Of a stretch of 64,000 nt of DNA, positions 1 to 64,000 are shown piece by piece. The notes beneath the pieces were generated by a model. The model had not been told where the DNA came from. It did no database searches and saw only the letters and a program-made list of their open reading frames with translations. The stretch lies in the NCBI RefSeq assembly GCF_012926505.1, contig NZ_JABBNT010000008.1, positions 1 through 64,000 on the forward strand, written 5' to 3'. A program made the position numbers and the translations under genes. This DNA comes from Pacificispira spongiicola (lineage in GTDB: Bacteria; Pseudomonadota; Alphaproteobacteria; UBA8366; Aestuariispiraceae). Numbering within the stretch: the first letter of the stretch is position 1; each line of letters opens with the position of its first letter.

Positions 1-36
1 TACCACACTCGTCGCAGCGCCCTCACAAACCTATAA

Positions 37-113
<77 letters not shown>

Positions 114-122
114 AACAATGCC

Positions 123-160
123 AACGGCTTAGCGCCAAAAGCGCTAGGCCGTTCTTGCGT
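123..160 (+). terminator. Terminator after tRNA-fMet
   Basis: A 13-bp stem (AACGGCTTAGCGC with GCGCTAGGCCGTT, one G-T pair) closes a CAAAA loop and is followed by a short T-rich tail (CTTGCGTTT). It lies 10 bases after the tRNA CCA end. The rest of 161-295 shows no recognisable gene and probably carries the promoter of the next gene. Confidence 0.8.
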
Positions 161-295
161 TTAGGCCTATGCGGCGCACCTTTCAAAAAGCGACGATTTA
201 TTCCGCGAAATTTTGTGCCGTCAGGTTTCGGCAAGGTTAGGAAGGCACGATTCAGGTCCGTAGCGGTTTTGGACTAGTCGATTGGTGCTCCTAAT

Positions 296-2281
296 ATGGT
301 TCCCCGTACATTTAAAAATTGCTCGCGCGGTCTGGGCCGCCTTCTTTGGCTCGCTTTGGCGTTCCTGGGTATCTCGCTCCTGACCCGGATCGGGTTGGCC
401 CTGTTTAGCGGGGAAAGCTATTCCGTCGGAAGTTGGCTCAGGTTTCTTGCCGTCGGAATGCTGTTCGATGCGGCTGTCCTACCGTGGCTTTTGCTCCCCT
501 GGGCGGTTTATGACGCGATCGTTCCAGAGAAGATCGACCGTCCATTCCTCAAGTGTGCCGAGACGATCTGGGCCGGTATTTGGGCCATTGCATATTTTTC
601 ATTCTTTTCGGTCGTTGCTTTCGGCGAGTTTGCCTTCTGGGGAGAGTTTTCCAGCCGTTTCGATTTCATCGCGGTCGATTACCTTGTCTATACGCATGAA
701 GTGATCGGCAATATCCAGGAAAGCTATCCCGTCGGCCTTTGGTCCGGGGCGATCGTTCTTTTCAGCGCGGGCGTTTGGGCGCTGACCTGGCCGCGGGACA
801 TGGCGCCGCCCGTTGCGGGATGGAAATTGCGGTTCTTGCGCATTCCTGTGCTGGGGCTCGCCGCGTTTGCGGGGGTGAGCGGCTTGACCATGGATACGGC
901 GCTTCGGACCGAGAACGCCTATGTCGGTCAGTTATCGTTGAACGGTCTGTATTCTCTGTTCCACGCCTATCGTCACAACGAATTGGATTACGAACGATAT
1001 TACCCGATCCTCCCGGCGGAACGGTTGAACGATCGGATTCGATCGCTCGTCGCACAGCCGGGTACATCCTTTATTTCGTCGAGCGGTATCGACAGGAATG
1101 TCACCGCCCGCGCCGATGCGGGGCGCCGTGACGTCAATGTCGTCCTCATTTCGGTCGAAAGCCTTTCCGGTGACTATCTCGGCATGTTCGGGAACACGCA
1201 AAACCTGACACCGGAACTGGATAAACTCGCCAACGACGGACTTCTCTTCACCAACCTTTATGCGACGGGGACGCGCACCGTGCGGGGGCTGGAGGCCTTG
1301 TCCATCGGCACGCCCCCGACCCCGGGGCAAAGCATCGTGCGCCGCCCGCAAAATGGCGGGCTTGAGAATGTCGGTGAAGAGTTGAAGGAGCAGGGTTGGA
1401 CGCCTTACTGGGTCTATGGCGGCTACGGCTATTTCGACAACATGAATGCTTATTTCTGCGCCAACGAATACAAGGTTGTCGACCGCACCGATTTGGACGC
1501 GGAAGGGATCGCGGCGCATTCCGAGAATATCTGGGGGGTCGCGGACGAAGACCTTTATTCGCTGGCAATGCGCCAGTTCGACCGCGAATTCGAGTCGGGG
1601 AACCGGTTCTTTGCGCATATTATGACCACGTCCAACCACCGCCCGTATACTTTCCCGGAAGGGCGGGTCAATTTCCCCCAGCACCATCGTGAAGGGGGCG
1701 TGGCCTATACCGATTGGGCAATCGGCAATTTCATTCGCCGGGCCTCGGAAAAGCCGTGGTTCAAAAACACCCTTTTCATCATAACCGCCGACCATACGGC
1801 CAAGGCAGCCGGGAAGACGGATTTGCCGCCGTCTCGCTATCACATCCCGATGATTTGGTACGCGCCCGGCTTGATCGGGCCCGGGGTCGAAGGCCGCTTG
1901 ATGAGCCAGGTCGACATCGCGCCGACGCTGATGGGGTGGCTCGGGCTGGACTATACGAGCCGGTTTTTCGGATACGACCTGTTCCGACTGGAACCGGGAC
2001 GGGAACGCGCCTTTATCAGCACTTATCAGAAGCTGGGATATCTGAAAGGTGGGCGCCTTGTCATCCTGGACGTCAACAAACCGCCGGTCGTGGTCGATGG
2101 ATTCGACGCGGAAACCGAAACGGCGGGAACGGAAGGCACGGCGGCTATAGCGGGCGACGACGCCCTGATCGAAGAGGCGATCGCCTGGTATCAATCCGCG
2201 AGTTCATTGTTTCGCGAGGGGTTGCTGAAAGACATCGCCGATGACGGTGACGAAGAGCAGAAAGCGCCTGCCTGCCGGTGA
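296..2281 (+). CDS. LTA-synthase-family membrane sulfatase (phosphoglycerol-transferase-like)
   Basis: 661 aa. The N-terminal third (about residues 12-200) has five hydrophobic helices. The C-terminal part is an alkaline-phosphatase-fold sulfatase domain of the LtaS/MdoB/OpgB superfamily. Visible metal and catalytic motifs are SVESLSGDY near residue 287 (metal-binding Glu), GTRTVRG near 326 (the Thr nucleophile position) and TADHT near 499 (Asp-His metal ligands). Gram-negative members transfer phosphoglycerol or phosphoethanolamine head groups to periplasmic glucans or other envelope glycans; the acceptor here is unknown. The ATG lacks a clear Shine-Dalgarno sequence. The acidic C-terminal tail after about residue 620 is poorly conserved-looking. 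The gene stands alone between the tRNA and a sugar transport operon. Confidence 0.85.
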   Translation: MVPRTFKNCSRGLGRLLWLALAFLGISLLTRIGLALFSGESYSVGSWLRFLAVGMLFDAAVLPWLLLPWAVYDAIVPEKIDRPFLKCAETIWAGIWAIAYFSFFSVVAFGEFAFWGEFSSRFDFIAVDYLVYTHEVIGNIQESYPVGLWSGAIVLFSAGVWALTWPRDMAPPVAGWKLRFLRIPVLGLAAFAGVSGLTMDTALRTENAYVGQLSLNGLYSLFHAYRHNELDYERYYPILPAERLNDRIRSLVAQPGTSFISSSGIDRNVTARADAGRRDVNVVLISVESLSGDYLGMFGNTQNLTPELDKLANDGLLFTNLYATGTRTVRGLEALSIGTPPTPGQSIVRRPQNGGLENVGEELKEQGWTPYWVYGGYGYFDNMNAYFCANEYKVVDRTDLDAEGIAAHSENIWGVADEDLYSLAMRQFDREFESGNRFFAHIMTTSNHRPYTFPEGRVNFPQHHREGGVAYTDWAIGNFIRRASEKPWFKNTLFIITADHTAKAAGKTDLPPSRYHIPMIWYAPGLIGPGVEGRLMSQVDIAPTLMGWLGLDYTSRFFGYDLFRLEPGRERAFISTYQKLGYLKGGRLVILDVNKPPVVVDGFDAETETAGTEGTAAIAGDDALIEEAIAWYQSASSLFREGLLKDIADDGDEEQKAPACR

Positions 2282-2572
2282 TCTACCTGCGACCCGAATC
2301 CAAATCGTCGGGTAGAATCGCGGCTGCGTCGACGTTTCAATCCTACATTTTTGGCCTCCGAACCGGAACGCATCGCCGTTCCGGGACCGGGTATCTGTGC
2401 CTCGTTAACCTGTTCTTTCGGTTCATAATTCCCCTGTAAATCCGGCCATTGCAATTTCCTATGGCAATTAAAGGAAATTCGTATTGTGCGGAAATCCGGT
2501 AATCACGCGACACTTCGGCTCAATAAATAAGGTCCCTGGACTATCCGGGATTGTTGAGTTGGGGAGGTTGCG
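2282..2572. promoter_or_regulatory. Intergenic region upstream of the ABC/propeller operon
   Basis: This 291-bp stretch has no credible gene. It contains an imperfectly understood dyad, AATTTCC (2453-2459) and GGAAATT (2473-2479), separated by 13 bases and overlapping two GCAATT direct repeats. That arrangement would suit an operator for the downstream catabolic operon. A strong ribosome binding site GGGGAGG sits at 2561-2567. I could not assign -35 and -10 boxes with confidence. Confidence 0.4.
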
Positions 2573-3553
2573 TTGTTTGGGAATTCCAAAAAATTCGGTC
2601 AGGAACAGATCGTTTTCGCCATCACGGTGGCCATGTTCATCCTGTTCTCCCTTTTCCTGGATAATTTCCTGGCGGCGGACAATATTTTCGCGCTGCTGCG
2701 CAGCGTCGCGGTGCTCGGCATTCTCGGTCTGGGGATGCTGATCGTCGTTTTGGGGCGCGGGATCGACCTGTCGCTCGTTGCCAATATGGCGATTTCTGTG
2801 GCCTGGACGTTGCAGCTTGTCGGTACGGGAACACCGTTGGGCTGGGCGATTGCCATCGGTTTGGGCTTCGCCCTGGTGATGAGCCTCGTTTCCGGTCTTT
2901 TGATCGCCTATGCCGAAATTCCGCCGCTCTTCGCTACCCTGGCCATGGGAACGTTCGTTTACGGCTTCGGGCGGGCGCATCTGATCACCGGTACCGACGT
3001 CGTCTATCTACCCGCCGAATTCGGTTGGGCGTCGCATATCGGGCAGGGTCGCCTATACGGGGTGCCGGTCCCGGTCATTCTGGCGATCGCCTTTGCCGCC
3101 GTCGTTTACCTGTTCCTGAAATATACGAAGCCGGGCCAGCAGATTTACGCCGTCGGCGACAATATGGCCGCCGCGCGCATCACCGGCATTCCGGTCCGCC
3201 CGATCCTGGTTCTGCAATATGCCATCGGCGGTATCGTCGCCTTCGCGGCGGGCCTGATTACCGCGACGGCGGTCCAGTCGATGAACACCCGCATCGTCAA
3301 TTCGAACATGATCTATGACGTCATCCTGATCGTCGTGCTGGGCGGGGTCAGCCTGTCTGGCGGACGCGGGAATGTGCGCAATGTGATCGTCGGGACGCTG
3401 CTGATCGGCGTCTTGGTCAACGGCATGACCATCATGGACATCCAATACACGCTCCAGAACGTCATCAAGAGCTTGATCCTGCTGGCCGCCATCGTCGCGG
3501 ACAGCTTCATCAACCCGCGTGACGAACAGACGGGGCAGCAGGGCGACATCTGA
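2573..3553 (+). CDS. Ribose-type sugar ABC transporter permease
   Basis: 326 aa, all hydrophobic, of the RbsC/XylH/LsrC permease family (BPD_transp_2). The family EAA-like loop is visible in the region of 'VLGGVSLSGGRGN' near residue 260, and 'GRGIDLS' near residue 60 matches the conserved 'GGIDLSVG' segment. The start is a TTG chosen because GGGGAGG lies five bases upstream; no ATG fits. It is the first gene of a co-directional operon with a binding protein, a second permease fused to a propeller, an ATPase and two dehydrogenases. It is presumably one half of a heterodimeric membrane channel. The substrate is unknown. Confidence 0.9.
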   Translation: MFGNSKKFGQEQIVFAITVAMFILFSLFLDNFLAADNIFALLRSVAVLGILGLGMLIVVLGRGIDLSLVANMAISVAWTLQLVGTGTPLGWAIAIGLGFALVMSLVSGLLIAYAEIPPLFATLAMGTFVYGFGRAHLITGTDVVYLPAEFGWASHIGQGRLYGVPVPVILAIAFAAVVYLFLKYTKPGQQIYAVGDNMAAARITGIPVRPILVLQYAIGGIVAFAAGLITATAVQSMNTRIVNSNMIYDVILIVVLGGVSLSGGRGNVRNVIVGTLLIGVLVNGMTIMDIQYTLQNVIKSLILLAAIVADSFINPRDEQTGQQGDI

Positions 3554-3633
3554 CGGCGCCGCCGCACGAGAGATTACCCCCGGGAATTTATCCCCATCCA
3601 AACCAAACAAAAGAATATCAACAGGAGGAAGAA

Positions 3634-4674
3634 ATGGACGTTAAGACAAAATTGAAAGGGGTCGCGGCTGCCGCGCTGACGTGCCTCGCCCTTGGTGCGA
3701 CCCTGGGGGCGACAGTCGTGTCCGCCCAGGAACCGAACGATCCGTTCCGCGGACCGGCACTCGAAACGCTGGACGGCAAATGGGTCGCCTATTTGCCGAT
3801 TTCCGCGGGCTTCGATCTCGCCCAGGCCTGGGGCGGCGTGGTGAAGACGGAAGCCGAACGCTACGGCATGAAATTCACGATCCAGGATCCGAACTGGAGC
3901 ACGGACGCCATGGCGCAGGGCATGACCTCCCTGATCGCCGAAGGTCCGGATGTGATCGTGACGCAGAACCCGGATACGCAGTCCCTGGCGCGTTTGCTGA
4001 TGCAGGCGAACAAGAAGGGCATCGTGGTCGTCCAGATGAACATGCAGGGCGCGGTGCAGACCGACGCTTTCGTCGGCCCGGACTATATCGCGCTCGGCCG
4101 TCAGATCGCGGGCATGATGGTCGACCGCTGCGGCGCGGGCACCGATACCTCGCATAAGGTTTCCATCGTGCAGGGCGTGCTGACCGGCGGCGTCAGCTAC
4201 TTCCAGGTCCAGGGCATCATGGAAGTTCTGGGCGAGCACCCGGAAATCGAAATCGTGTCCAGCCAGGCCGCGGACTGGGATGCCAGCAAGGCGCGGGCGA
4301 TTACGGAAACCGTCCTGCAGCAGCATCCGGATCTGTGCGGCGTCATCGACGTCTGGGACGGTCAGGGTATCGGTACCGGCGCCGCGATCAAGCAGGCGGG
4401 CCTTTCCGACAAGGTCTATATGGTGACCTCCGGCGGTGGCGCGCAGAGCGCGTGCGATCTTCTCAAGGACGGCACCTTCTCCGCCGTCGTCAACTATGAC
4501 GCCCCCGGCATGGGCCGCGACGCGTGGAGCGCGATCATGATCGCGCTGCAGAACGGTCAAGGCGGCGGTGCCATCAAGACGATGCTGTATTCCCCGACCT
4601 TCGTGATGACGAAGGACGATGTGAAGGACGGCACTTGTTGGGATGCCGGTCAATACGCGGCGATGCTGCGTTAA
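3634..4674 (+). CDS. Periplasmic sugar-binding protein of the ABC importer
   Basis: 346 aa. A Sec signal peptide (positive start, hydrophobic residues 10-28, cleavage near 'VVSAQE') precedes a type I periplasmic binding fold (Peripla_BP_4, the RbsB/XylF class). The segment 'GPDVIVTQNPDTQSLARLL' near residue 110 and the later 'WDASKAR' are typical of this class. AGGAGGAAG gives a strong ribosome binding site. It would bind the solute in the periplasm and deliver it to the two permeases encoded on either side. A stable stem-loop follows the gene, which suits a product needed in excess over the membrane subunits. Confidence 0.9.
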   Translation: MDVKTKLKGVAAAALTCLALGATLGATVVSAQEPNDPFRGPALETLDGKWVAYLPISAGFDLAQAWGGVVKTEAERYGMKFTIQDPNWSTDAMAQGMTSLIAEGPDVIVTQNPDTQSLARLLMQANKKGIVVVQMNMQGAVQTDAFVGPDYIALGRQIAGMMVDRCGAGTDTSHKVSIVQGVLTGGVSYFQVQGIMEVLGEHPEIEIVSSQAADWDASKARAITETVLQQHPDLCGVIDVWDGQGIGTGAAIKQAGLSDKVYMVTSGGGAQSACDLLKDGTFSAVVNYDAPGMGRDAWSAIMIALQNGQGGGAIKTMLYSPTFVMTKDDVKDGTCWDAGQYAAMLR

Positions 4675-4690
4675 GGCCGACCGACTGTCC

Positions 4691-4720
4691 GGACCCGGCG
4701 CACCAAGCTGCGCCGGGTCC
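4691..4720 (+). other. Intercistronic stem-loop after the binding-protein gene
   Basis: A perfect 12-bp stem, GGACCCGGCGCA and TGCGCCGGGTCC, with a 6-base loop, lies 16 bases after the binding-protein stop. It has no T-run, so it reads less like a full terminator and more like an mRNA-stabilising or attenuating hairpin, as is known between binding-protein and permease genes of other ABC operons. Confidence 0.75.
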
Positions 4721-4805
4721 CTCGTTCCCGCGTAAGATTCATTCACACGTACGTTCCGTCGCCCATTTCCGGCGACGTGCATGAACCCTGGGGAGGGTGG
4801 CCGCC

Positions 4806-6932
4806 GTGTCTGTTGCGAACACGATTACGAAGCTCCGCTATCGGTATCTGCCCGATCACATGATCGGCGAGATTCTGTCGAAGAACTGGATCGACAATGC
4901 CATTCCCTTCCTGGTGATGGTCGCTGTCGTCGGCGTCTTTGGGACGCTGCTGCCGAACTTCTTTTCCGGCAGCAACATGGAAATCCTGGGTCGGCAGTAT
5001 GGGGAGTTCGCACTGGTCGTCATCGCGATGATGGTGGTGATCGTCGTCGGGGGGATCGACCTGTCGGTCGGGTCCAACTTCGCCCTCGGCAACTTCGCCA
5101 TGCTATATTTCCTCAATCTTGCGGAACTGCCGACCGGGGTGTCGGCCCTGTTGGTGATCCTGATTTGCGGCGGTGTCGGTCTTATCAACGGTTTGCTGAT
5201 CGGCTATATGCGGCTCCGCGCCTTCCTGACCACGCTGGTAACGCTGATCATCGTGCGGGCCGTGGTCGATATGCTGTTGCTGGAATATGCCCAGCAAATG
5301 TCGATGAGTTTCTATTCCTCCCCCCTATGGGACACGATGGGTATGGGCGGCTTCGGGCCCCTGCCGTTCAGCTTCGCCGTTTTGGTTGTCGTGGCGGTGC
5401 TTGGGCATATCGCGATCACGCGGTCGCGGCCCGGCTGGCGCGCACTGGCAATCGGCGGGTCGCGCCGGTCCGCATACAATATCGGCCTGCCGGTTCGGCG
5501 CATCGTCTGCTCTGCCTATGTTCTGTCCGGCATGTTGGTCGGGGCGGCGGGCGTTCTGTATGCCGCGCGGTTGAGCGGCGCCGGAACCGATACCGGCATG
5601 GGTATGGAAATCGCGGCGCTGACGGCGGCGATCCTGGGCGGCAACAGCCTGGGCGGCGGGCGTGGATCGGTGGCGAAGGCCCTGATCGGCGCGGTTACCG
5701 TGCTGGTCCTGACGAACGGCGTGCTGCGTCTCGGCTTGAATAGCGGGTCCGGTCCGATGGTCCTGGGCCTCACCCTGCTGGCGGCGGTGTTCATCGACGT
5801 CCGCTGGCTTAAGAACCGCGGGAAACTGCTGAGCAAGGTCTACGTTTCCCCGACCTTGATGGAAATGCCGCAGCCCCGGTCGACGGAAGACGGCCCGCTG
5901 GCGGTGAACGACCGGTTGAGCGATGTCGAGGTGATCGCCCTGGGCAAGGTCGAAAGTCCCGAAGACGTCATCCTGGATGAAAACGACTACCTCTATAGCG
6001 GCAGCCGCCACGGCGACATCATCCGCTATGCCCCACCGAACTATACGGAACATGAGGTTTATGCCCATATCGGCGGATCGCCGCTGGGCATGGCCTTTGA
6101 CAAGGACGGCAACCTATTGGTCTGCGTCGGCGGCATGGGGCTGTATAGGGTCGACAAGGATCGGAACGTCACCAAGGTGACGGACGAAACCAACCGCTCC
6201 ACCTTCTCCGTCGTCGATGACAGCCGACTGCGTCTCGCGGACGATTTGGATATCGCCCCGGACGGGAAGATCTATTTCTCCGAAGCGACGATCCGGTACG
6301 AAATGCATGACTGGCCGGTCGATGCCCTGGAAAGCCGGGGCAACGGGCGCATCATCTGCCACGACCCGAAGACCGGCAAAACGCATACGGAAATCCGCAA
6401 CCTCGTCTTCCCGAACGGCGTCTGCACCAGCCATGACGGGCAGTCGATTCTGTTCGCCGAAAGCTGGGGCTGCCGGGTCAACCGCTATTGGATCGCGGGG
6501 CCGAACAAGGGCAAGCTGGAGGTGCTGATCGACCGTTTGCCGGGCTATCCCGACAATATCAACCGGGCGTCGGACGGGACCTATTGGGTCGCCATCATGG
6601 GGATGCGGTCCCCCGCGCTTGATCTGGCGTTGCGCATGCCGGGCTTCCGTCGCCGCATGGCGCGCCGGATCGCCCCGGATCAGTGGCTGTATCCGAACCT
6701 GAATATCGGTTGCGTCGTGCGGTTTAACGACAAGGGGGAGATTCTGGAATCGCTGTGGGACCGCAAGGCGGCCAACCATCCGATGATCACTTCCATGCGC
6801 GAACATAAGGGCTGGCTCTATCTGGGCGGCATCACCAACAACCGGATCGGGCGTGTCCGCCTGAAAGGGATGGATGACAGTTGGAGCGGCTGGTCCAGTT
6901 ATTGGGGTAAGAAGACGGGAGGTCAGGCATGA
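4806..6932 (+). CDS. Sugar ABC permease fused to a strictosidine-synthase/SMP-30-like beta-propeller
   Basis: 708 aa. Residues 1 to about 325 form a complete RbsC-like permease ('GGIDLSVGSNFALGN', and 'GGNSLGGGRGS' as the EAA-like loop). A basic stretch (RWLKNRGKLLSK) then points the C terminus into the cytoplasm. From about residue 365 to 700 there is a six-bladed propeller like Str_synth/SMP-30 lactonases, with 'FPNGVCTSHDG', 'ESWGCRVNRYW' and 'LPGYPDNINRASDGTYWV'. The PDN motif is the expected metal-site neighbourhood. No frameshift or stop separates the halves, so the fusion is real in this sequence. GTG 4806 is preferred to GTG 4797 because GGGGAGGG ends 8-9 bases before it. The propeller could hydrolyse an imported lactone or act as a substrate sensor. 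Confidence 0.88.
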   Translation: MSVANTITKLRYRYLPDHMIGEILSKNWIDNAIPFLVMVAVVGVFGTLLPNFFSGSNMEILGRQYGEFALVVIAMMVVIVVGGIDLSVGSNFALGNFAMLYFLNLAELPTGVSALLVILICGGVGLINGLLIGYMRLRAFLTTLVTLIIVRAVVDMLLLEYAQQMSMSFYSSPLWDTMGMGGFGPLPFSFAVLVVVAVLGHIAITRSRPGWRALAIGGSRRSAYNIGLPVRRIVCSAYVLSGMLVGAAGVLYAARLSGAGTDTGMGMEIAALTAAILGGNSLGGGRGSVAKALIGAVTVLVLTNGVLRLGLNSGSGPMVLGLTLLAAVFIDVRWLKNRGKLLSKVYVSPTLMEMPQPRSTEDGPLAVNDRLSDVEVIALGKVESPEDVILDENDYLYSGSRHGDIIRYAPPNYTEHEVYAHIGGSPLGMAFDKDGNLLVCVGGMGLYRVDKDRNVTKVTDETNRSTFSVVDDSRLRLADDLDIAPDGKIYFSEATIRYEMHDWPVDALESRGNGRIICHDPKTGKTHTEIRNLVFPNGVCTSHDGQSILFAESWGCRVNRYWIAGPNKGKLEVLIDRLPGYPDNINRASDGTYWVAIMGMRSPALDLALRMPGFRRRMARRIAPDQWLYPNLNIGCVVRFNDKGEILESLWDRKAANHPMITSMREHKGWLYLGGITNNRIGRVRLKGMDDSWSGWSSYWGKKTGGQA

Positions 6933-8008
6933 TCGGCGCGATCACGTCCATGCTGGACAACTTCCTGGGGCGCGGCAGCGCGGCGGTAACCGTGCCGCCG
7001 ATGGACGGCGCCCTGAAGCCCAACAATAGCCTCGAAGGCCTGCCGCCGGGCATCGCCGCAAAGGCACCCGGCAATCTGGTCCAGATCGACGGTGCGCCGG
7101 CCTGGTCGGATGGGGCGGATGTCGTCTCGTCCTCCGGGACCGTCGTCCTGACCGTCGGCGCCCCGATCACCGCCCTGGCCGTCCGGAATGACGGTGTGAT
7201 CGCCGTGGCGGCGCTGAATGGCGTTCTGTCGATTTTCGACAAGGACCGCAACGACATCACCCCAGCCTGGACCCGCAGGCCGGACCATGTCACCGCGATG
7301 TCTTTCGGGTCGAAGGGAGAGATCCTGTTCTGTGTCGGGTCGGAAACCAACGATCCGGAAAACTGGCCGAAGGACCTGATGGAAAAGAATGCCAGCGGTT
7401 GGGTCGGCGCGGCGTCGGTGGAGACGGGGGACATCTTCGTTCTGGCAACGGATATGGCCTATCCATCCGGGATCGTCCAATTGCCGGATGACACCGTTCT
7501 TGTCAGTGAGGCTTGGGTCAGTCATCTGATCGTGCTGGGACCCGGCGCGAAACGGACCATCGTTCTGGATGAAATTCCCGGCTATCCGGGGCATCTGAGC
7601 AAATCGAGCGGCGGCGGTTATTGGCTGTCGGTCTTCGCGCCCCGCAATCCGCTGATCGAATTCGTGCTGCGGGAACCGGGCTACCGATCCGCCATGATGC
7701 GCGAGGTGCCGCAGGAATTCTGGGTCGCCCCGGCCTATGCCAGCGGTGAGTCCTTCCTGGAACCGTTGCAGGGCGGGGCCTTGAAACAGATGGGCATTCT
7801 GAAACCCTGGGCGCCGTCGCGGTCCTACGGGCTTGTCGTCCAACTGGATGGCGATTTCATCCCGATGCGCAGTTTCCACAGCCGGACCGGCGGTCGCCGC
7901 CATGGCGTCACGTCTGCCCTGGATATCGGCGGAACGCTTTGGCTGACCAGCCGTGGGGCATCCGAAGTTCTGACCTTCCTGCCGGACGAGAAGGGGGAAA
8001 GCCGATGA
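6929..8008 (+). CDS. Free-standing strictosidine-synthase-like beta-propeller protein
   Basis: 359 aa with no signal peptide. It overlaps the upstream fusion gene by ATGA, so the two are translationally coupled. The sequence resembles the propeller of that fusion: 'IPGYPGHLSKSSGGGYWLSV' followed by 'PLIEFVLREPGYRSAMM' lines up with 'LPGYPDNINRASDGTYWVAI' and 'PALDLALRMPGFRRRMA'. The PDN motif has become PGH, so the metal site seen in active SMP-30/paraoxonase-type enzymes may be altered. Possible roles are a second lactonase, a binding protein, or a regulatory partner of the importer. Its function cannot be assigned from sequence alone. Confidence 0.8.
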   Translation: MIGAITSMLDNFLGRGSAAVTVPPMDGALKPNNSLEGLPPGIAAKAPGNLVQIDGAPAWSDGADVVSSSGTVVLTVGAPITALAVRNDGVIAVAALNGVLSIFDKDRNDITPAWTRRPDHVTAMSFGSKGEILFCVGSETNDPENWPKDLMEKNASGWVGAASVETGDIFVLATDMAYPSGIVQLPDDTVLVSEAWVSHLIVLGPGAKRTIVLDEIPGYPGHLSKSSGGGYWLSVFAPRNPLIEFVLREPGYRSAMMREVPQEFWVAPAYASGESFLEPLQGGALKQMGILKPWAPSRSYGLVVQLDGDFIPMRSFHSRTGGRRHGVTSALDIGGTLWLTSRGASEVLTFLPDEKGESR

Positions 8009-9504
8009 GCACGCTCGTCGAACTGAAATCCGTCACCAAATCCTTCCACGGCGTGAATGCGGTGAAATCGGTCGATTTCGACCTGCGCGCCGGGGAAATC
8101 CATTCGCTTCTGGGCGAAAACGGCGCGGGCAAATCGACCCTGACCAAGATCATCGCGGGCGTGTATGAGCCGAATGAAGGCGAGGTTTTGTTCAAGGGGA
8201 AGAAGATCAACTTCTCCAACCCGCATGAAGCGCTGGAAAACGGAATTGCGATGGTGTTCCAGGAAACCAGTCTGGTGCCGTCGCTGACCGTCGCCCAAAA
8301 CCTGTATCTGGGGCGGGAATCCTTCGTGAACCGGCTGCGCGGAATCTATATCGCCGCGCAGCAGTTCCTGCAGTCGCTGAATTTCGACGTCGACCCGACC
8401 ATGTTGGTGTCTCAATTGGGGGCGGCGCAAAAGCAGATGGTCGAAATCGCCCGCGCGGTTCATCACAAGGCGGAAATCATCATTTTCGACGAGCCGACGG
8501 CGACCCTGACGCCGGAGGAGAAGCACCATTTCTTCGCCCTGGTCCGGCGGCTGAAGAAGGACGGCGTGTCCATCATCTTCATCAGCCACGCGCTGGAAGA
8601 GGCCTTGGACATCTCCGACCGGATCACCATCCTGCGGGACGGGCAGCATGTCGTGACCGACGATGCGAATACCTTCGATCGCGATAAAATCGTGGCGGCG
8701 ATGGTCGGACGCAATCTGACCGACGAAATCTACGGCAGCGCCAGCCGCAACCGGAAGGCCCGTCCCATGGGCCGCCGGATTTTGAGCTGCCAGAACCTGT
8801 CCATGGGATCGATGGTCCGCAATACGTCCTTATCGATCTTCAGTGGCCAGATCACCGGGATTTTCGGCTTGATAGGGTCGGGACGGACGGAAACCTTCAA
8901 GATCATTTCCGGCGTCGTGAAACGCGATTTCTTCCATGGCGGGGAGGCGCGCCTGGAAGGGAAGCCGGTGCGCTACCGCGTGCCGCGTCCGGCGGTGAAG
9001 GACGGCATCGTCTATGTCACCGAAGACCGAAAGCTGGAAGGCTTCTTCGAAACCAAATCCATCGCCGAGAATATCTATTCCGGCCTGCTGGGCGCCGATC
9101 TGAACAAGTCGCTTACCGTCAGCTACAAGGAAATGATCGATCTGGCGGATGTCTGGTCGAAACGCCTGAACGTGAAGGCCATCGACAGCAATGCGAAGGT
9201 GATCGAACTGTCCGGCGGGAACCAGCAGAAGGTCGTGGTCGCCAAGGCATTGGTGCAGAAGCCGAAACTGATCATCTTCGACGAACCGACACGCGGCGTG
9301 GATGTCGGCGCGATCGCTGAAATTCACAAGGTCATCAACGAACTGGCCGATTCCGGCATGGCCGTGGTCGTGATTTCGTCCTATCTCCCGGAAATTCTAA
9401 ATCTATCGGATCGCATATTGGTCTATCGTCTGGGCCGTGCCGTCGAAGAGTTTTCGATGGAAGAAGCGAGCGAAGAAAAAATCATGTACGCCGCGGTTCA
9501 CTGA
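8005..9504 (+). CDS. Sugar ABC transporter ATPase with two nucleotide-binding domains
   Basis: 499 aa, the usual length for RbsA/MglA/XylG. The first domain has Walker A GENGAGKST near residue 34 and Walker B 'IIFDEPTATL'. Its signature is the atypical LGAAQKQ, as is common in this class. The second domain has a degenerate P-loop (GLIGSGRTE) and a strong signature LSGGNQQK, also family-typical. The start at 8005 overlaps the previous stop by ATGA and follows GGGGGA; a longer in-frame start at 7939 lies inside the previous gene and is less likely. It powers the importer formed by the two upstream permeases. Confidence 0.92.
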   Translation: MSTLVELKSVTKSFHGVNAVKSVDFDLRAGEIHSLLGENGAGKSTLTKIIAGVYEPNEGEVLFKGKKINFSNPHEALENGIAMVFQETSLVPSLTVAQNLYLGRESFVNRLRGIYIAAQQFLQSLNFDVDPTMLVSQLGAAQKQMVEIARAVHHKAEIIIFDEPTATLTPEEKHHFFALVRRLKKDGVSIIFISHALEEALDISDRITILRDGQHVVTDDANTFDRDKIVAAMVGRNLTDEIYGSASRNRKARPMGRRILSCQNLSMGSMVRNTSLSIFSGQITGIFGLIGSGRTETFKIISGVVKRDFFHGGEARLEGKPVRYRVPRPAVKDGIVYVTEDRKLEGFFETKSIAENIYSGLLGADLNKSLTVSYKEMIDLADVWSKRLNVKAIDSNAKVIELSGGNQQKVVVAKALVQKPKLIIFDEPTRGVDVGAIAEIHKVINELADSGMAVVVISSYLPEILNLSDRILVYRLGRAVEEFSMEEASEEKIMYAAVH

Positions 9505-9526
9505 TACGCGGGTCAGGGAGGAAAAG

Positions 9527-10657
9527 ATGAAGATCAAAGCCGCCGTTCTGGAAGAGATTGGCCGTCCCGGCCCCTATGCGGAAACCAAACCCGTCACGGT
9601 TCAGGAGATCGATCTGGAAGCCCCGCGCAAGGGCGAGGTGCTGGTGAAGATGGTCGCGGCGGGGATTTGCCATTCGGACCTGTCGGTCGTGAACGGCGAC
9701 CGCCCGCGTCAGACCCCCATGGTTCTGGGCCACGAAGGGGCGGGCGTCGTGCAGGCCGTCGGAGAGGATGTCACGGACCTGCATCCGGGCGATCATGTCG
9801 TCAGCGTCTTCGTGCCCAGTTGCGGCCATTGCGGCCCGTGTCAGAGCGGCCGCCCCGCCCTGTGCGAGCCGGGGGCGGCCGCCAATGGGCGCGGTGAATT
9901 GCTGTCCGGCGGCACGCGGTTGAGCCGGAACGGGGAACCCGTCTACCACATGACCGGGGTTTCCTGCTTCGCCGATCATGCGACAGTGTCGCGACGGTCC
10001 CTGATCAAGATCGATCCGCGCATCCCGCTGCATATCGCCGCCCTGATGGGCTGCGCGGTGCTGACCGGCGCAGGCGCGGTGTTCAATAGCGGCGATGTGA
10101 AACCGGGCGGCACCACGGCGGTCGTCGGTCTGGGCGGGGTCGGTCTCGCCGCCGTTATGGGGGCGTTGGTCGCCGGGGCGGAAAAGGTCATCGCCATCGA
10201 CCGCCTGCCGGAAAAATTGGAACTGGCGTCGGAATTCGGGGCCACGCATACGGTAAATTCCAGCGACGCGGATGCCGTCGCGGCGGTGAAGGACCTGACC
10301 GGCGGCGGTGTCGACGTGGCGCTGGATTTCACCGGCAATGTCCATGCCCTGCGTTTCGCCTACGACATCACGCGGCGCGGCGGCACGACGATCACGGCAG
10401 GCCTGCCGAACCCGAAGGCGCAGTTGGAGTTGCCGGCGGTCACGCTGACGGCGGAAGAACGGGTTTTGAAAGGCAGCTACCTCGGTTCCGGGGTGCCCAG
10501 TCGCGATATCCCCAAATTCCTGGATTTGCACGCTTGCGGCCGCATGCCGGTCGAAAAACTGATGACGCACCGCATCCGGCTGGAAGACATCAACGAAGGG
10601 TTCGACCGGCTGCATGACGGGGCGGCGATCCGTCAGGTCATCGACTTCACGCTGTAA
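9527..10657 (+). CDS. Zinc-dependent alcohol dehydrogenase (MDR family)
   Basis: 376 aa medium-chain dehydrogenase. Catalytic zinc residues lie in 'GICHSD' and 'GHEGAG', and the structural zinc lobe is 'CGHCGPCQSGRPALC'. The Rossmann motif is 'VVGLGGVGLAA'. The length and the GHEGAG motif resemble class III-like and aryl/long-chain alcohol dehydrogenases. The ATG at 9527 follows GGGAGGAAAAG. Encoded 22 bases after the transporter ATPase and just before an aldehyde dehydrogenase, it probably oxidises the imported alcohol, or the product of the propeller enzymes, to an aldehyde in the cytoplasm. Confidence 0.9.
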   Translation: MKIKAAVLEEIGRPGPYAETKPVTVQEIDLEAPRKGEVLVKMVAAGICHSDLSVVNGDRPRQTPMVLGHEGAGVVQAVGEDVTDLHPGDHVVSVFVPSCGHCGPCQSGRPALCEPGAAANGRGELLSGGTRLSRNGEPVYHMTGVSCFADHATVSRRSLIKIDPRIPLHIAALMGCAVLTGAGAVFNSGDVKPGGTTAVVGLGGVGLAAVMGALVAGAEKVIAIDRLPEKLELASEFGATHTVNSSDADAVAAVKDLTGGGVDVALDFTGNVHALRFAYDITRRGGTTITAGLPNPKAQLELPAVTLTAEERVLKGSYLGSGVPSRDIPKFLDLHACGRMPVEKLMTHRIRLEDINEGFDRLHDGAAIRQVIDFTL

Positions 10658-10686
10658 AGCACGTTTCAGATCAAGGGCCGTTCGTT

Positions 10687-12183
10687 ATGAAGCGCATTAC
10701 CGAAAACAAGACCTATCAATGCTATATCGGCGGGGAATGGGTCGATCCGCTGTCGGGCGATTATTTCGAAACCGACGATCCGTTTACGGGCAAGACCTGG
10801 GCGCGTATCCCTCGATGCAACGCGGATGACGCCGATCGCGCCGTTGCTGCCGCCAATCAGGCGCTGACCAAGGGCGCCTGGGCGGATATGCACCCGACGC
10901 AACGCGGTCAGTTGCTGAACCGTCTGGCGGACCTGCTGGCGCGGGATGCGGATCATCTGGCGGCGATCGAGGTCCAGGACAATGGCAAGCTCTATGCGGA
11001 AATGCGCGCGCAAACGGGCTATATCCCCCAATGGTATCGGTATTTCGGCGGTCTGGCGGACAAAATCGAGGGTTCCGTCCTGCCGATCGACAAGCCGAAC
11101 ATGTTCACCTATACGCGGCATGAGCCGGTCGGGGTCGTGGCCGCGATCACGCCCTGGAATTCGCCCCTGCTGCTGGCCACGTGGAAATTGGCCCCGGCCC
11201 TGGCGGCGGGATGCACAATCGTCCTGAAGCCGTCGGAATTTACCTCCGCCTCCGCGTTGGAATTCTGCAAACTGGTCGACGAAGCCGGGTTCCCGCCGGG
11301 CGTGTTCAACGTCATAACCGGCTTCGGCGCCGAAGTCGGCGAGCCGCTGACGACACACAAGGATGTGCACAAGATCGCCTTCACCGGCGGCGAGACCGGT
11401 GGCCGCCATGTTGCGAAAAGCGCGGCGGGCACCTTCAAGCGCCTGACGCTGGAACTGGGCGGTAAGTCCGCGCAACTGGTCTTCCCGGACGTGAACATCC
11501 AATCCGCCGTGCGCGGTGTTGTCTCCGGCATTTTTGCCGCGACGGGACAGACCTGCATCGCCGGATCGCGGGTCTTCGTGCATGAAAGCATCCACGACGC
11601 CTTCCTGGATCAGTTTCTGGAATTGGCCAAGACCGCGCGCATGGGCGACCCGATGGATTCCGCGACGCAGGTCGGGCCGGTAACGACGAAGCCACAATTC
11701 GACCGCATCCTATCCTGTATCGCGATGGCGAAGGACGAAGGGGCGGATTGCGTCCTGGGCGGTATCCCGTCGGAACGACCGGAATGCGGCAATGGCCGCT
11801 TCGTCGAACCGACTGTCTTCTCCAATGTCACCAACAGCATGCAGATCGCGCAGCAGGAAGTCTTCGGCCCCGTCCTGTCGGTTATCAAGTTCCGGGAGGA
11901 AGAGGACGCTTACGACATGGCGAACGATACGCCTTACGGCCTTGCCGCCGGGGTATGGACGACCGACCAGGGCCGCATGTTCCGGGCGGCGAAACGCCTG
12001 CGCGCCGGTAACGTCTGGACCAATTGCTATCGCGCGGTTTCCTACATGGTGCCGTTCGGCGGGTTCAAGGCGTCCGGCCTGGGCCGCGAGAGCGGCCAGG
12101 ACGCGATATACGACTACCTGGAAACCAAATCCGTCTGGATGGATTACGGGGACGGCCCCGCCAATCCGTTCATCATCGGATAA
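10687..12183 (+). CDS. NAD(P)-dependent aldehyde dehydrogenase
   Basis: 498 aa, full length for the ALDH superfamily. The catalytic Glu is in 'LELGGKSA' and the nucleophilic Cys in 'GQTCIAGSR'. The 'EVFGPVLSV' and 'PFGGFKASGLGRE' segments are also standard. The sequence is close to the betaine/phenylacetaldehyde/2-hydroxymuconate semialdehyde group, but the exact substrate cannot be read. It lies 29 bases after the alcohol dehydrogenase and ends the operon. The two enzymes would turn the imported alcohol into a carboxylic acid. Confidence 0.9.
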   Translation: MKRITENKTYQCYIGGEWVDPLSGDYFETDDPFTGKTWARIPRCNADDADRAVAAANQALTKGAWADMHPTQRGQLLNRLADLLARDADHLAAIEVQDNGKLYAEMRAQTGYIPQWYRYFGGLADKIEGSVLPIDKPNMFTYTRHEPVGVVAAITPWNSPLLLATWKLAPALAAGCTIVLKPSEFTSASALEFCKLVDEAGFPPGVFNVITGFGAEVGEPLTTHKDVHKIAFTGGETGGRHVAKSAAGTFKRLTLELGGKSAQLVFPDVNIQSAVRGVVSGIFAATGQTCIAGSRVFVHESIHDAFLDQFLELAKTARMGDPMDSATQVGPVTTKPQFDRILSCIAMAKDEGADCVLGGIPSERPECGNGRFVEPTVFSNVTNSMQIAQQEVFGPVLSVIKFREEEDAYDMANDTPYGLAAGVWTTDQGRMFRAAKRLRAGNVWTNCYRAVSYMVPFGGFKASGLGRESGQDAIYDYLETKSVWMDYGDGPANPFIIG

Positions 12184-12390
12184 CGACTCCGTCTACTCGT
12201 TAGGGGCGCTGGTCGGGGCAAGCTTGCCCGGCGAAGAAGACGCGGTCCAATCCGTCCGGCAGGATCGCCACGCTGGATCGGGTCCGTCTGGATCGGTGTC
12301 GGCGTTTCGGGATAGGGCGGGATTTATTGTGGTTTCCGGGGGCAGGCGGTATGAACGGTGCGCCCGCCCTTCAGAATCAGGAAAATCGAT

Positions 12391-12747
12391 ATGGAAACGC
12401 TGCCGCCCTGCCCGCAATGCCAATCCGCCTTTGTTTATGAGGACGGCGCATTGTTGATCTGTCCCGAATGCGGGCATGAATGGGCCAAGGATGGGGCTGG
12501 CGGCTCGGGGGGCGATGCTGGCGATACAGGCCCGGCGGTGCGCGATTCCGTCGGCAACGTCCTGGCGGACGGCGACACGGTAACCGTCATCAAGGATTTG
12601 AAGGTCAAGGGATCGTCCTCCATCGTGAAGGTCGGCACCAAGGTCAAGAATATCCGACTGGTCGACGGCGACCACGACATCGACTGCACCATCCCCGGTA
12701 TCGGGGCGATGGGGCTGAAGTCGGAATTCGTGAAGAAATCCAGCTAA
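12391..12747 (+). CDS. PhnA/YjdM-like zinc-ribbon protein
   Basis: 118 aa. Two zinc-binding pairs, CPQC and CPEC, lie in the first 30 residues. They are followed by the compact C-terminal PhnA domain, with '[23 protein letters not shown]' and 'TKVKNIRLV' visible. Proteins of this family are widespread and were named for their place near phosphonate genes, but their role is not established. ATG 12391 is chosen because the zinc ribbon starts directly after it; an upstream GTG would only add a basic tail. No phosphonate genes are nearby. Confidence 0.88.
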
Positions 12748-12765
12748 TCGGCGGAGTACGCGGGT

Positions 12766-13158
12766 TTAGGTCGATTGACGTATGCGCGGTTGGTCCGCGT
12801 CGACGGCGAGCGGCGTGCCGAACCGTCCGATATTCTCGTCGCCCCAAACCTTCAGCGCCGAGATAATCGGTGCGAGGCTGCGGCCCAATTCAGTCATGCT
12901 GTATTCCACCTTCGGCGGGACTTGGGCGTAGACCTTCCGGTGGACAAGGCCGTCATCTTCCAATTCCCTGAGTTGATTGGTCAGCATCCTTTGGGTGACG
13001 CTGGGAATGCGCCGGCGGATTTCGTTGAAACGCAGCGTCCCCTCATCGAGCAGATGATACAGGACGACGCATTTCCATTTCCCGTCGATCAACCGGATTG
13101 CCGCTTCGACGGAGCAGCCGGGGCTGCAGTCGAATCGTGTGTGTCGGACCTTTGCCAT
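12766..13158 (-). CDS. HxlR-family transcriptional regulator
   Basis: 130 aa. The winged-helix HxlR fold is clear from 'CSPGCSVEAAIRLIDGKWK', 'LRFNEIRRRIPSVTQRMLTNQLRELEDDGLV' and 'VEYSMTELGRSL'. The N-terminal Cys pair (CSPGC) is the position of the redox- or electrophile-sensing Cys in QorR/YodB-type members. ATG 13158 follows AAAGGAT at good spacing; an upstream GTG at 13179 would add seven residues. It is transcribed away from a quinone-oxidoreductase-like gene, which is the usual partner and target of such regulators. Confidence 0.9.
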   Translation of the reverse strand: MAKVRHTRFDCSPGCSVEAAIRLIDGKWKCVVLYHLLDEGTLRFNEIRRRIPSVTQRMLTNQLRELEDDGLVHRKVYAQVPPKVEYSMTELGRSLAPIISALKVWGDENIGRFGTPLAVDADQPRIRQST

Positions 13159-13260
13159 CAACAGTATCCTTTTTGACACTATATGCGATCTTTGTACGTA
13201 TTAACTTATTCTAAAGGTATCGTAAGTTCAGGGGCGTATCAACGAACCGGAGCATGACAG

Positions 13261-14274
13261 ATGAAAGCCGTTGCCTATAAAACACCGGGGCCGATCGATC
13301 GGCCCGATTCTCTGGTCGATACGAGTCTCGATAAGCCGAGCCCAGAAGGCCGGGATCTGTTGGTTGAGGTGAAGGCGGTTTCCGTCAATCCCGTCGACTA
13401 CAAGGTTCGGCGGTCCGCCGCGCCGGACCCTGGTGAATGGAAGGTGCTGGGATGGGATGCCGTCGGTACCGTCGTTGCCGTGGGGGATGAGGTGCGGTCG
13501 TTCAAGCCGGGCGACGATGTCTGGTATGCGGGGTCGATCTCGCGGCCCGGCTCCAACAGCGAATTTCACTTGGTCGACGAACGGATCGTCGGCCCGAAAC
13601 CGTCGACCGTGTCGGATGCGGAAGCGGCGGCGCTGCCGCTGACGGCGATTACCGCCTGGGAGATGCTGTTCGACCGGTTGGACGTCAGGAAACCGGTCCC
13701 CGGGGCGGCCCAGGCCGTCGTGATTATCGGGGCGGCGGGCGGCGTCGGATCGATTGCCATCCAGTTGCTTCGGGAGTTGACCGACGTGACCGTGATCGCG
13801 ACCGCGTCCCGGCCGGAAACGCAGGCCTGGGCACGGTCGCTGGGCGCGCATTACACGGTCGACCACAGCCGCCCGATCGCCGATCAGATCGCCGCGTTGG
13901 GGATCGGCGCCCCGGCCTTTGTCTTCTCGACCAACCAGACGGCCAAACATTTGGAGGAGATCGTCGCCTGCATCGCCCCGCAAGGCCGGTTCGGCCTGAT
14001 CGACGATCCGGGCGCGCTGGATGTCAGTGCGTTCAAGCGGAAATCGGTCTCGATCCATTGGGAACTGATGTTTACGCGGGCCTTGTTCGAGACGCCGGAC
14101 ATGGAAGAGCAAGGAAAACTCCTGACCGAACTGTCACGGCTCGTCGATGCCGGACGGGTCAAGACCACGGCGACGGAAGTCCTGCATCCGATCAATGCGC
14201 AAACCTTGAAAAAAGCCCATGCGATGCTGGAAAGCGGAACGGCGCGTGGGAAAATTGTGGTGGAAGGGTTCTGA
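13261..14274 (+). CDS. Zinc-binding-alcohol-dehydrogenase-family quinone oxidoreductase
   Basis: 337 aa MDR protein without the zinc-ligand Cys lobe, like QOR/ZADH1 enzymes. The NADPH fold motif is 'IGAAGGVGSIAIQ' near residue 160. Family members reduce quinones or other electrophiles with NADPH. The divergent HxlR gene 102 bases away suggests an inducible detoxification pair. The intergenic region (13159-13260) contains a TTGACA hexamer at 13173-13178, but a matching -10 box is unclear. Confidence 0.88.
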   Translation: MKAVAYKTPGPIDRPDSLVDTSLDKPSPEGRDLLVEVKAVSVNPVDYKVRRSAAPDPGEWKVLGWDAVGTVVAVGDEVRSFKPGDDVWYAGSISRPGSNSEFHLVDERIVGPKPSTVSDAEAAALPLTAITAWEMLFDRLDVRKPVPGAAQAVVIIGAAGGVGSIAIQLLRELTDVTVIATASRPETQAWARSLGAHYTVDHSRPIADQIAALGIGAPAFVFSTNQTAKHLEEIVACIAPQGRFGLIDDPGALDVSAFKRKSVSIHWELMFTRALFETPDMEEQGKLLTELSRLVDAGRVKTTATEVLHPINAQTLKKAHAMLESGTARGKIVVEGF

Positions 14275-14294
14275 TCCGCGAGGGCCGATTGAGG

Positions 14295-14323
14295 CATCCG
14301 ATGCGGCTAATTGTCATCGGATG
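14295..14323 (+). terminator. Inverted repeat after the quinone oxidoreductase
   Basis: CATCCGATG (14295-14303) and CATCGGATG (14315-14323) form a perfect 9-bp stem with an 11-base loop, 20 bases after the stop. There is no T-run, so it may be a weak or Rho-assisted terminator, or an operator for the cyd operon. The remaining 180 bases up to cydD hold no recognisable gene. Confidence 0.4.
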
Positions 14324-14502
14324 ATCCGCGCGACCGGCTTGCAATTGCACGGGATCGTCTGAATGCTGACCGCGAACCGCCGCCACTGCCGGTATCGCAT
14401 TGTATCGGTGGAAGCCACGGCGGCGTAAAGGCGATCCGGTTCGTCCCTGGTTACACGTCCGGTAAACGCCTGTTGGCAAGTGGGATGGCCGGGTGACGAT
14501 TC

Positions 14503-16209
14503 ATGGGCAATAGCGACAGCGCACCGCCGAAACGCGGAACGCGGCGCAAAGAAATGCAAACGCGGATCGTGGGGCCGGTTGCCCGAACCTTGCGGGCCGC
14601 GGGGTTCTTGGCCGTTCTGTCCGCGCTAATCTGGCCGGTTCAGGCTGGCGCAATCGCGCTGGCCATTGACGGTTGGGTCGGGTCCGGCGCGGGGGGCCTG
14701 TCCGTTCCGGCCGCCGCCGCGACGGTATTGATCGGTGGGGCGATCCGCGCTTGGCTTGATTTCCGGGCGGGCGGATTGGCTTTCGACGCGGCGGACAGAA
14801 CCATCGCACGCGAACGGGACGTCCTGTTGCGCCGGGAAGCGCGGGCGCGCAGCGGCGACGGCTCGGCCGCCATTGCGGCCCTGATCGTTCAAAAACTGCC
14901 GATGCTGCATCCCTGGATCACCCGGTATTATGTCGCGATGGTGCGGGTGTCGGTCGTGCCGCTGGTCCTGTTGATCGTCGTCTTCAGCATTTCCTGGATT
15001 GTCGGCTTGGTCCTGCTGGCCGCCGGGCCGTTGATCCCGATCTTCATGGCCTTGATCGGTATTGCGGCGGAAAAGGCGTCGCGGCGGCAATTGGCGGAAA
15101 TCGGGACGATGAACGGCATGCTGATGGAACGCCTGTCGGCCTTGTTGGATATCCGATTGTTGGGCGCATCGGACCGCGTGACGCGGGATTTCGAGCGGCG
15201 TGCGGATGCCTTGCGCAACCAGACCATGGCGGTGCTGAGGATCGCCTTTCTGTCCTCCACCGTGCTGGAACTGGCTGCCGCGATCGGCGTTGCGATGGTC
15301 GCGGTTTTCGTCGGCTTTACCTTGCTGGGGGAAATCACTTACGGCACCTGGGGCGTGCCGCTGACCCTGGGACAGGGGATTTTCCTGCTGCTGTTGGCAC
15401 CGGATTATTTCAACCCGTTGCGCGATTTGGCGGCGGCCTGGCATGACCGGGCGGCGGGCCTGTCCGTCGTCGCGGAACTGGAGGAGGCGGACCGTGCCGA
15501 CCGGATCGCCTTCGTTGGGAACGGTGTTCCCGGCCAACCGCTTGACGGTCCGATCCGGGTGCGGGTTTCAGGCGCGACGGTCGACCTGTCCGGGCGGGTC
15601 TTGGCCTTGCCGGATTTCGATGTGTCGGCGGGAGAGGCCGTGGCGTTGCGCGGCCCCAGCGGTGCCGGGAAATCCACGACCCTGGCGGCGATTCTGGGGT
15701 TGGTGCCGCTCTCCGCTGGACAGATCGATGTTTGCGGCAGACGCCTTGATGCCGATACGGCGGACGATTGGCGGTCGCGGCTTTCCGTCGTACCGCAGAA
15801 ACCGCATTTCGCCGACCGCAGTTTGCGGGACTATCTGACGCCGCGCCCGGATGCGGATGTCTCGATTGCGGACGCCCTCACCCTGGCCCAGGCCTGTCCT
15901 ATCGTCGATCGCCTGCCGGATGGGCTGGAGACCCGGTTGTCGGAAAGCGGCGGCGGTGTGTCCGGCGGGGAGGCGCGGCGCTTGATGATCGCGCGTGCCG
16001 TCCGCATGGATGGCGATCTGCTGCTGGCCGACGAGCCGACGGCGGATCTGGATCCCCAAACCGCCGCGATGGTGATCGACGCCCTGAAAGGCTTGAAGGC
16101 GGCGGGCAAGACGATGCTGATCGCCACCCACGACCCGGCACTGATCGCGGCGATGGATCGTGTCGTCACGGTTTCCCCTCAAAACATGGATGGGGAGACC
16201 GGCGCATGA
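14503..16209 (+). CDS. cydD: Thiol ABC exporter CydD, needed for cytochrome bd assembly
   Basis: 568 aa: an N-terminal six-helix exporter domain and a C-terminal ATPase. Walker A is GPSGAGKST, the signature VSGGEARR and the Walker B 'LLADEPTADLD'. CydDC exports glutathione/cysteine to the periplasm and is required for heme insertion into cytochrome bd. The ATG at 14503 is the best upstream start, though its ribosome binding site is weak. It overlaps the next gene by ATGA, and cydAB follow, so the assignment rests on both sequence and context. It is the first of the two exporter halves. Confidence 0.92.
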   Translation: MGNSDSAPPKRGTRRKEMQTRIVGPVARTLRAAGFLAVLSALIWPVQAGAIALAIDGWVGSGAGGLSVPAAAATVLIGGAIRAWLDFRAGGLAFDAADRTIARERDVLLRREARARSGDGSAAIAALIVQKLPMLHPWITRYYVAMVRVSVVPLVLLIVVFSISWIVGLVLLAAGPLIPIFMALIGIAAEKASRRQLAEIGTMNGMLMERLSALLDIRLLGASDRVTRDFERRADALRNQTMAVLRIAFLSSTVLELAAAIGVAMVAVFVGFTLLGEITYGTWGVPLTLGQGIFLLLLAPDYFNPLRDLAAAWHDRAAGLSVVAELEEADRADRIAFVGNGVPGQPLDGPIRVRVSGATVDLSGRVLALPDFDVSAGEAVALRGPSGAGKSTTLAAILGLVPLSAGQIDVCGRRLDADTADDWRSRLSVVPQKPHFADRSLRDYLTPRPDADVSIADALTLAQACPIVDRLPDGLETRLSESGGGVSGGEARRLMIARAVRMDGDLLLADEPTADLDPQTAAMVIDALKGLKAAGKTMLIATHDPALIAAMDRVVTVSPQNMDGETGA

Positions 16210-17810
16210 CCGCGCTTCTGCGTATCCTGCGCCTGCTGATCGTGGCCTCTCCCTGGTCCATGGCGCGCGGCGCTATGCTGGCCGTCCTGGTGCTGCTGAT
16301 GGGCGCGGCCCTGCTGGGCCTGTCCGGGTGGTTCATTACGGCGACCGGCCTGGCCGGTCTTGCGGGGATCGGGATCGCTTTCGACGTGTTTCGTCCGTCC
16401 GCCGGGGTGCGGTTGTTGGCGCTGGGCCGGGCGGCGGCGCGCTATGGCGAACGGCTGTTGACCCACGATGCCACCTTGCGCGCACTGGCGGCCCTGCGCG
16501 TGGACCTGTTGAAACGCGTCGCGCGCCGCGATGGGCGGCAATTGCAAAATCTGCGCGGCGAAGCGGCCCTGACCCGGATCGTCGCTGATGTGGATGCGCT
16601 GGACGGCGTGATCCTGCGCCTGTTTCTGCCGGTGCTGGCGGCGGTGGTGACCCATGCCGTCGCCTTCGCGGCCCTATGGTGGTTGGCCGGGGCGCCGGTC
16701 GCTCTGTCCGTTCTGGTCGGCTACGTCCCGGCCGGGCTGATCATCTTGATCGCGTTGGGATGGCGCAGCCTGTCGCCGTCCCGAACCGCGGAGGACGAGG
16801 CGCAACGGCTGCGGCGCGGCGTGATCGACCTGATTCGCGACCGGGAGGCGTCCATCCTGACCGGCAGTTTGGCGGCGGGGGAGGAAGCCCTGCTGCAAAC
16901 CGACCGGACAGCCCGCGCCGCGATCCGGCGGCTGGATGTTCAGGAACGCCGCGCGGGATTGATCCTGGCGGTGGCCGGTTCGGTCGCGCTGGCCCTGGCC
17001 CTGTTGGCCGGGGATTGGGTCCTGTCGCGGGGCAGTGTCGACGCGGCAAGCGCGGCGATCGGTGTGTTCGTCGCCCTGGCGCTGGGGGAGGCGTTCATCC
17101 CCCTGCGGCGCGGCGTGACGGAAATCGGCCGCATTATCCCGGCGGCGGAACGGGTGTTGTCGGAGGCGGAACCGGCACCTGTCCCGTCCAAAGAGGGTCG
17201 GTGCGAAGACGCGACTGTCCTGTCCCTGCGCGTCGGGGACAAGCACCTCTCCCTTAACACGGGGCAGGCGGCTGTCCTGACCGGGGCCAGCGGGATCGGC
17301 AAGACGACCCTGTTGTTGCGCATTGCGGGGCTATCGACCCTGTCGGACGCCCGGATATCGATCCTGGGCCGCGACCCTTCCCATTGGGCGGAGGCCGATT
17401 TGCGCGATGCCGTCACCATGGTGCCACAGCGCAGCGTCCTGATCGCCGGAACCGTCCGCGACAATTTGGCGCTTACCGGGATCACGGACGAGCGGGCGAT
17501 GTGGGCGGCGCTGGACGCGGTCGCCCTGGCCGAAACGATCCGGCACCGCGACGGGCTGGATACCCTGTTGGGGGAAGGCGGCTCCGGACTTTCGGGCGGG
17601 GAAACCCGCCGTATGGCGCTGGCCCGGGCGGTTCTGCGCCGTCCGAAACTGTTGTTGCTGGACGAACCGACGGAAGGGTTGGACACGGAAACCGCGGCTA
17701 AGGTCCTGGCCGGTATTCGCGCCGCGCTGCCGGACACGGCGATCCTGGCCGCGCTGCATCGCGATGTCGCACATCCCTTGTTCGGCGCTAGGGTGTCTCT
17801 AGAACTGTGA
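16206..17810 (+). CDS. cydC: Thiol ABC exporter CydC
   Basis: 534 aa, an exporter domain plus ATPase, forming the heterodimer with CydD. Walker A is GASGIGKTT, the signature LSGGETRR and Walker B 'LLLDEPTEGLD'. The membrane half has the 'SGWFITATGLAGLAG' segment that is characteristic of CydC. It starts at the ATGA overlap with cydD. The stop codon lies inside a palindrome described separately, and cydA begins 122 bases downstream. Confidence 0.92.
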   Translation: MTALLRILRLLIVASPWSMARGAMLAVLVLLMGAALLGLSGWFITATGLAGLAGIGIAFDVFRPSAGVRLLALGRAAARYGERLLTHDATLRALAALRVDLLKRVARRDGRQLQNLRGEAALTRIVADVDALDGVILRLFLPVLAAVVTHAVAFAALWWLAGAPVALSVLVGYVPAGLIILIALGWRSLSPSRTAEDEAQRLRRGVIDLIRDREASILTGSLAAGEEALLQTDRTARAAIRRLDVQERRAGLILAVAGSVALALALLAGDWVLSRGSVDAASAAIGVFVALALGEAFIPLRRGVTEIGRIIPAAERVLSEAEPAPVPSKEGRCEDATVLSLRVGDKHLSLNTGQAAVLTGASGIGKTTLLLRIAGLSTLSDARISILGRDPSHWAEADLRDAVTMVPQRSVLIAGTVRDNLALTGITDERAMWAALDAVALAETIRHRDGLDTLLGEGGSGLSGGETRRMALARAVLRRPKLLLLDEPTEGLDTETAAKVLAGIRAALPDTAILAALHRDVAHPLFGARVSLEL

Positions 17811-17821
17811 TTAAGTCACAG
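17805..17821. promoter_or_regulatory. Perfect palindrome at the cydC stop, upstream of cydA
   Basis: CTGTGA-TTAAG-TCACAG is a perfect 6-bp dyad spanning the cydC stop codon, 112 bases before cydA. The half-sites look like those of the Crp/Fnr superfamily (TGTGA/TCACA), but the spacer is 5 rather than 6 bases, so the assignment is uncertain. It could also act as a small RNA hairpin. Confidence 0.4.
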
Positions 17822-17932
17822 ACGCGGTCGAAAAACCCTCATACGGATGCGGCACTCTCGCGGCCTTAAGCGTCGCCGCTCATTTCCCGCCCGATACCGG
17901 GACTGCCCATTATTGGGACTGGAGGTATTCAA

Positions 17933-19561
17933 ATGGAACTTGATGTCGTCGAACTGTCTCGCCTGCAATTCGCGATGACGGCCCTCTACCATTTCCTGTT
18001 CGTGCCGCTGACGCTGGGCCTGTCGGTCATCGTCGCGATCATGGAAACCGTCTATGTCATGACGGCCCGTCCGATCTGGCGGCAGATGACGAAATTCTGG
18101 GGCACACTATTCGGAATCAACTTCGTCCTGGGCGTCGCCACCGGCATCACGATGGAATTCCAGTTCGGCATGAACTGGTCCTATTACAGCCATTATGTCG
18201 GCGATATTTTCGGCGCGCCGCTGGCTATCGAAGGCCTCATGGCCTTCTTCCTGGAAGCGACCTTCGTCGGGTTGTTCTTCTTCGGCTGGGATAAGCTGAC
18301 GCGGGTTCAACACTTGGTCGTCGCCTGGCTGGTCGCCATCGGCTCCAACTTCTCCGCCCTGTGGATTTTGATCGCGAATGGCTGGATGCAGAATCCGGTC
18401 GGCGCGGAATTCAATCCCGACACGATGCGCATGGAAATGACCTCCTTCTTCGAGGTCATGTTCAACGAGGTCGCCCAGGCGAAATTCGTCCACACGGTTT
18501 CCGCCGGATATGTCACGGCGGCGGTTTTCGTGTTGGGTGTGTCGGCTTGGTATATGCTGAAGGGGCGCCATATGGAATTGGCACGCCGGTCGGCGACGGT
18601 GGCGGCGTCCTTCGGTCTCGCCGCCGCCTTGTCGGTCGTGGTTCTGGGCGATGAATCCGGTTATTCGGCCAGCCATACCCAAAAGATGAAACTCGCGGCG
18701 ATCGAGGCGATGTGGGAAACCCACGACGCCCCGGCCCCTTTCACGGCCATCGGCTTTCCGGATCAGGAAGCGCGCGAAACCCATTACGCCGTCGAAATCC
18801 CCTGGGTGATGGGGCTGATCGGCACGCGGTCGCTGACCCGTGAAATCCCCGGTATCAACGATCTTGTCGCGACGGCGGAAGACCGCATCCGGTCCGGCAT
18901 CCAGGCTTATGACGCGCTGATGATGATCCGCGCGCTGCGCGATGCAACGCCGACCCCGGTTCGGGAGAAATTCGAAACCCACAGCGGCGATCTGGGCTTC
19001 GCCTTCCTGCTGAAACGCTATGTCGACGATCCGCGCAACGCGACGGAAGAACAGATCGAACAGACGGCCTGGGATACGGTGCCGACGGTCTGGCCGTTGT
19101 TCTGGGCCTTCCGGATCATGGTCGGTCTGGGCTTCGCCTTCATCGCGGTGATGGCCTATTTCTTCTGGCGGTCCAGCTTCCGGGGGCAGACCTATCCGCG
19201 CTGGGCATTGCGTCTGGCGGTAATGATTATCCCGGCGCCGTGGATCGCGGCGGAACTGGGCTGGTTCGTCGCCGAATACGGGCGCCAGCCCTGGACGGTG
19301 GACGGCGTGTTGCCGACGGTCCTGTCGGTCAGTCACCTGTCGGTGCAAGATCTGCTGCTGACCATCGCCGGGTTCGCCGCCTTCTATTCCACCCTGTTCG
19401 TCATCGAGATGGGCCTGATGTTGAAATACATCCGGAAAGGCCCGTTCCAGGATGTGGAAGAAACCGAAAAATGGAATGCGCGGCATGAACAGCGCCTGCG
19501 CGCCTCTATCGGCACCGGTAACGGCAATGGCTTTGCCGCCGCCGCGCCGCCTGCGGAGTAA
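17933..19561 (+). CDS. cydA: Cytochrome bd ubiquinol oxidase subunit I
   Basis: 542 aa. The heme-ligand His residues correspond to H20 and H187, and the conserved acidic pair is E100 and E108, matching the E. coli pattern (H19, H186, E99, E107). The Q-loop is the long form: '[18 protein letters not shown]', then the stretch ending in '[12 protein letters not shown]'. This membrane subunit oxidises quinol and reduces O2 at high affinity. GGAGG lies 8 bases before the ATG. The C-terminal tail is alanine-rich. The operon order cydD-cydC-cydA-cydB-cydX is the standard alphaproteobacterial one. Confidence 0.97.
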
Positions 19562-19566
19562 CGGAT

Positions 19567-20730
19567 ATGATCCTGCACGAACTGATCGACTATGAAATCC
19601 TGCGCGTGATCTGGTGGGCCTTGTTGGGCGTGCTGCTGATCGGGTTTGCCATGACGGACGGGTTCGATATGGGCGTCGGGGCGCTGCTGCCCTTCGTCGC
19701 CAAATCGGACACGGAACGTCGGGTCGCGATCAATACGGTGGGGCCGGTCTGGGAAGGAAACCAGGTCTGGTTCATCCTGGGCGGTGGGGCGATCTTCGCC
19801 GCATGGCCGCCGCTTTATGCCGTCAGCTTCTCCGGCTTCTATTTGGCGATGTTCGCCGTTCTGGCGGCGCTGATCCTGCGGCCCGTGGCGTTCAAGTATC
19901 GGTCCAAGCGAGACTCCGCCGCATGGCGCAGCGGCTGGGATTGGGCCTTGTTCGTCGGCGGCGCGGTACCGGCCCTGATCTTCGGCGTGGCGGTTGGCAA
20001 TGTGCTGCAAGGCGTGCCGTTTCAGTTGAGCCCGGATCTGTTCTCCCGCTACGAAGGATCCTATTACGGTAAATTCGTCGGCCTGCTGAACCCGTTCGCG
20101 CTGTTGGTCGGTGTCGTTTCGCTGTCCATGCTGCTGACGCATGGGGCGGCCTGGCTGTCCCTGAAGACCGAGGGAATCGTCGCGAAACGGGCGCGAGCCA
20201 TCGGCACGGTGACAGGCCTGCTGACGATCTTGGGATATGCGCTGGCCGGTGCCTGGCTGGCCTATGGCATCGACGGTTATGCGCTGTCGGGAGAGGTCGT
20301 CACGAACGGTCCGTCCAACCCGCTCTATTCCGAAGTCGCGCGGACCGGCAGCTGGTTGTCGGCCTATACCGACCGACCGTGGATCGCCATCGCGCCGGTG
20401 CTGGCCTTCATCGGCATGGCGCTGGCGGTGCTGGGCCTGCGGGCCGGGCGGGAAGTCTCGACGCTGCTGTGGTCCAAGCTCGGCATCTTCGGGGCGATTT
20501 CCTCCGTCGGCTTGACGATGTTCCCGTTCATCCTGCCGTCCTCCCTCGACCCGCGCAGTTCCCTGACCGTATGGGACAGTTCATCCTCGCATCAGACGCT
20601 TTTCGTGATGCTGGTCGTCACCGTGATCTTCATGCCGATCATCCTGGCCTATACCGCCTGGGTCTACAAAGTGCTTTGGGGCAAGGTCACGGAAAAGGAC
20701 GTTACCGGTAATTCGGACACCGTCTACTAA
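19567..20730 (+). CDS. cydB: Cytochrome bd ubiquinol oxidase subunit II
   Basis: 387 aa with eight to nine membrane helices. The N terminus contains '[24 protein letters not shown]', followed by '[15 protein letters not shown]', both hallmark CydB segments. It pairs with CydA to form the oxidase core. It starts 5 bases after the cydA stop, so it is co-translated. A short cydX gene follows 18 bases later. Confidence 0.97.
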
Positions 20731-20748
20731 TCGGGAAAGGATAAGACG

Positions 20749-20883
20749 ATGTGGTATTTCGCATGGCTTCTGGGCCTTCCCCTGGCCGCCATCTTCGCCG
20801 TTGCCAACGCCATGTGGCTTGAAATGCAACGCGACCGTCGTCTGACGGAAGAGAATGGCGCGGACAGCGCCGTCGCCGACTAA
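20749..20883 (+). CDS. cydX: Cytochrome bd small subunit CydX
   Basis: 44 aa, beginning MWYFAWLLGLPLAA. One membrane helix is followed by 'NAMWLEM' and a charged tail, the standard CydX/YbgT pattern. GGGAAAGGATAAG precedes the ATG. In E. coli, CydX is needed for stable, active bd oxidase. Its position directly behind cydB supports the call. The gene is too short for most ORF finders. Confidence 0.93.
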   Translation: MWYFAWLLGLPLAAIFAVANAMWLEMQRDRRLTEENGADSAVAD

Positions 20884-20914
20884 CGGACGGATAACCGACG
20901 GAAGGGCTATCGAT

Positions 20915-21310
20915 ATGCATACCGAAAATCTGGCCGAAAATCTGGATGCAGGCGTGTTGGAGCATTGGACGGCGGATGAGGTCTATGCCGCCATGCTGGA
21001 TCACAAGATCGTGGTAATCGATGTGCGCACACCGCAGGAATATTCCTTCGAACATGTCGAGGGAACGCTGTTGGCCCCGCTGGCAACCTTCGATCCGGCG
21101 ATGATGCCGACCCAGGACGGCAAGCGGATCGTGTTCCATTGCGGGTCCGGGGTGCGGTCCCGCAAGGTGGCGGAAGCCTGCGCCGCGGCGGGCATGACGC
21201 CTGTCGCCCATATGGAGGGCGGGTTCGCGGCCTGGAAGACGGCGGGTCTACCCTATATCGCGACCGATCCGGCGACAGGCGGTATCCGCCATGTGGCGAA
21301 GGCCAGCTAG
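20915..21310 (+). CDS. Rhodanese-domain protein
   Basis: 131 aa, a single rhodanese domain. The catalytic loop is CGSGVRS near residue 74 ('VFHCGSGVRSRK'), with the first Cys as the persulfide-carrying residue. The CH2A-like motif 'VIDVRTPQEY' is near residue 32. Such proteins move sulfane sulfur, often in sulfide or thiol stress. ATG 20915 follows GGAAGGG and is preferred to an upstream in-frame start at 20855 inside cydX. It is the last gene of the cyd cluster, whose CydDC exports thiols. A link to thiol or sulfide homeostasis is an inference. Confidence 0.9.
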   Translation: MHTENLAENLDAGVLEHWTADEVYAAMLDHKIVVIDVRTPQEYSFEHVEGTLLAPLATFDPAMMPTQDGKRIVFHCGSGVRSRKVAEACAAAGMTPVAHMEGGFAAWKTAGLPYIATDPATGGIRHVAKAS

Positions 21311-21347
21311 GGACCGTTTGCCGGGATGGCCCGCAACACAATCGGCC

Positions 21348-22469
21348 TCAGGCCATGCTGCCGATCGTGTTGCGGAACCGGATTTGGGCGAAGGCGAATA
21401 GGATCGACCCGATCCCGGCCAGTGCGACTAGTTGCGGCCAGACGACGTCCAGCCCTGCCCCGCGGAACAGCACGGCCTGCGCCAGCATGACGAAATGCGT
21501 GTTCGGTGCACCCAGCATGATGAACTGGACGAATTCCGGCATGCTTTCGCGGGGCGTCTGTCCGCCGGACAGCATTTCCAGGGGTAACAGCACCAGGATC
21601 ACCAGCAGCCCGAATTGCGGCATGGACCGCGCTACGGTGCCCAGGAAAATTCCCATCGACGTCATGGCGAATAGCTGCAGGGCTGTGCCGACCAGGAACA
21701 GGCCGACGGACCCGGCGATAGGCACGTCGAGTATCTGCTGAACGACGACGGTCAGGGCGAAAGTCGACGCCGCAAGCACGACCAGTCCCATAGACCAAAC
21801 CTTGCTGAGCATGATTTCAAACGGGGTTACCGGCATGACCAGAAGATGTTCGACGGTCCCGTGTTCCCGTTCGCGGATCAGCGCTGCGCCGGTCAGGACG
21901 ATCGAAAGCATGGTGATGTTGCTGATCACTTCCATGATCGACCCGAACCAGGATTTGTTCAGTTCCGGATTGAACCGCGCCCGCAAGGTCAGTTCCACCG
22001 GCTGGGTCGGTTCCGCCCGATAGCGGCGGACGAAGGCGGCGACCTCCTGATCGATGATGGACTGGATATAGCCGCCGCCGGTGAAGGCTTGGCTCATCCG
22101 CGTCGCGTCGACATTCAATTGGATCATGGGGCGCCGGCCGGCCAGGACGTCGCGCTGGAAATCCGGCGGGATGTCGATGGCAAACGTATCCAACCCGGCA
22201 TCCATCCGATCATCCATTTCCGACCGCTCTATGATCGCGGGCGGTATGAAGTAAGGGGGGTAGAAGGCCTCCTGGATACGCAGGGACAGGGGGGATCGAT
22301 CCTCGTCGACGATGGCGATGGTCGATTTGTTCAGGGTTTCCGGCATCGCCGTCGACGCGGCATAGATGGCGAGCGAGAAGGCGTAAATGATCAGCCCCAA
22401 CATGACCGGGTCACGCCCCAAGCTGCGGAATTCCTTGATACCGAGAGTCAGGATGTTCGATAGGCGCAT
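21348..22469 (-). CDS. ABC-2 type transporter permease (YhhJ-like)
   Basis: 373 aa. An N-terminal helix is followed by a large extracytoplasmic loop (about residues 50-175) and then five C-terminal helices, typical of the ABC2_membrane_3 family. The sequence resembles E. coli YhhJ: 'REREHGTVEHLLVMPVTPFEIM' is a hallmark segment. It is the last gene of the three-gene minus-strand operon with RbbA-like and HlyD-like proteins, starting 4 bases after the RbbA-like stop. The system probably exports a small molecule or drug across the envelope; its substrate is unknown. Confidence 0.88.
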   Translation of the reverse strand: MRLSNILTLGIKEFRSLGRDPVMLGLIIYAFSLAIYAASTAMPETLNKSTIAIVDEDRSPLSLRIQEAFYPPYFIPPAIIERSEMDDRMDAGLDTFAIDIPPDFQRDVLAGRRPMIQLNVDATRMSQAFTGGGYIQSIIDQEVAAFVRRYRAEPTQPVELTLRARFNPELNKSWFGSIMEVISNITMLSIVLTGAALIREREHGTVEHLLVMPVTPFEIMLSKVWSMGLVVLAASTFALTVVVQQILDVPIAGSVGLFLVGTALQLFAMTSMGIFLGTVARSMPQFGLLVILVLLPLEMLSGGQTPRESMPEFVQFIMLGAPNTHFVMLAQAVLFRGAGLDVVWPQLVALAGIGSILFAFAQIRFRNTIGSMA

Positions 22470-22473
22470 GGTC

Positions 22474-25239
22474 TCACGCCTCCTGTTTCTTCAACAGAAG
22501 GACGGATAGGAAGATCAGGACGGGAACCGTCAACGCCAGTGCCAGGAAGGGGGCCGACAGGTCCGAAAATCCCAATGCCTTGGAAAACGTTCCGCGTGCG
22601 ATGGTCAGGAAATGGGTGGTCGGATAGACCTCCCCGATTACTCGGCCCAGCCCGCTTAACGACGGCACCGGATCGGTCAGTCCGGAAAAACTGACGGCGG
22701 GCAACATCGTCATGATCGTGGTGCCGAACAGCGCGGCGATCTGACTGCGCATGAAGCTGGAGATCAACAGGCCGATTGCCGTCGTAGCGCTGATATAAAG
22801 AAGCGCGCCCAGGATCAACGCGAAGACGCTGCCCTTCATCGGCACCTCGAACAGGAACACCGCAAACAGGGTCAGAATCAAAAAACTGACCATGGACAAG
22901 GCGATATAGGGCACTTGTTTTCCCAACAGGAATTCGAGCTTCGTCGTCGGGGTCACATAGAAATTTGTGATGGACCCCAACTCCTTTTCCCGAACGACGC
23001 TCAACGACGCCAACATGGCCGGGATCATGACCAAAAGGATCGGAATGATCGCGGGGACCATGGCGATCAGGCTTTTTACATCGGGGTTGTAGCGGTAGCG
23101 GATCTCTATTCCCGATGGGGCGGTGAGGAGGTCCGCACGACCTGACTCGCGTGCCTTTACCGACAGCCATTGGGCGTGGATCGCCTGGACGTAGCCGACG
23201 ATGGTATCCGCCCGCATCGGCATGGCCCCGTCGATCCAGGCGGCGACCTCAACCATGCGGCCACGGGCGATATCGCGGGCGAAGCCCGGCGGGATTTCCA
23301 CCGCCAGCGATATGTCGCCGTCCCGCATGCGTCGGTCGAGATCCGCATGGCTGGCAAGGGGAGGTTGTTCCTCGAAGTACCGAGACCCGGCAAGGTTCAG
23401 GGTATAATCCCGGCTGACCGTTGTCTGATCCCGGTCCAACACCGCATAGGTCAGTCCTTCGACATCCATGGAGACCCCGTATCCCATAACGAATAGCAGG
23501 ATCGTGCTACCCAGTATCGCCATGGTCAGCCGGATCGGATCGCGGATCAGTTCCAGCGTTTCGCGCCGGGCGTAGCTGAACATCCGCCGCGGATTGAAAT
23601 GGCGTCGCCATCCGTCCAATCCATTTGCGGATTTTGTCGGGGGGGCTGCCGTTTCCGTCGAATGTGGAAGCGGTTGCGTGTCATCCGACAGGTCGCTTGT
23701 CGCCTCTTCCAGATACCCGATGAACGCGTCTTCCAATGTCTCCGCGCCGCGATCCGCCACCAGCGTCTTGGGCGGCGCGGTCGCCAGCACCCGCCCCGCA
23801 TGCATCAGGGATATACGGTCGCAGCGTTCGGCCTCGTTCATAAAATGGGTGGAAATAAAGATCGTCACCCCATCCCGGCGGGACAGGTCGGCAATGATCC
23901 GCCAGAACGCGTCCCGTGCGACCGGGTCCACACCGGATGTCGGTTCATCCAGGATCAGGATTTCCGGCTTGTGGATCATCGCGACGGCCAAAGACAGGCG
24001 TTGACGATGGCCCAATGGCAGCTTGTCCGGCAGCGCGTCCAGATGGTCGGCCAGCCCGAACTGATCGACGACTTCCGCGACCCGATGTGCGATCTCTTCC
24101 GGCGGTACATGGAACAGTTTTGCATGCAGTTCCAGGTTCTGACGCACCGTCAATTCGGTATAGAGCGAAAAGAACTGCGACATGTATCCGACACGGCGCC
24201 GGGTCGCGATATCGGTCGGTTCAACAATTTGGCCGAACAGCTGTGCATCGCCCTCACTGGGTTCCAGCAACCCCGTCAGCATCTTCATTGTCGTCGTCTT
24301 GCCGCAGCCGTTGGACCCCAGGAAGCCGAAAATCTCCCCTCGGCGGATACGGAAACTGACCCGATCGACCGCCGTGAAATCGCCGAAGCGCATGGTCAGG
24401 CCGTCCGCCTCGATGGCGATGTCGCGGTCGGTGACTTTATCGGGTTGGGGCGGAATGGTCAGGGGGGCGTATTCGCGGCGCAAATCTTCTGGCAGCAACC
24501 GGACAAAGGCGGTTTCCAGCGATGTCGTGTCGGTCTTGGACAGCAGGGCTTGCGGCGTGTCGCTGTCCAGCACGCGCCCGGCATGCAGGGCGATCAACCG
24601 GTCGAAGCGCATGGCCTCTTCCATATAGGCGGTGGCGACGAGGATGCTCATCTCCGGCCGGTCGGCGCGGATGCCGTCGATCAAGTCCCAGAACTGTCGC
24701 CGGGCCAGCGGGTCCACCCCGGTCGTCGGTTCGTCGAGGATCAGCAAATCCGGGTCGTGAATCAGGGCGCAGCATAGGCCCAGTTTCTGCTTCATCCCGC
24801 CGGACAGTTTGCCCGCTGGGCGGTCCATGAAGGCGCTCAGCCCGGTGGCGCGGGCCAGCATCTGGATGCGTTGTTTCCGGTCCGCCGCGCCATAGCCGAA
24901 GAGGCGCCCGAAGAAATCGATGTTTTCGAACACCGATAGTGTCGCATAAAGGTTTCGGCCCAAACCCTGCGGCATATAGGCGATTTTCGGGCAAACCGCG
25001 CGACGGTGCGCGGCATCGGACATATCGCCGCCCAGGACCTCGATCCGGCCTGCCTGAATGGCGCGCGCCCCTGCGATCAGGGACAGCAGGCTGGACTTGC
25101 CCACGCCGTCCGGGCCGATCAGCCCCACGATCTGCCCTGTCGGAATATCCAGCGCGACATCAATCAGCGCATCCGTCTTCTTATACCGCAGGGATACGCC
25201 TTGCAGGCGGACGGCGGGTAGAAGGGGGGTGTCGGTCAT
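22474..25239 (-). CDS. rbbA: RbbA-like ABC transporter: two ATPase domains fused to an ABC-2 permease
   Basis: 921 aa. The first ATPase (residues about 15-240) has 'GPDGVGKSS' and '[12 protein letters not shown]'. The second (about 290-520) has 'GSNGCGKTT' and its own Walker B '[11 protein letters not shown]', with '[11 protein letters not shown]' in place of a canonical signature. An ABC-2 permease follows from about residue 570 ('[16 protein letters not shown]'). This architecture is that of E. coli RbbA/YhiH, reported to bind ribosomes and hydrolyse ATP, but the family is better described as exporters. ATG 25239 overlaps the HlyD-like stop by ATGA; an upstream start at 25272 is less likely. 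The operon is yhiI-rbbA-yhhJ. Confidence 0.92.
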
Positions 25240-26312
25240 TGCGGCAGGGTCGTCTGCAGGTCTTTCGGCCACTCGACGGAGGAATCCAGCCGGACATAGG
25301 CGACGCCGGGAAGCCCGGTTTTGACGTGTTGCAGGAAGCGTTGCAGAAGGTCGCGATCGACCTGCGCCTTGATGCGGAACATCAGCTTCTGGCGTTCGTC
25401 CGCCGTTTCGACGGTTTTCGGCGTGAATTGCGCGACATCGGCGACATAGGAAATGCTGGCCGGGAAGACGTATTCCGGGGCGGCGTCCAAAACGATCCGT
25501 GCTTCGGCGTCCAGCGCGATCCGGCCGGCCTGTTCGGTCGGCAGGAAGAAGGTCATATAGACGTCGGTCAGGTCCACGATGTTCAGCACGGTGCCGCCTG
25601 CGGCAACGACCTCGCCCGGCTGCGCGACTCGGTACTGGACCCGACCATCGCGCGGGGATTTCAGGGTGCTGTCGTCGATTTCGGCCTGGATGCGTTCGAT
25701 GGCGGCGTGCAAGGCTTCGACCTGCGCTTCGGCGGATACGACCTGGGACCGGGCATAGCCACCGGCGGCTCGTGCCGCCGCGACCTGGGCTTGGGCGGCG
25801 CTGACGGCGGCTTTCGCACTTTCGAAACCGGCCCGGTCCTCGTCCAACTGGCTTTGGCTCGCATTGCCTTTCTTGGCCAATTCGTCCGTCCGTGCCAGTT
25901 GCTTGCGGGCCAGATCCAGTTCGGCGTTCCGTTGCAGCACGATCGCACGGGCGGCGTTCAATTCCTCGTCCCGCTGGTCGACCAGACTGCGGGTCGTGTC
26001 GATATCGATTTCCGCGCGCTTCAATTCCGCCTGCGCCTGGCGCAGTTCCGCTGACAGGACGGCAATGTCGATCTGCGCCAAATCCTGCCCGGCTGTGATG
26101 AAATCGCCTTCATCGACAAGCACGTCGGAAACGCGGCCTGCGGTCTTTGCGGCAATGTCGATTTCGACGGCTTCGATGCGGCCGTTGCTCTTGGCGAATC
26201 CGTCCGGAACGTCCGGTTCCTGGAGGCTGCTCCAATACAGGAAAGCAGCCCCGACAAAGGCCAGGAGGACCACAAATCGAACGGTGCGCCCGGCCAGCAG
26301 CTTCTTCATCAT
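25236..26312 (-). CDS. HlyD-family membrane-fusion protein (YhiI-like)
   Basis: 358 aa. An N-terminal anchor (residues 10-28) is followed by a lipoyl half-motif, a long alpha-helical hairpin (about residues 80-220, alanine- and glutamine-rich, coiled-coil-like) and a beta-barrel domain. It would link the inner-membrane RbbA/YhhJ transporter to an outer-membrane channel. The reading start is ATG 26312, or ATG 26309, which has better spacing from AGGTGA. It is the first gene of the operon. No TolC gene is in the window. Confidence 0.9.
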
Positions 26313-26425
26313 ATCACCTGTTTTGGCATTGGCCCCACCAGCCGCTGCAACATTGGTGCGAACTGTCGCACAAGCACTTGAACGGGTCCACCGCGACCGA
26401 TAGCCGCTGGTCGCGTTCCCATCCG

Positions 26426-27226
26426 TTATTGAACGATCCTGTGGGAATGGCTGAAGACCTCGAACCCGTCATCGCGGGCGAGGGCGACCAGGGTGATTCC
26501 GGCGGCGTCCGCCGTGCGGACGGCCAGCGCCGTCGGGGCCGACACCGCGACGATCGCGGCAGCGCCCAGAACCGCCGATTTCTGAACCATTTCCACCGAT
26601 ACGCGGCTGGTCAGCAACACGACGCCCCCTGCACCGCTTTCCCCGGCCCGGGCGGTCGCGCCGACCAGCTTGTCCAGGGCGTTGTGGCGGCCCACATCCT
26701 CCCGCACCCGGACGAGGCCCTGGTCCGGCCGCCACAGGCCCGCCGCATGGACGGCACGGGTTTCCGCATTCAGTTTCTGATGGTTGTACATGGCATGTTG
26801 CGCGGCGGTCAGGGCGGATGCCTGGAAGCGGCTGTCGTCTTCCGTGCGCCCTGTCGGCCGGTTCGCCTCGGTCAGGCTTTCGATCCCGCACAGGCCGCAT
26901 CCGGTGGGACCGGCAATCCGCCGCCGTCGGTCGCGCAACATGGTTTCCGTTGCCTCGTCGACCCATAGGCGGATGTCGATGCCTTCGTCGAAAACCGCGA
27001 TATCGATTTCCTGAATTTGGTCGACGGTCGACACTTGGCCTTCCGATAGGCTGAATCCGACGCCGTAATCTTCCAAGTCCAGGGGGGTCGCCATCATCAC
27101 CGCCTGGGTGGTGCCGTTATAGCTCAAGGCGATCGCGACTTCTTCCGGGATGCGTCGCGAACCGGGGCCGGTGTTCCGGCCGTCGCGCCAAAGGGTCGTA
27201 GAGGTTTCGCGGGTCGCGTTGGGCAT
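26426..27226 (-). CDS. fdhD: Formate dehydrogenase accessory sulfurtransferase FdhD
   Basis: 266 aa. The CGLCG motif (C110 and C113) lies in the active-site loop, which in FdhD accepts sulfur from IscS and passes it to the molybdenum cofactor of formate dehydrogenase. 'VREDVGRHNALDKL' is the second family signature. ATG 27226 follows GGAAAGGAAACC and is preferred to an upstream start at 27271. It is divergent from the ModE-like gene and lies 9 kb from fdsA, its likely client. The region between the HlyD-like start and the fdhD stop (26313-26425) has a 7-bp dyad (26392-26398 with 26409-26415) that could be a weak fdhD terminator. Confidence 0.94.
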   Translation of the reverse strand: MPNATRETSTTLWRDGRNTGPGSRRIPEEVAIALSYNGTTQAVMMATPLDLEDYGVGFSLSEGQVSTVDQIQEIDIAVFDEGIDIRLWVDEATETMLRDRRRRIAGPTGCGLCGIESLTEANRPTGRTEDDSRFQASALTAAQHAMYNHQKLNAETRAVHAAGLWRPDQGLVRVREDVGRHNALDKLVGATARAGESGAGGVVLLTSRVSVEMVQKSAVLGAAAIVAVSAPTALAVRTADAAGITLVALARDDGFEVFSHSHRIVQ

Positions 27227-27355
27227 GGGGCGGTTTCCTTTCCGGCGGGAAGATAGGCCGCCGACCCGCATCCGTCGATAGGGGGCTTCCGATCCTGGCG
27301 CGAACCCGGCATTGTGCGGGGCGAATGCCGAACGAGGAAAACGGGAACACTCTCC

Positions 27356-27721
27356 ATGGTCCAGGATCAGACAGCCGCGCCCCGCCTGCGGGTTCGGGTC
27401 ACCTTCGCCGACGGTAGCTTCTTCGGTCCCGGCAAGGCGGACCTGTTGGACCTGATCGCGGAAACGGGGTCCATCGCGGCGGCGGGCCGTCGCATGAAGA
27501 TGAGCTATAAGCGCGCCTGGTCCCTGGTCGAAACCATGAATGCCATGTTCGAGGAACCGTTGGTCGAAAGCAGTCGTGGCGGCGAACAGGGAGGCGGGGC
27601 TCGCCTAACGGAGCTTGGGCGGCGGGTGTTGGATCACTATCGCGGTTTCCTGGCGCGGGCTGCGGCGGCCGGGGCGGACGACCTTGCGGCGATAGACCGG
27701 TTGCGGCGAACGGAACCCTAA
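27356..27721 (+). CDS. ModE-like winged HTH regulator without a molybdate-binding domain
   Basis: 121 aa. 'LDLIAETGSIAAAGRRMKMSYKRAWSLVETMN' is the conserved ModE/LysR-type HTH, and the winged part ends near 'LTELGRRVLDHYR'. Full ModE proteins have C-terminal Mop/TOBE domains that bind molybdate; these are absent, so this is the short type common in alphaproteobacteria. A palindrome stands between it and modA. It is likely a repressor of modABC or a helper of molybdenum-enzyme genes, but direct evidence is lacking. The ATG at 27356 has a poor ribosome binding site. Confidence 0.85.
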   Translation: MVQDQTAAPRLRVRVTFADGSFFGPGKADLLDLIAETGSIAAAGRRMKMSYKRAWSLVETMNAMFEEPLVESSRGGEQGGGARLTELGRRVLDHYRGFLARAAAAGADDLAAIDRLRRTEP

Positions 27722-27770
27722 TCGATATGTTTCACGGAAAATAACGCTTGCCACGCCGTTACGGGATTTG

Positions 27771-27794
27771 CGATATGTCGAATCGAACATATCG
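27771..27794. promoter_or_regulatory. Palindromic operator candidate (Mo-box-like) before modA
   Basis: CGATATGT-CGAATCGA-ACATATCG is a perfect 8-bp inverted repeat with an 8-base spacer, 18 bases before the modA start. A further copy of CGATATGT is at 27723-27730, right after the ModE-like stop. Its AT-rich, CGATAT-bearing halves recall Mo-boxes bound by ModE-type proteins. Its location makes it the best candidate operator for the molybdate uptake operon. Confidence 0.6.
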
Positions 27795-27812
27795 ATATGC
27801 GGAGTTTGTGAA

Positions 27813-28625
27813 ATGAAGGGCATTCTGAAGCAATGGACGTCGGCGGCCCGGACGACTGTAGGCGGCCTGTCGGTTGCGGTCGGCCTGCTGATGGGCATGG
27901 CGGCAATGTCGCCTGTTCTGGCGGACGACATCACCGTCTTCGCCGCCGCCAGCATGAAGAACGCGATGGATGAGGTCGCGGAAAGTTGGCAGGCGGAAAC
28001 CGGACACACAGCAACGGTGTCCCTGGCCGGATCGTCGGCCTTGGCGCGGCAAATTCAACAGGGTGCGCCTGCGGATATCTTCATTTCCGCCAATGTGGGA
28101 TGGATGGATATGCTGCAGAAAGAAGGACAGATCGACCCAGCGTCGCGGTTTGATCTGTTGAGCAACGCCCTCGTCCTGATCGCATATGGGGCGGATGCAA
28201 AACCGGTGACCATCGAATCCGGTTTTGATCTGGCGGGGATGTTGGGCGATGGCCGTCTCGCCATGGCTCTCGTCGATGCGGTTCCGGCGGGCAAGTACGG
28301 CAAGGCGGCGCTGGAAGCGCTCGGCATCTGGGACGCCGTCGCGCCGAAAGTGGCGCAGGCCGACAATGTGCGCGCCGCCCTGGCCTTGGTCGCGACGGGG
28401 GAGGCGCCGTTGGGCGTCGTCTATGCAACCGATGCCGTCGCCGCCGGGGACAGTGTGACCGTGATCGGCACATTTCCGGGCGACAGCCATCCGCCGATCG
28501 TCTATCCTGCGGCCCGTGTCGTGGCCAGCGAGAACCCCTTGGCCGGTGACTTTCTGACCTTCCTGAAAAGCGAAAAGGCGCGTGCCGCTTTTGAGCGACA
28601 GGGCTTCACCACCCTCGCGGATTGA
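27813..28625 (+). CDS. modA: Molybdate-binding protein ModA
   Basis: 270 aa. A signal peptide (residues 1-39, cleaved near 'VLADD') precedes 'ITVFAAASMKNAMDEV', the conserved start of ModA, and 'GSSALARQIQQGAPADIFISA', which contains oxyanion-binding Ser residues. It captures molybdate in the periplasm. ATG 27813 follows GGAG and is preferred to an upstream start at 27768 that falls within the palindromic operator. It is the first gene of modABC. Confidence 0.95.
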   Translation: MKGILKQWTSAARTTVGGLSVAVGLLMGMAAMSPVLADDITVFAAASMKNAMDEVAESWQAETGHTATVSLAGSSALARQIQQGAPADIFISANVGWMDMLQKEGQIDPASRFDLLSNALVLIAYGADAKPVTIESGFDLAGMLGDGRLAMALVDAVPAGKYGKAALEALGIWDAVAPKVAQADNVRAALALVATGEAPLGVVYATDAVAAGDSVTVIGTFPGDSHPPIVYPAARVVASENPLAGDFLTFLKSEKARAAFERQGFTTLAD

Positions 28626-28627
28626 GG

Positions 28628-29329
28628 ATGATCTTGGACTGGCTGACACCGGAGGAATGGCAGGCCGTAGCCCTGTCGCTGCGGGTATCCTTCTGGGCCA
28701 CGGTGTTCAGCCTGCCGCCCGGGATCGCCGTCGCCTATCTGCTGGCGCGTTGCGAGTTTCCGGGGAAGCAAATCCTGAACGGGATCGTGCATTTGCCGCT
28801 GATCCTGCCGCCCGTCGTCACCGGCTATCTGTTGCTGCTGACCATGGGGACGCAGGGGCCGGTCGGCGGTGTGTTGAAGGACCTGTTCGGGCTGGTCTTC
28901 GCCTTCCGGTGGACTGGGGCCGCCCTGGCGGCGGCGGTCATGGCCTTCCCGTTGATGGTTCGGGCGATCCGTCTGTCGATCGAATTGGTCGATCCGAAGC
29001 TTGAATTGGCCGGGGCCACCCTTGGGGCGGGCAGGTTGTGGGTATTCGCGACGGTGACGCTGCCCCTGATCCTGCCCGGCATTCTGGTCGGTGCGATCCT
29101 GGCCTTTGCCAAGGCGATGGGGGAATTCGGCGCGACCATCACCTTCGTTTCCAACATCCCGGGGCAGACCCAAACCCTGCCGTCCGCGATATATGCCTTT
29201 CTGCAAGTACCGGGTGGGGAAGGATCGGCCCTGCGGCTGGTCGCCGTATCGGTCGGGATCGCCATGGGCGCGTTGCTGCTGTCGGAAATCGCCGCGCGCT
29301 CTGTCAGCAAAAGGATCGGCCGGGCATGA
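28628..29329 (+). CDS. modB: Molybdate ABC transporter permease ModB
   Basis: 233 aa with five to six helices. The EAA loop near residue 130 reads 'ELAGATLGAGRLWVFATVTLPLILPG', the classic binding-protein-dependent permease motif. It begins 2 bases after the modA stop. ATG 28628 is preferred to TTG 28622. It forms the homodimeric channel energised by ModC. Confidence 0.94.
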   Translation: MILDWLTPEEWQAVALSLRVSFWATVFSLPPGIAVAYLLARCEFPGKQILNGIVHLPLILPPVVTGYLLLLTMGTQGPVGGVLKDLFGLVFAFRWTGAALAAAVMAFPLMVRAIRLSIELVDPKLELAGATLGAGRLWVFATVTLPLILPGILVGAILAFAKAMGEFGATITFVSNIPGQTQTLPSAIYAFLQVPGGEGSALRLVAVSVGIAMGALLLSEIAARSVSKRIGRA

Positions 29330-30423
29330 GCATCGACATCGCCGTCCGGCACCGCTTCCCCGGAATAGAAATCGACGTGGCGTTCACCGCGCCGCAGGGT
29401 GTTACGGCCCTGTTCGGGCGGTCCGGCGCGGGCAAGACGACGGTGGTGAATGCCGTCGCAGGCTTGCTGCGACCTTCTTTCGGGCGCGCGGTGATCGACG
29501 GGCGCATCCTGTTCGATACCGAAAGCCGAACATGGTTGCCGCCGCATAAACGCCGGATCGGGTATGTTTTTCAGGACGGGCGTCTATTCCCGCATATGAC
29601 GGTGCGCCAGAACCTCCTGTACGGACGGTGGTTTGCCAAATTGCCGAAGGACGAGGCGGGGTTACGGCATATCGTGGATCTTTTGGGGCTCGGGGAACTG
29701 CTGTCCCGTCGACCCGGCGCGTTGTCCGGCGGGGAAAAGCAACGTGTCGCCATCGGCCGGGCGCTCTTGTCCGGGCCCAGCCTGCTGCTCATGGACGAAC
29801 CGCTGGCCGCCCTGGACGAAACCCGGAAGGAGGAAATCCTGCCCTATCTGGAGCGTATCCGGGACGAGGCGCAGGTGCCGATCCTTTATGTCAGCCATTC
29901 CATGCCGGAAATCGCGCGGCTGGCGACGACGCTGGTCGCCCTGCGGGACGGGCGGGTTGTGCGGTCCGGTCCGGTGGAGACGGTGACCGCCGACCCGGAT
30001 GCGGTGACGGATCTGGGGGTACGCGATGCCGGGTCGGTGCTGACCGGGATCGTCTCGGCGCATCATCCGGACGCGCTGTCCGAAATCCGTCTTTCCAAAG
30101 GGTCGCTGTTTCTGCCCCGCATTCAGGCCCCGGTCGGAACATCGGTCCGTATCCGGATCGAGGCGCAGGACGTGATGCTGGCGCTGGACAAGCCGGACCG
30201 CATATCCGCGCTGAATATCCTGCCGGTCGATGTCGTCGCCGTTCGCCAGGGCGCGGGACCGGGTGTGATGGTGCAGCTTGCGCTGGGGGACGATCGCATC
30301 CTGGCGCGGGTCACGCGCCGGTCGGCGGACGGGTTGGGGCTGCGGTCGGGCCTCGCATGCTATGCCGTCGTGAAGTCGGTTTCCGTCGCGCGCGGCAATG
30401 TCGGGCCCAGTCCCGCAGTGTAA
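29326..30423 (+). CDS. modC: Molybdate ABC transporter ATPase ModC
   Basis: 365 aa. Walker A is GRSGAGKTT (residues 31-39), the signature LSGGEKQR and Walker B 'LLLMDEPLAALD'. A C-terminal TOBE/Mop domain ('VRIRIEAQDVMLAL' to 'LACYAVVKSVSV') would sense molybdate or stabilise the dimer. It overlaps modB by ATGA. This completes the uptake system for the molybdenum cofactor of formate dehydrogenase encoded downstream. Confidence 0.95.
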   Translation: MSIDIAVRHRFPGIEIDVAFTAPQGVTALFGRSGAGKTTVVNAVAGLLRPSFGRAVIDGRILFDTESRTWLPPHKRRIGYVFQDGRLFPHMTVRQNLLYGRWFAKLPKDEAGLRHIVDLLGLGELLSRRPGALSGGEKQRVAIGRALLSGPSLLLMDEPLAALDETRKEEILPYLERIRDEAQVPILYVSHSMPEIARLATTLVALRDGRVVRSGPVETVTADPDAVTDLGVRDAGSVLTGIVSAHHPDALSEIRLSKGSLFLPRIQAPVGTSVRIRIEAQDVMLALDKPDRISALNILPVDVVAVRQGAGPGVMVQLALGDDRILARVTRRSADGLGLRSGLACYAVVKSVSVARGNVGPSPAV

Positions 30424-30537
30424 GAACGGAGTGTCGTCCAGGCGTTCCGGTTTCCTTTTCCTTTAAAACCATTCTAGTCTACCGGAGATATGCGGCGGCA
30501 GATCGCGTGCACGATATAGTCAGGGTAGGCCCAAAGT

Positions 30538-31437
30538 ATGGACATTCGCCAGTTGCAGTATCTGGTCGCGCTGGCCCGCGAACGGCATTTCACCCGTGCG
30601 GCGGAGGCCTGTAGCGTCACGCAGCCGACCTTGTCGGGCCGGTTGCGGCAGTTGGAACAGGAACTGGGCGTTTCCATCGTTAAGCGCGGCCAACGGTTCG
30701 AGGGATTCACGCCCGAAGGCGATCGTATCCTGAAATGGGCGCATGCGATTCTGGAAGACCAGTCGTCTCTGATCCAGGATCTGGCGGCGATGAAGGGCGA
30801 ACTGTCCGGTCGAGTCGTGCTTGGCGTGATTCCGTCGGCCTTGCCGTCGATTTCGGTGCTGACCCAGGCTGTGCGCCGCCGGTTTCCGGGGATTACCTTC
30901 CATATTCTGTCGCAGACGTCGCGCGAAATCCTGCGCAATATCGACGATTTCTCCATCGATGCCGGGGTCAGTTATATCGACAACGAACCCGTCGGCCATG
31001 TCCGCGTCGCGCCGCTGTATAAGGAACGGTATCGCCTGTTCATGCGCGACGACCATCCGCTTGCGCAGCGGGAGACGGTATCCTGGGGGGAGGCCGCGTC
31101 GCATCCCCTGGGCCTGCTGACGCCGAATATGCAAAACCGCCGCATCGTCGACGGTGTGTTCGAATCCCTGAACCGCAAGGTCGAACCGGAAGTCGAATCG
31201 AATTCCGTGATCAGCCTGGTATCGCATGTCCGCATCCACGGGCTGGCCTGCATCGTGCCAGAGCATATGCTGGTCGTGATGGGCGCGGCGGACGGCGTGC
31301 GGGCCGTGCCGCTGGTGGAACCCTTCGTAGAGCACGCGATCGGTCTGATCGTATACGACCGCGACCCGCCGCCGCCGGTCCTGGCGTCCCTTCTGGATGT
31401 GGCGGGCGAATTTGAGCTGCCTGCGGGACTGATTTGA
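30538..31437 (+). CDS. LysR-family regulator of the formate dehydrogenase operon
   Basis: 299 aa. The N-terminal HTH is 'QLQYLVALARERHFTRAAEACSVTQPTLSGRLRQLEQELG', followed by a periplasmic-binding-like effector domain. Members in this position, directly upstream of fds genes on the same strand, are common in alphaproteobacteria. It probably controls fdsGBA-D in response to formate or a related metabolite. The 183-base gap to fdsG carries TATCGAT repeats, listed separately. Confidence 0.92.
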   Translation: MDIRQLQYLVALARERHFTRAAEACSVTQPTLSGRLRQLEQELGVSIVKRGQRFEGFTPEGDRILKWAHAILEDQSSLIQDLAAMKGELSGRVVLGVIPSALPSISVLTQAVRRRFPGITFHILSQTSREILRNIDDFSIDAGVSYIDNEPVGHVRVAPLYKERYRLFMRDDHPLAQRETVSWGEAASHPLGLLTPNMQNRRIVDGVFESLNRKVEPEVESNSVISLVSHVRIHGLACIVPEHMLVVMGAADGVRAVPLVEPFVEHAIGLIVYDRDPPPPVLASLLDVAGEFELPAGLI

Positions 31438-31490
31438 TCGTCGCGGTTTGGTGCGATGCACTATCTATGCTGCGCCGCCGTCATCAGGAA

Positions 31491-31518
31491 TATCGATCAC
31501 CCTATCGATACTATCGAT
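31491..31518. promoter_or_regulatory. TATCGAT repeats between the LysR gene and fdsG
   Basis: TATCGAT occurs at 31491-31497, 31503-31509 and 31512-31518. The last two form the perfect palindrome ATCGATA-C-TATCGAT (31504-31518). The site is about 100 bases before fdsG, a usual place for LysR binding. It is the best operator candidate for the fds operon. Confidence 0.45.
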
Positions 31519-31620
31519 TTGAACCGCAGCCCCTGTCGCCGGACAATGCAACGGTCGATGTCCTGCCTGCGTTGAGAACGGGCGGGCGGGTCGACTGTAC
31601 CTGTATCGGAAGGGAGCATG

Positions 31621-32103
31621 ATGAACGAGGAACGAGCCTCCGCGTCGGAAATCGAAGGCGCGGTCGAAACGGTTTGCGGGCGGCACGGCAATACGCCGTC
31701 GGAACTGATCGAAATTCTGCACGATTTGCAGGATATGCTGGGCTATGTGCCGGAATCGGCGCTTCCCGTTCTGGCAAAGAAGCTCAACCTGTCGCGGGCC
31801 GAAGTCCACGGCGTTGTTAGCTTCTATCACGACTTCCGACACAATCCGGCAGGCCGCGTAACGGTGAAGATCTGTAGCGCCGAAGCCTGTCAATCGATGG
31901 GGGCGCTGCCCCTGATCGAGGAATTCTGTCGCCGCAACGGCGTGACCATGGGCGAAACCAAAGGCGATGGCAGCCTGACGGTCGAACCAGTCTACTGTTT
32001 GGGCAACTGCGCCCTGTCGCCCGCTGCCGAGGTAAACGGCCGTCCGATGGCGCGGGTCGATGCCGCGAAACTGGACGCCGCCGTGAAGGAGGCGCTGGTA
32101 TGA
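31621..32103 (+). CDS. fdsG: NAD-dependent formate dehydrogenase gamma subunit (NuoE-like)
   Basis: 160 aa. A thioredoxin-like ferredoxin subunit with four Cys, C85, C90, C126 and C130 ('VKICSAEAC' and 'VYCLGNC'), binding one [2Fe-2S] cluster. It relays electrons within the FdsGBA complex. The second ATG (31621) has better spacing from GGAAGGGAG than the adjacent one at 31618. It overlaps fdsB by ATGA. Confidence 0.95.
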   Translation: MNEERASASEIEGAVETVCGRHGNTPSELIEILHDLQDMLGYVPESALPVLAKKLNLSRAEVHGVVSFYHDFRHNPAGRVTVKICSAEACQSMGALPLIEEFCRRNGVTMGETKGDGSLTVEPVYCLGNCALSPAAEVNGRPMARVDAAKLDAAVKEALV

Positions 32104-33656
32104 CGACGACACTCTACATTCCCTGCGATTATGCTGCCCTTTCCCTTGGGGCGGACGATGTCGTTGCGGCGATCCGGGCCGAAGCGGATAAGCGAGGCGC
32201 GGATATCAAAATCATTCGCAATGGCACGCGCGGTATGCTGTGGCTGGAGCCGCTGGTCGAAGTCGATGTCGACGGTGTGCGCCACGGCTACGGTCCGGTC
32301 TCCGCTTCGGATGTGGCTGGGCTGTTCGATGCCGATTTTCTGACGGCCGGATCCCACGCCCTGTCCATCGGCGTGACGGAAGAACATGACTGGCTGGTCA
32401 ATCAGGAACGCCTGACCTTCGCCCGTGTCGGCGTGATCGATCCGCTCGACCTGAAAGCCTATGACAAATTGGGCGGCTGGGACGGTCTGTATCGCGCGGC
32501 GAAGATGTCCCCGGCGGAAATCGTCTCCGAAGTGACGGAGTCCGGTCTGCGCGGCCGCGGTGGCGCGGGCTTCCCGGCGGGGATCAAATGGAAAACGGTG
32601 TCCGAACTGCCCGGCGACCAGAAATACATCTGTTGCAACGCCGACGAAGGCGACAGCGGCACCTTCGCCGACCGTATGCTGATGGAAGGCGACCCGTTCT
32701 GCCTGTTGGAAGGCATGGCGATCGCCGGTCTCGCTACCGGGGCGACCGAAGGCTACATCTATATTCGATCGGAATATCCGCATTCCATCGAAACGGTGGG
32801 CAAGGCCATTGCGGCGATGGAGGAAGCGGGCTTCCTGGGCGACAATGTCGCCGGGTCGGGCAAGGCCTTCCGCATCTTCATCCGGCGCGGTGCCGGTGCC
32901 TATATCTGCGGCGAGGAAAGCTCCATGCTGGAAAGCATGGAAGGCAAGCGCGGCACGGTCCGTTCCAAACCGCCGATCCCGGCGGTGAAGGGCCTGTTCG
33001 GCAAGCCGACCGTGGTGAACAACGTTCTGTCGCTGGCCACGGTTCCGGTGATCCTGGCCAAGGGCGCGGAATTCTATAAGTCCTTCGGCATGGGCCGATC
33101 CCATGGTACCCTGCCGTTCCAGATCGCCGGCAACGTGAAGCGCGGCGGTTTGGTCGAAAAGGCCTTCGGCGTCAGCATCCGCGACCTGATCGAAGGCTTC
33201 GGCGGCGGGACGGCGACGGGCCGTCCGTTCAAGGCCGCGCAGATCGGCGGACCGCTGGGTGCCTATGTCAACGAAGGGCAACTCGACCTGCCGATGGATT
33301 ATGAGACCCTGGCCGCCGACGGCGCGATGGTCGGTCACGGCGGGATCGTCGTGTTCGACGATACGGCCGATATGGCCGGGATGGCGCGTTTCGCCTTCGA
33401 ATTCTGCGCCATCGAAAGCTGCGGCAAGTGCACGCCGTGCCGGATCGGCGCGGTGCGCGGTAAGGAAGCCGTGGACAAGATCATGAACGGCGTGGATGTC
33501 GCGGCCAATATCGCCCTGGTCGAAGACCTCTGCGAGGTGATGACCGACGGGTCGCTATGCGCCATGGGCGGCTTGACGCCGATGCCGGTGCGCAGCGCGC
33601 TGCGGCATTTCCCGGAAGATTTTGACCGCGCGCCTGCCGCTGCGGCCGCTGAATAA
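32100..33656 (+). CDS. fdsB: NAD-dependent formate dehydrogenase beta subunit (NuoF-like)
   Basis: 518 aa. An N-terminal thioredoxin-like domain (about 110 residues) precedes the NuoF core. 'GLRGRGGAGFPAGIKW' and 'CNADEGDSGTFADR' form the FMN/NADH pocket, and 'ESCGKCTPCRIG' with a later Cys near 'SLCAMGG' binds [4Fe-4S]. It passes formate-derived electrons to NAD+. It overlaps fdsG and lies 8 bases before fdsA. Confidence 0.95.
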   Translation: MTTTLYIPCDYAALSLGADDVVAAIRAEADKRGADIKIIRNGTRGMLWLEPLVEVDVDGVRHGYGPVSASDVAGLFDADFLTAGSHALSIGVTEEHDWLVNQERLTFARVGVIDPLDLKAYDKLGGWDGLYRAAKMSPAEIVSEVTESGLRGRGGAGFPAGIKWKTVSELPGDQKYICCNADEGDSGTFADRMLMEGDPFCLLEGMAIAGLATGATEGYIYIRSEYPHSIETVGKAIAAMEEAGFLGDNVAGSGKAFRIFIRRGAGAYICGEESSMLESMEGKRGTVRSKPPIPAVKGLFGKPTVVNNVLSLATVPVILAKGAEFYKSFGMGRSHGTLPFQIAGNVKRGGLVEKAFGVSIRDLIEGFGGGTATGRPFKAAQIGGPLGAYVNEGQLDLPMDYETLAADGAMVGHGGIVVFDDTADMAGMARFAFEFCAIESCGKCTPCRIGAVRGKEAVDKIMNGVDVAANIALVEDLCEVMTDGSLCAMGGLTPMPVRSALRHFPEDFDRAPAAAAAE

Positions 33657-33664
33657 AGGAAGGG

Positions 33665-36526
33665 ATGGGAAAGATGGCTTCGCTTAAGGAAAAGGATTTC
33701 GGAACCCCGGCGCGGGAATCCGACAAGATGGTCACGCTGTTGATCGACGGCGTTGAAGTGACCGTTCCGGAAGGCACCTCGATCATGGCGGCCGCCGCCA
33801 AGATCGACCGTCAGATTCCGAAACTCTGTGCCACGGACAGCGTGGAACCCTGGGGTTCGTGCCGCATGTGTCTGGTGGAAATCGACGGTGTGAAGGGCAC
33901 GCCCTCCTCCTGCACCACGCCGGTGCGCGACGGTCTGTCGGTCCATACCCAGACCGAACGCCTGGAACGAATCCGGCGCGGGGTGATGGAACTTTACATC
34001 TCCGACCACCCGCTGGACTGCCTGACCTGCGCCGCCAACGGCGATTGCGAATTGCAGGATGTCGCCGGTCAGGTCGGTCTGCGAGACGTTCGCTACGGGT
34101 TCGACGGCGAACGCCATTTCGGCGACAAGGCCGTGGCGAAGGACGTGTCCAACCCGTATTTCAGCTACGATCCGGCAAAATGCATCGTGTGTTCCCGCTG
34201 CGTGCGCGCCTGTGAGGAAGTGCAGGGCACCTTCGCCTTGACGATCCAGGGTCGCGGCTTCGATTCCCGCGTTTCCGCCGGGATCGGCAGCGACGATTTC
34301 TTCGGGTCCGATTGCGTTTCCTGCGGCGCCTGCGTTCAGGCCTGCCCGACCGCGACGCTGACGGAAAAGTCGGTTGAACAGCACGGCACCCCGACCCGCG
34401 CGGTGTCCACGACCTGCGCCTATTGCGGGGTCGGTTGTTCCTTCCGCGCCGAATTGCAGGGCGATCAGGTCGTGCGCATGGTGCCGGAAAAGACCGGCGG
34501 CGCGAATGAGGGCCATTCCTGCGTCAAGGGCCGCTTCGCCTGGGGCTATGCCACGCATAAGGACCGGATCACGACGCCGATGGTGCGGGAAAAGACCACC
34601 GATCCGTGGCGTAAGGTCGATTGGGACGAGGCGATCAATTTCGCCGCCGACCGTTTCAAGAAGATCCAGGAAAAATATGGCCAGAACGCCATCGGCGGGA
34701 TCACGTCGTCGCGCTGCACGAACGAGGAAGTCTATGTCGTGCAGAAGATGATCCGCGCGGCCTTCCGCAACAACAACGTGGATACCTGCGCGCGCGTCTG
34801 CCACTCCCCGACGGGCTATGGATTGAAGAACACGTTCGGCACCTCCGCCGGGACGCAGAACTTCAAATCGGTCGAAAAGTCGGATGTCATCCTGGTCATC
34901 GGGGCGAACCCGACCGACGCGCATCCGGTCTTCGGGTCGCGCATGAAAAAGCGTCTGCGTCAGGGGGCGAAACTGATTGTCGCCGATCCGCGCCGCATCG
35001 AGCTGGTTGAAACGCCGCATATCAAGGCGTCGCATCACCTGCAACTGCGCCCCGGCACCAACGTGGCGCTGATGAACGCCCTGTCTCATGTCGTCGTGAC
35101 CGAAGGCTTGGTCAACGAGGCGTTCGTCGCCGAACGCTGCGATCCGGTCGAATTCGACCGTTGGCGGACCTTCGTCGCGGAAGAACGCAACTCCCCGGAA
35201 GCGATGGCCGACAAGATCGGCGTCGACCCGCAAGAAATCCGCAAGGCTGCGCGCCTGTTCGCGACCGGCGGCAATGCCGCGATCTATTACGGTCTGGGCG
35301 TGACGGAACACAGCCAAGGGTCGACCATGGTGATGTGCCTTGCGAACCTGGCCATGGCGACCGGCAATATCGGGCGTGAAGGCGTCGGCGTGAACCCGCT
35401 GCGCGGTCAGAACAACGTGCAGGGTTCCTGCGATATGGGGTCCTTCCCGCACGAATTGCCGGGTTACCGCCATGTGTCCGACGATGCGGTGCGCGGCAGC
35501 TTTGAAGACGATTGGGGCGTGTCTCTGTCGTCCGATCCGGGCTTCCGTATCCCGAACATGTTCGCGGCGGCGGTCGACGGCACCTTCAAGGGCATGTTCG
35601 TCCAAGGTGAGGATATCGCCCAGTCCGATCCGAACACCCACCATGTGACGGCGGCGCTGGAAGCGTTGGAATGCCTTGTCGTGCAGGACTTGTTCCTGAA
35701 CGAAACGGCGGCCTTCGCCCATGTTTTCCTGCCGGGCACGTCCTTCCTGGAAAAGGACGGCACCTTCACGAACGCGGAACGGCGTATCAACCGCGTCCGT
35801 CCGGTGATGGAAGAACGCAACGGTCTGTCGGAATGGGAGGCGGTGTGCCGTCTGGCCCAGGCCATGGGGTATGACATGACCTACAACGCGCCGTCGGAAA
35901 TCATGGACGAAATCGCGCGCCTGACCCCGGCCTTCGCGGGCGTCAGCTTCGATCGCCTGGACCGGGAAGGGTCCCTGCAATGGCCGGTCAACGACAAGGC
36001 CCCGAACGGCACGCCGACCATGCATGTCGATGGCTTCGTGCGCGGCAAGGGCCGGTTCATGATCACCGAATATGTTCCGACGGACGAACGCACCAACCGC
36101 AGTTTCCCGCTGATCCTGACCACGGGCCGTATCCTCAGCCAGTACAATGTCGGGGCACAGACGCGGCGGACGGAAAATTCGCGCTGGCATGATCAGGACG
36201 TGTTGGAAATCCACCCCTTCGATGCGGAGGAACGGGGCATCGCCGACGGCGATATGGTGTCGATCCAAAGCCGCATGGGGGCGGTGACCCTGCCGGTGAT
36301 GATTTCCGAACGGATGCCGCAGGGCGTGGTCTACACGACCTTCCACCATCCGGTATCGGGTGCGAATGTCATCACCACGGAATTCTCCGACTGGGCGACG
36401 AACTGCCCGGAATACAAGGTCACGGCGGTGCAGGTGGCGCGGTCCAACCAGCCGTCCGACTGGCAGAAGCAACATGGTGAAATGCGCCGGACCCATTACC
36501 TGCGCACGGTGGAGGCCGCAGAATGA
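33665..36526 (+). CDS. fdsA: NAD-dependent formate dehydrogenase alpha subunit (molybdenum, Cys type)
   Basis: 953 aa. Iron-sulfur ligands in order: [2Fe-2S] C55, C66, C69, C83; His-ligated [4Fe-4S] H115, C119, C122, C128; two ferredoxin-type sites C173-C183 and C217-C227; and the catalytic-domain cluster C251, C254, C258, C286. The molybdenum ligand is Cys379 followed by His380 ('CARVCHSP'), so this is a cysteine and not a selenocysteine enzyme. It oxidises formate to CO2 in the cytoplasm with bis-MGD. FdhD, encoded at 26426-27226, would sulfurate its cofactor. A nearby second ATG at 33674 is possible. Confidence 0.97.
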   Translation: MGKMASLKEKDFGTPARESDKMVTLLIDGVEVTVPEGTSIMAAAAKIDRQIPKLCATDSVEPWGSCRMCLVEIDGVKGTPSSCTTPVRDGLSVHTQTERLERIRRGVMELYISDHPLDCLTCAANGDCELQDVAGQVGLRDVRYGFDGERHFGDKAVAKDVSNPYFSYDPAKCIVCSRCVRACEEVQGTFALTIQGRGFDSRVSAGIGSDDFFGSDCVSCGACVQACPTATLTEKSVEQHGTPTRAVSTTCAYCGVGCSFRAELQGDQVVRMVPEKTGGANEGHSCVKGRFAWGYATHKDRITTPMVREKTTDPWRKVDWDEAINFAADRFKKIQEKYGQNAIGGITSSRCTNEEVYVVQKMIRAAFRNNNVDTCARVCHSPTGYGLKNTFGTSAGTQNFKSVEKSDVILVIGANPTDAHPVFGSRMKKRLRQGAKLIVADPRRIELVETPHIKASHHLQLRPGTNVALMNALSHVVVTEGLVNEAFVAERCDPVEFDRWRTFVAEERNSPEAMADKIGVDPQEIRKAARLFATGGNAAIYYGLGVTEHSQGSTMVMCLANLAMATGNIGREGVGVNPLRGQNNVQGSCDMGSFPHELPGYRHVSDDAVRGSFEDDWGVSLSSDPGFRIPNMFAAAVDGTFKGMFVQGEDIAQSDPNTHHVTAALEALECLVVQDLFLNETAAFAHVFLPGTSFLEKDGTFTNAERRINRVRPVMEERNGLSEWEAVCRLAQAMGYDMTYNAPSEIMDEIARLTPAFAGVSFDRLDREGSLQWPVNDKAPNGTPTMHVDGFVRGKGRFMITEYVPTDERTNRSFPLILTTGRILSQYNVGAQTRRTENSRWHDQDVLEIHPFDAEERGIADGDMVSIQSRMGAVTLPVMISERMPQGVVYTTFHHPVSGANVITTEFSDWATNCPEYKVTAVQVARSNQPSDWQKQHGEMRRTHYLRTVEAAE

Positions 36527-36744
36527 GCGACGATACCAAAGACCTTGTCCGGATGGCGAACCAGATCGGCGCGTTTTTCGGGGCCTATCCGGAAGACGAG
36601 GCGAAAGCCGGGATCGCCGGTCATATCAAGGAATTCTGGACCGCCGCCATGCGGGCCAAATTCGACGCCCATATCGCGGCGGGCGGTGAGGGGGTGAGCC
36701 CCCTCGTCCTCGCGGCGCTCGCGGAGTCCAAGCAGGCGGCATAA
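36523..36744 (+). CDS. fdsD: Formate dehydrogenase delta subunit
   Basis: 73 aa, starting at an ATGA overlap with fdsA. 'LVRMANQIGAFFGAYPEDEA' and 'HIKEFWTAAMRAKF' are the FdsD/DUF family hallmarks. The small subunit is found in fds operons and is needed for assembly or activity of the enzyme. An intrinsic terminator follows 36 bases later. Confidence 0.92.
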   Translation: MSDDTKDLVRMANQIGAFFGAYPEDEAKAGIAGHIKEFWTAAMRAKFDAHIAAGGEGVSPLVLAALAESKQAA

Positions 36745-36780
36745 TCCGCTCGCGACGATGATCGGTATCGGCAAGTAATC

Positions 36781-36818
36781 GGGCGGCGCTCGCGAAAACG
36801 GGCGCCGCCCGTTCGTTT
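36781..36818 (+). terminator. Terminator of the fds operon
   Basis: A 12-bp stem, GGGCGGCGCTCG with CGGGCGCCGCCC, has one G-T pair and a CGAAAA loop. It is followed by GTTCGTTT. It lies 36 bases after the fdsD stop. Confidence 0.85.
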
Positions 36819-36902
36819 CCGGCTCCGGGACGCCCTGCGGCATGGTTTCGCAGGGCGGTGCCTAATCTGTTACAATGGCCGGAAGACCGCTGTTCTTCAG
36901 GC

Positions 36903-36929
36903 GTTACAGGCGACAGGCTTGCCTGTAAC
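36903..36929. promoter_or_regulatory. Perfect 9-bp inverted repeat upstream of the TRAP gene
   Basis: GTTACAGGC (36903-36911) and GCCTGTAAC (36921-36929) with a 9-base spacer. A further partial copy, TGTTACA, lies about 35 bases upstream. It is 105 bases before the TRAP binding-protein start and is a candidate operator. The rest of 36745-37033 shows no gene. Confidence 0.45.
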
Positions 36930-37033
36930 AGGTTGCCGCACCGTCATTGATGCGAACCGAGGCATACCTTAGGGTCCGGCGCTCTTTCGGGAAGCCGTTT
37001 CCATTGCCATGCAGAGTGTCGGAAGGAAGATAT

Positions 37034-38083
37034 ATGTTGAAGAAAGTCGGCGTTGCGCTGGTCGTGGCGGGGGGACTGGCGGCGGGACTGTTCGGGATGC
37101 TGGCGGCGCCGGTCGCAGCCCAGGCCCAGGACGTCACGCTGAAGCTTCACCAATTTCTACCCTTGCAGGCGACCATTCCGTCGGGCTTCCTGCAGCCTTG
37201 GATCGAAAAGGTGCAGGCGGAATCCGGTGGGCGGATTAAGATCGAACACTATCCGTCGATGCAACTGGGCGGCGCGCCCCCACAATTGATCCAGCAAGCG
37301 ACGGACGGCGCGGTCGATATGATCTGGACCGTGCTGGGCTACACGCCGGGCCGATTCCCGCGGGCCGAGGCGTTTGAGCTGCCCTTCGTCCCGGCGGACG
37401 CGGTCGGGACGTCCGTCGCGTTCCAGGAATATGCCGAAAAGTATATGGCGGATGATTTTCCGGGTTTGAAGATTATTGCGGTGCACACCCATGGACCGGG
37501 GCTGATCCATTCTACGAAGCCGATCAACAAGCTGGAAGACATCAAGGGCGTGAAGCTGCGCGGGCCGACGCGCGTGACGGCGCAGACGCTGGAAACCCTC
37601 GGCGCGACGGCGATCAGCATGCCGGTTCCGTCGGTGCCGGAGGCCCTGTCGAAAGGCATTATCGACGGCGCGGTCATTCCCTGGGAAGTGACACTGCCGC
37701 GGGAGATGAGCGAACTGGCCGAAAGCCATACCGGCTTTTCCGGCAAGCATGGCCTTTATACCGCCACCTTTGTCTTCACCATGAACCAGACCCGCTATGA
37801 CAATCTGCCGGACGATCTGAAAAAGGTGATCGACGACAATTCCGGCGTCATGGCCGCTGCCTGGGCGGGACGGGTGATGGAGGAAGGAGACGCCGCGGGC
37901 CTTAAGGCGGCGCGGGATGCGGGCAACACCATCATAACCCTGGACGAGGCGGAAACGCAGCGTTGGATCGATGCCTCCGCGCCTGTCATCGATGCGTGGA
38001 TCGACGCAATGGATGATCGCGATATTGACGGTCAGGCGCTTGTGGACGCGGCACAGTCACTGATCGCCAAAAACACGGAATAA
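37034..38083 (+). CDS. TRAP transporter solute-binding protein (DctP family)
   Basis: 349 aa. A signal peptide (cleaved near 'VAAQAQD') precedes the TRAP fold: 'HQFLPLQATIPSGFLQPW' and 'LGGAPPQLIQQATDGAVDMIWT'. The family Arg that binds the carboxylate is visible in 'GVKLRGPTRV'. ATG 37034 follows GGAAGGAAG; an upstream start at 36947 would lie outside the signal peptide. No DctQ or DctM membrane subunits are adjacent, so it must use a transporter encoded elsewhere or be a stand-alone receptor. Confidence 0.92.
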   Translation: MLKKVGVALVVAGGLAAGLFGMLAAPVAAQAQDVTLKLHQFLPLQATIPSGFLQPWIEKVQAESGGRIKIEHYPSMQLGGAPPQLIQQATDGAVDMIWTVLGYTPGRFPRAEAFELPFVPADAVGTSVAFQEYAEKYMADDFPGLKIIAVHTHGPGLIHSTKPINKLEDIKGVKLRGPTRVTAQTLETLGATAISMPVPSVPEALSKGIIDGAVIPWEVTLPREMSELAESHTGFSGKHGLYTATFVFTMNQTRYDNLPDDLKKVIDDNSGVMAAAWAGRVMEEGDAAGLKAARDAGNTIITLDEAETQRWIDASAPVIDAWIDAMDDRDIDGQALVDAAQSLIAKNTE

Positions 38084-38153
38084 GGCGGTTCGGCGGATGC
38101 TCAAAAGCGGGTCCCGCTTGTCGCCGTCGCGACCGCGGGATCCTCTTCGAAAT

Positions 38154-38660
38154 TCAAGGTTTTTCTCCCAGTCTCGTCGACAGACGGGGCCAGACCAACC
38201 GGTCCAGTGAGAGGGCCCCGGGCCCGCGCGCGATCAGATACAGCAACAAGGCCGCCCAGGTTCCATGCACTGCATAGGCGCCGGGATAGACGAAAACCTG
38301 GATGACCAGCGTCATTCCAAGCAACCCCAATGCCGACGCGCGCGTCGCCAATCCGACCAGCAACAGGATCGGCAGGACGTGTTCCGCCGTCGCCGCCATA
38401 TACGCCGCCGGTTCCGCGGGGATCAGCGGCAGTTTGTATTCTTCCTCGAACAGGAAAACGGTCGACGGGCCCAAGCTGGGCCAGCCGAATTCGTACCGCC
38501 CGTCGATGATGTTTACTGCAAAGCCGGTGATCTTGGTCTGACCTGACAGCCAGAATGTGGCGGCCAGTGAAAACCGCGCCAGCAGGGCGATAAGGGATTC
38601 CGGAAAACTGCTGCAAAGCCCCCGCAGTTTTTCCAGGTTTGATACCAATGCCGCGTTCAT
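38154..38660 (-). CDS. DoxX-family membrane protein of the bufferin cluster
   Basis: 168 aa with four hydrophobic helices. 'ARFSLAATFWLSGQTKI' is a typical DoxX start. DoxX proteins are often encoded with bufferin (DUF2282) peptides and their maturation enzymes. Its role is not established, though membrane redox functions have been suggested. ATG 38660 follows GGAGGAAAC; the longer frame upstream overlaps the preceding gene. It is the last gene of the four-gene minus-strand operon. Confidence 0.87.
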   Translation of the reverse strand: MNAALVSNLEKLRGLCSSFPESLIALLARFSLAATFWLSGQTKITGFAVNIIDGRYEFGWPSLGPSTVFLFEEEYKLPLIPAEPAAYMAATAEHVLPILLLVGLATRASALGLLGMTLVIQVFVYPGAYAVHGTWAALLLYLIARGPGALSLDRLVWPRLSTRLGEKP

Positions 38661-38673
38661 GGTGTTTCCTCCG

Positions 38674-39429
38674 CTACTCTTCTTTTTCGACGATTCCGCC
38701 CCGAACAAGGCGCCCCAGTACGATTTCCAGGTCAGGCTCCCGCCCGGTTTCAACGGTGCGGGCAAAGGCTTCGTTCAGCGTCGCCCCTTCGGTCAGTGCG
38801 GACAGCACCAGATAGGTTGCCGGGTCCAGTGACTGAATGGAAACGTCCTGATCCGGTCGCGTGACCATTCCGAATTCCGGCCCGTCCGGTGAAACGCCGG
38901 ACATGCCGTTTCCGTCGCGATGCGATTGCCAAATGCGGATCGCGGCGTACCGGAAGGACAGGAGTCGGCAGGATTGAACGAACCGAAATGTTCGGGCACC
39001 GAGACTGTCGCCCATCCTTGCGAAATCGTCAGGCGAAAGGACCGCTTCATCCGCTGCATGCAGGACCTGATGATAGGTCGATTCCAACCGCGCGACCTCG
39101 TGCAGATAGGGCACTTGATGCGCCGGTGGGAAGTGTTCCAGGAAATCGGGGAAAGTGTTGCCATATTCCGCGACGATGGGGGATAGGGGCGGTTCTTCGT
39201 CGATATAGGCATGTGCCGTCGCGTTGAAGAAATCGTCGCCGACCAATTGCCGGACGGTTGGAAATCGATCCGCCAGTGCCTGGCGCAGACCGACCACGAA
39301 ATTGTTCCGATAAACGGCGAAGCGCTGCGGCAGCGTGCGGCAGTTTCCGGGGGCAAGGCTGGCCGGTATCGGCTGCGCCGCGTCCCGGATCGCGGCCGCG
39401 ACGGGGCGGTGGTCCAGGTCCCGGGTCAT
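38674..39429 (-). CDS. DUF2063 (BufC/HvfC-type) partner of the bufferin maturase
   Basis: 251 aa. The N-terminal DUF2063 domain is visible in 'RFAVYRNNFVVGLRQALADRFPTVRQLVGDDFF' and 'YIDEEPPLSPIVAEYGNTFPDFL'. The C-terminal part resembles a winged-helix-like extension. Members work with MNIO enzymes, probably as a precursor-recognition partner, to modify Cys residues of the bufferin peptide. It overlaps the MNIO gene by ATGA (39426-39429). The assignment rests on sequence and operon order. Confidence 0.85.
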   Translation of the reverse strand: MTRDLDHRPVAAAIRDAAQPIPASLAPGNCRTLPQRFAVYRNNFVVGLRQALADRFPTVRQLVGDDFFNATAHAYIDEEPPLSPIVAEYGNTFPDFLEHFPPAHQVPYLHEVARLESTYHQVLHAADEAVLSPDDFARMGDSLGARTFRFVQSCRLLSFRYAAIRIWQSHRDGNGMSGVSPDGPEFGMVTRPDQDVSIQSLDPATYLVLSALTEGATLNEAFARTVETGREPDLEIVLGRLVRGGIVEKEE

Positions 39430-40358
39430 GCCGCCGCTCCAGGATTGGCGCGCCGGGCGGACCGAACCGTTGCGGCACGCCTGCGGGCATCGTCCACTTC
39501 ATGCAGAAGAATTTCCAGCGGCGGCGGGTCGGTATCCCATTCGATCAGGACCGGCACATCGGGACAGCGGGCAAGCGCGCGTTCATACAAGGACCACACG
39601 GCCTCGTCGACCGGGGCCCCATGGGTGTCTATCAGCAGGGGCGAGCCGTCGGGCAGTGTCTCCCGCGAAAAACCTGCTAAATGGATTTCGCCGGTGCTCT
39701 CCAGCGGCAGGCTGTCCAACAACCGTGCCGCGTCCAGCCCAAGATTGACGGCGCTGACAAAGACGTTGTTCACATCCAGCAGCAGCCCGCATCCGGTTTG
39801 CCGGACCAGGGCGGATAGGAAGTCGCCTTCCGAAATCGTGTTTTCCGCGTGGGTCAGATAGACGGACGGATTTTCGATCAGGACCGGTCGGCCGATATGA
39901 TCCTGGAATTGGGAAACCCGGTCCGCGATATGGCGCAGGGATGCCATCGTATAGGGGACGGGCAGCAAGTCGTTCAGATAAATGCCGTCCTGCCGCGACC
40001 AGGCGAGATGTTCCGAAAACAGGGCGGGACGATAGGTTTCTTCCAACCGCTTTAATCGATCCAGATGGTCGATGTCGAGTGGATCGCCCCCGCCCAGGGA
40101 GAGGCCGACGCCATGGATGGACAGGTCGGTTCGATCCCCCAGGGCACGCAGCATGGCAGGCATGGAGCCGCCGTCGACCATGTAATTTTCGGCATGGACT
40201 TCCACGAAATCCAGCCGGTCCAGATGGTCGAAGACCGCCGGAAAATAGTGTGGCTTGAAACCGATTCCGGCCCGCAGCGATCCATCGGGTCGGGACGGGA
40301 TCGTGCGGGCCGGTTTCGATACTGCCGTGGCCGGTCCGGTAGTGGGGCCCTGCACCAT
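39426..40358 (-). CDS. MNIO-family (DUF692) bufferin maturase
   Basis: 310 aa TIM-barrel protein of the multinuclear non-heme iron oxygenase family. Candidate metal ligands lie in 'EVHAENYM', 'SIHGVGLSLG', 'SEHLAW', 'LLDVNNVFV', 'EIHLAGF' and 'IDTHGAPV'. MNIO enzymes modify Cys residues of ribosomal peptides, for instance to thiooxazole or oxazolone-type groups. It follows the bufferin precursor gene by 27 bases and overlaps the partner gene. The first 25 residues are low-complexity and may not be structured. Confidence 0.92.
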   Translation of the reverse strand: MVQGPTTGPATAVSKPARTIPSRPDGSLRAGIGFKPHYFPAVFDHLDRLDFVEVHAENYMVDGGSMPAMLRALGDRTDLSIHGVGLSLGGGDPLDIDHLDRLKRLEETYRPALFSEHLAWSRQDGIYLNDLLPVPYTMASLRHIADRVSQFQDHIGRPVLIENPSVYLTHAENTISEGDFLSALVRQTGCGLLLDVNNVFVSAVNLGLDAARLLDSLPLESTGEIHLAGFSRETLPDGSPLLIDTHGAPVDEAVWSLYERALARCPDVPVLIEWDTDPPPLEILLHEVDDARRRAATVRSARRANPGAAA

Positions 40359-40385
40359 GGCGTCAGTCTCCTAGTCGGACTGGGG

Positions 40386-40697
40386 TCAGCTCTTCTCTTC
40401 GAAGGCTTCCAACTGGCCATGGCCGGTGGGGGAGGTCGGCGATTCCGTTTCCGTGCAGGTACCGGCGGGGACCAGTTTCCAGGCGTTGCCCTGATAGTCG
40501 CGCACGGCGGTTCCGGCGCAGGTTGTGCCCGGACCGGCGGCGCAATCGTTCGCCCCCTTCATGGAAACGCCGAAGCATTTTTCTTTATCGGCGGCGGCGG
40601 CCGGTGCGGCGACGCCCGCTGCCAGGACGGACCCCAAGGCCGTAGCGAGCGCGAGGGAGGTGACGAGGCCGGAACGGGTTTTTACAGACGCGGACAT
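40386..40697 (-). CDS. Bufferin-type precursor peptide (DUF2282)
   Basis: 103 aa. A signal peptide (residues 1-36, ending AAPAAAA) precedes a core with four Cys: C41, C52, C60 and C81 ('EKCFGV', '[13 protein letters not shown]', 'PAGTC'). This matches DUF2282 bufferins, periplasmic metallophores reported to be modified by MNIO enzymes and to bind copper. The C-terminal tail after C81 is charged and variable. ATG 40697 follows GGAG; an upstream start at 40712 would add five residues. It is the first gene of the operon. Confidence 0.9.
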
Positions 40698-40738
40698 GGG
40701 ATACTCCATCATTCGTTTTTCGATGTGGATTATCTAGC

Positions 40739-40762
40739 AACGAAAACTGTTTTTCGCAGTTC
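40739..40762 (-). promoter_or_regulatory. ECF-sigma-like promoter of the bufferin operon
   Basis: On the minus strand, GAAC (40762-40759), then 16 bases, then CGTT (40742-40739), matches the general ECF promoter pattern. The -10 element is 42 bases before the precursor start. A sigma-70-like TAGATAAT is also nearby on the same strand. Bufferin operons in other bacteria are known targets of ECF sigma factors, but none is encoded in this window. Confidence 0.35.
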
Positions 40763-40813
40763 AAGTCGGTTCACGACTTCGCGACGGGTCTGTGACCGGA
40801 ATTGTGATTGGGA

Positions 40814-42010
40814 TCACGCGTCCTGCCCCGCCGCCCATCCGCTGGACCACGCCCATTGGAAATTGTAGCCGCCCAACCAGCCGGTGACATCCACGGCCTC
40901 CCCCACGGCATACAGACCGGGCACCGATTTCGCCGCCATGGTCTTGGACGACAGGGCGCCCGTATCGATGCCGCCGACCGTGACTTCCGCCTTGGCATAG
41001 CCTTCGTTGCCCGTCGGCACGATACGCCATGCGTTCAACGTGTTGCCCAGGACGGTCAGCGCCTTGTCGGCAACTTCACCCACGGGACGTTTCGGGACGA
41101 AGCGTTCGGCAAAGCCGGTCGCCAAACGGGCCGGTAGAAGTTCCGACAAAACCGTCTGGGTTTCGGCTTTCGCGCGTTCCCGCTTCCGTTCCAACAAAAA
41201 GTCCGCTGCGTCGCGATCGGGCAGCAGGTTCACCGAAATCGCGGCCCCGTCCGGCAGGTAGGACGATACTTGCAGGATCGCCGGGCCCGACAATCCGCGA
41301 TGGGTGAACAGCACGGCCTCCCGAAACTGCGTCTTTCCGGTCGATACAACCGCGTCGAAGGACAGGCCGCTCAATCCCCGCATGAAATCCAGGTCCGCCT
41401 CGCTGAAGGTCAGCGGGACGAGACCCGCCCGCGTCTGCGCGATCGGTAAGCCGAAGCGGCGCGCTATGTCATAGGCGAAGCCGGTCGCCCCCATCTTGGG
41501 GATCGACAAGCCGCCGGTCGCGAGGACGAGCGAGTCCGATGTGAACGGTCCTTTCTGCGTCGAGACGGTAAAGCGATCCGGCTTTTCGATGGCGGTGACC
41601 GTATGGCCCAGGCGCAGGTCGACCCCGGCGTCGCGGCATTCGCCGACCAGCATATCGACGATCTGGCGCGCCGACCCGTCGCAGAACAACTGCCCCAGGG
41701 TCTTTTCGTGCCAGGCGATGCCGTGGCGGTTCACCAGATCGATGAAATCGTTCTGGGTATATCGGGCCAGGGCGGATTTACAGAAATGCGGATTGGCGGA
41801 CAGGAAATTTCGCGGTGCCGCCGTCAGATTGGTGAAGTTACAGCGTCCGCCGCCGGAAATCAGGATTTTCTTTCCCGGTTCGTCGGCATGGTCGATCAAC
41901 AGGACTCGCCGCCCCCGCAGACCCGCCTGCCAGGCACACATCATGCCCGCCGCGCCCGCGCCGATCACGATGACGTCGAATTCGCTTTCGCTATTTGGCG
42001 TGTCCGGCAT
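40814..42010 (-). CDS. BaiN/HI0933-family FAD-dependent oxidoreductase
   Basis: 398 aa flavoprotein with GAGAAG as the FAD-binding motif ('VIGAGAAGMM') near the N terminus and 'ILISGGGRCNFTN', the hallmark of the HI0933/BaiN/YhiN group. 'LYAVGEAVDVTGWLGGYNFQWAWSSG' closes the FAD domain. The cellular role of this family is not known in most bacteria. It is transcribed divergently from a GMC oxidoreductase gene across a 205-base region. Confidence 0.9.
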   Translation of the reverse strand: MPDTPNSESEFDVIVIGAGAAGMMCAWQAGLRGRRVLLIDHADEPGKKILISGGGRCNFTNLTAAPRNFLSANPHFCKSALARYTQNDFIDLVNRHGIAWHEKTLGQLFCDGSARQIVDMLVGECRDAGVDLRLGHTVTAIEKPDRFTVSTQKGPFTSDSLVLATGGLSIPKMGATGFAYDIARRFGLPIAQTRAGLVPLTFSEADLDFMRGLSGLSFDAVVSTGKTQFREAVLFTHRGLSGPAILQVSSYLPDGAAISVNLLPDRDAADFLLERKRERAKAETQTVLSELLPARLATGFAERFVPKRPVGEVADKALTVLGNTLNAWRIVPTGNEGYAKAEVTVGGIDTGALSSKTMAAKSVPGLYAVGEAVDVTGWLGGYNFQWAWSSGWAAGQDA

Positions 42011-42215
42011 GGGTCCCTTCCCGGCCCGTTGCGACCGGGATGGGGTTTACAGGCATGCCGGTGCCCCGGCAATCCCGACGGTCAGTGCAGGTATCGTAAC
42101 CCCGACCAATAAAGCATCCCTGTTTCTTGGGAGCGCCAGAAGGCTTTCCCGCGACAGCAACTCCGGTTAGCGTCGTTTTCGAAAATGAATACAGTTTTTT
42201 GGGAGGTGCTTCACC

Positions 42216-43829
42216 ATGGAATTCGATTACGTCATCGTCGGGGGCGGGTCCGCCGGATGCGTGCTGGCCAATCGGTTGAGTGCGGACGGCAAGACCACGG
42301 TATGCCTGATCGAGGCAGGTGGCGAAGACCGTAATCCCTGGATTCATATTCCCGCTGGTTACATCAAGACGATGGTCGATCCGTCGGTGAACTGGCTGTT
42401 CGAAACCGCACCCAACCCGAATACGGACAACCGGCCGCTGCCCGTGCCGCGCGGCAAGGTCCTGGGCGGGTCCAGTGCGATCAATGCCATGCTGTATGTG
42501 CGCGGGCAGGCGCGCGATTACGACGATTGGGCGCAGCGCGGCTGCACCGGCTGGTCCTATGACGACGTGCTGCCCTATTTCAAGAAATCGGAAAACCGGG
42601 AACAGGGCGGCGATGAATATCGGGGATCCGGCGGTCCGTTGAATGTCACGATGCCGACGGAAACCTATGATGTGCTGGACCGCGTGATCGATGCGGCGGG
42701 GGAATTGGGCTATCCGATGCGCCACGATTACAACGGCGCGTCGCAGACCGGGTTTTCCTACTTTCAAGTGACGCAGAAGGACGGGCGCCGCTTCAGTTCG
42801 AAAAAGGCCTATCTGGAACCCGCACGGTCGCGCCCGAACCTGACCGTTCTGACGAAGACGCGCGCGCTGAAGGTCCTGTTTGACGGCAAGCGGGCGACGG
42901 GTCTTTCGGTCCGTCGCAACGGTCGGGTCGAAACCGTCGCCGCGCGGGGGGAGGTAATCCTGTCGGCCGGTGGGGTTCAGTCGCCGCAACTGCTGGAGCT
43001 GTCGGGTGTCGGCGATGGCGAGCGGCTGCGTGGCCTGGGTATCGATACGGTCCATCATCTGCCCGATGTCGGGGAGAACCTGCAGGATCATTATGTCGCG
43101 CGGTTGGCCTATAAACTGACCGGCGTGGAAAGCCTGAACCGGATGACGCGCGGCCTTCCGCTGATGAAGGAATTGGTGCGGTTCCTGGTATCGCGGCGCG
43201 GGGCGTTGACCATGCCGGCGGGAATCGTCGTCGGCTTCGCGAAAAGCAGCCCCGACCTGGAAGAAGCGGATATCCAATATCACATCGCCAATGCGACCTT
43301 TGCCGATCCCAAGAAACGGGTATTCCATCCCTTCCCGGGTTTGACGTTGGCTCCGTGCCAGTTGCGGCCCGAAAGCAAGGGGCATGTTCATGCCTTGTCG
43401 CCCGATATCGGCAAGGCCCCGGAAATCCAACCGAATTTCCTGAGCACCCCGAAAGATCGCGAAATCCTGCTGGCCGGTATCCGGCTGGCGCGGAAACTGA
43501 CCGGCATGCCCGCCTTGGCGCCGCATATCGTGTCGGAAATTGCTCCCGGCGCGGATATCGGCAGTGACGAAGCCTTGCTGGACTACGCCGCGAAGACGGG
43601 CGCGACCCTGTATCACCCGGTCAGCACCTGCCGCATGGGAGGGGACGAGGCCTCCGTCGTCGACCCGCGTCTGAAGGTGCGCGGCGTGGAAGGATTGCGG
43701 GTCGTCGATGCGTCGATCATGCCGTTCCTGATCAGCGGCAATACGAACGCGCCGACGATGATGATCGCGGAAAAGGCATCGGATATGATCCTGGAGGATG
43801 CACGGAATGCAGGTCAGCGCGCTGCATGA
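42216..43829 (+). CDS. GMC-family oxidoreductase (choline-dehydrogenase-like)
   Basis: 537 aa. FAD-binding GGGSAG near residue 10, '[18 protein letters not shown]' and '[13 protein letters not shown]' are GMC signatures. The catalytic His lies in '[11 protein letters not shown]' near residue 468, with a second conserved Asn in '[10 protein letters not shown]'. It oxidises an alcohol to an aldehyde or ketone. It is followed by a TauD-like dioxygenase gene that starts within its 3' end, so the two may share a pathway. The substrate is unknown. GGGAGG is well placed before the ATG. Confidence 0.92.
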
Positions 43830-44664
43830 CGATTTCGGGGTCGCCGTATCGGGCGTCGATCTGAACGACGTGACGGCGGATCGCCTGTATCCGGAAATAA
43901 GGGCGCTTTTCGAAACGCACTCGTTGCTGCTGTTCCGAAACCAAAGCCTGTCCGATGCGGCGCATCTGGCATTGGGCGAATTGTTCGGGCCGCTGGAAGA
44001 CCGGCTGGACCGACCGAAGCCGGAAATTGCCCCGGTCGCGAATGTCGGAGAGGACGGCAGCATCATCGCCACCGAACGCGACATGCGCCTGTTGAACCTG
44101 AAGGCCAATTTCCTCTGGCATACGGATAGTACATTTCTGCCGGTTCCGGCGCTGGCCAATATCCTGCGGGCGCGGAGCCTGCCGGACCGGGACGGGAATA
44201 CGGAATTCGCGTCCAGCCGGGCCGGGTTCGCGCGGCTGCCGAAATCCGTGCAGGGGCGGTTGCGCCGCACGGTCTTCAAACACCGCTATTCCCATTCCCG
44301 TCGAAAAATCGACCCGGAATTGGCACAGGGCGCTCAGTTCCACAAATGGCCGGATCAAGTCTGGCGCGCCGTATGGCGAAACCCGGTGACCGGTGCGGAA
44401 TCTCTTTATGTCGCGTCCCATGTCTGCGCGGTCGATGGGGTGGAGGATGCGGCGGCGCAGGCATTCGTCGACGATCTCGTTACCGGTATGACCGGGCCCG
44501 ACCATGTCTATTCCCATCAATGGAAACTGGGCGATGTCTTGATCTGGGACGAGCGCGCGATCCTGCATCGCGGGACGCCCTGGCCCTACGAACAGAAGCG
44601 GGACCTCGCCAGTATTTGCGTGTCCCTGCGCAATGTCGACGGTTTGGCGGAAATGCGGGCCTGA
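43807..44664 (+). CDS. TauD/TfdA-family 2-oxoglutarate-dependent dioxygenase
   Basis: 285 aa. The iron facial triad is His105, Asp107 ('LWHTDST') and His254 ('ILHRGTP'), and Arg265 ('QKRDLAS') should bind 2-oxoglutarate. The start overlaps the GMC gene by 23 bases. ATG 43807 has GGAGG nine bases upstream; ATG 43798 is directly adjacent to it and is less likely. Close relatives act on 2,4-D, taurine or alkyl sulfates and aromatics, so a substrate cannot be named. Confidence 0.9.
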
Positions 44665-44666
44665 CG

Positions 44667-45185
44667 ATGCTTCCTGATTTCCGAACGGTACGTCTGTCGC
44701 TGCGCCCTCGGACCATGGCGGACTACGACGCCTGCCTAGAAATGGATCGCGATCCGGAGGTTCTGCGTTACGTCCATCCGCCGTGGACGAACGAGGCGGA
44801 GCATAAGCGTTTCTTGAAAGACCGGTTGTCGGTTTCGCTGGGAGAGGGTCTCGGCTATTGGTCGATCTTTCCCAACGACAATCCGGACCGTTTCCTGGGG
44901 TGGGTCATGTTGGTTCCCTATGACGGGGTCGGGCCGGACATCGAAATCGGGTGGCGGCTGAACCAAAATGCCTGGGGGAAGGGCTACGCGACGGAGGCCG
45001 CGCATCCTGTCGCGGTTTATGCGTTTCGGACTTTGGGGCTGCCGCGTTTGGTGACCAATATCGACACGGGCAATCTGGGTTCCCTGCGCGTCGCGGAAAA
45101 GATCGGCATGAAGGCGGGCGATACTTTTCCTTTCGACGGCGCGGTCTTTCGCCGATTCACGATGGTGGAAGACGACCTTACCTAA
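44667..45185 (+). CDS. GNAT-family N-acetyltransferase (RimJ/RimL-like)
   Basis: 172 aa. 'VRLSLRPRTMADYDACLEMDRDPEVLRYV' is the RimJ/RimL-type start, and the acetyl-CoA-binding segment is 'NQNAWGKGYATEAA' near residue 107. 'NLGSLRVAEKIGMK' is the usual last motif. It starts 2 bases after the TauD-like stop, possibly in the same transcript. Its stop overlaps that of the next minus-strand gene by 3 bases. Targets in the family range from proteins to small amines. Confidence 0.9.
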   Translation: MLPDFRTVRLSLRPRTMADYDACLEMDRDPEVLRYVHPPWTNEAEHKRFLKDRLSVSLGEGLGYWSIFPNDNPDRFLGWVMLVPYDGVGPDIEIGWRLNQNAWGKGYATEAAHPVAVYAFRTLGLPRLVTNIDTGNLGSLRVAEKIGMKAGDTFPFDGAVFRRFTMVEDDLT

Positions 45186-47317
45186 CCGACCACAGGCGTG
45201 CCCAGCAGGTCGGCGACACGGGGGACTTGCTCCAGGGCCCATTTCAATTCCTGGCGCTCAATGCCCGACAAATCGCCGGGGGTGACCCTATTGGACAAGG
45301 CGACGCCTTGATCCAAGTCGCGCAATTGTTGCCGCAGGATGCGGTTCAACAGGATGCCATGGGCTTCGATCAGATTATCGATGGTCCGGTCCTTCGCGAG
45401 GCCCAGATCGCGTGCCGCCGACAGCCGTTCGGGGGTCCCGCGCAGGTCCAGTCCGTGTTGAAGCGCGACGACGCGCGCGGTGGAGATGATTGGCAGGATG
45501 CCGTTCAGCTTCAAATCGATGCGGCCGTCTTCGGTCTTCAGGCGGCCGAACCAGCCGATCTGACTGTTGAACCGCCCCGCGTTGAGCGCCAGGAAGCGTT
45601 GGAAGGGGCGCGCCGATCGGGCGGCGGAAAGGGCGTCCTTCCGTACCGCCTCCGACAGTGCTGAATTGCCGTGAACCGGCAGGGCGTCGAAAAAGATGTC
45701 GCAGTTCAAAAGGTCTTCCGGGCGGGATTTTCCGATCCAGCTTCCGATCGTTGCTCGCCATCCCGCGACGTCCTTGCGCCATGCCGCATTCATCGCCATG
45801 ACGCCGCCCTTGCAATAAACGACGCCGACATCGTTCAGGATATCCGCGACCCGTTTGCCCAGGCTTTCGAACCACTCGTCGTGGGGTCGGTCGTTAGGGT
45901 CGTCGGCATAGACGACGGCGTTGTCCTGGTCCATGGCCAGCAGGCTTTCGCCGCGCCCGCCGGAGCCGAGGACCATCATCGCATAGGGAACCGGCGGGCC
46001 GCCGTGTCCCGATTTCCGCAATTCCGCTTCCGCTATTTCGCAGGCGCGCTGGGTCAGGGCGCGCAGTTCCCGTGAGATCAGCGTCGCAATCGACCGTGCA
46101 TCGACATCCTCATAGACCAGGGCGGCGGCGACGGCGGTCAGTTTCGACCAGACCTGGGCGAGGTCATCGGGCGTATCCGCGCTTTCGATTCCGTCGTCGA
46201 GGGAGATCGCCTCGTCCGCCCGCTGCTGCAGCAGGTCACGAACGCTCAACACGCCGACCAGCGTGCCGTCCGAGGCCTCCACTCCCAAATGGCGGAAGCC
46301 CCCCGCGTTCATCCTGGCCATGGCGCGGTAGACGAATTCCCCCTGATGAATGGCGGCAAGCGGAAAGGTGCCGATTTCCCCGATCTGTCGGTCCAACAGT
46401 GATGGGCCCGATCCGTGCAGAGCTTTTAAAACGTCGCGTTCGGTGACGATGCCGTTTGTGTCGTGCCGCCCTGCCGGTGTCAGGATCACGGAACTGATCC
46501 CCCGTTCCACCATCAAGGAAAGAGCCGTCGTTAGGTCGGCGGATTCCGGCAAGGCGATGGGGGGCGATCGCATAAGGTCGCCCGCCGTGTGCCGATAAGG
46601 GAAGCTGTCGATGCGTGCGAAATCCGCAATGCTGCGCGACCGTCCGTCTGTTTCCGGATCGGGGCCCAGCCATCCGGCCTGGGCTTCCGCGTCCAATCGA
46701 TTGCCCAGCGACCGGCAGGCCCGTTCCGCCTGCGCCAGGGTCAGGATTCCGTGATCCCGCAGCTTCGGTATCAGGGCATGGAACAGGCGTGCCGTGACCA
46801 TCGCGTCGCCCAGGGCACGGTGGCGGTTGGTGACGTCGACCCCCAACCATTCCGCGGTGGTTTCGATCGACGGGTTGGGCAGATTCGGTGCCAGGACTTG
46901 AACCAGATGCCGGACGTCGAGGCTGCGCGGCGCGCGCCAGGGCAGGCCGTGCCGGTCGTGTTCCGCTTTCAGGATCGCGATATCGAAACCGATGGAATAT
47001 CCGACGATGATCGACGGTCCCGCCCAATCGGTGAAGGCGCGCATCGCATCGCCGAAACCAAGTTCCCCTGCTGTGTCTTTGTCGGTGATGCCGTGGATGC
47101 GGGTCGATGCTTCGGGGATGGCAATACCGGGATCGACCAAGGCTGCGAAGACATCGTCTTCCGTCGCCGATTTTCCCGGTGTCGGACGGTAGGCTCCGAT
47201 TTCGATCACCCGGTCCTTTACCGTGTCCAGCCCGGTCGTTTCGGTATCCAGAACGACGACCGGCAAGGCGGCCAGCAGCGTTCCGGATAACCTGTCGGGG
47301 GCGCGCGGAAAGGTCAT
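45182..47317 (-). CDS. Fusion: DnaQ-type exonuclease, CBS pair and DUF294 nucleotidyltransferase
   Basis: 711 aa. Residues 15-185 form a DEDDh exonuclease, with D24, E26, D112, H166 and D171 in 'LDTETTGL', 'GFDIAIL' and 'NRHRALGDAM'. Residues about 245-365 form a CBS-domain pair. Residues about 440-560 form a GlnD-like nucleotidyltransferase, with GSGGRGES and the D463-x-D465 pair. The remainder is the DUF294 C-terminal helical domain. Similar CBS-DUF294 proteins are encoded with ActP-type symporters in proteobacteria. All three catalytic signatures look intact. ATG 47317 is chosen because upstream residues do not resemble the exonuclease. It would couple nucleotide status to the neighbouring symporter. 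Confidence 0.9.
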   Translation of the reverse strand: MTFPRAPDRLSGTLLAALPVVVLDTETTGLDTVKDRVIEIGAYRPTPGKSATEDDVFAALVDPGIAIPEASTRIHGITDKDTAGELGFGDAMRAFTDWAGPSIIVGYSIGFDIAILKAEHDRHGLPWRAPRSLDVRHLVQVLAPNLPNPSIETTAEWLGVDVTNRHRALGDAMVTARLFHALIPKLRDHGILTLAQAERACRSLGNRLDAEAQAGWLGPDPETDGRSRSIADFARIDSFPYRHTAGDLMRSPPIALPESADLTTALSLMVERGISSVILTPAGRHDTNGIVTERDVLKALHGSGPSLLDRQIGEIGTFPLAAIHQGEFVYRAMARMNAGGFRHLGVEASDGTLVGVLSVRDLLQQRADEAISLDDGIESADTPDDLAQVWSKLTAVAAALVYEDVDARSIATLISRELRALTQRACEIAEAELRKSGHGGPPVPYAMMVLGSGGRGESLLAMDQDNAVVYADDPNDRPHDEWFESLGKRVADILNDVGVVYCKGGVMAMNAAWRKDVAGWRATIGSWIGKSRPEDLLNCDIFFDALPVHGNSALSEAVRKDALSAARSARPFQRFLALNAGRFNSQIGWFGRLKTEDGRIDLKLNGILPIISTARVVALQHGLDLRGTPERLSAARDLGLAKDRTIDNLIEAHGILLNRILRQQLRDLDQGVALSNRVTPGDLSGIERQELKWALEQVPRVADLLGTPVVG

Positions 47318-47351
47318 GGCATCCTCGTCTGTCCCATCCCGGCAGGGGGCC

Positions 47352-48002
47352 CTAGCCCCGATCAAGCCACGCGCGGTACAAGGCGTCGGCATCCAGCCGC
47401 TTGTCCAATTGTTCGCGGGCGTCGCGCCAGCGCAGTCGGATCGAATTGCCCATGATTTCCCGATCGAGTTCCTTGAATTCGTCGGCGACCGGCGCATGCG
47501 CGATCAGGGCGGCTTCACTCGATGTGAATGCCGAACTGCCGCTTGCCATCGCAGTCCAATCCGTCCCTTCCAGCCGTTCGCCGAATGCCGACAAGGCGGT
47601 CGCCGGAATCATGTCGGCGGGTGTGTCTTCCAGTCCCGACTGCGCCGCGCGTTCGAAACACAGCATCGCCAGACGGGCCGCGTCCTCATCGGATAAGTTG
47701 TGGCCCTTCCGGACGCGCGCGACGGCGTAAACGGTCAGATCGCCCAGTCCGGCCAGGAAGATTTTTACCGCCGCGGCGCGAATGGTCTGGGAAAACACCG
47801 GGTCTTCGAACAATTGCCGATACCGAGTCCCCATCCGGGTTTTCAGATACCCGTAAAGAGCCGTCTGAGAGATATAGGACGATCGAGTGTGGACGAAGTC
47901 GGAAAGGCGGTCGATAGAATTGATGGGTGCACTGTCAAATCGAACGGTAAGACCTTTCAAAGGTCCCGGCAGCAATTCGGAAATACGCTGTAGTGAGAAC
48001 AT
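47352..48002 (-). CDS. Conserved protein of unknown function near the DUF4212 symporter
   Basis: 216 aa from ATG 48002 (GTG 48011 would add three residues). I do not recognise the family. It is soluble, helix-rich and balanced in charge. Notable segments are 'SSYISQTALYGYLKTRMGTRYRQLFEDPVFSQTIR' near residue 45 and 'EFKELDREIMGNSIRLRWRDAREQL' at the C terminus. It is 34 bases upstream of, and on the same strand as, the exonuclease-CBS fusion, and it shares a promoter region with the symporter pair. A helper or regulator of that module is the most economical guess. Confidence 0.75.
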   Translation of the reverse strand: MFSLQRISELLPGPLKGLTVRFDSAPINSIDRLSDFVHTRSSYISQTALYGYLKTRMGTRYRQLFEDPVFSQTIRAAAVKIFLAGLGDLTVYAVARVRKGHNLSDEDAARLAMLCFERAAQSGLEDTPADMIPATALSAFGERLEGTDWTAMASGSSAFTSSEAALIAHAPVADEFKELDREIMGNSIRLRWRDAREQLDKRLDADALYRAWLDRG

Positions 48003-48054
48003 GTTCGTCACTTTTTGGGTCTCGAGTCGTCGCCAAGTCGCCGGGATTGGTTGC

Positions 48055-48082
48055 TTGACATAAATCGCGAATACTCTGTAAC
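48055..48082 (+). promoter_or_regulatory. Promoter candidate for the symporter operon
   Basis: TTGACA (48055-48060), a 16-base spacer and TGTAAC (48077-48082) form a sigma-70-like promoter about 80 bases before the DUF4212 gene. The divergent unknown gene probably shares the region. Confidence 0.45.
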
Positions 48083-48161
48083 GTTTTATGTTAATCCGTC
48101 CATTACAAAGTCACTAAGGCAAAAGAAGACGGCAACAGAAACACATTAGTGGGGGAATGAA

Positions 48162-48425
48162 ATGTCTCAAGATAAATCGGAGGCGCGTGCCCGCCATTGG
48201 GTGAAGACCAGGAACCTGACTTATGTTGTGTTGGTCCTGTGGTTCATCTTCTCCTTTGTGGTGCATTGGTTCGCGAAAGGTCTCAATGAAATGAATTTCA
48301 TGGGCTTCCCGCTCGGCTACTACATGGCCGCGCAGGGGTCTCTCATCGTCTTCGTCGTCATCATCTTCGTGCAGAACTGGCTGCAGGATCGGATCGACGA
48401 CGAATGCGGCTTTGGCGAGAATTAA
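48162..48425 (+). CDS. DUF4212 small subunit of a sodium/solute symporter
   Basis: 87 aa with two hydrophobic helices (residues 21-45 and 52-72) and 'WFIFSFVVHWFAKGLN' as the DUF4212 hallmark. It is the companion of the adjacent ActP-like symporter and starts the two-gene operon. GGGGGAATGAA precedes the ATG. Confidence 0.92.
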   Translation: MSQDKSEARARHWVKTRNLTYVVLVLWFIFSFVVHWFAKGLNEMNFMGFPLGYYMAAQGSLIVFVVIIFVQNWLQDRIDDECGFGEN

Positions 48426-48440
48426 GGGGAGGATGGAAAG

Positions 48441-50246
48441 ATGAAAGGCGGTTTTATCGACAACCTTCCCAAAATCTACGGCATGTATACGGGCGGGTTC
48501 CTGTTATTCGTCGGCCTGATGGCCATTCTGGAACAATTCGGCGTGGATGCGGATACGATCGGCATTCTGTTCGTGGCCTTCACGATCTTCATCTATGCGG
48601 CCATCGGTTGGCTGTCGCGGACGATGCAGGTGGATGCCTATTACGTCGCCGGGCGTGAAGTGCCCCCGGTTTTCAACGGCATGGCAACGGCGGCGGACTG
48701 GATGTCCGGCGCGTCCTTTGTCGCCATGGCGGGCGGTATCTATTTCGGCGGTCACGGTTACCTGGCTTTCGTCGTCGGTTGGACCGGCGGCTATATCCTG
48801 GTGAACGCGCTGATGGCGCCTTACCTGCGGAAGTTCGGTTGCTATACGGTGCCGGATTTCATCGGGACCCGATACGGTGGTAACTTCGCCCGTCTGGCCG
48901 CGGTTGTCGTGCTGGTCGTTGCGTCCTTTACCTATGTGACGGCGCAGATCAATGCGACGGGGACGATCGCGGCGCGCGCGCTGCAAATCCCGTTTGAAGT
49001 CGGCGTCTGGTTCGGTCTCCTCGGTATTCTGCTCTGCTCCATGCTCGGCGGGATGCGAGCGGTGACATGGACGCAGGTCGCACAGTATATCGTGCTGATC
49101 ATCGCCTATGTCGTGCCGGTTATCTGGATGTCCAACGCGCAGGGCTTCGGTGCGATTCCGCACTTCTCCTACGGGGATGCGCTGCACCGCATCGCGGAAC
49201 TGGAACCGATGTTGGGTGTCGGAACGCCGGCGGCGGAAAAGATCGCGGGCGTCAGTGTGCTGACCAACCTGCACAATGCCCCCGGCGAAGGCATGGCGGC
49301 GTGGAAGTTCGTCACGCTGGTGGCTTGCATGATGTGCGGAACGGCCTCGCTGCCGCATATCCTGATGCGGTATTTCACCACGCCGACCGTTCGGGCGGCG
49401 CGGAAATCAGTGTCCTGGTCGTTGATGTTCATCTTCCTGCTGTACTTCACGGCACCGGCACTTGCCACGCTGACGAAACTGCAGCTTTTGGACCCGAACC
49501 TCGCGACCAGCATTATCGGCAGATCGATTGAGGAGGTGAACGCCCTGGCGTGGATCCAAAAATGGGGTTCCGTCGGGATGGTCGCCATTTCGGACAGCAA
49601 CGGGGACGGCCTGTTGCAGATCAACGAATTCTTCCTGCGTCCGGACATCATCGTCCTGGCCACGCCGGAAATCGCGGGTCTGCCCTATGTCGTGTCCGGC
49701 CTTGTCGCCGCGGGCGGCATGGCGGCGGCGATGTCCACGGCGGACGGTCTGCTGCTGGCGATCGCCAACGCGCTCAGCCACGATCTGTATTACAAGATCA
49801 TCGATCCGAAGGCGGATACCCGCCATCGCCTGATCGTCGCCCGCGTCCTGTTGATCGGGATCGGGGCGGCCGGTGCGGCGGTTGCGAGTTTGAAGCTGAC
49901 GGGGATCTTGGGGGCCGTGGCCTGGGCGTTCTGCTTCGCTTGTTCGGGTCTATTCTTCCCCTTGGTTCTGGGCGTCTGGTGGAAACGGGCGAACCGGGCC
50001 GGGGCGCTTGCCGGTATGATCTGCGGGTTCGGTGCGGGTAGCCTCTACCTGTATTGGACCTACACGACCGGGCAAACCTGGATGGGCATTGATCACCTGC
50101 GCTTCGGCATCATCGGTATGCCGGTCAGTCTGGTGGCGATGGTCGTCGTCTCTCTCCTGACGCCCGCGCCCGACGCGGAAATTCAGGCGATGGTCGACGA
50201 AACCCGCGATCCAAGCGGCGGTACCGTTCTGGACGCGACCCACTAG
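48441..50246 (+). CDS. ActP-like sodium:solute symporter (VC_2705 family)
   Basis: 601 aa with about 13-14 membrane helices of the SSS family. 'DAYYVAGREVPPVFNGMATAADWMSGASF' near residue 65 and 'TASLPHILMRYFTTPTVRAARKS' near residue 295 are typical of acetate/organic-acid members. The long cytoplasmic or extracellular insert near residue 370 contains 'SDSNGDGLLQINEFF', an EF-hand-like sequence. It pairs with the DUF4212 protein. Acetate or a similar small carboxylate is the likely substrate. A strong terminator follows. Confidence 0.92.
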   Translation: MKGGFIDNLPKIYGMYTGGFLLFVGLMAILEQFGVDADTIGILFVAFTIFIYAAIGWLSRTMQVDAYYVAGREVPPVFNGMATAADWMSGASFVAMAGGIYFGGHGYLAFVVGWTGGYILVNALMAPYLRKFGCYTVPDFIGTRYGGNFARLAAVVVLVVASFTYVTAQINATGTIAARALQIPFEVGVWFGLLGILLCSMLGGMRAVTWTQVAQYIVLIIAYVVPVIWMSNAQGFGAIPHFSYGDALHRIAELEPMLGVGTPAAEKIAGVSVLTNLHNAPGEGMAAWKFVTLVACMMCGTASLPHILMRYFTTPTVRAARKSVSWSLMFIFLLYFTAPALATLTKLQLLDPNLATSIIGRSIEEVNALAWIQKWGSVGMVAISDSNGDGLLQINEFFLRPDIIVLATPEIAGLPYVVSGLVAAGGMAAAMSTADGLLLAIANALSHDLYYKIIDPKADTRHRLIVARVLLIGIGAAGAAVASLKLTGILGAVAWAFCFACSGLFFPLVLGVWWKRANRAGALAGMICGFGAGSLYLYWTYTTGQTWMGIDHLRFGIIGMPVSLVAMVVVSLLTPAPDAEIQAMVDETRDPSGGTVLDATH

Positions 50247-50268
50247 GTCGATTTTCGGAACTTCGTTC

Positions 50269-50298
50269 GGGGCGGACTTCGGTCCGCCCCATTTTTTT
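50269..50298 (+). terminator. Terminator of the symporter operon
   Basis: GGGGCGGAC (50269-50277), TTCG loop, GTCCGCCCC (50282-50290), then ATTTTTTT. This is a textbook intrinsic terminator 22 bases after the symporter stop. Confidence 0.96.
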
Positions 50299-50359
50299 CC
50301 CGGTATTCCGCAGACCGCGATTATGCTATGGCGCGCCGGTGTCAGTTTTGGAGCAGTTC

Positions 50360-50713
50360 ATGTTGGAGTCCATGCCGCTTATCCTGATTATTTTCGATTA
50401 CATCCTGGGCCTGATGATGTGGACCCTGATCGGTCGGACGGCGATGAACGTCTTCCTGCCGTCGGATTCGGATTTCTTCTTCATGAAGGCCTTCGTGAAG
50501 ATGACCGACCCGGTCCTGCGGGTGTTCAAGCCGATCACGCCCGGCTTCCTGCTGGAACCGATCGTGCCGCTCTACGTCGCCTGGTTCTTCTTTCTGTTCC
50601 GATTCTATGTCATGCCGTGGCTGCTGGGCTACGATGCGATGGGCATGCTGTCCTTTCCGCTGGAAAGCGACATTTCCCATGCGCTGTACCAAATCTTCGG
50701 CGGGATGTTCTGA
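50360..50713 (+). CDS. Small membrane protein, YggT-like
   Basis: 117 aa with two membrane helices. 'TDPVLRVFKPITPGFLLEPIVPLYVAWFFFLFRFYV' resembles the YggT repeat, in which a DP-L-P-R motif is followed by a helix. ATG 50360 has GGAG six bases upstream; the GTG at 50339 is possible. The function of YggT proteins is unclear, with reported roles in cell-shape or ion homeostasis. It is convergent with pobA. Confidence 0.7.
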   Translation: MLESMPLILIIFDYILGLMMWTLIGRTAMNVFLPSDSDFFFMKAFVKMTDPVLRVFKPITPGFLLEPIVPLYVAWFFFLFRFYVMPWLLGYDAMGMLSFPLESDISHALYQIFGGMF

Positions 50714-50719
50714 TCGACC

Positions 50720-51940
<1,221 letters not shown>

Positions 51941-51981
51941 TCATAAATCCGTCGGTCCGGCGGCCCTATAGATCATGCCTC

Positions 51982-51995
51982 TTTTCGATCGAAAA
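51982..51995. promoter_or_regulatory. 14-bp palindrome in the pobA-Rieske intergenic region
   Basis: TTTTCGATCGAAAA is a perfect palindrome, 75 bases before the pobA start on the minus side and 63 before the Rieske gene. It may be a second regulator site or the core of a promoter. Function is unproven. Confidence 0.35.
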
Positions 51996-52013
51996 TTTTT
52001 GGGTCATACTAAT

Positions 52014-52041
52014 TATCGAACATATGTTCGTATATCGAACA
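52014..52041. promoter_or_regulatory. Three-half-site operator candidate for the IclR regulator
   Basis: CGAACATATGTTCG (52017-52030) is a perfect palindrome. The half-site TATCGAACA (52014-52022) recurs as a direct repeat at 52033-52041. A palindrome plus one direct repeat is the arrangement reported for PcaU/PobR-type IclR regulators in Acinetobacter. It lies just upstream of the Rieske gene and about 110 bases from pobA, and an IclR gene of that type is encoded nearby. Confidence 0.6.
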
Positions 52042-52057
52042 AGCTGGGAGATATGGG

Positions 52058-53407
52058 ATGATCAGCGAAGAGATGAACCGCACCCTGACGCGCACCGGAC
52101 CGGGCACAGAAGCCGGGGCTGTTTTGCGCCGCTACTGGCAACCCGTTGCCTTGACGGACGAATTCGACGGCGACCGCCCGGTGCGTCCGGTCACCCTGTT
52201 GGGGGAACGGCTGGTCGCCTTCCGCGACGAACAGGGGCGTTACGGCCTGATCGACCGGCATTGCCCGCATCGCGGCGCCGATCTCTGTTTCGGGCGGTTG
52301 GAAGACGGCGGGCTGCGCTGTCCCTTCCATGGCTGGAACTTCGACGTGTCCGGCCAATGTCTGGAAACCCCGGCGGAACCGGAAGACAGCACCTTCTTCC
52401 AGAAGATCAAAACGACGGCCTATCCCTGTGTCGAACGGAACGGCATCGTCTTCGCCTATATGGGCCCGCTGGAAGACGGTGAGGAACCGCCGGCCTTCCC
52501 GTCATTGGATTGCTTCGTTGCGCCGGACGCCTACACCTTTGCCTTCAAGGGGTTGATCGAATGTAACTGGCTACAGGCATTGGAGGTCGGCATCGACCCG
52601 GCACATGCGTCCTTCCTGCACCGCTATCTGGAAGACGACGATCCGAACCAGGGCTATGGCAAACAGTTCCGCGATTTCGTCGGCGGAACGGACATTCCGA
52701 TGACGCGCATCCTGCGAGAATTCCCACGTCCGAAGATTCAGGTGGAAAACACCGATTTCGGCCTGCGCATCAAATCGCTGCGCGACCTGAACGGGGAAGC
52801 GATGCATGTTCGCGTCACCAACCAGATTTTCCCGCAGGCGATCACCATCCCGATGTCGCAGGAGATGACCATCACCCAATGGCATGTCCCGGTCGATGAC
52901 GAGACCTGTTACTGGTATGCGATCTTCACGAGCTTCGGAAAGCCGGTGGACAAGGCCCTAATGAAAGCGCAGCGCCTCGACCTGTATGAAATGCCGGATT
53001 ACATCCCGAAGATCGGGAAGCGGAACAACTACGCCTACGACCCGGCGCAACAGCAGTCGCGCACCTATACCGGCATGGGCGACGATATCAACGTGCATGA
53101 CCAATGGGCGGTGGAATCCCTGGGCCCGATCCAGGATCGGACGAAGGAGCATCTGGCGACCAGCGATATCGCCATCGGCGCCTATCGCCGCCTGTTGCTG
53201 CGCGCGATCAAGACGATCAAGACCGGCGAGGGCAAGCTGCCGATCAACAGCGCGGAAGGCGGCCCGGCCAGCGTCTTCGGGCCGATCGCCGTCGATACGG
53301 TTGCGCCGCCCGACAATTGGACCGACAGTTGGATCGCGACGGACAAGGCCCGCCGGGACGCGGCGCCCTGGTCCAACGAAGCTGTGACGAGCGCCGCCGC
53401 CGAATAG
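52058..53407 (+). CDS. Rieske aromatic-ring-hydroxylating oxygenase, large subunit
   Basis: 449 aa. The Rieske [2Fe-2S] cluster ligands are C69, H71 ('CPHRGA') and C88, H91 ('CPFHGW'). The mononuclear iron site has D180, H183 and H188 ('GIDPAHASFLHRYL'). The sequence is of the phthalate 4,5-dioxygenase/vanillate-demethylase class, which lacks a beta subunit and uses a separate reductase. No reductase is adjacent. The substrate is unknown. GGGAG lies 7 bases before the ATG. It is followed by a glutamine-synthetase-like gene 24 bases downstream. Confidence 0.93.
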   Translation: MISEEMNRTLTRTGPGTEAGAVLRRYWQPVALTDEFDGDRPVRPVTLLGERLVAFRDEQGRYGLIDRHCPHRGADLCFGRLEDGGLRCPFHGWNFDVSGQCLETPAEPEDSTFFQKIKTTAYPCVERNGIVFAYMGPLEDGEEPPAFPSLDCFVAPDAYTFAFKGLIECNWLQALEVGIDPAHASFLHRYLEDDDPNQGYGKQFRDFVGGTDIPMTRILREFPRPKIQVENTDFGLRIKSLRDLNGEAMHVRVTNQIFPQAITIPMSQEMTITQWHVPVDDETCYWYAIFTSFGKPVDKALMKAQRLDLYEMPDYIPKIGKRNNYAYDPAQQQSRTYTGMGDDINVHDQWAVESLGPIQDRTKEHLATSDIAIGAYRRLLLRAIKTIKTGEGKLPINSAEGGPASVFGPIAVDTVAPPDNWTDSWIATDKARRDAAPWSNEAVTSAAAE

Positions 53408-53431
53408 GCGCGGACGAACAAGGGTTGGTAG

Positions 53432-54826
53432 ATGCAATTGTCCGATAAGGTCGAGGCCGTCCTCGACCAGGCGGCACGGTCCGGTATTGAGATCGTGCGC
53501 CTGTCCTTTGCCGATCAGCATGGATTGCTGCGCGGCAAGACCTTACCCCTGTCCGGTTTGCGGGCGGTTTTCGAATCCGGCTGTCCGATGCCGTCCACCT
53601 TGTTGTTGAAGGACACGTCGCACAGAACGGTCTTTCCGGTTTGGACGAAATCCGGCGGTTACGATCTGCCCGGCCTGAAAGGGGCGGGGGATATCGTCAT
53701 GTGGCCGGACCCGGATACGTTCCAGGTCCTGCCTTGGGCGGACAAGACCGGCTGGATGCTGTGCGATCTGACGCTGAAGGACGGAGGCGAAATTCCCTTC
53801 TGCACACGGTCCCAGTTGCGGCGCGCGACGAAGGCGCTGGCCGATGCAGGATACGAACACCGCAGCGGGCTGGAACTGGAATTCACGGTGCTGAAACTGG
53901 AAGACCCGCGTCTGGCGCATACGGATGCGGGCTTTCCGCCGGTACCGCCGGATACCAGCCTGACCACGCGTGGCTATCAATTCCTGACGGAAGCCCGCGA
54001 GGATGAGCTGGAACCCATCTTCACCATCGTTCGGCAGGTCTGCGACGGGCTGTCCCTGCCGCTGCGCAGTCTGGAGGTCGAATTCGGCCCCAGCCAGATC
54101 GAAGCGACCTTCGATCCGCAGGACAGCATGGCGACGGCGGATATGGCCGTCCTGTTTCGCAGCGGGGTCAAACAGGCCCTGCGTCGTGCCGGATACCATG
54201 CGACCTTCATGTGCCGCCCGGCCCTGCCGGAGATGTTTTCCAACGGCTGGCATGTGCATCAGTCGATGATCGACACGAAGACCGGCAAGAATGCGTTCAG
54301 CACGCCCGATGCGCCGCTGTCGGATGTCGGCCGGTATTTCGTTGCGGGCCTGTTGGACCATGCCTTGGAAAGCTGTCTTCTGACGACGCCGACGATCAAC
54401 GGCTACAAACGCTATCGGCCTTTCGTTCTGGCGCCCGACCGTATCCTGTGGGGATTGGACAATAAGGGCGCGATGCTGCGCGTTGTCGGCGATCCGGGCG
54501 GCCCCGCCGTGCGCATCGAAAACCGCGCGCCGGAACCGGCGGCAAACCCGTATCTGTGTCTGGCGTCGCAAATCCTGTCCGGTCTGGACGGGATGCAGCG
54601 GAAACTGGAACCGCCGCCGCCGACGGAAGAACCCTATGGCGAAGGGGCCTTACTGCCGCGCACGATTCTGGACGCCATCGACGCCTTCTCCGGCAGCGCC
54701 TTTTATCGGAAAGTGTGGGGCGATGCTTTCGTCGATTATCTTGCTCAGCTAAAGAAAGCCGAACTGTCCCGTTTCTTTGCCGAAGTGACGGATTGGGAGC
54801 AACGCGAGTATTTCGAGATATTCTGA
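53432..54826 (+). CDS. Glutamine-synthetase-like ligase (gamma-glutamyl-amide synthetase type)
   Basis: 464 aa. The GS catalytic fold is intact: 'GLELEFTV' (metal-binding Glu), 'EVEFGPSQIEATF', 'NGWHVHQS' (the His of the nucleotide site), 'RYRPFVLAPDRILWG' and 'ENRAPEPAANPYLCLA'. The N-terminal 'FADQHGLLRGK' resembles the gamma-glutamylpolyamine/anilide group. Such enzymes join glutamate to an amine. Pairing with a Rieske oxygenase recalls aniline or isopropylamine catabolism, where an amine is gamma-glutamylated before oxidation. The amine substrate here is unknown. Confidence 0.85.
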   Translation: MQLSDKVEAVLDQAARSGIEIVRLSFADQHGLLRGKTLPLSGLRAVFESGCPMPSTLLLKDTSHRTVFPVWTKSGGYDLPGLKGAGDIVMWPDPDTFQVLPWADKTGWMLCDLTLKDGGEIPFCTRSQLRRATKALADAGYEHRSGLELEFTVLKLEDPRLAHTDAGFPPVPPDTSLTTRGYQFLTEAREDELEPIFTIVRQVCDGLSLPLRSLEVEFGPSQIEATFDPQDSMATADMAVLFRSGVKQALRRAGYHATFMCRPALPEMFSNGWHVHQSMIDTKTGKNAFSTPDAPLSDVGRYFVAGLLDHALESCLLTTPTINGYKRYRPFVLAPDRILWGLDNKGAMLRVVGDPGGPAVRIENRAPEPAANPYLCLASQILSGLDGMQRKLEPPPPTEEPYGEGALLPRTILDAIDAFSGSAFYRKVWGDAFVDYLAQLKKAELSRFFAEVTDWEQREYFEIF

Positions 54827-54827
54827 T

Positions 54828-55610
54828 ATGGCCGACGACGCGGACCCCGCCGAAAAGGATACGGAGATTGTCCAGACCTTAGCGAAGGGGCTGGCCCTGA
54901 TCGCCAGTTTCGGGCCCGATGCCCGTAGCATGACCATCGCGGACGCCGCCAATCGGACGGGATACAGCCGCGCCGCCGCGCGCCGTATTCTGCGTACGTT
55001 GGAGGCCCTGGATTATGCCCGACAGGAAGGCGGGCGCTACAGTCTGACGCCGAAGGTGCTGACGCTCGGTTTCTCCTTCCTGCGGTCCAGCGAGATCGGG
55101 GAAAGGGTGAATCCGATCCTGCGCCGGGCCAGCGACGCAATCCGGGAGACCTGTTCCCTGGGCCTGCCCAGCGGGACGAACATGGTCTATGTCGCCCATG
55201 CAATCTGCGAGGACCGTTTGTTTTCGACGCGGTTCACCATCGGGGCGCGCCTGCCCATGGTCGCCACGGCGATCGGGCGGGCCTATCTGGCCCATCTGGA
55301 CCCCGCGGCGCGGGAGGTGATGATGGCCGAAATCGCGCCGAAATCCGAAACGCCGCATACGGTGATCGACCGGGGTGCGCTGCGCGTGCTTCTGAACAAG
55401 GTCGCCGCCCAGGGTTATGCCGCGACCGAGGAAGAATACGAATTGGGGGCACTGTCCGTCGCCGTCCCGGTTCCGGGCGCGTCCGGCTTTGCCATCGGGG
55501 CCATCAATGTCGTGGTCAACAAGGGCCGCGTCACTGTGAAGGACATGGCGGAAGACTTCGTCCCCGTCTTGAACGAGGCCGCCCGCGATATCGGCATGGC
55601 GCTCGGTTGA
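54828..55610 (+). CDS. IclR-family regulator, PcaU/PobR/PcaR-like
   Basis: 260 aa. The N-terminal HTH contains 'TIADAANRTGYSRAAARRILRTLEALDY', and the effector domain begins near residue 85. 'TEIVQTLAKGLALIASFG' is a hallmark of the PcaU/PcaR subgroup that controls aromatic catabolism. It starts 2 bases after the GS-like stop, so it is probably co-transcribed. It is the best candidate to bind the three-half-site operator before the Rieske gene and pobA. Confidence 0.92.
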   Translation: MADDADPAEKDTEIVQTLAKGLALIASFGPDARSMTIADAANRTGYSRAAARRILRTLEALDYARQEGGRYSLTPKVLTLGFSFLRSSEIGERVNPILRRASDAIRETCSLGLPSGTNMVYVAHAICEDRLFSTRFTIGARLPMVATAIGRAYLAHLDPAAREVMMAEIAPKSETPHTVIDRGALRVLLNKVAAQGYAATEEEYELGALSVAVPVPGASGFAIGAINVVVNKGRVTVKDMAEDFVPVLNEAARDIGMALG

Positions 55611-55637
55611 CGATCAGGGCCGTTGGCCCGTATTTAG

Positions 55638-55655
55638 AATTCCAATATATTGAAC
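55638..55655. promoter_or_regulatory. AT-rich palindromic site before the XRE-cupin gene
   Basis: AATTC at 55638-55642 precedes the perfect palindrome CAATATATTG (55643-55652). A similar AATTC plus GATATATC palindrome lies at 56324-56336 before kbl. These may be sites for the XRE regulator itself. Confidence 0.35.
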
Positions 55656-55681
55656 TTCGATACAGTAATCGGAGCCGTCCC

Positions 55682-56284
55682 ATGAAAGAAACGCTTTTGC
55701 CGCCGCCGCGGCTGGGGGAAATGGTGCGCGATGCGCGTAAGGCGCACCGGCTGACACTGGAACAGGTCTCCGAGCGGAGCGGTGTGTCGAAATCGATGCT
55801 GAGTCAGGTGGAGCGTGGGACAGTCAACCCAACCTTTTCCGTGGTCTGGAATATCATGCAGGCGCTTGGCCTCGAGATGGCCGATCTGGTCGACGAGACA
55901 TCGGATGCCGCCGTTCCGGTCGTCGAACATACGCATGCCTATTCGACCCCAACCCGCAAAAGCCAGGACGGATTGGTGACCCTTTCGATGTTGAGCCCCT
56001 ACCGTACCGTGCTGCCGATGGAATGGTACGAGATGCGGCTCGAACCGGGGGGGGAACTGGTGTCGGAGGCCCATGCCACGGGAACCTACGAACATCTGAC
56101 CTGTCTGGATGGATCCGTGTCGATCACGGTCGGCGACACACGGGTCGAGGGCCGCGCCGGCGATACGTTGCGGTATCGCGCCGACTGGCCGCACACCATC
56201 GCCAACACCGCCGAGGCACCGTCACGCGCGATTCTGGTCGTTGCCCTGCCGCAGCAATACGCATCGCCGCGAGAGCGGTCATGA
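55682..56284 (+). CDS. XRE-family regulator with a C-terminal cupin domain
   Basis: 200 aa. HTH residues 11-65 contain 'LTLEQVSERSGVSKSMLSQVERGTVNPTFSVVWNIMQALG', and the cupin (about 105-190) contains 'MRLEPGGELVSEAHATGTYEHLTCLDGSVSI'. Such proteins often control amino-acid or polyamine genes and bind a small ligand in the cupin. ATG 55682 sits directly before the HTH. The gene lies between the aromatic block and kbl-tdh and could regulate the latter. Confidence 0.9.
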   Translation: MKETLLPPPRLGEMVRDARKAHRLTLEQVSERSGVSKSMLSQVERGTVNPTFSVVWNIMQALGLEMADLVDETSDAAVPVVEHTHAYSTPTRKSQDGLVTLSMLSPYRTVLPMEWYEMRLEPGGELVSEAHATGTYEHLTCLDGSVSITVGDTRVEGRAGDTLRYRADWPHTIANTAEAPSRAILVVALPQQYASPRERS

Positions 56285-56313
56285 TCTCCAGGGCGCGCTA
56301 TGCTAAACTGCTC

Positions 56314-56342
56314 TTGACTTAAAAATTCGATATATCATACAT
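56314..56342 (+). promoter_or_regulatory. Promoter candidate for kbl-tdh
   Basis: TTGACT (56314-56319), a 17-base spacer and ATACAT (56337-56342) resemble a sigma-70 promoter. It overlaps the palindrome GATATATC (56329-56336), so a regulator bound there would block transcription. Confidence 0.4.
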
Positions 56343-56371
56343 GATCCTGGATATTGGAATGGAGGGTTTTG

Positions 56372-57568
56372 ATGAGTGGAACCATTGCCGATGTGGCCGC
56401 CGCGGCCCTGGATCAGATCGAAGCGGAAGGCCTGACCAAACGGGAGCGGACGATTACCGGTCCGCAGGCCAGCGAAATCGATACGCTGGATGCCGGTACC
56501 GCTCATCATGTCCTTAATCTCTGCGCCAATAATTATCTCGGCCTCGCGGATGACTCCCGCCTGATCGCCGCCGCGAAAGACGCGATGGATACGCATGGAT
56601 TCGGCATGGCCTCCGTCCGTTTCATTTGCGGGACGCAAGACCTCCACCGGGATTTGGAAACGCGGCTGGCGGCCTTTCTGAAGACCGAGGACGCGATCCT
56701 GTTTTCGTCCTGCTTCGACGCCAATGGCGGTGTATTCGAAGCGCTGTTGGGACCTGAGGATGCGGTGATTTCCGATGCCCTGAACCATGCGTCGATCATC
56801 GACGGGGTAAGGCTGTGCAAGGCGCGCCGCTTGCGATACGCCAATAACGATATGGCGGAATTGGAAAACCGGCTGAAGGAAGCGTCGGACGCGCGGCTGC
56901 GTCTGATCGTCACCGACGGTGTCTTTTCCATGGACGGGATCGTCGCCGACCTGCCCGCGATCTGCGATCTGGCGGAACGCTATGATGCGTCGGTCATGGT
57001 GGATGACAGCCACGCCGTCGGGTTCATGGGGACGCGCGGGGCGGGAACGCCTGATTATTACGGCGTCGAAGGACGCGTGCAAATCCTCAGCGGCACGTTC
57101 GGCAAGGCGCTGGGCGGCGCGTCCGGCGGTTACATCGCGGGACCGAAGCCGATTGTCGATCTGTTGCGGCAGAAAGCGCGCCCGTATCTGTTTTCCAATG
57201 CGCTGGCGCCCGCGATTTGTGCCGCGACCCTCTGCGCCCTGGATCTCGCCGAACGGGGATCGGACTTGCGCGATCAATTGACCGCCAATGCGGAACGGTT
57301 CCGCGCCGGTATGGCGGCGGCGGGGTTCACCTTGGTGCCGGGCGATCATCCGATCATTCCGGTTATGACGGGCGACGCCGTTCTGGCGACGAAACTCGCC
57401 GCCGGTTTGATGGATGAAGGCATTTACGTCACCGCATTCTCCTATCCTGTCGTACCGAAAGGGCAGGCGCGCATCCGAACCCAGATGTCGGCCGCGCATA
57501 CGGCGGACCAGTTGGACCGGGCGGTCGCGGCCTTTACCAAGGTCGGGCGCGGATTGGGACTGGTCTAA
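56372..57568 (+). CDS. kbl: 2-Amino-3-ketobutyrate CoA ligase (glycine C-acetyltransferase)
   Basis: 398 aa, the same length as the E. coli enzyme. It is a fold-type I PLP enzyme with the cofactor Lys near residue 244 ('[13 protein letters not shown]'), and the SANNYLGLA-like start is '[11 protein letters not shown]'. It cleaves 2-amino-3-ketobutyrate with CoA to glycine and acetyl-CoA, the second step of threonine breakdown. ATG 56372 follows GGAGGG. tdh is 10 bases downstream. Confidence 0.96.
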
Positions 57569-57578
57569 GGAGGCGACG

Positions 57579-58601
57579 ATGCGGGCACTCTATAAATCGA
57601 AGCGCGAAAAAGGCCTGTGGATGGGGGAGGCGGAAAAGCCGACCTACGGCCCGCGCGACGTCCTGATCAAGGTCCGCAGCGCCGCGATCTGCGGTACCGA
57701 TATGCATATCTATAATTGGGACGACTGGGCGCAGAAAACGATCCCGGTGCCGATGATTGTCGGACACGAATATTGCGGTACGGTGGAAGCCGTCGGCGAC
57801 GAGGTGACGCTGGTGAAGCCGGGACAGCGCGTGTCCGGGGAAGGGCATCTTGTCTGCGGGCACTGCCGGAATTGCCGGGGCGGCCGCGAGCATCTGTGCA
57901 TCAATACGGTCGGTGTCGGCGTGAACCGGCAAGGGGCCTTCGCCGATTTCCTGGTGATCCCCGAACACAATGTTTTCGCCGTGCCGGACGGCATTCCGGA
58001 TGAAATCGTCTCCATCCTCGATCCCTTGGGGAACGCGGTCCACACGGCGCTGTCCTATAACCTGGTCGGGGAGGATGTCCTGATTACCGGGGCGGGGCCG
58101 ATCGGCCTGATGGCCGCCGCCGTCTGCCGCCATGTCGGGGCGCGCCATGTCGTCGTCACCGACCTGTCGGACGACCGCTTGCGCCTTGCCGAAAAGATGG
58201 GGGCGACGCGCGGCGTCCGGGCGGATAAGGAACGCCTGAAGGACGTCATGGACGACCTCGGCATGACCGAAGGCTTCGATGTCGGTCTGGAGATGTCCGG
58301 CGCGTCGCGGGCCTTGCTGGACATGATCGACGCCATGACCCATGGCGGCAAGATCGCGCTGCTGGGCCTGTTCGCGAAGCCGGTGGAACTGGACCTGACC
58401 GCCGCGATCTTCAAAGGATTGCAGTTCAAGGGAGTCTACGGGCGGGAAATGTTCGAGACTTGGTATAAAATGGTCGCCATGTTGCAGACCGGTCTGGATG
58501 TGTCGCCGGTCATCACCCATCATTTGCCGTTCGAGAAATTTGAAGAGGGCTTCGACGCCCTGAACGGAGGCACGGCCTGCAAGGTCGTCCTCGACTTCTA
58601 A
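57579..58601 (+). CDS. tdh: L-Threonine 3-dehydrogenase
   Basis: 340 aa, the usual size. The catalytic zinc ligands lie in '[15 protein letters not shown]' and 'GHEYCG', and the structural zinc lobe is '[15 protein letters not shown]'. The Rossmann motif is '[12 protein letters not shown]' near residue 168. It oxidises L-threonine to 2-amino-3-ketobutyrate with NAD+. The start at 57579 follows AAGGAGG and is preferred to an in-frame start inside kbl at 57414. Confidence 0.96.
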
Positions 58602-58611
58602 GGAAACTCAA

Positions 58612-60168
58612 ATGTCGCGCCTTCGCCCCGGACGTTCCGCCAGCCGCCGCCACAACCGCGAACAATCCGCCGCGGCGGTGTCGTCCCTCAATCAGCTTCC
58701 CTGGCAACAACTGGCCTATCTGGACAAGCCGACGGAACCGATCGACGCGGAAGGCGTGTTGAAAATCCACGACGCGGCGATGCGGGTGCTGGAGGATATC
58801 GGTATCGTCTTCCTGCATGAGGACGCGCGGGAAATATTGAAGAAGGCGGGATGCAGCGTCGACGAGACGACGATGAATGTCCGCTTCGACCGCGACATGG
58901 TCATGGAATTGACCGCGAAGGCGCCGTCGTCCTTCACCATGACGCCGCGCAATCCGGATCGTGCGCTGGAAATCGGCAACGGCAAATGCGCCTTCGGCAT
59001 GGTTGCCAGCCCGCCGAATACGATGGACTTGGAACGCGGCCGTCGCGTTGGCAACCGGGCGGATTTTCGCGACATGCTGCGCCTGTCGCAGATATTCAAC
59101 TGCATCCATTTCAACGGCGGCTACCCGGTGGAGCCGATCGACATCCACGCCTCCGTCCGGCACTTGGACGCGATCTACGATCTGCTGACCATGACGGACA
59201 AGATCATCCACGCCTATTCCCTGGGGCCGGAACGGGTCGAGGATGCGATGGAAATGGTGCGTATCGCGGCAGGGCTCAGCCACGCGGAATTCGACGCGTC
59301 CCCGCGCATGTTCACCAATATCAACTCGTCCTCGCCGCTGAAGCACGATTGGCCGATGTTGGACGGGGCGATGCGGCTGGCGCGGCGGCGGCAGCCCGTC
59401 ATCATCGCGCCCTTCACCCTGGCGGGGGCGATGGCGCCGGTGACCATCGTCGGATCCGTCGTGCAGCAGACGGCGGAATGCCTGGCCGCGGTCGCGTTGC
59501 TGCAGCTGATTTCCCCCGGGACGCCGGTCGTGATGGGTGCGTTTACCTCCAATGTCGACATGAAGTCCGGGTCGCCCGCCTTCGGGACACCGGAATATAT
59601 GCGCGCGATGCAACTGTCCGGTCAGATGGCGCGGTTCTATAACCTGCCCTGGCGCGGGTCGAACGCAAATGCATCGAACCATCCCGACGGTCAGGCGGTC
59701 TGGGAAAGCCAGAATTCCCTGGTGGGGGTGTTGAGCGGCCATGCCAACGTCGTGTTCCACGCCGCCGGTTGGGTCGAAGGCGGTTTGAGCGCCAGCTTCG
59801 AGAAAGTCGTGATGGACTGCGAAATGCTGCAGCAATGGATCTATTACAACCGCCCGGTCGATCTCAGCGAAGACGAATTGGCGGTGGAGGCGATCCGCGA
59901 GGTCGGACCGAACGGCCACTTCTTCGGCTGTCAGCACACGCAGGATCGGTATCGAACGGCGTTCTACAGCCCGTTCCTGTCCGACTGGCGGAACTATGAA
60001 AGCTGGCTGGAGGCGGGGGCCCAAACCGCCCATGAACGCGCTCACCGCCTGTATAAGAAACTCCTGACCGAATATGTCGCGCCGCCGATGGAAGACTCCA
60101 TTCGGGAAGAGCTGGAGGCCTTCGTCGCCCGCCGCAAGGAAGAGGGCGGCGCGAAGACTGATTTCTAA
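58612..60168 (+). CDS. MttB-family methyltransferase, non-pyrrolysine
   Basis: 518 aa. The N-terminal basic stretch is followed by an MttB TIM barrel, with 'DAAMRVLEDIGIVFLHEDAREILKKAGC' and 'NGGYPVEPIDIHASVRHL'. There is no in-frame UAG, so it is of the pyrrolysine-free type, which moves methyl groups from quaternary amines such as glycine betaine. It starts 10 bases after tdh, behind AAGGAAAC. No corrinoid protein or methyl acceptor gene is in the window. A role in serine/glycine or betaine one-carbon flow would fit the threonine-glycine context but is inferred. Confidence 0.88.
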   Translation: MSRLRPGRSASRRHNREQSAAAVSSLNQLPWQQLAYLDKPTEPIDAEGVLKIHDAAMRVLEDIGIVFLHEDAREILKKAGCSVDETTMNVRFDRDMVMELTAKAPSSFTMTPRNPDRALEIGNGKCAFGMVASPPNTMDLERGRRVGNRADFRDMLRLSQIFNCIHFNGGYPVEPIDIHASVRHLDAIYDLLTMTDKIIHAYSLGPERVEDAMEMVRIAAGLSHAEFDASPRMFTNINSSSPLKHDWPMLDGAMRLARRRQPVIIAPFTLAGAMAPVTIVGSVVQQTAECLAAVALLQLISPGTPVVMGAFTSNVDMKSGSPAFGTPEYMRAMQLSGQMARFYNLPWRGSNANASNHPDGQAVWESQNSLVGVLSGHANVVFHAAGWVEGGLSASFEKVVMDCEMLQQWIYYNRPVDLSEDELAVEAIREVGPNGHFFGCQHTQDRYRTAFYSPFLSDWRNYESWLEAGAQTAHERAHRLYKKLLTEYVAPPMEDSIREELEAFVARRKEEGGAKTDF

Positions 60169-60386
60169 CAGGGCGCCTGTTCCGGCCGACGGATCCGCCG
60201 GGTCCCCGACACTGGACGATCATTTTAGAGCTTCTACTTTAGGGAGCCAAATATCGTGCGTCCCGTTGAACTTCACCCATGACGATGAATATGCTTCACG
60301 GCGTCGTGAGAAAATCCTAGGCCCATCCCGGTAGGTAGTGGTTAAATCCACCAAACAGAAAAAATAATTCTGGTAAGGGAGGCGAC
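60169..60386. other. Intergenic region before the chemoreceptor
   Basis: 218 bases. I see no gene, repeat or clear promoter. The stretch near 60340-60370 is AT-rich (CAAACAGAAAAAATAATTCTGG) and may carry the chemoreceptor promoter. AGGGAGGCGAC precedes the next start. Confidence 0.4.
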
Positions 60387-62111
60387 ATGAAGGATGGTCG
60401 GGTACAGGGTGAAGACATATCGGGCGTCGAAATAGACGAGTTGCTGGAAGCGGAGAGGGCCGCATTCCTGCAACGCCGGGAAATGCTGACCCTAGCCGAT
60501 GCGCTACAGGGGGAAGTGGACGGAACGTCCGTCGAAATCGGTCAACAAGCGGACGATATGGTGGCGTCGGCGGCGACGATCGCCGAAACCATGATTCGGA
60601 TCGAGAACCTGACCCAACGTCTTTCCGGGGACGCGGCGTCGGCTTCCCAGAACGTCAACGCGGTTGCGGCCGCGACGGAAGAATTGGCGGCGTCTGCCAC
60701 CGTTATCGAGGATCAGGTCGGGCGCACACGCGATCAAGCGCGGAAAGCGGTCGGTGAAACCCAAACCGCCCGCGAAATTATCGAATCCCTGTCGATCGCG
60801 TCCGCCAGGATCGGCGATGTCGTTAAACTGATCGAGAATATCGCCAGTCAGACGAACCTTCTGGCGCTGAACGCGACGATCGAAGCCGCCCGCGCCGGAG
60901 AGGCTGGAAAAGGCTTCGCCGTTGTCGCGGGGGAGGTCAAGACGTTGGCCGGCCAGACCGCCGACGCGACCAAGGAAATCGCGGAACAGATCGAGTCGAT
61001 TCAGAAGGTCAGCCGGGATGTCGTGAGTGCCATCGGGCGGATCGGCGAGTCGATTTCGGAAGTCGAATCCTTCTCCGAGGAATCGACGAATGCCGTGTCT
61101 CAGCAACAGCAGGCGATTTCCGAAATCGGACGCAACGCACAGGAAGCCGCCGCCGGGACATCGTCCCTCAGCGACGCGGTGGTGCAGGTGTCCGAGGAGG
61201 TCGCGCATTCGACGGAACAGGTGGAATCGCAACGATCCCTGGCGGAGGTGGTCAAGGGCCGTCTGGTCGATTTCCGTCAGCGTCTGGCGACGGCGATCGG
61301 CGATACGAAGACCCGCAACCTGGGCGCGCTGAGGCATGTGCCGGTCGATCTCGCCGGGACGCTGTCACTGGCGGAAGCGGACGTTCCGGTCACGATCCGG
61401 GGATTGTCGCAGGACGGGGCGGAACTGATCGCGACGGATTTGTCTGTGTTCCGGGAAATGGCGGAAGGCAACCTGTCCGTTCCGGCGATCGGACGGCTGG
61501 GCATTCGTGTCCTGTCCGTCAATCCTGTACGGGTCGCCTTCGGACCGGGGGATGCGAGCAAGATTTCCGATTTCATGGCGAGTTACATCGCGATGGACCA
61601 GCCTTTCATCGAAATCTGTACCAGGACGGCGGATGCGGTCGGGCGGCGCTTTGAGCAAGCCGTTCAGTCGGGCGAGATATCGATGGAAGACCTGTTCGAC
61701 CGGAACTACCGTCCCGTGGAGGGCAGCAACCCGCCGCAGCATCTGACAAACTACCTGGATTTCACCGACAGGATTCTGCCGGACTTTCAGGAACCTGTGC
61801 TGGAATTCGATCCGCGGGTCGCCTTCTGCGCAGCGGTGGACGAGAACGGATACCTGCCGACCCACAATATTAAATATTCCCATCCGCAGCGCCCGGACGA
61901 CCCGGTCTGGAATGCCGGGAATTGCCGCAATCGACGGATATTCACCGACCGGACGGGGAAGGCGGCAGGCGCGAATACCGCGGATTATCTGGTGCAGAGT
62001 TATCTGCGGGATATGGGGGGCGGCAATTTCGTCCTGATGAAGGATCTGACGGTGCCGATCCGCGTACGCGGTAAACAATGGGGAAATCTGCGGCTGGGTT
62101 ATAAGCCTTAA
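60387..62111 (+). CDS. Soluble methyl-accepting chemotaxis protein with a C-terminal sensory domain
   Basis: 574 aa with no membrane helix. The signalling domain comes first: the hairpin tip is near residue 155 ('[23 protein letters not shown]', then '[13 protein letters not shown]'). From about residue 320 to 400 there is a beta-rich region, and from about 440 to 574 a second domain with '[25 protein letters not shown]', '[13 protein letters not shown]' and '[13 protein letters not shown]', a Cache-like motif seen at the C terminus of other soluble MCPs. The ligand could be cytoplasmic. It probably feeds the cytoplasmic chemotaxis cluster encoded elsewhere. Confidence 0.9.
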
Positions 62112-62238
62112 TAAGGCGTTTTTTGGAAACAATAGTTTTCATTATACGCTGTTTGTGTCCTGAAGAGGGTCAGTTATATCTGCGGAGGATCAACGAACGG
62201 GATCATCCGGATCTGACCACATTCTGAAAGGACACATC

Positions 62239-62697
62239 ATGTCGGACGTATCTGTTGAATCGAAGCGGATCCTTCCCTTCGCAAAGCCGCTTACCGATTT
62301 CTTCTCGCCGTTTGCCGAACCGGTGCTGCGCATCGCGGCAGGTGCCATGCTGGTGCCGCATGGCTATCAGAAGCTGTTTGTCGACGGCACGCTCGAAGGC
62401 ACGGCCGGGTTTTTCGAACAAGTCGGCTTCGTGCCGGGCTACCCCTTTGCGCTCACGGTTGCCTTGATCGAATTCGTCGGCGGGCTGCTGCTCATCGCCG
62501 GGTTGCTGACCCGTCCGGCTGCGGTCGCGATCGCGGCATTCCTGGGGCAGGCCGTGCTGTTTCACACAGCGAACGGTTTCTTCTGGACCGATGGCGGTTA
62601 CGAATATCCGCTGCTTTGGGCGATTGCGGCATTGTTCTTTGCCGTGCGTGGCGGCGGGAAATATTCCGTCGACCGCCTGATCGGCCGCGAATTCTGA
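62239..62697 (+). CDS. DoxX-family membrane protein
   Basis: 152 aa with four hydrophobic helices. 'EPVLRIAAGAMLVPHGYQKLF' is the DoxX hallmark. AAAGGACACATC precedes the ATG. It differs from the DoxX protein in the bufferin cluster and stands alone here. Its function is not known. Confidence 0.88.
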   Translation: MSDVSVESKRILPFAKPLTDFFSPFAEPVLRIAAGAMLVPHGYQKLFVDGTLEGTAGFFEQVGFVPGYPFALTVALIEFVGGLLLIAGLLTRPAAVAIAAFLGQAVLFHTANGFFWTDGGYEYPLLWAIAALFFAVRGGGKYSVDRLIGREF

Positions 62698-62765
62698 TCA
62701 ATCGGGAAATCCGGCCGGACGCTTCGGCGATCGGTCGGCTTCTCGACTTCGCGCGGTGGCGGGCG

Positions 62766-63842
62766 TCAGGCCTTGCCGCCGCGTAGTTCTTTCAGGCACC
62801 ATAGCGCGATGCAGAAACTGAACGCCGCGCCTGCTTGATGCAGCACGGCCAGGGGCAGGGCCACGACGCTCATCAATGTCGAAATCCCCAGCAGAATCTG
62901 TATCACGATCATTGCCGCCAGGGCGTTGACCGACAACCGCACCCGCGGTGGTAAATCCCCGATCCGACGCGCCCAGAACCACAGCAAGGCGACGCTTCCC
63001 GCCGTGACATAGGCCAGGATGCGATGGTTGAACTGCACCGCCTCCATTGTTTCGAACAGGCTCGTCCACCCCAGATCGCTGCGCCAGTATCCGTCCGGGA
63101 AGACCTGCCCGGCCATGAAGGGCCAATCGTTGTAGAGGAAACCGGCATTCAGACCGGCAACCAGCGCCCCGTAGAGGATCGTCAGGAAGATAAAGCCGTG
63201 CGCCCAGGCGCCCAGGCGCCGGAACCCGCGCGGTACCGGCTTTCGTTCGGCTTCGATCGGGGCCAACAGCCCCAGGGCCAGCCAGACCGTATAGCCCAGA
63301 ATGAAAAAGGCCATGCCCAAATGGATGGCCAGACGGTATTGGCTGACCTCGATCCGATCGACGAAGCCGCTGCGCACCATCCACATGCCGATCACGCCTT
63401 GTGCCGCGCCCAGTAACAGCAAGGTCCAGAGGTGCCGTTTGTATCCGGCCGGAATGCGGCCCCGAATCAGGAAATAGAAGAAGGGCAGGGCATAGACGAT
63501 GCCGATGGTCCGGCCCCAGAGGCGATGGAACCATTCCCAAAAGAATATCTGCTGAAATTCCGCCAGCGACATACCGGAATTCATCAATCGGAATTGGGAC
63601 GTCTGCTTGTATAGGTCAAAGACCCGTTCCCATTCCGCCGTCGTCAATGGCGGAAGGGTCCCCATCAGGGGCCGCCATTCCACCATGCTCAACCCGGATT
63701 CGGTCAACCGGGTGACCGCGCCGATGATCATCATCGCGAAGACCATGAAGGCAGTGGCACAGAGCCAGAGACCGACGGCACGGGGCGCGGCGGTGGAGGT
63801 TGCGGCGGGCGCGGAAGAGGGCGTGTTCGATAGGGTCGTCAT
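62766..63842 (-). CDS. ctaA: Heme A synthase (COX15/CtaA family)
   Basis: 358 aa with eight helices. The COX15-type features are 'LTESGLSMVEWRPLMGTLPPL', 'EFQQIFFWEWFHRLWGRTIG', and the heme-ligating His residues near 'AIHLGMAF', 'QFNHRILAY' and 'VLHQAGAA'. It oxidises heme O to heme A for aa3-type cytochrome oxidase. It is the long alphaproteobacterial/mitochondrial form. The ribosome binding site is weak. It is convergent with the DoxX gene. Confidence 0.95.
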   Translation of the reverse strand: MTTLSNTPSSAPAATSTAAPRAVGLWLCATAFMVFAMMIIGAVTRLTESGLSMVEWRPLMGTLPPLTTAEWERVFDLYKQTSQFRLMNSGMSLAEFQQIFFWEWFHRLWGRTIGIVYALPFFYFLIRGRIPAGYKRHLWTLLLLGAAQGVIGMWMVRSGFVDRIEVSQYRLAIHLGMAFFILGYTVWLALGLLAPIEAERKPVPRGFRRLGAWAHGFIFLTILYGALVAGLNAGFLYNDWPFMAGQVFPDGYWRSDLGWTSLFETMEAVQFNHRILAYVTAGSVALLWFWARRIGDLPPRVRLSVNALAAMIVIQILLGISTLMSVVALPLAVLHQAGAAFSFCIALWCLKELRGGKA

Positions 63843-64000
63843 GCGACTTCACATAAACCGCGAAGTACCGGTCGAAAAGCCAGAACCATGGGGCGCGTCA
63901 TTCCGCCTCGTATTCGGTTGTTATGGGGCGATCCTCGGCATGCTGCGTTCCCGCGCCGGGTGTTATGAACAAGGCTCGGGAGTCGGTTTCCGTTTTCGCC
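63843..64000. other. Right edge, no assigned gene
   Basis: This 158-base end includes the ctaA promoter region. A short plus-strand frame is open from 63841 to the edge, but it lacks a ribosome binding site and a recognisable sequence, so I do not call it. Confidence 0.4.

Follow-up and report, generated by a model that had tools for sequence, protein, structure and literature searches.

The window analyzed here, 64,000 nucleotides of Pacificispira spongiicola (contig NZ_JABBNT010000008.1, positions 1 to 64,000), contains a conserved five-gene importer whose third gene joins an ABC permease to a beta-propeller. The genes are ordered permease 1, binding protein, permease 2::propeller 1, propeller 2 and double ATPase, and two dehydrogenase genes follow them (Table 1). 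The fusion is a single open frame from the GTG at 4806 to the stop at 6932, in which the permease extends to ~5831 and propeller 1 begins at ~5892. The ATG of propeller 2 overlaps the TGA of the fusion, and the ATG of the ATPase overlaps the TGA of propeller 2, each as ATGA, with propeller 2 translationally coupled to the fusion. The alcohol dehydrogenase frame opens at 9437, and the ATG at 9527 is its likelier start.

Table 1. Features of the cassette and its downstream neighbors in the window.
Feature	Position	Strand	Details and evidence
Permease 1, RbsC/AraH-like, first cassette gene	2573..3553	+	326 aa, TTG start; BPD_transp_2 E 1.9e-27
Periplasmic binding protein	3634..4674	+	346 aa; Peripla_BP_4 E 1.1e-47; signal peptide by eye only
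Shine-Dalgarno-like GGGGAGG, serving GTG 4806	4790..4796	+	sequence
Permease 2 :: strictosidine-synthase-like propeller 1	4806..6932	+	708 aa; Pfam, AlphaFold2, VIA-align, 91 same-type ORFs
Propeller 2, metal site mostly lost	6929..8008	+	359 aa; no Pfam match; hhalign, Foldseek, site counts
RbsA/AraG-like ATPase, two ABC domains	8005..9504	+	ABC_tran, 2 stretches, E 4.5e-55
Zinc alcohol dehydrogenase, downstream neighbor	9527..10657	+	ADH_zinc_N E 6.7e-31
BADH-like aldehyde dehydrogenase, downstream neighbor	10687..12183	+	Aldedh E 2.4e-177

A permease-propeller fusion in a five-gene importer

Both permeases match BPD_transp_2 over the Pfam cut-off, as do 49 of 49 fusions, and propeller 1 carries the Pfam signatures Str_synth and SSL_N. 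Its AlphaFold2 model has a predicted strictosidine synthase/TGW6-type propeller fold that VIA-align aligned to 8kg3 and to strictosidine synthases, which agrees with the propeller type named by the first-pass annotation. That annotation had also placed the propeller in the cytoplasm, and our computation supports the cytoplasmic side of the permease as the likely location; the model (pTM 0.58) is uninformative on the position of the propeller with respect to the pore. A sequence search for solved relatives of the permease part gave none that was credible, with one match at E 0.77.

We collected 122 loci by a genome pattern scan, a plasmid search and sampled genomes, including 20 picked for an unfused propeller. 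The RbsC-type permease and the propeller read from this one frame recur together as 91 fused ORFs in 90 loci; of the remaining 12 loci, three hold only pieces (L055 and L062 run into contig ends, and L058 is interrupted) and a further nine match one domain. The first-pass annotation had allowed that a sequencing error at the junction might have joined two separate genes. We found nothing in favor of such an artifact, and because the same fusion recurs in 90 loci, which include several from complete genomes or plasmids and all 20 of the regions taken from sampled genomes, the conserved frame rules out a sequencing error or chance frame as its origin and leaves that reading a negligible probability. 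In the Pseudophaeobacter leonis draft (L058:10001-11964) the fusion frame is broken inside the propeller, by draft error or decay.

Fusion-length frames were present in 7 of 289 sampled genomes of the class Alphaproteobacteria, a count that leaves out one 753-aa frame whose match fell below the cut-off. A sample of the phylum yielded such frames in 11 of 398 genomes, all 11 Alphaproteobacteria, and in other classes 19 genomes with only shorter frames of 354-520 aa. A pattern scan of contigs, with patterns drawn from the window's own protein and thus reaching close relatives only, returned 69 loci: nine matched one domain only, and the 60 strong ones were all from Pseudomonadota, including Bordetella, Variovorax and an Alcaligenaceae. 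Cassettes of Pantoea and Paraburkholderia came from plasmids. The fusion is thus found in many Alphaproteobacteria and some Beta- and Gammaproteobacteria. Since the set contains near-copy loci (L053/L060 and L046/L076), locus counts do not equal independent events.

The five genes travel together. A script requiring permease 1 and the binding protein upstream and the ATPase downstream, on the same strand and no more than 5 kb away, plus propeller 2 at any position in the locus, found the full set in 81 of 90 fusion loci. Seven of the nine misses are contig ends (L018, L019, L023, L027, L029, L040 and L052); in L084 the binding protein is present in the annotation, and in L056 the script picked a second cassette (44% identical) cut by the locus end, the first being complete. 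Propeller 2 is missing solely from L019, L023 and L052, each of which ends before its place, and all 20 regions from sampled genomes have the five genes in the same order. The genes adjoining the cassettes vary, and the pair of alcohol and aldehyde dehydrogenases stands beside it in 22 of 88 tree rows, those of the window's lineage, window included. L056, from Marivibrio halodurans, carries two cassettes ~10 kb apart with fusions at 10007-12121 and 20505-22637, which are 62% and 44% identical to the window's; the second is by far the longest branch of the tree.

With the CUT2 ABC importers of the ribose, arabinose and allose type (RbsABC, AraFGH and AlsABC) the cassette shares BPD_transp_2 permeases, a Peripla_BP_4 binding protein and a double-domain ATPase. 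Unlike those systems, it has an enzyme-like propeller ending one permease and a second propeller gene. No NCBIfam cut-off was reached by the permeases or the binding protein (all rows) or by the ATPase (best 25 of 188). We are nearly certain that the cassette is an importer, and assign it to a distinct CUT2-like ABC importer family. Both components, a CUT2-like importer and a strictosidine-synthase-like propeller, are of known kinds; their combination is new among the literature matches listed.

Whether the architecture was already catalogued had been left undecided by the first-pass annotation. Public records do contain the fusion but mostly label it as an enzyme: of 12 annotated regions, 10 name it 'SMP-30/gluconolactonase/LRE family protein' and 10 list propeller 2 as a 'hypothetical protein', so that the transporter half is hidden in the annotation. 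An open literature search aimed at the architecture gave, among the matches listed, no paper describing a permease-propeller fusion. The portions available of two matches, PMC6710368 and PMC9964261, merely tabulate an SMP-30 protein, with blr6437 named.

Two propellers with different metal sites

E389, D483, N540, D586 and N587 are invariant in all 92 propeller 1 sequences (the window's and those of the 91 ORFs; 89 of the 92 reach 690 aa or more), and position 482 is occupied by D in 83 and by N in nine. Mapped through TGW6, these positions contain the metal ligand set E, N/D, N, D/N of DFPase/SGL-type hydrolases. In this mapping TGW6 N167, N226 and N272 pair with D482, N540 and N587 in a HMMER alignment with a hand-counted 28-residue offset, and E59 pairs with E389 through a structural alignment range accurate to within one residue; the DFPase set (E21, N120, N175, D229) was taken from the title of a PDB mutant entry. 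The part of PMC10958001 available places E59, N167, N226 and N272 of TGW6 at the calcium site of the superfamily, with a single acid and no bound calcium. Most propeller 1 copies, with D482 beside E389, therefore have a second acid that is absent from TGW6. Among 21 unfused bacterial relatives, E389 is shared by 21, N540 and D586 by 20 each and N587 by 16, and 17 have D and three have N at residue 482; because these residues are mostly shared, the propeller 1 site is that of the wider family. An intact metal site in propeller 1 is thus a well-supported prediction, and we consider the chances of an enzymatic role for this domain about even.

Propeller 1 differs from TGW6 and the strictosidine synthases in being membrane-fused and bacterial. 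Strictosidine synthase proper has a catalytic glutamate and Pictet-Spengler activity, and the stretch around that glutamate gave no significant alignment with propeller 1. Structural alignments to the Ca2+ propeller hydrolases DFPase, SMP30/gluconolactonase, Drp35 and the RPA3624 lactonase gave 14-20% identity, and none of the PDB entries for these hydrolases, judged by their titles, is part of a transporter.

The window's propeller 2, which lacks a Pfam match of its own, aligned to propeller 1 by hhalign (probability 99.9, E 1.8e-33) and to strictosidine synthase by Foldseek (E 1.8e-14), and Str_synth matched 19 of 47 members of its family; these comparisons identify it as a predicted paralog of propeller 1. 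We paired the site positions of 90 propeller 2 sequences to propeller 1 through the hhalign alignment. All 90 have A, G or S in place of D586, and none has N or D in place of N587; in the 482 slot four have N and none D, and 30 retain N540. The ligand set is therefore absent, with at most two of the four slots kept in any of the 90 sequences. At the E389 slot an acid persists in 83 of 90 (D in 79, E in four), though the window has G, and this slot may therefore still bind some ligand. Propellers with intact and degenerate sites are thus maintained side by side, and propeller 2 is fused to a permease in 0 of 89 cases. A short helix is predicted at residues 2-13, ahead of the propeller. Propeller 2 also has a conserved insertion (window 7760-7834, residues 278-302; consensus EPMQGGALKQMGILKPWAPTRSYG) that is absent from propeller 1, within which residues 282-298 have low AlphaFold2 confidence; it possibly contacts another subunit.

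The two propellers also differ in constraint. Averaged across 3160 locus pairs, pairwise identity falls from 0.677 in the ATPase and 0.656 in propeller 1 to 0.557 in permease 2, 0.552 in permease 1, 0.471 in the binding protein and 0.444 in propeller 2; binding proteins differ widely, with identity down to 28%. By this measure propeller 1 appears conserved like the motor and propeller 2 variable like a cargo-facing part. The constancy of propeller 1 points to a shared chemistry or a shared coupling role and argues against a free-riding domain; it would fit shared chemistry and, equally, a coupling or regulatory role independent of substrate.

A tree built from 28 sampled loci plus 21 unfused relatives separates three groups, propeller 1, propeller 2 and the unfused proteins, each confined to one side of a branch (support for the unfused branch is weaker, 88/84). 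This is compatible with one origin for each. The order of these origins is undecided because the tree is unrooted and the propeller 2 branches are long. We rejected an intermediate stage in which unfused propellers sit beside ABC importers: in 21 unfused loci, covered with flanks of ~5 kb that contig ends sometimes truncate, nothing matched the cassette's permease 1, binding protein or ATPase.

Cargo and the HMG-CoA reductase neighbors

The genome of the window contains a second full cassette (G000:C14, L072:6165-12955) whose fusion is 55-56% identical to the window's. Directly before its permease 1 lies a degradative HMG-CoA reductase gene (438.8 bits against a TIGR00532 cut-off of 259.95), and a MocR-like regulator, with NCBIfam matches below cut-off, faces away. 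The reductase passes the TIGR00532 cut-off in L072 and L097 and is identified by annotation in L081; in all three it lies upstream of the cassette in the same direction. Among these, Shinella HZN7 has, by annotation, the reductase directly before permease 1 together with a divergent PLP-dependent regulator-type gene; in G334 a CoA transferase gene and then an enoyl-CoA hydratase gene lie between the reductase and the cassette. Only three of 88 tree rows have a reductase within the fetched locus. In the class sample the reductase exceeds the cut-off in 14 of 289 genomes, including three of the seven with a fusion (G000, G203 and G281), at a distance from the fusion of 16 kb in G281 and ~260 kb in G203. 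The three reductase-linked fusions were not recovered as one clade: only L072 and L081 pair firmly, and L097 lies near them with weak support and other cassettes between.

Ruegeria pomeroyi, Tistrella mobilis and R. etli 8C-3 have the same reductase and a divergent PLP/MocR-type regulator, as do L072 (regulator below cut-offs) and L081 (by annotation), but an unrelated transporter stands where the three cassettes do: after the reductase comes a TRAP transporter in the first two species and a TTT permease in the third. The cassette therefore seems to fill a mevalonate-uptake slot, and we regard a mevalonate link for some cassettes as a lead. A neutral cyclic hydroxy-lactone, for instance mevalonolactone, would be a fitting cargo for a sugar-type importer and would give the fused propeller a purpose. 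TRAP transporters carry acids, so the reductase-linked cassettes may instead import mevalonate itself, with no lactonase needed. The Ruegeria, Tistrella and R. etli loci are three of four plasmid records (L131-L134) that have the degradative reductase beside a PLP/MocR-type regulator gene and are candidate mevalonate uptake loci; unrelated transporters lie downstream in these three (TRAP twice, TTT once), and in the fourth, L131, no transporter is listed directly after the reductase.

We do not claim that the window copy imports mevalonate, as the sole HMG-CoA reductase match of this genome is at the second copy. A sugar lactone found no support as its cargo, the neighbors being the alcohol and aldehyde dehydrogenases. 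Other neighbors in the window's lineage, for example the fatty-acid oxidation, CoA transferase, citrate-lyase-like and MmgE/PrpD genes of L073 and several unnamed clusters inspected by eye, point to no single pathway.

Models for the propeller pair

Our best explanation, which falls just short of an even chance, is an importer with a built-in cytoplasmic propeller 1 hydrolase for small lactones or esters and a pseudoenzyme partner in propeller 2. The binding protein would deliver a small neutral lactone or ester, the permease heterodimer and double ATPase would import it, and propeller 1 would open it at the inner mouth; propeller 2, acting as a pseudoenzyme, would pair with either propeller 1 or the ATPase and hold or tune it. 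The product would pass to neighboring catabolic enzymes, namely the alcohol and aldehyde dehydrogenases at the window copy and, at the second copy, HMG-CoA reductase, for which the cargo would be mevalonolactone or mevalonate. The nearest solved relative of propeller 1, TGW6, hydrolyzes an ester (IAA-glucose), which supports this explanation; that TGW6 has a similar site and binds no calcium counts against it. The first-pass annotation had identified the fusion and proposed channeling of a lactone or ester to a hydrolase, but had overlooked propeller 2, the five-gene cassette and the second copy. Channeling is plausible given the retained metal site and the three cassettes beside HMG-CoA reductase genes, but a near-constant propeller 1 beside variable binding proteins is a poor fit to a separate hydrolase for each substrate.

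The same pattern of constraint can be read without catalysis. Trans-inhibition by C-terminal domains occurs in some other ABC importers, and propeller 1, fused on the cytoplasmic side, might bind the imported compound or its product and stop or speed the ATPase, with propeller 2 as the cargo-specific half. This sensor role would explain why propeller 1 comes close to the ATPase in conservation, why propeller 2 resembles the binding protein in variability and why the propeller 2 gene is tightly coupled between the fusion and ATPase genes. Yet a pure sensor need not keep hydrolase metal ligands in 92 of 92 sequences, and the same site is common to unfused relatives. These points are not decisive, and we judge the sensor role less likely than the hydrolase but well worth considering. 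We think it less probable still that the propellers are structural, holding the heterodimeric permease to the ATPase or docking downstream enzymes while the metal merely stabilizes the fold. Two propellers do match two unlike permeases, and the short predicted helix before propeller 2 would suit such a role, but the pocket ligands are fixed though the neighboring enzymes differ between cassettes.

Extended to the family, the hydrolase explanation would make the cassette an importer class that couples uptake to chemistry, in which a fused metal-dependent propeller opens a lactone or ester at the permease inner mouth with the help of a pseudoenzyme twin that evolves with the cargo. We advance this broader proposal only tentatively. 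Recognizing the fusion corrects a common annotation that hides its transporter half, the pair of intact-site and degenerate-site propellers provides a clean test system, and the HMG-CoA reductase loci offer a candidate cargo. If the proposal is true, a cassette beside HMG-CoA reductase would be a mevalonolactone importer-hydrolase, and hydrolysis by propeller 1 would act as a trap that stops cargo leaking back. ABC importers are generally regarded as passing their cargo on unaltered; this family would then provide an uncommon example of uptake combined with catalysis.
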